Assembly (NCBI GenBank): GCA_947564425.1
Contig: CANOBU010000011.1
Coordinates: 1 to 38,152, forward strand
Source of the DNA: an uncultured Eggerthellaceae bacterium
Lineage (GTDB): Bacteria > Actinomycetota > Coriobacteriia > Coriobacteriales > Eggerthellaceae
Direction of reading: 5' to 3'
Length of the DNA stretch: 38,152 nucleotides
A program made the position numbers and the translations under genes. Of the stretch, positions 1 to 38,152 are shown piece after piece. The first letter of the stretch is position 1; every line of letters starts with the position of its first letter. The notes beneath the pieces are model-generated. The model was given only the letters and a program-made list of their open reading frames with translations. It was not told where the DNA came from and ran no database searches.

Positions 1-131
1 CTATAGATGCGCAGATATCTGCTCAATATGAACGTTACCTGCTGCGCTATGCTCCGGTGCTCCTGCTCGGCGCAATCTTTCAACTCTTCGTAAAGCTCCT
101 CGGGGAAATCCCGAACCTGCAATGCTGGCAT
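1..131 (-). CDS. Ribbon-helix-helix antitoxin-like protein, C-terminus cut by window edge
   Basis: Only the first 43 codons are present; the gene runs off the left edge. The start is the ATG at 131-129, with a GGGAGG-type ribosome site five bases upstream. The peptide opens MPALQVRDFPEELYEEL and continues with EHRSIAQQVTFIL. This is the short beta strand followed by two helices of Arc/FitA-type ribbon-helix-helix DNA-binding proteins, in which the strand pairs in a dimer and enters the major groove. Such proteins are usually antitoxins that repress their own operon and neutralise a toxin (often PIN-domain) encoded just downstream, which here would lie outside the window. A solo RHH repressor is also possible. 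Family assignment rests on the N-terminus only. Confidence 0.7.
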   Translation of the reverse strand, partial: MPALQVRDFPEELYEELKDCAEQEHRSIAQQVTFILSRYLRIY

Positions 132-157
132 GGCGTCCTCCCTTCCCTTGATGCTTT

Positions 158-195
158 ATGCATGCATTATACATCTTATATACATGCAAAATCAA
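158..195 (-). promoter_or_regulatory. Promoter and palindromic operator of the RHH antitoxin gene
   Basis: On the minus strand a TTGATT box (195-190) is followed after 18 bases by a perfect TATAAT (171-166), about 35 bases before the ATG at 131. The 10-base perfect palindrome ATGCATGCAT (158-167) overlaps the end of the -10 box. That is where an autorepressing ribbon-helix-helix dimer would be expected to bind. Promoter match seen directly; operator role inferred. Confidence 0.6.
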
Positions 196-207
196 GGGTA
201 TCGCCTA

Positions 208-1098
208 TCAACCCGCCATCACGGCACTGAAATCCAGCCTGATAGCGAACAGGCCTGGTAAGGTTTCAGCTTTGATAGATACCCCTTCGGCAGCGCAGAG
301 ATTCGCCGCCACAGCAAGACCCAGCCCCGCACCTGCGGAGTTGCGTGCAGAATCGGCGCGGTAGAAACGCTCGAAGACCCGGGCGGCATCGATGGGCTGA
401 ACAGGGTCGATGGCATTGGTTATCGTGATCGCCGCGCCTGCGCGGATGATTCGCGGCGCTGCTTCGCCATGATGCAGGCAATTGATGATGAGATTCTCGA
501 AGACGCGGCCGAGATTATCCCGATTGCAACGCACTATGAGCGGTTCATCCCCCAGATCCACCACAGGCTCCCATCCCCGAGCCTCGAAAGCCGGATAGGA
601 GCCCAAGAGCACTTCGGCCAGCAAAGCGCAGCAATCCAGCGGCTCTTCCTGGTCGTTCGCCGGGCAATCCAGCGATTGCGCATAGGCGAACAGGTCATCC
701 AGCAGCACTTCCATGGCATCGAGCCGTTCCTGCAACCGCTGCAGCTGGAAGGCGCGCCGCTGCCCGTCCCCTTCCTCTGCCGCCAATTGGCCATAGCCTT
801 TGGCTCCCGCCAAGGGGGTGCGGATATCGTGAGAGAGGCTGGCCAAGCCCGCCTGAAACTCTTGTTGGAGAGCCGTCATCTGACACCGCTCCTCCGCAGC
901 GCCATCCAGCTCGGCATTGATGGCCTCGGCCAACTCGCGAGGGCCGCGGCCGGGGACGGCAACGGTCAGCCGGGCGTTGGAGGCATGCTCCCTGCCTCGC
1001 AGGAATGCGGCCATGCGCCGGAATTCGCGCCCATAGGCTGCAGTAACGCCTGCAGCCGCCGCAGCCAGGGCGATTGCTATGGCAACGAGAAGCTCCAC
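208..1098 (-). CDS. Sensor histidine kinase with minimal N-terminal membrane segment
   Basis: 296-residue two-component kinase. One hydrophobic helix (about residues 2-22) is the only membrane segment, and no extracellular loop or other sensor domain is visible. The HisKA box has LSHDIRTPL with phospho-acceptor His90. The ATPase domain has an N box (ENLIINCLHHG, Asn202/Asn206) and a G box (GAGLGLAVA, 256-264). The region where DxGxG normally sits is replaced by a TNAIDP-type segment, as in bacitracin/lantibiotic-linked kinases. The GTG start (1098) has an AGGGAGG site four bases upstream and lies 10 bases after the permease stop, so the kinase is translated last in the ABC operon. With no sensor of its own, it probably senses through the adjacent transporter or within the membrane and phosphorylates the regulator at 3124-3831. 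Confidence 0.88.
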   Translation of the reverse strand: MELLVAIAIALAAAAAGVTAAYGREFRRMAAFLRGREHASNARLTVAVPGRGPRELAEAINAELDGAAEERCQMTALQQEFQAGLASLSHDIRTPLAGAKGYGQLAAEEGDGQRRAFQLQRLQERLDAMEVLLDDLFAYAQSLDCPANDQEEPLDCCALLAEVLLGSYPAFEARGWEPVVDLGDEPLIVRCNRDNLGRVFENLIINCLHHGEAAPRIIRAGAAITITNAIDPVQPIDAARVFERFYRADSARNSAGAGLGLAVAANLCAAEGVSIKAETLPGLFAIRLDFSAVMAG

Positions 1099-1108
1099 TC
1101 ATCCTCCC

Positions 1109-2026
1109 TTAGATATCGCGTCGCCGCAGGACGCCTAGAACCAAGGCCACGCAAAGCATAAGGTAGATCCCGGCGACTAACATCACCCAAGCCCAGGGTT
1201 GGCTGCCGAAAAGCGGCAAGGCATCATTGGCAGCGGTGAGCGCTTCGGCACCGCCCTGCAAAAGCCGCAGATTGCCGCCGAGCAGAAAGAGAGGCAGCTT
1301 CTCGAGCCAGGGCCACACCACCGAGAAAATAGAGCCCAGTTGCGAAATCATGACGCCCATCAGCCCCGATGAGATGAAGGCGGCAGCCAGCGCGCCGCCC
1401 CAGCCACTGCGGGTGATCCAGGTGATGCATGCCACGATGAAGGCGGCAGCAGTGGAGATTAGCCAGGTCTCGACCAGCCAAAGAGCCAAAGCAGCGGGCC
1501 CGTCGGCCGTCTCATAGGAGAATCCGAAAGCAGCGAAGCACGCTGTCCCGGCCACCGCCCCCACTGCCAGCAGGATGGCTTGGAGCAAGGCGACGAATAG
1601 CAATTTCTCGCCAAAATAGACGAATCGGCCCCGGCGGCTCATCAGAAGGTTCTTTATGAAACCGCCGGCAAAATCCCCATAGAGGAGTGCGACCGCCAAC
1701 GTCGACCCCAGTATGCCCAGCAGACCCGAACACAGCAACTGGGCCCAAGTGTGGCTGAGGCTCGGCAGCACCTTGCTGTTCAAAGCGGCGTTATCGGCCA
1801 GGTCTTCAGCCATATCGGCCTGTATCTCCAACCGCTCCGCCTCGGTGAGGGCGCTTTGCTGCTGTTCATAGGCATTCTCCTGCACCAAAGCGGCGAATTC
1901 CGGCGAAGCGGTCCAGTTCAGTAAGGTAGCCGCAGCGGCCACCATGGCAACCATGATGGCCACGTATACCCAGAATGTGGCCCAGCGGACCGTCCGGTAT
2001 AGATCGGACTTAAGCAGATTGAACAT
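1109..2026 (-). CDS. ABC-2 type transporter permease
   Basis: 305-residue integral membrane protein starting MFNLLKSDLYRTVRWATFW. This opening, a short cytoplasmic amphipathic segment leading into the first membrane helix, is typical of ABC-2 permeases of the BcrB/lantibiotic immunity type. A charged, Gln/Glu-rich extracellular loop (about residues 40-85) separates the first helix from a group of about five more hydrophobic helices, and the protein ends LRRRDI. The start at 2026 was chosen because a longer reading would run deep into the ATPase gene. As placed, it overlaps the ATPase 3' end by 17 bases, implying translational coupling. It should pair with the ATPase at 2010-2963 to export or exclude a membrane-active compound; the substrate cannot be read from sequence. 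Confidence 0.85.
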   Translation of the reverse strand: MFNLLKSDLYRTVRWATFWVYVAIMVAMVAAAATLLNWTASPEFAALVQENAYEQQQSALTEAERLEIQADMAEDLADNAALNSKVLPSLSHTWAQLLCSGLLGILGSTLAVALLYGDFAGGFIKNLLMSRRGRFVYFGEKLLFVALLQAILLAVGAVAGTACFAAFGFSYETADGPAALALWLVETWLISTAAAFIVACITWITRSGWGGALAAAFISSGLMGVMISQLGSIFSVVWPWLEKLPLFLLGGNLRLLQGGAEALTAANDALPLFGSQPWAWVMLVAGIYLMLCVALVLGVLRRRDI

Positions 2027-2963
2027 GGGATGCGCCCCCTTCCATAAGCTCGACGAAGTAATCCTCGATATCGCGATGGGCCTCGGTGAGCTCCAGCACC
2101 GTCGCGTCGAGCCCATGCAGGCGCTCTGCCACGGCGGCCGCCTCGAAATCGCCGGTGATATGCAGGCTGCGGTCCGCCTCCATGGTTATGCGGACATCGG
2201 GGAATGCCTCCTCGAGTCCCACCAGGATGAGTTCCGGCTCGGTGGTACGCACCAGCAGGGAATCCCCGCATTCGCGCTGCACTTCCTCGGCCGTCATCTC
2301 GCGCACGAGGACGCCATCGGCTATCACGCCGTAATGGGTAGCCATGCGATCCAGCTGATCGAGGACATGGCTGCTGATCATAATGGTTACGCCGCGCACT
2401 TCGTTCATCCGCACGAGCAGCTTGCGCATAGCTTGGATGCCCTCGGGATCCAGCCCGTTGAAAGGCTCGTCCAAAAGCAGCAGATCGGGAGAGCCTAAAA
2501 GGGCCAGACCGATGCCCAAACGCTGCTTCATTCCCTGGGAGAAATGCTTCGCAGCCTTGCGACCCGCCCCTTCCAGGCCCACCAATCCCAGCACTTCGCT
2601 GCAGCGGGCCGAGGCATCTGCAATGCCCAAGGCAAGAGCCTTGGTCATGAGGTTTCCCCGCGCATCCAGGGAAGGGATAACCCCCGGCAATTCGATGAGA
2701 GCGCCCAGCCGGGAACGCGCATCCGGCACAGCGCGGCCGCCGTCGCCCACAGATTCCCCTTCAACCGGGCTGCCGAACAGCTCGATGGCACCTTCCGTGG
2801 GCCGCACCAGACCGTCTATCATCTTCATCACGGTGGACTTCCCTGCCCCATTGCGCCCTACGAAACCGTAGATAGCGCCTCTCGGCACCGCCAGAGACAG
2901 ATGGTCGACCACCGCCCTCTTCCGGTAGACCTTCGTCAGGTTCCGGGTTTCGATTGCGCACAT
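2010..2963 (-). CDS. ABC transporter ATP-binding protein (BcrA-like)
   Basis: 317-residue ATPase with all canonical motifs: Walker A GRNGAGKST (36-44), signature FSQGMKQRL (141-149), Walker B LLLLDEP (161-167, catalytic Glu166) and switch His199. The long C-terminal part after residue 220 is the accessory region usual for BcrA/NatA-type drug-export ATPases. The start at 2963 is the ATG opening MCAIETRNLTKVYR, with AGGAAGG about ten bases upstream. An in-frame ATG at 3077 would add 38 residues with no family resemblance. It is the first gene of a three-gene operon with the permease and kinase, preceded by a 160-base region with regulator-like direct repeats. The module most resembles self-protection or antimicrobial peptide resistance transporters. 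Confidence 0.9.
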   Translation of the reverse strand: MCAIETRNLTKVYRKRAVVDHLSLAVPRGAIYGFVGRNGAGKSTVMKMIDGLVRPTEGAIELFGSPVEGESVGDGGRAVPDARSRLGALIELPGVIPSLDARGNLMTKALALGIADASARCSEVLGLVGLEGAGRKAAKHFSQGMKQRLGIGLALLGSPDLLLLDEPFNGLDPEGIQAMRKLLVRMNEVRGVTIMISSHVLDQLDRMATHYGVIADGVLVREMTAEEVQRECGDSLLVRTTEPELILVGLEEAFPDVRITMEADRSLHITGDFEAAAVAERLHGLDATVLELTEAHRDIEDYFVELMEGGASHVQSA

Positions 2964-3056
2964 GCTCGCATTTCCTTCCTGCAGCCGCCCGCCAGCAGCG
3001 AGCCGCCTGCTTCGGATTCCTGCCTGCGAATCCCAGTCTCGCAAGCTTGTTTCCGG

Positions 3057-3085
3057 AAAGCTTCGGCAAACCTTCAAGAAAACCT
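3057..3085 (-). promoter_or_regulatory. Candidate response-regulator binding repeats upstream of the ABC operon
   Basis: Read on the minus strand, AGGTTT (3085-3080) recurs as AGGTTT (3073-3068) and as AGCTTT (3062-3057), spaced 12 and 11 bases apart. Tandem direct repeats about one helical turn apart are the usual recognition pattern of OmpR-family regulators. They sit inside the 160-base gap between the regulator gene and the ABC genes. The palindrome TTTCCGGAAA (3050-3059) overlaps the last repeat. I see no convincing -10 box just downstream, so the promoter itself is not located. Confidence 0.4.
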
Positions 3086-3123
3086 AAAGATTTGCAGCAG
3101 ATCGGAACCCGAAGATGCAATGG

Positions 3124-3831
3124 TCAGTCGGACGGAGCGCATTTGAAGCCGATGCCCCACACCGTTTGGATATAGCCATCGGTGCCAGTGGGCTTCAGCT
3201 TCGTACGCAGATTCGAAATATGGGCGCTCACGGTGTTCTCGGCAGCAGCATAGGGCTCGCCGCGCACCGCTTCGAAAAGCTCCTGCTTCGAGAACACGCG
3301 ATTGGGATGACGGCAGAGCATCTCCGCGAAGGCGTACTCCGTAGGGGTAAGATCCACCGCGGCGCCGTCGATCGCTAGGGTGCGGGAAGCGGGATCGATG
3401 GTCCAGCGCCCCGCCTGCAAAACCCCGTCTTTGGACGGAACCGAGTTGCTCCGATGCCGCAGCTGCACCGCTACTCTGGCCGCCAGCTCGTCCAAATCGA
3501 AGGGTTTGGCCAGGTAGTCATCGGCCCCCAACTCCAGCAATGCAACTTTGTCAGCTGATGCCGTGCGAGCTGAAGCGACGATGATCGGCAGGCCGTTTCC
3601 GCGATTGCGGATGGCCTTCACCAATCCCTCGCCGCTGCAGCCGGGCAGCATGAGGTCGGTGATCACCAGATCGAAGCTGCGATGCTCCATGAGCAACTGC
3701 GCCTCGGAGCCCGAGAAGGCTGCAACCGCTTCCAGGCCCTCGCGGCCTAGCCGCGTGCACACCACATCATTGATGGCGGCGTCATCTTCCACCACCAGTA
3801 CGCAAGGGATCCTGTTTCCTCTCCCATCCAT
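3124..3831 (-). CDS. OmpR-family response regulator
   Basis: 235 residues with an intact receiver domain: acidic pair D16/D17, phospho-acceptor Asp59 in DLVITDLMLPG, Ser87 and conserved Lys109 in DDYLAKPFD. A C-terminal winged-helix effector domain (about 135-232) ends in the usual TVWGIGFKC hairpin wing. It should be phosphorylated by the kinase at 208-1098 and activate the ABC-kinase operon 160 bases downstream. The ATG at 3831 has no ribosome site, and a perfect TATAAT ends eight bases upstream, so the mRNA is probably leaderless. The whole 208-3831 module looks less GC-rich than the housekeeping genes beside it, which hints at acquisition. Confidence 0.92.
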   Translation of the reverse strand: MDGRGNRIPCVLVVEDDAAINDVVCTRLGREGLEAVAAFSGSEAQLLMEHRSFDLVITDLMLPGCSGEGLVKAIRNRGNGLPIIVASARTASADKVALLELGADDYLAKPFDLDELAARVAVQLRHRSNSVPSKDGVLQAGRWTIDPASRTLAIDGAAVDLTPTEYAFAEMLCRHPNRVFSKQELFEAVRGEPYAAAENTVSAHISNLRTKLKPTGTDGYIQTVWGIGFKCAPSD

Positions 3832-3838
3832 GCAGCCT

Positions 3839-3844
3839 ATTATA
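3839..3844 (-). promoter_or_regulatory. -10 box placing transcription start at the regulator's ATG
   Basis: A perfect TATAAT on the minus strand (3844-3839) leaves only seven bases before the ATG at 3831. Initiation at the normal distance would therefore start the transcript at or within a base or two of the start codon, giving a leaderless mRNA. The -35 position (TGCAGC) matches poorly, so the promoter may depend on another factor. Confidence 0.55.
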
Positions 3845-3873
3845 ACCGGCTGGAAGCAGGGGCTGCAGGACGC

Positions 3874-4965
3874 CTACTGCGAGGCCCTCCATTTGTGGTA
3901 GCCGATGACGAAGTCGTCTATATGGCCGGCCAGCACGCCGTCCACGTCACCGGTCTCCACATTGCTGCGCAGGTCCTTCACCAGCTGGTAGGGGTACAGC
4001 ACGTAGTTGCGGATCTGGCTGCCGAAGGAGTTCTCCATGCGCTCGCCCCGCAGCTCGTCTATCTCGGCCTGGCGCTTCTGCTGTTCCAGCTCGTACAGTT
4101 TTGCCTTCAGCACGCGGAAGGCCGCCTCCTTGTTCTGCAGCTGCGATTTCTGGTTCTGGCAGGTCACCACGATGCCGGTGGGGATGTGGGTGAGGCGCAC
4201 AGCGGAATCGGTGGTGTTCACGCATTGGCCGCCCGGGCCGCTGGAGCGGTACACGTCCACGCGCACGTCGTTGGGATCGAGGTCCACCTCGATATCGTCG
4301 GGCAGCACGGGCAGCAGCTCCACGCTGGCGAAGGTGGTATGGCGGCGCTTCTTGTCGTCGGTCGGCGAGATGCGCACCAGCCGGTGCACGCCTATCTCGC
4401 TGGTCAGCATGCCGTAGGCGTTGCGGCCGCCCACCTGTATGGTGGCCCGGTCGATGCCGATGCCCTCGGCGTAGGTGACATCGAGCACATCCACCTTCCA
4501 GCCCTTGTCCTCGGCATAGTGGGTATACAGCTTGAACAGCATATCGGCCCAGTCGTTGGCCTCCAGGCCCCCTTGGCCCGGATTCACGGTGAGGATGGCA
4601 TCGCCCTCGTCGAAGGGGCCGGTGAACCACGATTCCACCTCCAGGCCGTCCAGCATGGTGCCCAGGGCCTCGCAGGATTGCTGCGCCTCTTCGGCGAAGG
4701 CCTCATCCTCCCCCGCCAGCTCGAAGGCGGTCTGGGCATCGGCCAGCAGCTGCACCGCATCCTCGTAGGAGCGCAGCGTATCGCGCAGGTTGCCCGCGCG
4801 CTTGGAAGCGGATTGGGCGTGAGAGGTGTCGTCCCAGAAGCCCGGGGAGGCTATCTCCTCGTCCAGGGCCGCGAGCTCGGCCGTCTTGTCATCGATATGC
4901 AGGTAGGCATGGGCGTCTTCCACGCGCTGCCCCAGCTGCTCCAAGGTACGTGCGTCTATATCCAT
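3874..4965 (-). CDS. prfB: Peptide chain release factor 2 with SPT in place of SPF
   Basis: 363-residue class I release factor that frees the finished peptide at stop codons. The catalytic loop has GGQ at 245-247 within RSSGPGGQCVN. The domain 2 recognition loop, VRISPTDDKKRRHTTF, aligns without gaps with the loop holding Ser-Pro-Phe in standard RF2. Here residues 200-202 are Ser-Pro-Thr, read from codons TCG-CCG-ACC. Overall similarity (the HIPTGIVVTCQNQKSQLQNK stretch and C-terminus) is to actinobacterial RF2, not RF1. The reading frame is continuous: the usual in-frame TGA frameshift site near codon 25 is absent. The gene starts 6 bases after the secA stop, as is common in Gram-positives, and itself ends in TAG. 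Confidence 0.96.
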   Translation of the reverse strand: MDIDARTLEQLGQRVEDAHAYLHIDDKTAELAALDEEIASPGFWDDTSHAQSASKRAGNLRDTLRSYEDAVQLLADAQTAFELAGEDEAFAEEAQQSCEALGTMLDGLEVESWFTGPFDEGDAILTVNPGQGGLEANDWADMLFKLYTHYAEDKGWKVDVLDVTYAEGIGIDRATIQVGGRNAYGMLTSEIGVHRLVRISPTDDKKRRHTTFASVELLPVLPDDIEVDLDPNDVRVDVYRSSGPGGQCVNTTDSAVRLTHIPTGIVVTCQNQKSQLQNKEAAFRVLKAKLYELEQQKRQAEIDELRGERMENSFGSQIRNYVLYPYQLVKDLRSNVETGDVDGVLAGHIDDFVIGYHKWRASQ

Positions 4966-4971
4966 CGTTCG

Positions 4972-7857
<2,886 letters not shown>

Positions 7858-8001
7858 GGATAAACCCATCCTCTACTTACGCTGTGAACCGTTGCTCGCT
7901 TTCGCCCAACTCTACCATATCGGAGCGGAACCGTAGGGTTTCGGAAGCCCCCAGCCCCTAACGGACACGCAATAATCAGGAGGAGGAAGGGAAGGCGTCA
8001 T
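7858..8001. other. Intergenic region upstream of secA
   Basis: 144 bases between the secA start and the stop of the ATPase/SARP regulator. It must hold the secA promoter unless secA is read through from upstream. I see no confident -35/-10 pair: a TATGGT-like sequence is present without a partner. No strong hairpin with a T-run marks a terminator for the upstream gene. Confidence 0.4.
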
Positions 8002-10581
8002 CTAGGGCCGCGCCGCCGACTTCTCCCCCTCCAGCAATCCGGCGTAGAGGGCCGATGCCTCCGGCGAGGGATCGATGCCCAGCTGCTCGTCCAGCACGGA
8101 CCGGCAGCGCAGGAATGTCATCATGGCGGCTGTGCGCTGGCTGCTGGCGATCTGGGCTTGCATGAGGGCCACCCAGGCATCCTCGCGGGTCTGGTCGTGG
8201 CGCAGGGCCGCCCGAGCGAACCAGATGCCCCATTCCGGATGCCCCGTCGACACGATGGTGCCGGTGGCGGCCACCAGGGCATCCACCAGGCGCGCACGGC
8301 AATCGTTGCGAGCCTGGACGATCAGGCGGTTCTGATGCTCGGAAGGCATCAGGTCGTTCGAGAAATCGCGGTCTATCTCGGCGAACAGGCTCGACCATTG
8401 CGATACCTCGGGTGCGCCGAACAGCAACTCGCGGCATATCTCGGAGAACCTCATGAGGTCGCTTTGCACATAGCGCTGCTCTAAACTGCATCCGAACTGG
8501 TGGCGCACCAGATAGGGGCAGGTGCCATCGGGGAGGGTAAGCACCTTGCGCAATTGCGACCATACGGTATAGAAGTTCTTCCGGGCCGCCTCCTCTTCGC
8601 TTTCCGGCCACAGGGCCCGGATGAGGAAATCGCGGGTGACCTCGCGACCTTGGTTCACCGCCAGGATAACCAGCAGCGACCGGGCATTCTGGCGGCGGAA
8701 CCGGGCGGTGGCAACCGGCGTGTCGCCGATGGATACCTGGAAGCATCCGAAGAGCTTGATGTTGAGCATGGGGATGCGCTGCTGCATGGCGCCGGAGAGC
8801 AATCCCGGTCCATCGAGGAAGGCCGCCGGATGCGTCCGCATCCAACCGTCGCGTTTCGCCTGGGCGGCCCGATGCTCCGAGGCGAAGAGGTGACGCTGGG
8901 CGAGCACGGACATCTCGGCCTGGCGCAGCGCGAACAGCGCGGCTGCCTCCAGGGCGCCCCCGTTGTAGGATACGCCCTTGCGATGCGCATCCTCCATGGC
9001 AAGGCCGGCGGAAGCAAGGAAATGGTCCGGCAGCTCCCCGGCAACCAAGCGTCGGCGCACGTATTCCTCGGCAGCGCGCGGGAGGAAAGGGCGCAGGGGC
9101 GCATCGCCGGATGCGCTTTCGCGGGCCGCCGCCCCGAAGGCCCAGGCGGCCCCCAGGCACAGCACGGCATCGTCGGCATGGGAGGCCGCAAGGCCCTCCC
9201 ACAGCTCCATCAACGCGTACAGCCCATCACACGCCGCGCATCCTAAGGCTGCCAGCTGGGCAAACGGCTCGGCAGGCACACGGTCCGGGAAGTCGGCCCC
9301 CTGCGCCATGCGTCGCAGATCCTCCTGGGCGGCAGCCGCCTCATCGCCTTCTCCGAAACGGGCCGACACCAGGGCCGCAACAGCCCGCACCTCATCGGAT
9401 GCCTCGCCGTCCACGCGACACCGATGGGCCAGCCTCAGCGCAGCCTCCGCATCTCCCAGCAGGGCGCGGCACACCGCCTCGAGCACCGCCAGCGACATCC
9501 TGAGGGGCGTCGGTGCGCCCTTGCGATCCCGCGCAATGAGGAACGCCTGATAGAAGCAAGCCGCCTGCATCATCGTCCGGCGATGGCGATGCAGCCACGC
9601 CATGCGATCTTGCCGGGCGCCCATCAGGCGCATGGTCTCGCAGGCCCGGTCCGGCAAACCGTTCGAGACCAGCGCGTCGGCCCAACGCTGCACCAGCCCC
9701 TCCCGGCTGGCGGGGACCGAACGGGACCCCAGAAGATCGAAACAGCCCTTCAGAGCCTGCGCCAGCAAGGCGATATCCAGCGGAACGGCATCGAACCCCT
9801 CGCGCTCCTGCCCCAATCCCAGATGGGGGTAGTCGCGCCGCAGCTGATCCCAGGCATCGCCATCCACGGCCACGAGCGAGCCCAGGTCCTCGGCGCTCCC
9901 CTTCTGCAGCACCAGGGCGCTGGCGACTACCAGCATGAGGTCGCAGGGAAGCTCTTCCCGCAGCAGCTGGCCGGCGAAGCCCTCGGCGGCCGCGGTGCCG
10001 GCACCCCACACGAGCGCCGGCACCCGGCGGCTCTCCGGAACCTCGGGCGCCGGCTGCAGATCGCATTCGGCGGCGGTGCGGCTCGCATCGAGCTCGTCAT
10101 CCTGCAGCAGCAGATCCGCCGCTCCCAGCCGTACCCTATCGTGCTGCGCCGAACCCGCATCGGCCGAAGGCACGCAGGTCACCACCACCTCGCAATCGGC
10201 CTCCAAGAGCAGGTCTATCTCATGGGAGAGCCGCTGCATCCGCTGGGAATCCAAGACGGGAAGCTGGTCGATAACCACCAGGGCCGCTCCCCTGTCCGCA
10301 GCAAGGCAATCCGCCGCGATGGTGCCGGCATCCAGGTCGCGGATGAAACAGGGGCTCTGGGCCCCTATCCAGAAGGTGTGGCCCCAACCGAACATGGTTT
10401 CGGCATAGCCGGCGGCCAAGGTGGTCTTCCCATAGCCGTCGGGCGCTACGATGAAGCGGGCCACGCCCCGCTCCTTGGCCAAGCGCCCCAGAAGGTGGGG
10501 CCGCTCGAAACCGGTGAGGCCGGCCAGGGATGCCGGCCGCTTGCCATTGCAAGCGGCCCGGTCGATGAAACTCATTGCCAT
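8002..10581 (-). CDS. Large ATPase regulator with C-terminal SARP-type winged helix and BTAD domain
   Basis: 859-residue regulator. N-terminus: a STAND/MalT-like P-loop ATPase with Walker A FIVAPDGYGKTT (Lys52) and a Walker B-like ALVVIDQLP near 101-109. Middle (about 250-600): alpha-helical and Ala/Leu-rich, probably TPR-like. C-terminus: a winged helix from about residue 605 (MLNIKLFGCFQVSIGD, then RRQNARSLLVIL) and a bacterial transcriptional activator (BTAD) domain to the end (GIDPSPEASALYAGLLEGE). Classical SARPs carry the DNA-binding and BTAD parts first, so the order is reversed here. The ATG at 10581 has GGAAAGG eight bases upstream; an ATG two codons later is an alternative. It has its own promoter region and no obvious target next to it. 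Ligand and regulon are unknown. Confidence 0.82.
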   Translation of the reverse strand: MAMSFIDRAACNGKRPASLAGLTGFERPHLLGRLAKERGVARFIVAPDGYGKTTLAAGYAETMFGWGHTFWIGAQSPCFIRDLDAGTIAADCLAADRGAALVVIDQLPVLDSQRMQRLSHEIDLLLEADCEVVVTCVPSADAGSAQHDRVRLGAADLLLQDDELDASRTAAECDLQPAPEVPESRRVPALVWGAGTAAAEGFAGQLLREELPCDLMLVVASALVLQKGSAEDLGSLVAVDGDAWDQLRRDYPHLGLGQEREGFDAVPLDIALLAQALKGCFDLLGSRSVPASREGLVQRWADALVSNGLPDRACETMRLMGARQDRMAWLHRHRRTMMQAACFYQAFLIARDRKGAPTPLRMSLAVLEAVCRALLGDAEAALRLAHRCRVDGEASDEVRAVAALVSARFGEGDEAAAAQEDLRRMAQGADFPDRVPAEPFAQLAALGCAACDGLYALMELWEGLAASHADDAVLCLGAAWAFGAAARESASGDAPLRPFLPRAAEEYVRRRLVAGELPDHFLASAGLAMEDAHRKGVSYNGGALEAAALFALRQAEMSVLAQRHLFASEHRAAQAKRDGWMRTHPAAFLDGPGLLSGAMQQRIPMLNIKLFGCFQVSIGDTPVATARFRRQNARSLLVILAVNQGREVTRDFLIRALWPESEEEAARKNFYTVWSQLRKVLTLPDGTCPYLVRHQFGCSLEQRYVQSDLMRFSEICRELLFGAPEVSQWSSLFAEIDRDFSNDLMPSEHQNRLIVQARNDCRARLVDALVAATGTIVSTGHPEWGIWFARAALRHDQTREDAWVALMQAQIASSQRTAAMMTFLRCRSVLDEQLGIDPSPEASALYAGLLEGEKSAARP

Positions 10582-10625
10582 TGCGCGAACCTTTCCGCGG
10601 ATCGCGCCCCGATCAAGGTTCAGCC

Positions 10626-10690
10626 ATTATAGATTAAGAGGAAGGAAATTAATACCTTCGGATAATTATTGTAATATATGGGGTAATCCG
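10626..10690 (-). promoter_or_regulatory. AT-rich promoter region of the ATPase/SARP regulator
   Basis: A strikingly AT-rich island in otherwise very GC-rich DNA, just upstream of the regulator gene. A perfect TATAAT (minus strand, 10631-10626) lies about 45 bases before its ATG. At 17 bases upstream is only a weak TATTAA -35. Further upstream, ATTA-CAA-TAAT is a small inverted repeat. The weak -35 and AT-rich flank fit an activated or autoregulated promoter; this is inference. Confidence 0.5.
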
Positions 10691-10722
10691 TGTCAGAATA
10701 CTGTCAGGCTCCCGAAACGGGG

Positions 10723-11205
10723 CTAGTCTCCCTCCGGGGCCGAACGGCGGTTCTCCTCCAGGGCGGCATCGCCCGCAGCCCCTTCCAGCAACGCGGCGAT
10801 GCGGTCGGAATACACCGCCCCCTCGATACCCGCCTCGGCGGCCAGGTCCATGATGGGTGCATCGTTCCACAGAGCCTCCAGGCGATAGAACTCGCGGGTC
10901 TCGGGCTGGAACACATGCACGATCATCGAGCCGTAATCCAGAAGTTCCCAGGAGCCGTCGCGGGTCTCCTCCCTATGCAGGGGCTTCAACGCGGCCTGCT
11001 TGCGCTCCTGCTCCTCTATCTCATCGATGATAGCCGCCACCTGGCGGTTATTCGCTGCCGTCACGATGACGAAATACTCCGTCTCGCCCATCAGCTCGCC
11101 TACCTGCTGCACCACGATATCCGTGGCCTTCTTCTCATCGGCCGCCCGGGCCGCAATGATGGCCCAATCCCGCGGCGTGCCCGTCGGCTGCTTCTTCTCG
11201 GTCAT
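10723..11205 (-). CDS. rsfS: Ribosomal silencing factor RsfS
   Basis: 160-residue RsfS/DUF143 protein that binds ribosomal protein L14 and blocks 30S-50S joining when nutrients are low. The family core is clear: KKATDIVVQQVGELMGETEYFVIVTA, and later the conserved SWELLDYGSMIVHVF strand-helix segment. The C-terminal 30 or so residues are an Ala/Glu-rich tail beyond the usual core. The ATG at 11205 overlaps the upstream nadD-yqeK stop as ATGA. An in-frame ATG farther upstream would lie inside that gene and is not supported. It is the last gene of the rplU operon. Confidence 0.95.
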   Translation of the reverse strand: MTEKKQPTGTPRDWAIIAARAADEKKATDIVVQQVGELMGETEYFVIVTAANNRQVAAIIDEIEEQERKQAALKPLHREETRDGSWELLDYGSMIVHVFQPETREFYRLEALWNDAPIMDLAAEAGIEGAVYSDRIAALLEGAAGDAALEENRRSAPEGD

Positions 11206-12518
11206 CGGTTCTTCTTTCCTTTCTTCGTCTTTCCGCCCTTCAGGCGCTTCGCGTAGCTGTTGAATATGTGGATGGTATCGGGATGCACGGTGCGCCCCCT
11301 CCTCATCAGGAGCGAGGCCCAATGCGCATACACCTTGAAGAACAGCTCTTCCAGACCCACCTCGCCCACGGCCGCGCGCAGCTCGTCCAGCTCTCCGAAC
11401 TGCCGTCCCGGCTCGATGGCATCGGCCACATTCAGCACCATGTCCAAAGGGCTCATATCCACCGCCCCCACGGTATGGCGGTCGATGGCCTGCAGCACAT
11501 CGTTGGGAATCTGGGGGAACTCCCGGGCCAGGGCCCGGGCCGCCGTATGGCCATGGAGCACCTGGGGCAGATCCTCCACCACCACGGGGTCCAGCTGGCC
11601 CTCCATGCCAAGCTCGCGCACCCGGGCCCGGGCGCCCTCGTCGTCGAGGCCCTTATCCCAATCGTGCAGCAGCCCGGCCAGGCGCGCTTTCCGCGGGTCC
11701 ACGCCGTAGATCCGCGCCAGCTGCTCGGCGGTGGCAGATACATCCAGGCTGTGCCGGAAGCGCTTGGGCCTCACCCGCTGCTGCAGCTCGGCCCGGCGCT
11801 CGGCGAGGAATTCATCGGAAAGCGCGTGGCCATCGTCCTGTTCGGGAGCACCCCGCCAATCATCGGGCCCCGTCGCCATGCGCGCGGAGCCGGCGCCCAC
11901 CGGCGTCAGGTAGCGCACCGACCGACCCTGCTGCAAACGCTCGCGGATATCCCCCGAGGAAACCTCCAGGGAGCTCACGGACACGAAATGCAGCCGGCCG
12001 GGATCGAGCATGGCCAGCGACTCCCGCAGGCGCCCCTCGCCTTCGGAATCGGGGCGGCCGGTGGCCACAGCCACCGAGGCGTAATCGGTCAGATGGTCGG
12101 CCTCGCGCCATAGCCCCATGCTCTCAGCGGCATCGGCGCCGACGATGAACACGAGCTCCACGTTTTCAGGCCAAAGCCCCCGCAGCTCCCGCAAGGTGTC
12201 GATGGTGTAGGTATCCCCTTCGCGCTGCACCTCCAGCGGGCTCGCATCGAAGAAGGGGTTTCCGGCCAGGGCGCAGGACACCTCCTGCAGGCGCATCATG
12301 CCATCGGCCACCGGCTGGTCCTTCTTGAAGACCGGCACCCCGGCCGGCACGAACAGCACGCCGTCGAGCCCCAGGGCCTCGCGCACCTCCTCGGCTATGC
12401 GCAGATGCCCTATGTGGATGGGGTCGAAGGTGCCGCCCATGATGCCCAGGCGGGCCGGCCGGCCATCGACGCCCAGGTCGTCGAAGCGGCCCCGAAGCGA
12501 GAGCTTTCCTGCCGCCAT
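11202..12518 (-). CDS. nadD: Fusion of nicotinate-nucleotide adenylyltransferase and YqeK-type HD phosphohydrolase
   Basis: 438 residues, two enzymes in one chain. Residues 24-230 are NadD, which joins ATP and nicotinate mononucleotide to make deamido-NAD. The nucleotidyltransferase motif GGTFDPIHIGHL is at 28-39, and SSGDIRERL carries the second substrate motif. From about residue 250 comes a YqeK-like HD domain with RFRHSLDVS (His256) and LLHDWDKG (His285-Asp286). Relatives hydrolyse diadenosine tetraphosphate symmetrically. YqeK is usually a separate gene next to nadD. The start directly abuts the proA stop and adds about 27 residues before the NadD core, so an internal start is possible. 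The C-terminus is very Lys-rich. Confidence 0.93.
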   Translation of the reverse strand: MAAGKLSLRGRFDDLGVDGRPARLGIMGGTFDPIHIGHLRIAEEVREALGLDGVLFVPAGVPVFKKDQPVADGMMRLQEVSCALAGNPFFDASPLEVQREGDTYTIDTLRELRGLWPENVELVFIVGADAAESMGLWREADHLTDYASVAVATGRPDSEGEGRLRESLAMLDPGRLHFVSVSSLEVSSGDIRERLQQGRSVRYLTPVGAGSARMATGPDDWRGAPEQDDGHALSDEFLAERRAELQQRVRPKRFRHSLDVSATAEQLARIYGVDPRKARLAGLLHDWDKGLDDEGARARVRELGMEGQLDPVVVEDLPQVLHGHTAARALAREFPQIPNDVLQAIDRHTVGAVDMSPLDMVLNVADAIEPGRQFGELDELRAAVGEVGLEELFFKVYAHWASLLMRRGRTVHPDTIHIFNSYAKRLKGGKTKKGKKNR

Positions 12519-13778
12519 CTAGGGTCGCACCGCCCCGTCGCTGGCCACGATGTACTTGTAGGTGGTCAATGCCTCCAGGGCGAAGGGGCCCCGCACATGC
12601 AGCTTCTGCGTGGAGATGCCTATCTCGGCCCCCAAGCCGAACTCGCCGCCGTCGGTGAACGCCGTGGAGGTGTTCACATAGACCGCCGCCGCATCCACCT
12701 GGGCGCAGAAATCATCGATGGCAGCCTGGTCGGTGGCCACGATGGCCTCGGAGTGCTTCGTGGAATAGCGGTTGATGTGGCCGATGGCCTGATGCAGATC
12801 CGAAACCACCCGGACGGCTATCTCGGGGGCCAGGTACTCCGTCTCCCAATCCTGCACCGTGGCCAAGGCGAAGGGCACCCCTGCTGCCGCGGCGATATCC
12901 GAAGCGTATTCATCGGTATGCAGGACCACCCCGCGCTGGCTCAGCGCTTCCAGGGCACGGGGCAGGAATGCATCGGCCACCCGCGCATCGACCAGCAGGG
13001 TCTCGGCCGCATTGCACACCCCGTAGCGGCGGCATTTGGCATTCAGCACGATATCCAGGGCCCGTTCGAGGTCGGCCGAGCCATGCACGTACACATGGCA
13101 ATTGCCGGTACCCGTCTCGATGACGGGCACCTTCGCGCATTCGACGCAATGCTGGATAAGGCCCGCACCGCCCCGGGGCACCAGCACATCCACGATGCCA
13201 TGGAGCCCCATCAGCTCGTCGGTTTCGGACCGGTCGGTCGATTCGATGCCCTGGATGCATCCGACGGGCAGCCCCGCCGCTGCCGCGGCATCCTGCAATA
13301 TGCCCACGATGGCCTTGTTGGAATGACGTGCCATAGAGCCGCCGCGCAGCACCACCGCATTGCCCGCCTTCAGGCAGATGCCCGCCGCATCGGCTGTCAC
13401 ATTGGGCCGGGCCTCGTACACCACGGCCACCACGCCCAAAGGCACGCTCACCCGCTTCAGATGCAGGCCGTTGGGCAGGTCGCGCTCCAACTGCACCCGG
13501 TTCAGGGGGTCGGGCAGCTCCGTCAGGGCCACCAGGGCATCCGCCATGGCGTCCACGCGCCCGGCGTCCAAAGCCAAGCGGTCCAAAAGCGATTCCTTCG
13601 TGCCCCCCTTGCGCGCCGCGGCCATATCCAGCCCGTTGGCCTCCACGATGGCATCCGCGTGGTCGCGCAGGGCCCGGGCCATGGCCCTGAGGGCATCGTC
13701 GCGCTGTGCGGTATCGGCCAATGCCAGCGCCGTGGCCGCCTCGCGTGCCGCCAGCGCCTTCTCCCGTGCCTCTCCCAT
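12519..13778 (-). CDS. proA: Glutamate-5-semialdehyde dehydrogenase (gamma-glutamyl phosphate reductase)
   Basis: 419-residue second enzyme of proline synthesis, reducing gamma-glutamyl phosphate to glutamate semialdehyde with NADPH. Catalytic Cys255 lies in RRYGVCNAAETLLV; YEARPNVTAD and KAGNAVVLRGG are the family's cofactor and substrate motifs. Full family length. The ATG at 13778 follows a strong AAGGAGG site. proB lies 30 bases upstream in the same operon, so the two unstable-intermediate enzymes are made together. Confidence 0.97.
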   Translation of the reverse strand: MGEAREKALAAREAATALALADTAQRDDALRAMARALRDHADAIVEANGLDMAAARKGGTKESLLDRLALDAGRVDAMADALVALTELPDPLNRVQLERDLPNGLHLKRVSVPLGVVAVVYEARPNVTADAAGICLKAGNAVVLRGGSMARHSNKAIVGILQDAAAAAGLPVGCIQGIESTDRSETDELMGLHGIVDVLVPRGGAGLIQHCVECAKVPVIETGTGNCHVYVHGSADLERALDIVLNAKCRRYGVCNAAETLLVDARVADAFLPRALEALSQRGVVLHTDEYASDIAAAAGVPFALATVQDWETEYLAPEIAVRVVSDLHQAIGHINRYSTKHSEAIVATDQAAIDDFCAQVDAAAVYVNTSTAFTDGGEFGLGAEIGISTQKLHVRGPFALEALTTYKYIVASDGAVRP

Positions 13779-13808
13779 TGCTCCTCCTTGCCAGATGGCC
13801 TTGCAGCC

Positions 13809-14924
13809 CTAATCGAAGATAACCAGATCGTCCCTGTGCACCAACGGCTTCTCGGCCATCTCGGCCAGCAGGCGGTTGCGCTGCAGCTCCTGCTGGGAAC
13901 GCCCCAGGGCCAGCTCCACCTCGTCGCGGCCGGCGGCCACGCGGCCCCGCGCGAACAGAAAGCCGCTGCCGTCCTTGATATCCACTATGTCGCCGGGCGC
14001 GAAGTCGCCTTCCACGGCGGCCACGCCCACCGCCAGCAGCGATCCGCCGCGCTCCTGCAGGGCCTGTTTCGCCCCCTCATCGGCGATCAGCGCACCGCGG
14101 GCCGTATCGCCCAGGGCTATCCACAGCTTCCGCGGCGATATATCATGGCGGCCGTGACTGGCCTTGAACAGGGTTCCCACGGACTCCCCCGCGGCTGCAT
14201 CGGCGATGACCCCGGGCCGACGTCCCGAGCACACCACCAGGGGTATGCCCGCCACCCCCAGCACGCGGGCGGCCTTCACCTTGGTCACCATGCCGCCGGA
14301 TCCCACCGGCGAGCCGGCATCGCCCGCCACCGACAGGATGTCCTGGCCTATACCGTCCACCACCGGGATCAGCCGGGCAGCAGGGTCAAGCGCCGGATTG
14401 CCGTCGAAGAGCCCCTCCACATCCGACAGGATGATAGAGAGGTCCGCCCCGATAAGGCAGGCCACCAAGGCGCTCAGGGTATCGTTGTCGCCGAAGCGTA
14501 TCTGCTCCACCGACACGGTGTCGTTCTCGTTCACGATGGGCACGGCCCCCAATTCCAGCAGCCGCTCCAGCGTATCGCGCGCATGCAGGTAGGCCGTGCG
14601 GTCGGCCGTATCGCGGCGCGTCAGCAGCACCACCGAGGTCAGCATGCCGCACTTCGCGAAGGCATCGCCGTAAGCCGCCGCGAAGAGGCCCTGGCCTATG
14701 CTGGCCGCCGCCTGCAGCGTGGGCATATCGTCGGGCCGGCGCCCCGACAGCCCCAGGCGCTCCAAACCGCAGGCGATGGCTCCCGACGACACGATGACCA
14801 CCTGCCATCCGGCAGCCCTCACCTGCTCTACCTGCTTCGCCAGGTCCTCCAGGTACCGATGGTCGATACGGCCGTCCTCGGTGGTCAGGGTGGAGGAGCC
14901 TATCTTCACAACCAAACGGGGCAT
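13809..14924 (-). CDS. proB: Glutamate 5-kinase with C-terminal PUA domain
   Basis: 371-residue first enzyme of proline synthesis. The amino acid kinase domain (1 to about 260) shows LVVKIGSSTL at the N-terminus, VSSGAIACG, PIVNENDTVS and GSGGMVTKVKAA. A PUA domain follows (about 280-371, with GDIVDIKDGSGFLFARG). PUA-containing forms are usually feedback-inhibited by proline through the kinase domain. The start follows a GAGGAAGG site 6-7 bases upstream. The gene lies 12 bases after obg and 30 bases before proA. Confidence 0.97.
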   Translation of the reverse strand: MPRLVVKIGSSTLTTEDGRIDHRYLEDLAKQVEQVRAAGWQVVIVSSGAIACGLERLGLSGRRPDDMPTLQAAASIGQGLFAAAYGDAFAKCGMLTSVVLLTRRDTADRTAYLHARDTLERLLELGAVPIVNENDTVSVEQIRFGDNDTLSALVACLIGADLSIILSDVEGLFDGNPALDPAARLIPVVDGIGQDILSVAGDAGSPVGSGGMVTKVKAARVLGVAGIPLVVCSGRRPGVIADAAAGESVGTLFKASHGRHDISPRKLWIALGDTARGALIADEGAKQALQERGGSLLAVGVAAVEGDFAPGDIVDIKDGSGFLFARGRVAAGRDEVELALGRSQQELQRNRLLAEMAEKPLVHRDDLVIFD

Positions 14925-14936
14925 GGGGTCCTTCCT

Positions 14937-16409
<1,473 letters not shown>

Positions 16410-16426
16410 TTACGTAACCGGAGGGG

Positions 16427-16684
16427 CTAGTTCTCCTCCAGCGGACGCACATGGATGCGGCGCTTCTCGCCGCGGGTGAACACCAGGTGCCCGTCGCACT
16501 TGGCGAACAGGGTGTCGTCCTTGCCGCGGCCCACATTCTCGCCGGGGTGGAACTTCGTGCCGCGCTGGCGGACCAGGATATTGCCGGCCTTCACGTACTC
16601 GCCGGCGAACTTCTTCACGCCCAGTCGCTGCGCGTGGGAATCGCGGCCGTTACGGGACGAACCGAGACCTTTCTTGTGTGCCAT
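16427..16684 (-). CDS. rpmA: 50S ribosomal protein L27
   Basis: 85-residue L27, starting directly [16 protein letters not shown] with no Firmicutes-style cleaved leader. The N-terminal tail reaches toward the peptidyl-transferase centre. Motifs [21 protein letters not shown] and [17 protein letters not shown] are typical. A strong AAGGAGGGG ribosome site precedes the ATG, 14 bases after the rplU stop. Confidence 0.98.
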
Positions 16685-16698
16685 GTTCTATCCCCTCC

Positions 16699-17211
16699 TT
16701 ATTCCTCGGAAGCGGCCTTGTCGGCCTCGGCCTTCTTCGCGGAGGCCTTCTTGGCGGCAGGCTTCTTCTCTGCAGGCTTCTTCTCATCGGCCTTCTTGGT
16801 TTCGGCCTTGGCAGCGGTCTTCTTCGCGGCTGCCTTGGGGGCCTCCTCCTTGGCCTCGGCCTTCTTGTCGGCGGCCTTGGGAGCAGCCTTCTTCTTGTAC
16901 TTGTCGGTGCCCACGGCGGTGATGCGCAGGCGGGTCAGCTGCTGGCGATGGCCCTGCAGCTTCTTGTAGCCCTTGCGCTTCTTGAACTTGAAGACCAGCT
17001 GCTTCTTATCCTTGAACTGGTCCAGGACCTGGGCGGTCACCTTCGTGGAAGCAGCCTTCTCGGGGTTGGCCTCCACCTTGTCGCCGTCGACAACGCAGAT
17101 GGCCGTCAGCTCCACCGTGTCGCCGATCTCGGCCGGGAGCTTCTCCACGGCGATAACGTCGCCGGGAGCCACCTTGTACTGCTTGCCACCCGTTTTCACT
17201 ACTGCATACAT
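16699..17211 (-). CDS. rplU: 50S ribosomal protein L21 with long Lys/Ala tail
   Basis: The first 101 residues are an ordinary L21 (MYAVVKTGGKQYKVAPGD, then FKFKKRKGYKKLQGHRQQ, ending RITAVG). Residues 102-170 are a low-complexity tail of Lys, Ala, Glu and Pro, repeating AAKK/EKKPA-like units, that roughly adds two thirds to the usual length. Similar histone-H1-like tails occur on some actinobacterial proteins. The ATG at 17211 has AAGGAG seven bases upstream; a longer reading from 17247 lacks family resemblance. First gene of the rpmA-obg-proBA-nadD-rsfS operon, with its own promoter at 17308-17336. Confidence 0.95.
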   Translation of the reverse strand: MYAVVKTGGKQYKVAPGDVIAVEKLPAEIGDTVELTAICVVDGDKVEANPEKAASTKVTAQVLDQFKDKKQLVFKFKKRKGYKKLQGHRQQLTRLRITAVGTDKYKKKAAPKAADKKAEAKEEAPKAAAKKTAAKAETKKADEKKPAEKKPAAKKASAKKAEADKAASEE

Positions 17212-17307
17212 ACTTGTTCTCCTTGCTCGCAACAGGTATTCCCGCACGACGGAACGTAAGGGTGAGGACGTGCCATCGGTGCATGGCGCTTAAAGGCGCA
17301 AGTTGAT

Positions 17308-17336
17308 ACTTTACCAGTGCGCCGGGATGCGGTCAA
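17308..17336 (-). promoter_or_regulatory. Promoter of the rplU operon
   Basis: Minus-strand TTGACC (17336-17331), exactly 17 bases, then TAAAGT (17313-17308): a good sigma70-type match. The start would be near 17301, giving an untranslated leader of about 90 bases before rplU. The leader can fold a small GCGC-stem hairpin; I cannot recognise a known L21 leader motif. Confidence 0.7.
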
Positions 17337-17388
17337 CGCAGAACCGCGCCCAGCGGCGCATCTTCACATTCGCACCGCTGCCGGACGC

Positions 17389-20025
17389 CTAATGCGCGGC
17401 CGCCCAGGTGTCGCCGACGCCGATGTCGGCGATCAGCGGCACCTGCAGGCTCACTGCGTTCTCCATAGCGTCCTTCACCAGGGCACTCACCTCGTCCAGC
17501 TCGGCCTTGGGCACCGAGAAATCAAGCTCGTCGTGCACCTGCAGCAGCAGCTTCGCCTGGAAACCGCCTTCCACCAAACGACGCATCACATCGTTCATGG
17601 CCATCTTTATGATGTCCGCTGCCGAACCCTGCATGGGGTGGTTCATGGCGGTGCGCTCGCCGAAGCCCCGCTGCACGGCGTTCTTGGCCTTCAGCTCGGG
17701 GATATAGCGGCGCCGGCCGAACATGGTCTCGGCATAGCCCTTGGCCGCTGCCTCCTGCACCGTGGAATCCAGGTAGGCCCGCACGCCGGGATAGGCTTCG
17801 AAATAGCGGTCGATCATGGCCTTGGCATCGGCCATGGGTATCTCCAGCGATTGGGACAGACCGAAGGCCTGCTGGCCGTAGACGATGCCGAAGTTCACCG
17901 CCTTGGCCTGGGAGCGCATAGCCGGCGTGACGTCTTCCACCGCCACGCCGAACACGCGGGCGGCGGTGTTGGCGTGGAAATCCTCGCCGGAGTTGAAAGC
18001 TGCAATCAAGTGCTCGTCGCCGGAAAGATGCGCCAGCAGCCGCAGTTCTATCTGGGAATAGTCCGCCGAGACGAACACGGATTCGCCATCGAGCACCCCG
18101 AAGCACTCGCGGATGCGGCGGCCGAAATCCGTGCGCACGGGAATGTTCTGCAGGTTCGGCTCGGACGACGACAGGCGCCCGGTGGCTGTGACGGTCTCGT
18201 TGAACGAGGTGTGCACCCGGCCGTCGCCGTAACGTGCGGCGATTACCGGCAGCTGGTCGATGTAGGTGTTCTTGATCTTGGCGAATTCGCGGTACTGCAG
18301 CACCAGGGCCGGCAGCTCGTGGACCTCTGCCAGCTTCTTCAGCACCGAGGCATCGGTGGAATAGCCCCGCTGGTTCTTCTTGCCATGGGGAAGCTCCAGC
18401 ACCTCGAAGAGGATGCGCCCCAGTTGGGACGGCGAACCTATGTTGAACTCCTCCCCCGCCAGGGCGAAGATGCGCGCTTCCAAGCCCTCGAGCTCCTGCT
18501 CGGCGAAGGCACCCAGCTCCTTCAGGGCCGCGCTGTTGATGGGAGCGCCGTTGCGCTCCATGATGGCCAGCACCGGCACCAGCGGATAGTCGATATCATC
18601 ATAGACCGGGGCCACGCCGTCGGCCTCCAAGCGGTCCCGCAGCTTCCCCGTGAGGGCGAAGACGGCTTGGGCCTCCACGGAAGCTCGGGCGGCGGCATCC
18701 TCGGTCTCGGGGAGCGATGCGCCGCAGTAGCGCTCCATGAGGCCATCCAAGGGATACTTGCCGGCTGAGGAATCGGCATCGTAGGCGGCCAGGGCCACAT
18801 CGAATCCGTCGGCGGCCAGAAGGTCCTCGCGGGTCACAGCCGCAGGGATGCTGGAATCAACCGGATACACCTCGTGCACGAGGGCCTTCACATCATGGGC
18901 GGCGAAGCTATGGCCCTTCACGATGGCAGCCAGGGTCTCCACAGCATCTTCGCCGGCCAGCACCGCGCAACCCTGGGAAGCGGCCAGGGCCAGGTTCACC
19001 TCCGGTTCGAAGAGCGAGGCCTGGTCGGGCCGGGCCAGAGCCAGGGCCACGGGGTCCCCATCGGCCAGCAGCTCCTCGGCCAGGGCCGCAGCCGCCGGCC
19101 CCGTCACCGCCTCGCGCACCTGGAACGCCGGCGCGGCGGGGATATCCTCCTCTATACCCGCAACCTTCAGCAGCTTGCCCAGCTGGGCGTTGAAGCGCAG
19201 GGCCCCGAAGGCCTCTTCCACGGCTGCCAGGTCGAAATCGGGCCATTGCACGGCCTCGACGTCCAGCTCGAAGTCGAGATCGGTCACGATGGTGGCTATC
19301 TGGCGCGAAAGGAAGGCCAGGTCGCGGTTATCGCGCAGGTTCTCCAGCTGCTTGCCCTTCAGCTCGTCCAGGTTCTCGTAGACCCCTTCCATGGTGCCGA
19401 AGCGCTCCAGCAGCTTCTGGGCGGATTTGGGCCCGATGCCCGGCACACCGGGTATGTTGTCGGAGGTATCCCCCATGAACCCCAGGTAATCCGGGAACTG
19501 CGCAGGGGTCACGCCGTATTTCTCGACCACCTTGTCCGGGTCGAACACCACCACATCGGTGATGCCCTTCTTGGTGGTGACCACGTGGGTCTTATCGGTG
19601 ACCAGCTGGTTGATATCCTTGTCGCCGGACACCAGCAGCGTCTCGTAGCCCAGGGCCTCGTCGCGGGCGGCCACGGTGCCCAATATATCGTCGCCCTCCC
19701 AGCCGGGGACTTTCACCACGGGGATGTTCATGGCCTCCAACAGGCTCTCGATCAAGGGGAACTGCACGTGCAGCTCGTCGTCCATGGGGGGCCGCTGGGC
19801 CTTGTACTGTTCCAGGGCCTTTATGCGGAATTCGGGCTTTCCCTGGTCGAAAGCGCATACGATGCCGTCGGGAGATTCCATCTCGATGAACTTGAACAGC
19901 ATCGAGCAGAACCCGAACACCGCATTGGTGGGCGTGCCGTCGGGGGCGTTCATGGTGGGCGGCACCGCATGGTAAGCCCGATGCATCAGGGAATTGCCGT
20001 CGATCACCGCAATGCGCTTGGTCAT
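17389..20025 (-). CDS. polA: DNA polymerase I
   Basis: 878 residues. N-terminal 5'-3' exonuclease (1 to about 300; VIDGNSLMHRAYHA, GWEGDDILGT, SGDKDINQLV, GDTSDNIPGVPGIG). Central 3'-5' exonuclease-like domain (about 310-480) in which I cannot find the Asp-x-Glu and later Asp metal ligands, so proofreading is probably lost. C-terminal polymerase: motif A DYSQIELR (Asp655), motif B RSQAKAVNFGIVYG, motif C HDEL (831-834, Asp832/Glu833). It fills gaps after repair and removes Okazaki primers. The ribosome site (AGG) is weak. It is separate from the rplU operon, whose promoter begins about 50 bases after its stop. Confidence 0.97.
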   Translation of the reverse strand: MTKRIAVIDGNSLMHRAYHAVPPTMNAPDGTPTNAVFGFCSMLFKFIEMESPDGIVCAFDQGKPEFRIKALEQYKAQRPPMDDELHVQFPLIESLLEAMNIPVVKVPGWEGDDILGTVAARDEALGYETLLVSGDKDINQLVTDKTHVVTTKKGITDVVVFDPDKVVEKYGVTPAQFPDYLGFMGDTSDNIPGVPGIGPKSAQKLLERFGTMEGVYENLDELKGKQLENLRDNRDLAFLSRQIATIVTDLDFELDVEAVQWPDFDLAAVEEAFGALRFNAQLGKLLKVAGIEEDIPAAPAFQVREAVTGPAAAALAEELLADGDPVALALARPDQASLFEPEVNLALAASQGCAVLAGEDAVETLAAIVKGHSFAAHDVKALVHEVYPVDSSIPAAVTREDLLAADGFDVALAAYDADSSAGKYPLDGLMERYCGASLPETEDAAARASVEAQAVFALTGKLRDRLEADGVAPVYDDIDYPLVPVLAIMERNGAPINSAALKELGAFAEQELEGLEARIFALAGEEFNIGSPSQLGRILFEVLELPHGKKNQRGYSTDASVLKKLAEVHELPALVLQYREFAKIKNTYIDQLPVIAARYGDGRVHTSFNETVTATGRLSSSEPNLQNIPVRTDFGRRIRECFGVLDGESVFVSADYSQIELRLLAHLSGDEHLIAAFNSGEDFHANTAARVFGVAVEDVTPAMRSQAKAVNFGIVYGQQAFGLSQSLEIPMADAKAMIDRYFEAYPGVRAYLDSTVQEAAAKGYAETMFGRRRYIPELKAKNAVQRGFGERTAMNHPMQGSAADIIKMAMNDVMRRLVEGGFQAKLLLQVHDELDFSVPKAELDEVSALVKDAMENAVSLQVPLIADIGVGDTWAAAH

Positions 20026-20061
20026 AGGAACCTGCTTCCGAGTCCGTGGTTTTCAGACTCC

Positions 20062-20070
20062 ATTCTAGCA
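20062..20070 (-). promoter_or_regulatory. Extended -10 promoter of polA
   Basis: Minus-strand TGCTAGAAT (20070-20062): an extended TGn motif joined to a TAGAAT -10, about 37 bases before the polA ATG. No -35 match lies at the expected distance, which is normal for extended -10 promoters. Confidence 0.5.
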
Positions 20071-20136
20071 GCCCGGCAAACCTACCCCCGCCGCACCAAC
20101 CGCTTCCACCCAACAACCCGAAACCGCCCCTCCCTT

Positions 20137-20159
20137 GAGCGCGAGCGAAGCGAGCGCTC
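20137..20159. repeat. Small imperfect hairpin with AGCGAAGCGAG unit
   Basis: GAGCGC (20137-20142) and GCGCTC (20154-20159) pair around an inner GC-rich stretch containing AGCGAAGCGAG (20144-20154). The same 11-base unit occurs again at 20208-20218 in the loop of the neighbouring large hairpin. It lies between the polA promoter and that hairpin. Confidence 0.5.
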
Positions 20160-20170
20160 CGGGCTCCGCA

Positions 20171-20250
20171 GCGCCGAGGGCGGGAGGCCGGAGCTTTCAA
20201 CCCCCGCAGCGAAGCGAGGAGTGAAAGCGCAGGCCTCCCGCCCTCGGCGC
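20171..20250 (-). terminator. Very large hairpin ending the polysaccharide-glnA operon
   Basis: Nineteen-base perfect inverted arms (20171-20189 and 20232-20250) enclose a second perfect 7-base pair of arms, GCTTTCA (20193-20199) and TGAAAGC (20222-20228), separated by a 3x3 internal loop. The 22-base terminal loop carries AGCGAAGCGAG. The structure starts 20 bases after the GlnR-like gene stop and separates it from polA. No T-run follows, so it is either a non-canonical terminator, an mRNA 3'-end stabiliser or a mobile extragenic palindrome. Confidence 0.65.
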
Positions 20251-20270
20251 GGACAGGTCCACCCGCCCGG

Positions 20271-20939
20271 TTACGAGTTCCAAAGATACCCCACCCCGCG
20301 TACGGTCTCGAGCCGCTGGGCCAGCTCGGGACCCAGTTTCGAGCGGATGCGCCGCACGTGCACATCCACCGTGCGCGAGCCGCCGTAGTAATCGAAGCCC
20401 CACACGTGCTGCAGCAGGGCATCCCGCGAGAAGGTATGGCCGCAGTGGCGCACCAAGAATGACAGCAGCGCATACTCCAGATACGTGAGGTCGATGGGAG
20501 CATCCCCCACCGTCACCTGGTAGGTCGCCAGGTTAATCACCATGTTATCGATGACGATGACCTCCGACCCCTCGCCCTGGACCTTATCGTTGAGCAGGCG
20601 GCGCACCCGGGCGGCGCACTCATCGGGCGAGGCCCCGTGCACGACGAAGTCGCTGGGCGCCCCGGAGGGGAACTGCAGCGCCCCCGCCTGGTCGGCATCT
20701 GCTATGAGCAGAAGGGGGCTTCCCGTTTCATCGGCCTTGGACTCGATGGCGCCCAATTGGCCGAGGGCCGCACCGCGCGCCTCGAAGATTATGAGGTCGA
20801 ACCGCGACCCCTCGCCCAGCAGCTTGCCCACCTGCAGGGTGGAACCCGCGGATATATCCACATCGAAATCGCTCAGCACCTGCTGGAACTTATACGCATT
20901 GTCGAGGCTGTCGGCTATGAAGACGATATGCTTGCCCAT
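20271..20939 (-). CDS. Orphan GlnR-like OmpR-family regulator with non-phosphorylatable receiver
   Basis: 222 residues. The receiver-like domain (1-118) lacks phosphorylation residues: Glu53 replaces the acceptor Asp (FDLIIFEARG) and His101 replaces the conserved Lys. The DNA-binding domain (about 128-222) closely resembles actinobacterial GlnR: TYLEYALLSFL, HVWGFDYYGGSRTVDVHVRR, KLGPE and TVRGVGYLW. GlnR is an orphan regulator of nitrogen genes that works without phosphorylation. The start at 20939 shares one base with the glnA stop (TGATG), so the two are translationally coupled; a longer reading would fall inside glnA. The context and degenerate receiver both support nitrogen control, though an unrelated orphan regulator cannot be excluded. 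Confidence 0.85.
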   Translation of the reverse strand: MGKHIVFIADSLDNAYKFQQVLSDFDVDISAGSTLQVGKLLGEGSRFDLIIFEARGAALGQLGAIESKADETGSPLLLIADADQAGALQFPSGAPSDFVVHGASPDECAARVRRLLNDKVQGEGSEVIVIDNMVINLATYQVTVGDAPIDLTYLEYALLSFLVRHCGHTFSRDALLQHVWGFDYYGGSRTVDVHVRRIRSKLGPELAQRLETVRGVGYLWNS

Positions 20940-22276
20940 CAGAGCACCGCCAGGTAATGGTCGAGTTCCCATTGGCTGACATGGCGCAGGTAATCCATCC
21001 ACTCGGCCCGCTTCGTGCGCACCAGATACGAATGGATATGCTCGCCCAGGGTGCGCTTCATCAAATTCGACGCCTCGAAGCGGTCCACCGCCTCGCCCAG
21101 ATTGAAGGGGAGCAGCTCGCAGCCCCCCTCGCGGGCACCTTCGCGGGTGCAGGCGAAGAAGTTGCGGTCCTCGATGGGATCCGGCAGCGGGAGCCCCTCC
21201 TCGATGCCGGCCAAGCCGGCCGCCAGCATGACGGCGAAGGCCAGATAGGGATTGGCCGCCGGATCGGGGCTGCGCAGCTCCACCCGGCAGGCATCGGGAC
21301 GATGGGGGCGGTAGCCGGGCACCCGCACCAAGGTGGAGCGGTTGCCATGCCCCCAGGATATGCAGGACCCCACCTCGCGCTGGTCGACCAGGCGCTTATA
21401 CGAATTCACGTTCTGATTCGTGATGAGGCAGAACTCCGGCGCATACTTCAGCAGGCCAGCGATGTAGTGCTTGGCCGTTTCGGAAAGGTTGCAGCCGGAA
21501 GGGTCGCGGCTATCGTAGAAGAGGTTGTTGCCCTCGAAATCCACCAGGCTCTGATGCACGTGCATGCCGTTGCCCGGAGCATCGGAGAGCGGCTTGGGCA
21601 TGAACGACGCATGCACCCCGTGCTTCAGGGCTATCTCCTTCACCACCAGCTTGTACGTCATCACGGCATCCGCCATGGAAAGCGCATCGGTATAGCGCAG
21701 GTCTATCTCGTGCTGGGAGGGCCCGCTCTCGTGATGGGAGTACTCGATGGGAATGCCCATCTTCTCCAGGGCGAGCACCGTGTCGCGCCGCAGGTCGGAG
21801 GCATAATCGAGGCTGGTCAGGTCGAAATAGCCTCCCCGGTCGAGCACTTCGGGGGCCCGGGCGTCCTTGAAGTAGTAGTACTCCAGCTCGGGGCCTACGT
21901 TGAACACATAGCCTGCTTCCGCCGCCTTGTCCACCATGCGGCGCAGCACCTGGCGCGGGTCGCCGTCGAAAGCAGCGCCATCGGGAGTGCGGATATCGCA
22001 GAACATGCGGGCCACGGCATCTTGGGAGGGGCGCCAGGGGAGCACCTGGAACGTGGAAAGGTCCGGGAAGGCCAGCATGTCCGATTCGAAGACGGGATTG
22101 AAACCCGACACGCAGCTGCCGTCGAAGCCCATACCGTCGGTGCAGGCATCCTCGATCTCGCTCGGCGACACCGCGAAGGACTTCATGGCGCCCAGCACAT
22201 CGGTGAACCACAGGCGCACGAAATGCACATCGCGGCCCTCGATGGTCTTCAGAACGAAATCAAGCTCGGGGTTCAT
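20939..22276 (-). CDS. glnA: Type I glutamine synthetase
   Basis: 445 residues, joining ammonia to glutamate with ATP. Visible motifs: FDGSCVSGF (latch region), PELEYYYF, HHESGPSQHEIDLRY (metal ligands), GNGMHVHQSL, NVNSYKRLV followed by the flap Glu in QREVG (replacing the usual GYEAP), HGNRS (ATP) and ELRSPDPAANPYLAF. It is short, and I see no beta-type adenylylation Tyr insert, so it is GSI-alpha-like. The altered flap (GYEAP to QREVG) and latch (FDGSS to FDGSC) leave room for a divergent glutamine-synthetase-like ligase, but the key Glu is kept. AGGAG lies four bases before the ATG. It lies 10 bases after a glycosyltransferase gene and is coupled to the GlnR-like gene. Confidence 0.93.
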   Translation of the reverse strand: MNPELDFVLKTIEGRDVHFVRLWFTDVLGAMKSFAVSPSEIEDACTDGMGFDGSCVSGFNPVFESDMLAFPDLSTFQVLPWRPSQDAVARMFCDIRTPDGAAFDGDPRQVLRRMVDKAAEAGYVFNVGPELEYYYFKDARAPEVLDRGGYFDLTSLDYASDLRRDTVLALEKMGIPIEYSHHESGPSQHEIDLRYTDALSMADAVMTYKLVVKEIALKHGVHASFMPKPLSDAPGNGMHVHQSLVDFEGNNLFYDSRDPSGCNLSETAKHYIAGLLKYAPEFCLITNQNVNSYKRLVDQREVGSCISWGHGNRSTLVRVPGYRPHRPDACRVELRSPDPAANPYLAFAVMLAAGLAGIEEGLPLPDPIEDRNFFACTREGAREGGCELLPFNLGEAVDRFEASNLMKRTLGEHIHSYLVRTKRAEWMDYLRHVSQWELDHYLAVL

Positions 22277-22286
22277 AATGCTCCTG

Positions 22287-23627
22287 TCACGAGAAGATGC
22301 CCTTCAGGCGCCTATAGGCGCCCTTCAATGCGCCGGAAGGCTCCGCAGGGGCCTCCAGCTTTGCAAATATCCTATCCATTATCTCGTCATCGATGCCGTT
22401 CCGTAACCGATATTTAATCCGCAGGACGACGATGGCGCCGGGCTCGTCCAGCTGAAGCACGATCATAGGATCGCTTTTCGGGAAAGCGCAGCTGCCGTCC
22501 TCCAACACGAAGCCGTTGGTCTGCACCTGGGATATACCGGCTTCCCAATGGCGCCCATCGGCGAATTCCGCCCAGGCATGGAATCCCTCGACCATGATAG
22601 AGCCATAATCGATAGGGTCCAGGCGCAAAGCACGAACGACTGTCCCCGGTCCCCCTACGTCGTGATAAACCAGCTCGTCGACATCGCCCGCATGGTTCAC
22701 CTCCGGCTCGAAGAGCATGGTCTCCTCGTCGAAACCCTCGCCAGCATCGATGTACAGCTTAGAATCGCCCGGGCGGACGGGTCGCAGGCGACCCCCTCCC
22801 AGCAGGTGGTTGAGGGAGCCGGCGGACAGGCTGATCGGCTGGGCATCGAGCTTTCCCCACAGCCTATCGCGGCAGGCCACCCAGAACTCCCTCTGGTATT
22901 GCCGGCGGCTGTTGGGACCCGTGCGCCACATGCGGTAGATGCTCGTAGGCTCGGGGTTTATAGCCAAACCGCATCGCAGGACCGCTTGCAGCAGGTAATC
23001 CCAATCCTCGTTGGCGTCCATCTCCTCGTCGAAAGCGAGGCCCGCCTCGAGCAGGGGGCGCCGGGGATAGGCCAGCCCCAACGTCGGGCATCGATTATCC
23101 CGTATGAGGTCGGCTATATCGAACGTACGGCAATAGGTGTTGCTGAAGCCCGATACGGGATGGGGTCCTTCGCCTTCCTCCCCCAGATCCCATTCCTGGG
23201 TCTGCACGAAGCTGTAGATCACCCGCCCGGGGTTCTCGAGCGCCGCCGCCCGGGTACCGGCCATCCAATTCGGCCTTAGAAGGTCATCATCGTCGAAGAT
23301 GAGGACATATTCGCCCCGGGCATGGGAGAACCCCGCATTCAAAGGCCGCGAGCGCGAACCACCCTCCACTGCCAGAAGCGATACGCGCCCGGCCAGGCCC
23401 CCGTGGCGCCCCAAGAGCTCCCGCACCGCATCCAAGGCAGAGGGCTCGGCGTTATGGGCGACCACCATCAATTCGAAATCGCCATCGGTCTGGGCCTCCA
23501 GCGAATCCAGGGCGGTATCCATAGCCGCCATGCGCAGCCCCTGTGTGCGCATGACCACGGAAACGAAAGGAGCCTGCGGCCGAGCCGACTCCATCAGGAC
23601 CTCGCAAGCAGCGGCCCCCTCACTCAT
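22287..23627 (-). CDS. Family 2 glycosyltransferase with C-terminal accessory domain
   Basis: 446 residues. GT-A domain (about 20-235): FVSVVMRTQGLR, the Asp cluster FDDDDLLRPNW for metal/sugar-nucleotide binding, and NEDWDYLLQAV with the likely catalytic base. After about residue 265 an all-beta accessory region (LYIDAGEGF, LRLDPIDYG) resembles modules appended to other surface-polysaccharide transferases. The start at 23627 has AAGGAGG six bases upstream and overlaps the sugar transferase gene by 8 bases. It is the last polysaccharide gene before glnA. Donor and acceptor sugars cannot be assigned. Confidence 0.85.
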   Translation of the reverse strand: MSEGAAACEVLMESARPQAPFVSVVMRTQGLRMAAMDTALDSLEAQTDGDFELMVVAHNAEPSALDAVRELLGRHGGLAGRVSLLAVEGGSRSRPLNAGFSHARGEYVLIFDDDDLLRPNWMAGTRAAALENPGRVIYSFVQTQEWDLGEEGEGPHPVSGFSNTYCRTFDIADLIRDNRCPTLGLAYPRRPLLEAGLAFDEEMDANEDWDYLLQAVLRCGLAINPEPTSIYRMWRTGPNSRRQYQREFWVACRDRLWGKLDAQPISLSAGSLNHLLGGGRLRPVRPGDSKLYIDAGEGFDEETMLFEPEVNHAGDVDELVYHDVGGPGTVVRALRLDPIDYGSIMVEGFHAWAEFADGRHWEAGISQVQTNGFVLEDGSCAFPKSDPMIVLQLDEPGAIVVLRIKYRLRNGIDDEIMDRIFAKLEAPAEPSGALKGAYRRLKGIFS

Positions 23628-24588
23628 CGAGGGCCTCCTTTGCGGTCCCCTCTCCATCCTGCACATAGATGCCCTCTTGGTTGAACACCGTGAAAAACGT
23701 CTTCAGGAACACCTTCGCATCCAGGGGGAAACTGAGGTTCCTGACGTAGTCGACATCCAGGGCCAGGCGGTCGTGCCAGGGCAGCGCATTGCGCCCGTAC
23801 ACCGCCGCATAGCCGGTGATGCCGGGGCGCACCGCCAGCTTCAAGGGCTCCTCGCCCCGGTAGAGCTCTACCTCGCGGGCCAGATCGGGCCGCGGGCCCA
23901 CCACGCTCATATCGCCTTTCAGCACATTCAGGAACTGGGGCATCTCGTCAAGGCTGGTCTTGCGCATGAAAGCCCCCACCCGGGTCATGCGCGGGTCGTC
24001 GGCGCCGTTGTAGGTCGAGCCGTCGTCCATCACCAGGTCGGGCGCATCCACCTTCATGGAACGCAGCTTGTACATGATGAAGGGACGGCCGTCCTTGCCG
24101 ATGCGCGGGGCGTTATAGAACACCGGGCCCCCATCCTCCAAGCGGATGGCAACGCCGCAGCCGGCGATAACCGCACCCACGATGGGCAGCGCCAGGGTTC
24201 CCAGGACCACATCCCACATCCGCTTGCCATGGCGGCGGTAGAAGCTATCCGGCAAGGGCGCAGCGGGGCTCTCGCCGAGCGCATCGCCGCCTTCGGCATC
24301 CCCGTCCGCCACGCGACCCTTCCCAATCCGCCCGGCCGAGCGGGCAGCCACAGCCCGGCTGATGGCGATGCCGCCTGCAACGGCCCCCACTGCGATTCCC
24401 GCAGCGGCAGCCAGGGCTATCCCCATAGACCGTTTGGCCAGAAGCTCGTAGTTCTCGCGCACCGTAGCGCCCCCTTGGCGGGCGGCCAGCCTCTCGATGC
24501 GCTTCGCCACCCGTGCAGCCTTGGGCCCCCAGGCCCGCCTTATGGCCTTCACGGCCTGCTGCTGGGCGAATACGGCAGCGTCCATCAT
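23620..24588 (-). CDS. Polyprenyl-phosphate sugar-1-phosphate transferase (initiating transferase)
   Basis: 322 residues. The C-terminal 200 residues are a bacterial sugar transferase domain: membrane helix [19 protein letters not shown], then [17 protein letters not shown], the [26 protein letters not shown] block and [14 protein letters not shown]. Relatives (PglC, WcaJ) transfer a sugar phosphate from a UDP-sugar to undecaprenyl phosphate and start glycan assembly. The N-terminal 110 residues (amphipathic, with an extra Ala/Gly helix at about 54-77) are unusual. ATG 24588 overlaps the DegT stop; the next codon is also ATG. Coupling to an aminotransferase suggests the first sugar may be an amino sugar. 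Confidence 0.93.
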
Positions 24589-25811
24589 CGCAACCCCTCC
24601 GCTTCCATCTGGCGCTTCTGGCGGCAGAATTCCTCTGCGATGAAGCATACATCCTCATCGGTCAGAAGCGTATGCAGGGGCAGGGTTATCTCGTCTTCGA
24701 ACCGGGCGACCGACTCGGGGAAATCAGCAGCGCTGAAACCGAGGTCCCGATAGGCGCTCAGCAGGGGCAGCGGCTTGTAATGCACATTGGTGGGCACGCC
24801 GGCGGCAGCCAGACGGTCGATGAGCTCGTCACGGAAGGCGCGGCTGCGGTTGTCGAGGTTCGCTATCAGCAGATGCCCGCTGCTGCGGAAACCCTCCCCC
24901 GCCGGGTCGCCTGCGGCATGCTGCAGCATCGTCACGCCCGCATCGGCAAGGGCCTCGGCATACATGCCGATGATGCGATGCCGCCGCTCCAGCAGTCCCG
25001 GATAACGCCCCAACTGGGCCAATCCCAAAGCCGCCTGGATATCGGTCATATTGCATTTCCAACCCGGGAAGGCGATGTCGTATTCCCACGAGCCGCCCTT
25101 ATCCTTGGCCAGGGCGTCCTTCGTCTGGCCATGCAGCGACATCAGCATCAGGCGCCGGTAGGCGTCATCGTCGTCGAGCATGCCCCCGCGCCAGGTAAGG
25201 GCGCCGCCCTCGGCGGTGGTGAAGTTCTTCACGGCATGGAACGAGAACGTGGTGAGGTCCGCCGCCTGGCCCGACCGCAACCCGCGGCGGACAGCCCCCA
25301 GGGAGTGGGCGCCATCGGCCACCACGGGCAGATGCCCGATGGCCTCCTGGCATTCGTTCGCGGGGCGCCATTGCGGGGCCGCTCCCTCCAAGGTCGCGCG
25401 CAGCAGGTCGTAGTCGACCATGCGGCCGGCGATATCCACCGGGATGACGGCCCGCGTGCGATCGGTTATGGCTGCGGCAAGGGCATCGGCATCCATCTCG
25501 TAAGAGCCCGGCGCTATATCGACCAGCACCGGCGTTGCCCCCACATGGCAGATAGGCGAAGCCGAGGCCGTATAGGTATAGGCGGACGTGATGACCTCAT
25601 CGCCGGGGCCTATACCCAGCAGCCGCAAGGCGCATTCCAAAGCCGCCGTTGCCGACGACAGGCAGGCCACCCGCGGCGTGCCGCAGAAATCGGCCAGCTG
25701 CGCCTCCAAACGCTTGGCCTTGGGACCGGTGGTGATCCAGCCGCTCTGCAGGGTATCCACCACCTCGTCTATCTCGGCTTGGGTTATGTCGGGGGGCGAG
25801 AATGACAGCAT
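24585..25811 (-). CDS. DegT/DnrJ/EryC1-type sugar aminotransferase
   Basis: 408-residue PLP enzyme that aminates a keto-sugar nucleotide. SFHAVKNFTTAEGGAL carries the PLP lysine, ADGAHSLG the cofactor Asp, and SGWITTGPKAKRLE the N-terminal family signature. The insert after GRMVDYDLLRATLE (about 140-160) is longer than in PglE. The ATG follows AAGGAG. A PglF-type dehydratase or acetyltransferase for a bacillosamine pathway is not in the window, so the product could be another amino sugar such as one derived from dTDP-4-keto-6-deoxyglucose. It overlaps the initiating transferase by 4 bases. Confidence 0.9.
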   Translation of the reverse strand: MLSFSPPDITQAEIDEVVDTLQSGWITTGPKAKRLEAQLADFCGTPRVACLSSATAALECALRLLGIGPGDEVITSAYTYTASASPICHVGATPVLVDIAPGSYEMDADALAAAITDRTRAVIPVDIAGRMVDYDLLRATLEGAAPQWRPANECQEAIGHLPVVADGAHSLGAVRRGLRSGQAADLTTFSFHAVKNFTTAEGGALTWRGGMLDDDDAYRRLMLMSLHGQTKDALAKDKGGSWEYDIAFPGWKCNMTDIQAALGLAQLGRYPGLLERRHRIIGMYAEALADAGVTMLQHAAGDPAGEGFRSSGHLLIANLDNRSRAFRDELIDRLAAAGVPTNVHYKPLPLLSAYRDLGFSAADFPESVARFEDEITLPLHTLLTDEDVCFIAEEFCRQKRQMEAEGLR

Positions 25812-25823
25812 CGCTTCTCCTTG

Positions 25824-27104
25824 CTAATCGACGAGGTCGCGGATGAGGTCCACGATAACCCCATAGGAATGCTCTTGGTCGAACTGCTCTTCGGCGATGC
25901 GGCGGCCGGCAGCTCCCATGGCCCGGCAACGGGCGGGGTCGGATGCCAGGGCCAAGATGGCACGGGCCAGGGCATCGGGGTTTCCGGCCGGCACGTTCAC
26001 GCCGAAGCCATCCGCCTCGACCTTGGCCCTGAACTCCGGACTCGAGCCGGTATTGATAAGCGGAATGCCCGCCGCCAGGTAGTCGCCGATCTTCGTCACG
26101 ATGCTCTGGGCCGCATCGGCCACCAGCGAGTTCACCGTGACATCCGAAGCGCATAGGTAAGCCGCCATGAGGTCGTAAGGCGCATAACCGACGAAATCGA
26201 CCGGTGCGCCCAGAGACGCCGCGAGCTCTTCCAGGGCGGCACGATCGGGGCCATCGCCCAGCAGCTTCACGCGTATGCGGCCGTCTTCGGCAGCGGCCGT
26301 CACCGCGGCGCGAATCAAGGTCGCGATATCGTAGCTGGCCCCCAGGGTGCCGGCGTAGGCGACCCAGAACTCCCCTTCGGGCTTCGCCGCCAGGGGCGCG
26401 CAGGTACGGGCCCCCTCATCGAAGACCGACAGCTGGTTGCCCACGTATACGGTGCGGCGCTCGTAGGGGGCGCTGCGGTCGGCGGCCGGGCGGGCGGCAT
26501 ACTCATCGGATGTTCCCACGGCCGCCGTCATAAGGTTGTAGACCTTCCGCGCATCCCGGGCGAACGGGGCGAAGGCGATATCGCTGAGCACCGGCACATC
26601 CACCGCCATGCGCATGGCTTCGGGCCACAGGTCGTTCACGTCGGCCACATAGGGAATACCGTGGCGGTCGGCAACCTCGGCGCAAACCAAAGCCATGTCG
26701 TTAGGGGGGATCTCGGAATAGATCAAATCGTAGGCCCGGGCATGGTCGGCGAAACGGCTCTCGAGATAGGCTCGCAGGTTGCGGGCCAGCACCCGGTGGC
26801 TGCGGATACGCCCCGGGTCCAGGTTTCTGCGGTATCCCGGCTCGTAGATGAAGCGGATGCGGTAGGGATGCCCCTCGTAGCAGGCCCGGGTGATATCGCG
26901 CTGGGCCTTATCCCAATGCTGGAAGGTAGAGGTGATGAGGTCAACCTTGAATCCCGCCTGGGCCAGGGCCTGGGCTATGAAACGAAAACGGGTGTAGCCG
27001 CGGGTCTCGTCGCCCAGCTTCACCCCTTGGGTGACAACCGCTATATGCCGGGGCCGATCGGAGGCAGCGGAGCCGTTATCGGGATAGGTATAGTAATCGC
27101 GCAT
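25824..27104 (-). CDS. Family 4 glycosyltransferase (WbuB-like)
   Basis: 426 residues with two Rossmann-like halves. N-terminal acceptor half: HIAVVTQGVKLGDETRGYTRFRF and YSEIPPNDMAL; C-terminal donor half: VAYAGTLGASYDIATLI, VKLLGDGPDRAALE, FVGYAPYDLMAAYL and the sugar-nucleotide motif IGDYLAAGIPLINTGSSPEF. The GT-B retaining fold resembles WbuB-type transferases of surface polysaccharide loci. AGGAGG precedes the ATG by five bases. Located between the large two-module transferase and the aminotransferase gene in the same transcript. Confidence 0.88.
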   Translation of the reverse strand: MRDYYTYPDNGSAASDRPRHIAVVTQGVKLGDETRGYTRFRFIAQALAQAGFKVDLITSTFQHWDKAQRDITRACYEGHPYRIRFIYEPGYRRNLDPGRIRSHRVLARNLRAYLESRFADHARAYDLIYSEIPPNDMALVCAEVADRHGIPYVADVNDLWPEAMRMAVDVPVLSDIAFAPFARDARKVYNLMTAAVGTSDEYAARPAADRSAPYERRTVYVGNQLSVFDEGARTCAPLAAKPEGEFWVAYAGTLGASYDIATLIRAAVTAAAEDGRIRVKLLGDGPDRAALEELAASLGAPVDFVGYAPYDLMAAYLCASDVTVNSLVADAAQSIVTKIGDYLAAGIPLINTGSSPEFRAKVEADGFGVNVPAGNPDALARAILALASDPARCRAMGAAGRRIAEEQFDQEHSYGVIVDLIRDLVD

Positions 27105-27131
27105 GCTTTCCTCCTGACGTGCCTTCGCAGC

Positions 27132-29573
27132 CTAACCGCGTACAAGGGGGCCGGTATCCAGATGGAAGAAGGCATCGGCGGGCCCGCGCCGGAAAAGTCT
27201 GTCGTTGTAGAAGGGATCGCGCGCACCCAGCACCTTGCCCCAGCGGGTCAGCATAAGGCTGCGGTCGGCAATGGCCGCCATGCGGTCCGCCGCAGCTTCG
27301 CTCCGGAAGGTCGGCAATGCATAATGGAGCACTTCTATATCGGGCGCAGAGACCAGACGATAGCCGGCTTCGCAGAGTTTCAAGCAATAGTCGAAGACGA
27401 AGCCCTCGCCTGCGAAACCCTCATCGAAGCCGCCTGCCCCGCGCAGCGCCTCGGCAGGGGTCATCAGGCAGGTCCCGGAAAGCGCTTGCCAATTGCGCCG
27501 GCAAAGCCAACGGCGGAACCCCCGGGAAAGCCCGTGGTTGACGGGTACGGGGCCTTCCTCCGACACCGTCATGCCCGCATCGCAGAACGAGCCATCGGGA
27601 TGAACGGCCAACGGGGCGACCGCTCCCACCCCCTTCTGCTGGCAGATGCCCAGAAGCTCCTCGAGCCATGCCGGCTCTACCGCCTCCAATGCATTATCGG
27701 CGAACAGCAGATAGCCGCCGGCCGCCTCCGCCGCCCCCCTGTTCCAAGCCGCAGCGCTGCTCTTAAAGGGCTCAGCGGGGCAGACCAAGCGCACCCGGCT
27801 GTCCGATTCGGCCAAACGCCGCAGGCGATCCATCTCGGCGGGACTCCTGCGCCCATCGGCAACGACGACCGCCTCTTTCGCATCGTAGGCCGACACCTGC
27901 AGAAACGAGCGGACGCACCGCTCCAGCGAATCGCGTCCATCGGCCACAGTCACAAGCGACACCAGGGGATTTTCGGCAACCTCGTAGACTACGCGGTAGG
28001 TGAAGGGGCTGATGTCATCGTCCACCTGGGCCTTCACCCCCAAACGCTGCAGATGGACCCGCACGGCCCGCTTGCCGGCCTCTGCGGCATACCGCTTCGA
28101 TTCCGGATTCCCGGCCGTCGAACCCGGCGCCTTGCGCCATAGGTACAGGGCTTCGGGCACATGGTGCATGCGGCGCCCCGCTTCCGCAACCATCAGGGTG
28201 AGGTTGTGGTCCTGAGCCCCGTCGAACTCGCTTCCCTGCAAGGGCAGCGTGCGCAGAAGCGATGCGCGGACGGTCAGCATGTGGCAAATATAGTTGTTGT
28301 TACGCAGCATATCCCACGAGAAATCAGGCTTGAAGTTGGGTTCCGTCAGAACACCCCCCATGGTGAGCTTGATCTCATCGCAGTACAGAAGGTCGGTATC
28401 GGGATGCTCGTTCACTGTTTGGGCATAGGCGAACAGCAGCCCCGGCGCCAACACGTCATCGTGATCGAAGAAGGCGATGAAATCGCCGGTGGCCCGTTTG
28501 ATGCCCTCGTTGGTGTTCAGGGTTATGCCGCGGTTCTCCTCCAATTCCACCACCACGATGCGGTTGTCGGCCTCAGCCGCCTGGGCCACCGCCCGGGCCA
28601 GCTCCCCGTCTTCGGGGCTCGCATTGACCAATAGCAGTTCCCAGCGGCCATAGGTTTGGTCTTGGACGGATCGGAGCATCTCCTGGAAAAGGGGAATCGG
28701 GGTCTTGTAAAGGGGAACCACGATGCTGAAGACGGGCATCTCGGCAAAGGAGGTCTCGCGCTGCCGCTGCAGTTCCGTCCGATTGCAATAACGGGCCCGC
28801 CACCAGGATGAGAGCGATTCCACATAGCCGGGCGGCTGGTTGAAGAACGCGCCTTCGCGCTCCAGGGCCTTCAGCATATTCTCATCCAACGAGGCGAAAC
28901 CCCGGTTCATGGCCCCATCGCCGCCGATGGCGAAGACCGTGAGCCCTTTCAGGCCATCGGGCAGCATCACCGAGAAGCCCCAAAGCCGCCTGCTATCCCC
29001 CTCCCCTTGGGGCAACGGGTAGCAGCAGGGATCCCAACCCACCTCGTGCAGTCGGCTATCGAGGAAGCGCAGGTCCAGCGCGTCATCGCTCCAGCAGGCC
29101 GGAACGCGGGCAACGCCCCGCAGGAACCGATGGCGCCCTCCCTCGTCCTCCACGACGGCCAGATGCAGGAAATCGTAGATTATGCGCCCCTCGGTGCGCT
29201 CGACCTCGCCATTGCGCACATGCTGCAGGCTGCTGCCATGCAGGGCGGTATTCACATACGAGCTGAGCCGCGCTCCCAGCGGGGTGATCAGATGGGAGGA
29301 CTCGCACAGCGGCGCCCCCGCGCCGTCGAAGGCGAACGCGATAAGGCGGATCCCGCAATCGGCCAGGGGAAGCACGCCGAGGTATTCCCGCTGGTCGGAA
29401 ACGGCCCCCATCAGCGAATCGCTTTCGAGGGGAAACATCATCAGGGGCACCTCTTCGCCGCCTCGCAAGAAGGCGGCGAACCCCAGGCGCTCCCCCGTGC
29501 CCAGGCCCGCCGCAGTCAGGCGGAAATACACCTTCCCCGCCCCGCGGCAAAGATCCGAAACCGTCGTTTCCAT
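27132..29573 (-). CDS. Two-module family 2 glycosyltransferase, second module degenerate
   Basis: 813 residues. Residues 1-275: an all-beta accessory domain ending in a linker with TELQRQRETSF. GT2 module A (281 to about 500): FSIVVPLYKTP, active Asp cluster DHDD (370-373) and GAQDHNL. GT2 module B (535 to about 760) aligns with the third module of the 1089-residue transferase, but its metal motif is FADNALE (624-630) where the partner has NNDT, and FVFDYC (725-730) replaces the FNDIDFC base motif, so B is probably inactive. The start METTVSDL at 29573 has AAAGGGG upstream; a longer reading lacks support. A likely polymer chain-extending transferase; sugars unknown. Confidence 0.85.
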   Translation of the reverse strand: METTVSDLCRGAGKVYFRLTAAGLGTGERLGFAAFLRGGEEVPLMMFPLESDSLMGAVSDQREYLGVLPLADCGIRLIAFAFDGAGAPLCESSHLITPLGARLSSYVNTALHGSSLQHVRNGEVERTEGRIIYDFLHLAVVEDEGGRHRFLRGVARVPACWSDDALDLRFLDSRLHEVGWDPCCYPLPQGEGDSRRLWGFSVMLPDGLKGLTVFAIGGDGAMNRGFASLDENMLKALEREGAFFNQPPGYVESLSSWWRARYCNRTELQRQRETSFAEMPVFSIVVPLYKTPIPLFQEMLRSVQDQTYGRWELLLVNASPEDGELARAVAQAAEADNRIVVVELEENRGITLNTNEGIKRATGDFIAFFDHDDVLAPGLLFAYAQTVNEHPDTDLLYCDEIKLTMGGVLTEPNFKPDFSWDMLRNNNYICHMLTVRASLLRTLPLQGSEFDGAQDHNLTLMVAEAGRRMHHVPEALYLWRKAPGSTAGNPESKRYAAEAGKRAVRVHLQRLGVKAQVDDDISPFTYRVVYEVAENPLVSLVTVADGRDSLERCVRSFLQVSAYDAKEAVVVADGRRSPAEMDRLRRLAESDSRVRLVCPAEPFKSSAAAWNRGAAEAAGGYLLFADNALEAVEPAWLEELLGICQQKGVGAVAPLAVHPDGSFCDAGMTVSEEGPVPVNHGLSRGFRRWLCRRNWQALSGTCLMTPAEALRGAGGFDEGFAGEGFVFDYCLKLCEAGYRLVSAPDIEVLHYALPTFRSEAAADRMAAIADRSLMLTRWGKVLGARDPFYNDRLFRRGPADAFFHLDTGPLVRG

Positions 29574-29647
29574 CCGCAAACCCCTTTCAGCTGCATCCGT
29601 GCAGAATACGATGCGCCCGCTTCGCCCCGCAGGCAGAAGGGCGGCGC

Positions 29648-30217
29648 CTATCCGACAAAGGGCGGGTGGCACTTGTCCTTCTCGCTCAACACGAGCTTCG
29701 ATGCATCGAAGGCGCTATCGCCCTCCAGCGGCGGCCAATCGATGGCGAAGGCCGGGTCGTTCCACATGAAGCCACCCTCGTCATTCGGGTGGTAAACATC
29801 ATCGCATTTGTAGCAGAATTCCGCATGGTCGCTCAGCACCAGGAAGCCATGGGCGAACCCGCGCGGGATGAAGAACTGCCGACGGTTCTCGGCCGAGAGC
29901 ACCACCCCTTCCCAGGAACCGAAAGTGGGACTGCCGGGACGTAGGTCAACCGCCACATCGAAAACGGTACCGGATATCACGCGCACCAGCTTGGCCTGGG
30001 GATGCTCGATCTGGTAATGGAGGCCCCGCAGCACCCCTTTGGCAGAAGACGATTGGTTGTCCTGGACGAAGTCCGCATCGATGCCGCCGGCCAGGAAATC
30101 GGGGCGCTTGTAGGTCTCCATGAAATAGCCCCGCTCGTCCCCGAACGCCTTCGCGTCCACTACGATGACGCCGGGGATGGAGGTTTCGCTGAAGGTGAAA
30201 TTGCCGGATTCGATCAT
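29648..30217 (-). CDS. rfbC: dTDP-4-dehydrorhamnose 3,5-epimerase
   Basis: 189 residues, third enzyme of dTDP-L-rhamnose synthesis. Family motifs: DERGYFMETYK, FVQDNQSSSAKGVLRGLHYQ with the catalytic His, VFDVAVDLRPGSPTFG and FIPRGFAHGFLVLSD. Full length. It lies 30 bases after the DUF2142 gene rather than beside rfbA/D, yet within the same co-oriented run. GAAAGGAAA ahead of the ATG is a serviceable ribosome site. A 74-base gap separates it from the next transferase. Confidence 0.97.
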   Translation of the reverse strand: MIESGNFTFSETSIPGVIVVDAKAFGDERGYFMETYKRPDFLAGGIDADFVQDNQSSSAKGVLRGLHYQIEHPQAKLVRVISGTVFDVAVDLRPGSPTFGSWEGVVLSAENRRQFFIPRGFAHGFLVLSDHAEFCYKCDDVYHPNDEGGFMWNDPAFAIDWPPLEGDSAFDASKLVLSEKDKCHPPFVG

Positions 30218-30247
30218 GCTAGCCGTTTCCTTTCAGGTTGGTCCGCA

Positions 30248-31759
30248 TCAGTACAGGTACAGCGCATAGGCAAGGGCGTTGACCGCCAAGAGCTCTTGGA
30301 TTGCGAGGAATACGATAATCATGGTGAAGACCGTCGAGCGCACGTTCCGCAGCCCCTTGGCCTTGGCGGCATCTGCCGCAGACCCGCCTCGGAACTGGAG
30401 CCTGTAAGACAGCAGCGCCAACGGCAGCACCAGCAAAGGCAGCAGTGGGATGAAATAGCGGCTCTGCACTCCCTCGATGACCGATGATCCCGGAGCATTG
30501 AACTGCAAGTACAGGGCAAGGTAGATGGCGATGGTCACCATAAGGAACAGGCCGTAGGATACCAGCAGGAACAGCCCCGACCGGCGCGAGAGCCCCGGGC
30601 CGGGATGCTCCCGCCGGTCGAAATAGATGAGTACGAGCACCAGCAGCAGCACGCTGAAGGTTCCCGAGCTGTTGTAATCGCGACGATAATCGATGGGGCC
30701 GAACATGCCGAACGAGAAATACCCCTGGTTCAGGATAGAGGTTCCCAGCACATAGAGGAACCGCAGCGGCCGCTCCAAGATAGCGGCCTTCTGGCTTTCG
30801 GGGTCGATGGTGCGCCCCAGGAAGCTGACCCACATCGCTCCGGTATTGATATTGCGAATCAGCAGGTACCAGGCGAGGAACACGCATGCCGAGATAACGA
30901 AGATACCGCCTATGGTGAGCATCTGCCGGCGATGGCGCAGCGATTTATTCCATATGGGGGCGAAGAACAGGAGCAGGACCAGGGGGAAATAGGTCATCTT
31001 AACCAGTGCCAAGGCAACGCAGCTGACCAGCAGGACGACCCATTGGCGGCGGGATGGCTGGGCATCGCTGCGCACCAGCAGCATGAAGCACACGATGAAG
31101 AACAGGGCAGCGCAATTGCTCATATTGTCGGCCGAGATGCAGCAGGAGCCTATGAGGACCTGCGGGATGAGCCCGATGAACAGCACCGCCCATTTCCCCA
31201 AAGGGATGAAGCGGATTGCCAGGAAGAATGCCGCCAGATACACCAATAGGCCGCACAAGCGCATGAGCACGACAGCGGAATACACGTTGAGCGAGAAGAG
31301 ATTCGCAATCCAGAAGCCCACGACATAAGGGGCATAGACCAAGGGCGAATACACCGCTGTGTTCGAGAAAACCGCTTCGACAGAACCCTGGCCCAGCCGT
31401 TCCTCCATCCCCATGGACTCCGAGCCCCAAGGGGGGAAGGAATAGCGGGAGGCATTGCGGAAGGTGTTCCCGCATTCCTCTGAGGCCTCGTAGAGGCCCT
31501 TGTCGACAGAGCCCCCGTAAAGCACGGCGCTATCGCCGGTAAGCTCCCCCTCGGCAACCCCAACCGGATAGGAGGTCAGCTGCCCGGCAGCCAATTGGTT
31601 CGTACGGGAGATATGGTTCGCCTCATCCATGCCGGCCCCCGGTGGAAGCATCAGGATGAAGACCAATGCGAAGGGGATGGCGAACAGCAGAAACAGGTAC
31701 TCGGGCTGGACATCGGCCAGCCTGTGCCACCGCACTCTCAAAGCGCCCGACCCCTTCAT
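30248..31759 (-). CDS. DUF2142-family polytopic membrane protein, possible GT-C glycosyltransferase
   Basis: 503 residues with roughly a dozen hydrophobic helices. The first (about 20-38) is followed at once by PPGAGMDEANHISR, placing Asp45-Glu46 and His49 at the outer face. A large extracytoplasmic loop with two Cys-bearing stretches follows. DUF2142 members have no settled function. An acidic motif in the first outer loop is the hallmark of GT-C enzymes that use polyprenyl-linked sugars, so a role in outer-face sugar addition is plausible; polymerisation or ligation is an alternative. It lies 15 bases after rfbB and 30 bases before rfbC. Base composition looks lower-GC than the rfb genes beside it. 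Confidence 0.8.
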   Translation of the reverse strand: MKGSGALRVRWHRLADVQPEYLFLLFAIPFALVFILMLPPGAGMDEANHISRTNQLAAGQLTSYPVGVAEGELTGDSAVLYGGSVDKGLYEASEECGNTFRNASRYSFPPWGSESMGMEERLGQGSVEAVFSNTAVYSPLVYAPYVVGFWIANLFSLNVYSAVVLMRLCGLLVYLAAFFLAIRFIPLGKWAVLFIGLIPQVLIGSCCISADNMSNCAALFFIVCFMLLVRSDAQPSRRQWVVLLVSCVALALVKMTYFPLVLLLFFAPIWNKSLRHRRQMLTIGGIFVISACVFLAWYLLIRNINTGAMWVSFLGRTIDPESQKAAILERPLRFLYVLGTSILNQGYFSFGMFGPIDYRRDYNSSGTFSVLLLVLVLIYFDRREHPGPGLSRRSGLFLLVSYGLFLMVTIAIYLALYLQFNAPGSSVIEGVQSRYFIPLLPLLVLPLALLSYRLQFRGGSAADAAKAKGLRNVRSTVFTMIIVFLAIQELLAVNALAYALYLY

Positions 31760-31774
31760 GCGCCGCCTACCGCC

Positions 31775-33701
<1,927 letters not shown>

Positions 33702-34604
33702 TTAGCTGCGCTCCTTCCGGGGCACCACCCGGCCCTCGGCCACTTTCTTCAGATAGCGGCCGTACTCGCTCTTGCCGAAGCGTTCGGCGGCGGCCACCAG
33801 CTCTCCGTGGGTTATCCAACCGTTCTCGAAGGCTATCTCCTCCAGAATGGATACGGGCATGCCCTGGCTGCGCTCGATCACGCGCACGAACTCCGATGCC
33901 TCGAACAGGCTCTCCATGGTACCGGTGTCGAGCCAAGCATAGCCGCGGCCCAGGGTGACCACATTCAGCGAGCCGTCCTGCAGATACATCTGGTTCAGGG
34001 TGGTTATCTCCAGCTCGCCGCGGGGCGAGGGCTTCACCCCCTTCGCGAAGTCGCACACCCGCGAATCGTAGAAGTACAGGCCCGTCACGGCGTAGTTGCT
34101 CTTGGGTTCTGCCGGCTTCTCCTCGATGGAGATGGCGTTGTAGTCCTCATCGAACTCCACCACGCCGAAGCGCTCGGGATCGTCCACATGGTAGCCGAAC
34201 ACCGTGGCACCCCCCTGGGCCTCGGCATCCTGCACCGCCCGGCGCAGATGCCGCTTCAAGCCGTTGCCGTAGAAGATGTTGTCGCCCAGCACCAAAGCGC
34301 AGGATTGCCCGGCTATGAACTCCTCGCCGATGATGAACGCCTGGGCCAGGCCGTCGGGCGAGGGCTGCTCGGCATAGCTCAGCGACACCCCGAACTGGCT
34401 GCCATCCCCCAGCAGGCGCTGGAAGTTCGGCAGGTCCAAAGGCGTGGATATGATGAGTATGTCCCGGATGCCCGCCATCATGAGCACCGACAGCGGATAG
34501 TAGATCATGGGCTTGTCGTAGACGGGAAGCAGCTGCTTCGACGTCACCGTGGTAAGGGGGTACAGCCGCGTACCGCTTCCCCCTGCCAGAATAATGCCTT
34601 TCAT
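33702..34604 (-). CDS. rfbA: Glucose-1-phosphate thymidylyltransferase
   Basis: 300 residues, first step of dTDP-rhamnose synthesis: dTTP plus glucose-1-phosphate. Signature [16 protein letters not shown] at the N-terminus, [26 protein letters not shown] with the metal Asp, and [21 protein letters not shown]. The ATG at 34604 matches the family start; the good AGGAGG is about 12 bases away, somewhat long. First gene of the polysaccharide operon and divergent from the giant transferase. Usually inhibited by the end product dTDP-L-rhamnose. Confidence 0.97.
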
Positions 34605-34808
34605 AAGGTGAGCATCCCTCCTCTGCCGCCGGCCATTCATCCCGGCGGGCAGCGATTGCCTAACCTGTTCATTGTAAGGCTTTATCCCGACCTGCCGCCC
34701 ATCTGTACAGAATCATCGTTTCGCAGCAGCACGCGGCCGAAAGCCCGGCCGTGGTACCATGATTCCCGGAGAATCCGCAGCGGGATCCGGGCGAGCAAGG
34801 GAGCAGCC
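34605..34808. promoter_or_regulatory. Divergent promoter region of rfbA and the giant glycosyltransferase
   Basis: 204 bases that must drive both directions. Toward the right-hand gene, TGGTACCAT (34752-34760) is an extended -10 without a -35, giving a leader of about 40 bases. Toward rfbA, TACAAT (minus strand, 34676-34671) is a possible -10 without a good -35. No coding potential seen. Shared control of the two sides is likely from position only. Confidence 0.4.
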
Positions 34809-37800
34809 GTGCCGCATATCAGCATCATCGTGCCGATCTACAACATCGAGGACTGCCTTAGGGCCTGCCTGGCCTCCATCGCCGCCCAAACCTACGATGA
34901 CTTCGAAGCGCTGTGCGTCATCGACGGCTCCACCGACGGCTCCTTCGCCATCGCGCGGGGCTTCGAGGCCCGCGACCCCCGCTTCAAGACATTCGTCAAG
35001 CAGAACGGCGGCCTGTCCTCGGCCCGCAACTTCGGACTGGACGCCGCCCAGGGCGACATCGTCATGTTCGTGGACGGCGACGACGAGCTGGCTCCCGTTG
35101 CCTGCGAAACCGTGGCCCGCGCCTTCGAGGACCCCAAGGTGGACGGCCTTGTATTCGGGGCCCAGGTGATACCCCCCGAGAACAGCACCCCCTGGTTCGA
35201 CGAGACCCTGAAGCCGGAACCCCGCCGCTGGCGGCGCTTCTCGCCCGACCTGATGTTCGCCCCCTATGCCACCCCCTTCGTATGGCGCAACGCCGTGCGC
35301 CGCAGCGCCCTGGAGGCCAGCGGCGTGCGGTTCGATGAAGACGTGCCCTTCGGCGAGGACGTGGTGTTCCAATTCCAGCTGTACCCGCGCCTGGGCACCA
35401 TCGCCGCCATCGCCGAACCCCTGTACCGCTACCGGCTGCAGCGGGAGGGCTCGCTGATGGACGGCCATCGGGAGACCGGCCGCAGGCTGGCCGCCCATCG
35501 CCAGATAGTAGACCTGGTCTGCAGCGATTGGGAGGACCAGGGCCTCATCGAGCGCTATGGGCGCCAGCTGTTCCGCTGGAGCATCCCCTACCTTACCCGG
35601 GATATAGGCGAGCTGCCGCCCGATCGGCTGCTCGAGGCCATGCAGGCCGCCGAGGCGCTGTGGCTGCGCTATTTCGGCCGCTGCATCCTGGAGCCGGCGA
35701 AGCTGCGCTGCCTGTGCCTCTGCCGCGGCGAGGGCAAGGTGTACGGGCTGTACCGCATATCCAGCGCCGCCCCCTTCGCCCGCCTGCAATGCGAAGCGCA
35801 GATCGACGGCCGCCCATTGCCGGTGAACGCCTACCCGCTGCATCCCGACGAGGTGCCCTCCTGCGCCGATTGGGTGCTGGAGTTGCCTTCGCTGCCCGCG
35901 GGTCGGGCCCGGATATCCTGCAGCCCGGGGGGCCTGCCGGGCACCGCCGCCGGCTTCACGGTCGATTTCGGGCGCGTACCCCTGGCCTCGAAGCTCAACG
36001 CGGTGCTGAGGCCCCAGCGCTGCGCCGCCATCCGCGGCTTCGAGCAGCCCCTGGTGTATCACCGCTACCAATGCCGGGTGCTCCAGCGCTTCGAGGGGGA
36101 TGGCTGCCTGCTGTGGCGCACCGAGGTGCGCTGGCTGGGCCCTGCAGCGGCCCAGCCGCAAATCCGCCTGACCGGCTGGAACGGCGAGGCCATCGAAAGC
36201 GAGCCCTTCTTCTGCGAGCTGCAGGAGGGCGACGAGGCGGACGGGCGCCCGAATGCCCTCACCCTGTCTGTACCCACACCGGCCCCCTGCGACGGCTTCA
36301 TCCTGCAAGCGGAGGCTGCGGACGGCCGGACGATAGCCCCCGGCTTCACCTCGGTGAACCCCGCGGAGGCAACCGCCTTAGAGGCGGCAACCGACAACCT
36401 CATGAAGAACGCGGGGGATGACACCGCCGCCTACCGCCGCTGGCTGGGCCGGCATAGGGCACGACCCTCGGAGCTGAAGGCGCAGCGGCAGGCCGCAGCC
36501 GATGCTCCCCGCCCAACCCCGATCTCGCTGTTCCTTTGGGCCGTAGACGCCAATCCCCTGGCCCTGGCGGAAACCGTGGCCTCGCTGAAGCGCCAGAGCA
36601 ATCCCCATTGGACCCTCCTCATCGCCGCCCGCGAGAACACGCTGGGCGGCCATGACGGCCGCATCGCCGTCACCGACCCCGGCAATGCGCCCTTGGCCCG
36701 CTGGTTCCAGAACAGCGCCGCCGGCGTACTGCGCGGGCTGGTGGGCTTCCTGCAGCCGGGCGACCGGCTGGAGCCCGATGCCCTGTTCCGCTATGCACAG
36801 GCCGCTGCCGGGACAGACCCTGCATCGCTGGGTGTCTGGTACTGCGACGAGGACGCCTGCGAGGGCACCGGGTTCGCCTGCCCGGTATTCAAATCCCCCT
36901 TGAACGTGGATGCCCTCTACAGCTGGAATTGGGTGGGCCAGCTGGCCCTGTTCTCCCGCAACCTGCTGGCGAAGGCCCCGGTTACAGCCGCAACCGATTT
37001 CGCCTCGTGGCTCTACGAGCAGACGCTCTTCGCCTACAGCGCAAAAGCCCGCTTCGCCTACCTGCCCTTCCTGCTGTTCCACAGCGCGAAAGCCACCGCC
37101 CCCTACCGCGAGGAGCCCAGCCCCTCATCAGACGGCGCCTGCAGAAGCGCCCTGGAACGGCATCTGGACCAGCGCGGACTGGCCGCTGCCGTGCAGGAAG
37201 GGCCCCGCCCCGGCACCTGGCGGGTGCGCTACGGGCTGCCCGAGCCCCATCCGCTGGTGAGCATCATCATCCCCAGCAGCGACCGGCTGGACCTGCTGGA
37301 GCCCTGCGTGCGCTCCATCCTGGAGAAATCGACCTACGATGCCTATGAGGTGCTGGTGGTCGAGAACAACAGCACCGATGTGGACACCTTCGTGTTCTAC
37401 GATGTCATCGCCGAGGAAGACCCGCGGGTGCGGGTGATCCACTGGCCCTACGAGTTCAACTACGCGAAGATCGTGAACTTCGGCGCCCGCCACGCCAAAG
37501 GCGACTACCTGCTGCTGCTGAACAACGACACCGCCGTGATAGAGCCGTCCTTCATCGAGGAGATGCTGGGGCCCCTGCAACGCGACGAGGTGGGGGTCGT
37601 GGGCGCCAAGCTGCTGTTCCGCGATGGGCTGGTGCAACACGCCGGCGCCTCGGTGGGCGTATGGGATGCCGTAGTGCACGTGAACCAGTTCTTCACCCGG
37701 GAACGCCCGGGATACCTGGCCAAAGCCACGTTGCCCGGCCAGTTCACCGCTGTCACCGGCGCCTGCCAGATGGTGAGGGCCGATTTCTTCCAGCAGCTGG

Positions 37801-38078
37801 ACGGCTACGACGAGGCCTTCGCCGTGGGCTTCAACGACATCGACTTCTGCCTGCGCGCCCAGCAGGCCGGCAAGCTGGTGGCCTTCACCCCCTACGCCCT
37901 GCTGCACCACTACGAGTTCTCGTCGCGCGGCCGCGAGGAGGGCGACCCCGAGAAGATGGAGCGTTGGAAGCGGGAGCAAGCCCTGTTCAAGGAGCGCTGG
38001 CCCGAACCCTTCGAAAACGGCGACCCCTACACCAGCCCCAACCTCATGCGCAACAACACCTACTACCGCCTGCCTTAG
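34809..38078 (+). CDS. Giant three-module family 2 glycosyltransferase, middle module degenerate
   Basis: 1089 residues and the only plus-strand gene. Module 1 (3 to about 220): HISIIVPIYN, CVIDGSTDGS, FVDGDDEL (Asp89/91/92) and base FGED (181-184). An all-beta region (about 305-530) and a linker with RRWLGRHRARPSELKAQRQ near 543 follow. Module 2 (about 570-790) keeps the GT2 outline (VWYCDED) but has FLQPGD (647-652) where the 813-residue protein has FFDHDD, so the metal site is lost. Module 3 (814 to about 1050): HPLVSIIIP, NNDT (905-908), FNDIDFC (1008-1014). The GTG start has AAGGGAG upstream; a longer open frame reaches back through rfbA but is not coding. Probably extends the rhamnose-containing polymer. 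Confidence 0.88.
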   Translation: MPHISIIVPIYNIEDCLRACLASIAAQTYDDFEALCVIDGSTDGSFAIARGFEARDPRFKTFVKQNGGLSSARNFGLDAAQGDIVMFVDGDDELAPVACETVARAFEDPKVDGLVFGAQVIPPENSTPWFDETLKPEPRRWRRFSPDLMFAPYATPFVWRNAVRRSALEASGVRFDEDVPFGEDVVFQFQLYPRLGTIAAIAEPLYRYRLQREGSLMDGHRETGRRLAAHRQIVDLVCSDWEDQGLIERYGRQLFRWSIPYLTRDIGELPPDRLLEAMQAAEALWLRYFGRCILEPAKLRCLCLCRGEGKVYGLYRISSAAPFARLQCEAQIDGRPLPVNAYPLHPDEVPSCADWVLELPSLPAGRARISCSPGGLPGTAAGFTVDFGRVPLASKLNAVLRPQRCAAIRGFEQPLVYHRYQCRVLQRFEGDGCLLWRTEVRWLGPAAAQPQIRLTGWNGEAIESEPFFCELQEGDEADGRPNALTLSVPTPAPCDGFILQAEAADGRTIAPGFTSVNPAEATALEAATDNLMKNAGDDTAAYRRWLGRHRARPSELKAQRQAAADAPRPTPISLFLWAVDANPLALAETVASLKRQSNPHWTLLIAARENTLGGHDGRIAVTDPGNAPLARWFQNSAAGVLRGLVGFLQPGDRLEPDALFRYAQAAAGTDPASLGVWYCDEDACEGTGFACPVFKSPLNVDALYSWNWVGQLALFSRNLLAKAPVTAATDFASWLYEQTLFAYSAKARFAYLPFLLFHSAKATAPYREEPSPSSDGACRSALERHLDQRGLAAAVQEGPRPGTWRVRYGLPEPHPLVSIIIPSSDRLDLLEPCVRSILEKSTYDAYEVLVVENNSTDVDTFVFYDVIAEEDPRVRVIHWPYEFNYAKIVNFGARHAKGDYLLLLNNDTAVIEPSFIEEMLGPLQRDEVGVVGAKLLFRDGLVQHAGASVGVWDAVVHVNQFFTRERPGYLAKATLPGQFTAVTGACQMVRADFFQQLDGYDEAFAVGFNDIDFCLRAQQAGKLVAFTPYALLHHYEFSSRGREEGDPEKMERWKREQALFKERWPEPFENGDPYTSPNLMRNNTYYRLP

Positions 38079-38152
38079 CATTTCTCCAACAATGCAACCC
38101 CGTTCGGGCAGGGCGTCCGCAAAGCGAGTTCCGAAGCCGAAGGCGAGGATTG
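38079..38152. other. Right-edge non-coding tail
   Basis: 74 bases after the last stop. No gene is recognisable. The last 35 bases carry AAGCGAG and GGCGAGG elements reminiscent of the AGCGAAGCGAG units in the 20137-20250 hairpins, so this may be the edge of a similar extragenic repeat. A minus-strand frame is open to the window edge for about 25 codons and then stops; it is too short to call. Confidence 0.3.

Follow-up and report, generated by a model that had tools for sequence, protein, structure and literature searches.

A GlnR-like regulator with a degenerate receiver domain is encoded directly behind glnA in an uncultured Eggerthellaceae bacterium and many of its relatives

The stretch of DNA analyzed here (the window) comprises 38,152 nt of contig CANOBU010000011.1 of an uncultured Eggerthellaceae bacterium (assembly GCA_947564425.1; 116 contigs, 1.67 Mb, completeness 85.85%), whose closest named relatives are uncultured Eggerthellaceae and Coriobacteriaceae genomes, several labelled from ruminants, followed by Adlercreutzia and Gordonibacter. 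The regulator under study is a GlnR-like protein of 222 residues encoded on the reverse strand (20271..20939), as are all features of the locus given below, and was assigned from its open reading frame, its Pfam and PDB sequence matches and its position in a tree. Residues 1–120 (20580..20939) form a receiver domain, with an intact fold in the model and a degenerate phosphorylation set, and residues 125–222 (20274..20567) a winged-helix DNA-binding domain. The codon for Glu53, at the acceptor place, lies at 20781..20783, with Arg55 nearby as in the D-A-R of GlnR, and that for His101, which replaces the conserved Lys, at 20637..20639. Upstream is glnA (20939..22276), encoding a type I glutamine synthetase of 445 residues in which all 13 checked residues are kept. 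The two genes meet in a TGATG junction (20937..20941), where one base is common to the glnA stop codon TGA and the regulator start codon ATG; the description of the pair as fused by overlap in an earlier sequence-only reading therefore holds as regards the one-base overlap, but "fused" is a loose word for two overlapping genes. A glycosyltransferase gene (22287..23666) ends 10 nt 5' of glnA, with no GlnR box between the two, and polA (17389..20025) lies downstream of the regulator, as it does in most relatives with enough flank. With glnA, polA and the glycosyltransferase gene as neighbours, no kinase gene is found beside the regulator. A palindromic intergenic repeat resembling GAGCGAAGCGAGCG occupies positions 20129–20260 of the window and is also present upstream of amtB (L201), and the 859-residue product of positions 8002–10581 contains a BTAD domain (PF03704) and may be a regulator.

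Glu53 in place of the acceptor Asp and His101 in place of the conserved Lys, both reported by the sequence-only reading, are present in the 222-residue frame, and the canonical pair of phospho-receiver residues is absent. The Pfam model Response_reg was not matched in this protein at E ≤ 0.001, the winged helix being the only domain seen, whereas another regulator in the window (3124–3831) matches Response_reg with 87.7 bits. Both the missing phosphorylation set and the missing match bear out the claim that the domain is not a normal two-component receiver. An AlphaFold2 model built from a 48-row alignment (pLDDT 88.1, pTM 0.56) has a complete receiver fold.

The C-terminal half of the regulator matches Trans_reg_C (PF00486) with 84.2 bits. 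The best PDB sequence matches are 8hig (111.7 bits), 8hih (104.1 bits) and 8hml (97.0 bits), named as GlnR of Saccharopolyspora erythraea (8hig and 8hml) and Mycobacterium tuberculosis (8hih), followed by MtrA (74.5 bits); this ranking above MtrA indicates that the likeness of the DNA-binding half to actinobacterial GlnR, noticed earlier, is more than chance. In a full-length tree of 93 rows, 25 are canonical OmpR proteins (seven belong to the own genome, 16 to two further genomes, and the others are MtrA and one phylum row); a single branch (SH-aLRT 99) sets them apart from the other 68, which are GlnR-like and include both PDB GlnRs. The DNA-binding domain alone, the phylogeny of which had been suggested as a check, likewise groups with GlnR apart from canonical OmpR on one branch (SH-aLRT 82, 89 rows) in a tree from which the long rows L244, L245, L221 and L224 were dropped and which carries a few-columns warning. 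Both trees are quick searches with long-branch warnings and no inferred root, and in them Actinomycetes-type rows are closer neighbours of the PDB GlnRs than the window regulator is. Of 48 family genomes sampled, 42 contain a full-length match and six have only weak or partial ones.

Superposition of the modelled DNA-binding domain on that of S. erythraea GlnR gave a Z score of 17.6 and an r.m.s. deviation of 1.4 over 96 residues; PhoB, VicR and YycF tie with GlnR within 1 Z, and the structural ranking was set aside as family evidence because such ties are not diagnostic. As in the GlnR family, the protein combines an OmpR-type winged helix carrying the GlnR recognition segment with a receiver fold that lacks an intact phosphorylation pocket. 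The segment WGFDYYGG..RTVDVHVRR is partly common to other OmpR regulators, such as YycF, as would fit a generic OmpR regulator with no role in nitrogen metabolism that stands beside glnA by chance. This reading is very improbable in view of the tree split and the PDB ranking, as well as the conserved pairing, the second copy at gltB and the boxes described below. Identity with the MerR-type GlnR of Firmicutes, which has a synthetase-binding C-tail, was rejected, since the winged helix belongs to PF00486 and the protein ends two residues past the last matched region.

In the alignment, the E-A-R of the window regulator (Glu53 with Arg55) is opposite the D-A-R of the PDB GlnRs, and the Asp50–Arg52 pair typical of the family is absent. 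In known GlnR, Asp50 is described as pairing with Arg52 for the dimer (PMC10704036), and the Asp reportedly serves dimerisation and is not phosphorylated (PMC10704036; PMC12632262). Glu is found at the acceptor place in all 53 rows of the window's family (f1, L004–L056); elsewhere the residue is mostly Asp, with some Pro, Ala, Ser and Met, and the conserved Lys is missing there too. The Asp is also missing from distant rows that the tree places on the GlnR side; Glu53–Arg55 was therefore kept as a GlnR variant, and we read Glu53 as a probable conservative structural replacement for the GlnR Asp. The sequence-only reading had instead suggested that Glu53 may act as a phosphate mimic and keep the regulator always on, the overlap with glnA providing feedback. 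Glu at this place reportedly activates some regulators in part, and among receivers lacking the Asp no substitute is more frequent (PMC12632262). Nevertheless, the papers and the alignment together leave an always-on state unsupported, because Glu53 is fixed in the family and known GlnR already works unphosphorylated, as reported in PMC10704036, and because His101 stands where a phosphomimetic would need its Lys partner. Moreover, the sister families mostly carry Asp or other residues at the acceptor place yet keep the same gene pair, the overlap is not conserved and the window glnA has no box (see below), such that phosphate mimicry appears improbable.

The glnA gene lies directly upstream of the regulator in all 41 examined first-copy loci of the family (30/30 in L004–L033, counting L018, where only part of glnA is present at a contig end, and 11/11 in L046–L056). 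Among the 24 loci from the rest of the order (L057–L080), it is within 150 nt in 18 and at 867 nt in one, with none in the fetched stretch in the other five. For three of the five (genomes G050, G059 and G067, family f4), the same strand carries a synthetase gene ∼3.5–5 kb ahead of the regulator, and therefore something may be inserted between them; at L057/L132 a stop codon interrupts the GlnR-like gene behind glnA. A set of 64 loci around the nearest relatives has glnA within 73 nt in 45, the others being eight second copies, two loci with glnA ∼2.5 kb off, eight with none and one unrelated Priestia regulator; ten Coriobacteriales/Coriobacteriia loci of this set lack an adjacent glnA. Across the class (L250–L273), 22 of 24 loci have glnA at most 182 nt upstream. 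In the phylum outside the class it is adjacent in 11 of 21 loci (L156–L176) and in none of 14 further stretches (L234–L240 and L243–L249), a set that includes one gene twice and in which L243, at the least, is off the GlnR side of the tree. L172 and L175 (phylum family f17) instead have a synthetase fragment on the downstream side of the GlnR-like gene, beginning 351–378 nt away. These locus sets overlap, and some genomes are present under two names. The pairing of glnA with glnR thus looks old, and the layout, thought earlier to be unusual, is widespread in the Coriobacteriia and present in other Actinomycetota. Because the gaps among adjacent loci span −7 to 182 nt, the overlap is not conserved, which also speaks against the notion that the TGATG junction fixes the ratio of the two proteins.

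An additional GlnR-like gene without glnA was found at 12 loci of the genus (L034–L045). In all 12, gltB is directly downstream of this second copy, and asnB is upstream in 11 (within ∼225 nt in nine and at ∼2.4–2.6 kb in two); L037 has no asnB in the 1.3 kb remaining on its contig. Pfam matches at these loci include asparagine synthase at two and glutamate synthase at one. The box pattern discussed next is absent from all scanned asnB upstream regions of the second-copy loci. In the own genome gltB is present and no second copy was seen on the assembled contigs, an absence that is not proven because the assembly is 85.85% complete.

The published GlnR box is gTnAc-n6-GaAAc (PMC10704036). De-duplication of glnA upstream regions on their last 50 nt left 78, of which 65 are from outside the genus and 13 from within it. 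The pattern G[AT]NAC-n6-G[ATC]AAC is present in 21 of the 65 (shuffle mean 0.16, maximum 2), leaving 44 without, and in 0 of the 13; GTNAC-n6-GNAAC was found in 11/65 (shuffle mean 0.09, maximum 1) and again in 0/13, and the reversed pattern in 0/65. At the same loci, the 21 matches fall within 11.9 kb of glnA upstream sequence, as compared with five in 900 kb elsewhere. A TANNNT hexamer follows 9 nt on in 11 of the 21 sites, at 10 nt in three and at 12 nt in one, with none caught in the remaining six.

In the own genome, GWAAC-n6-GWAAC gave six matches versus three for the reversed control: two overlapping at amtB–glnB (GTAAC-n6-GAAAC-n6-GAAAC), one at gltB (GAAAC-n6-GAAAC, starting 79 nt before the gene) and three that are not before nitrogen genes. 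A site search upstream of amt and glnB genes, which the sequence-only reading had advised, thus returned a box before amtB–glnB. Across the genus, the strict box occurs in 6 of 12 amtB upstream regions (shuffle mean 0.08) and the relaxed box in 11 of 12 (shuffle mean 0.17, maximum 2); outside the genus the figures are 4/18 and 6/18. In the genus, a hexamer with AT as its last two bases follows the end of each of the 11 relaxed sites, at a distance of 10 nt in ten loci and 11 nt in the own genome, and the own gltB box is 21 nt from the apparent −10 element, not 9–11 nt. Class II activator spacing is the reference for such box to −10 distances. No GlnR box match was found anywhere in the 38,152-nt window, and the best score upstream of its glnA resembles background, being reached by 94 of 143,344 positions, in a background that included L310–L313; because these four were fetched for holding box matches, the top ranks of the scan amount to a biased genome scan. 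The direct feedback between enzyme and regulator that had been proposed is thus not borne out in the own genome, although relatives do have a box before glnA. Given the boxes at amtB–glnB, at gltB and at glnA of relatives, the regulator can therefore be linked in this genome to glutamate synthase and the uptake of ammonium, and in its relatives to glnA. The link to nitrogen that the earlier reading had drawn is strengthened by these boxes and by the second copy beside gltB.

Collectively, there is good support for placing the regulator in the GlnR family and for its having a nitrogen regulon; it is very probably an actinobacterial GlnR-family member in an old glnA–glnR pair and would activate nitrogen-assimilation genes. 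In the working proposed here, it would dimerise without phosphorylation, Glu53 beside Arg55 replacing the Asp50–Arg52 of known GlnR, and would respond to nitrogen. It would bind tandem GlnR boxes that stand in for the −35 element shortly before the −10 element, and in the bound state would activate nitrogen-assimilation genes, activation being suggested by the box to −10 spacing. The likely targets are amtB–glnB and gltB in the own genome and, in relatives, also glnA–glnR.

The paired synthetase was considered as a possible source of the signal. The window GlnA scores 437.4, above the GlnA equivalog cut-off of 429.15, and the top 15 PDB matches to it are all synthetases, 442–467 residues long. 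The residue numbers and roles used here (E212, E220, H269, E327, N264, R62 and others) are those we take to apply from the Salmonella and Bacillus enzymes, mapped by motif. Decay is not claimed for the window's species because its GlnA keeps all 13 residues. The equivalents of R62 and N264 are both Pro in this protein and neither is diagnostic; N264 was discarded as an indicator of a decaying synthetase because Gln, Trp, Phe, Asp or Pro occupies this site in distant actinobacterial GlnA proteins.

The 13 checked residues are kept at all 21 sister-order loci. Of 11 phylum loci from outside the class, ten retain the flap Glu and four differ at R339. In the window's order, 80 GlnA proteins remained after de-duplication by exact sequence, and L273 was added to give 81. 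The flap Glu is kept in 45 of these, with 20 changes on a 114-row tree from which the flap and ligand columns were excluded; in parts the alignment of the flap is uncertain (Glu in 44/80 or 45/81, L273 reading Glu or Pro). One or more of five metal ligands (E131, E212, E220, H269 and E357) is lost in 13/81, and E212, E220 and H269 are all replaced in seven (six in family f10 and one in f4), the frames remaining full length and lying beside a GlnR-like gene (L067, L068, L069, L072, L075, L079 and L273). Five f10 glnA genes are under purifying selection (dN 0.029–0.151, dS 0.45–0.77 over ten pairs), and five of the six triple-replaced genes tested have a GlnR box upstream. In two families of the order, GlnA thus seems to have lost catalytic residues and yet been retained; no bacterial synthetase precedent for such a pseudoenzyme was found among the literature matches listed. 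A type III synthetase frame (∼700 residues or more) is present in 23/23 genomes of the order versus 2/36 sister-order genomes plus one fragment, and the own genome has two such frames; the matches listed for Collinsella and glnN contained nothing relevant.

Since dead-looking GlnA proteins are kept beside GlnR, a sensing role for GlnA is a possible reading: physical contact with the paired synthetase, whether active or inactive, would switch the regulator. Feedback-inhibited synthetase has this effect on the GlnR of Firmicutes, a MerR-type protein of unrelated fold. Contact between a synthetase and GlnR thus has a precedent (described in PMC9249791), and the gene pair is kept across much of the class. 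However, the window GlnA may simply be an enzyme because all 13 checked residues are kept, its glutamine-feedback residue R62 is Pro, and second copies in several genomes and the ten loci noted above do without an adjacent glnA. This reading is therefore tentative. Its fuller form is equally doubtful: the GlnR-paired type I GlnA of Coriobacteriia would be the nitrogen sensor of GlnR, released from catalysis in the order that carries type III synthetases, its flap having drifted there and two families having come to hold a conserved pseudo-synthetase that reports metabolite state to the pseudo-receiver. A simpler account, to which we give not quite an even chance, is an ordinary operon in which enzyme and regulator are co-transcribed for convenience, with the regulator controlled by Ser/Thr phosphorylation, acetylation or a partner such as PII. 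Covalent modification is reported for Streptomyces coelicolor GlnR (PMC10704036; PMC12632262), and glnB is beside amtB in the own genome, but such an operon does not by itself account for synthetases without metal ligands staying beside the regulator.

Compared with actinobacterial GlnR, the window regulator, for which GlnR-family membership remains the preferred reading, has the same DNA-binding domain, degenerate receiver and acidic-x-Arg motif at the acceptor place, with boxes at amtB–glnB here and at glnA in relatives; it differs in the Glu for Asp of its family, in the gene position directly behind glnA and in the second copy at gltB found in the genus. It shares with the Firmicutes glnRA operon the pairing of a short type I synthetase with a nitrogen regulator and possible contact between them, but has an OmpR winged helix rather than a MerR domain, the order glnA then regulator, and Pro at the R62 equivalent. 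The Asp-less pseudo-receivers ChxR and HP1043, likened here by description and not by sequence, also have a receiver fold without the phosphorylation set and no adjoining kinase gene; unlike them, the window regulator is of GlnR lineage with nitrogen targets. GlnRII/NnaR of actinomycetes, again likened by description, are nitrogen regulators of the same organisms as GlnR, GlnRII being described as OmpR-like (PMC10704036). A 2025 review (PMC12632262) describes how bacterial pseudo-receivers are switched as a mystery. The glnA–glnR pair retained in much of the class, the box in many members and the apparently dead GlnA in some make the synthetase a candidate input, and GlnA sensing, if true, would supply the missing input of the OmpR-type GlnR. 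In the open-licence PMC literature no paper on GlnR in Eggerthella or Coriobacteri* was found, and Coriobacteri* is not mentioned in the wider GlnR literature among the matches listed; the boxes described here would extend the GlnR regulon to gut Coriobacteriia.

The type III synthetases appear to stand largely outside this regulon. Both type III promoters of the own genome lack the box, and it is present in 2 of 22 type III upstream regions examined; general GlnR control of these genes was rejected on the basis of the other 20. A box-like GAAAC-n6-TTAAC is found on the opposite strand before a type III synthetase gene of the own genome, ∼30 nt upstream of position 2315 (L202, contig C21).
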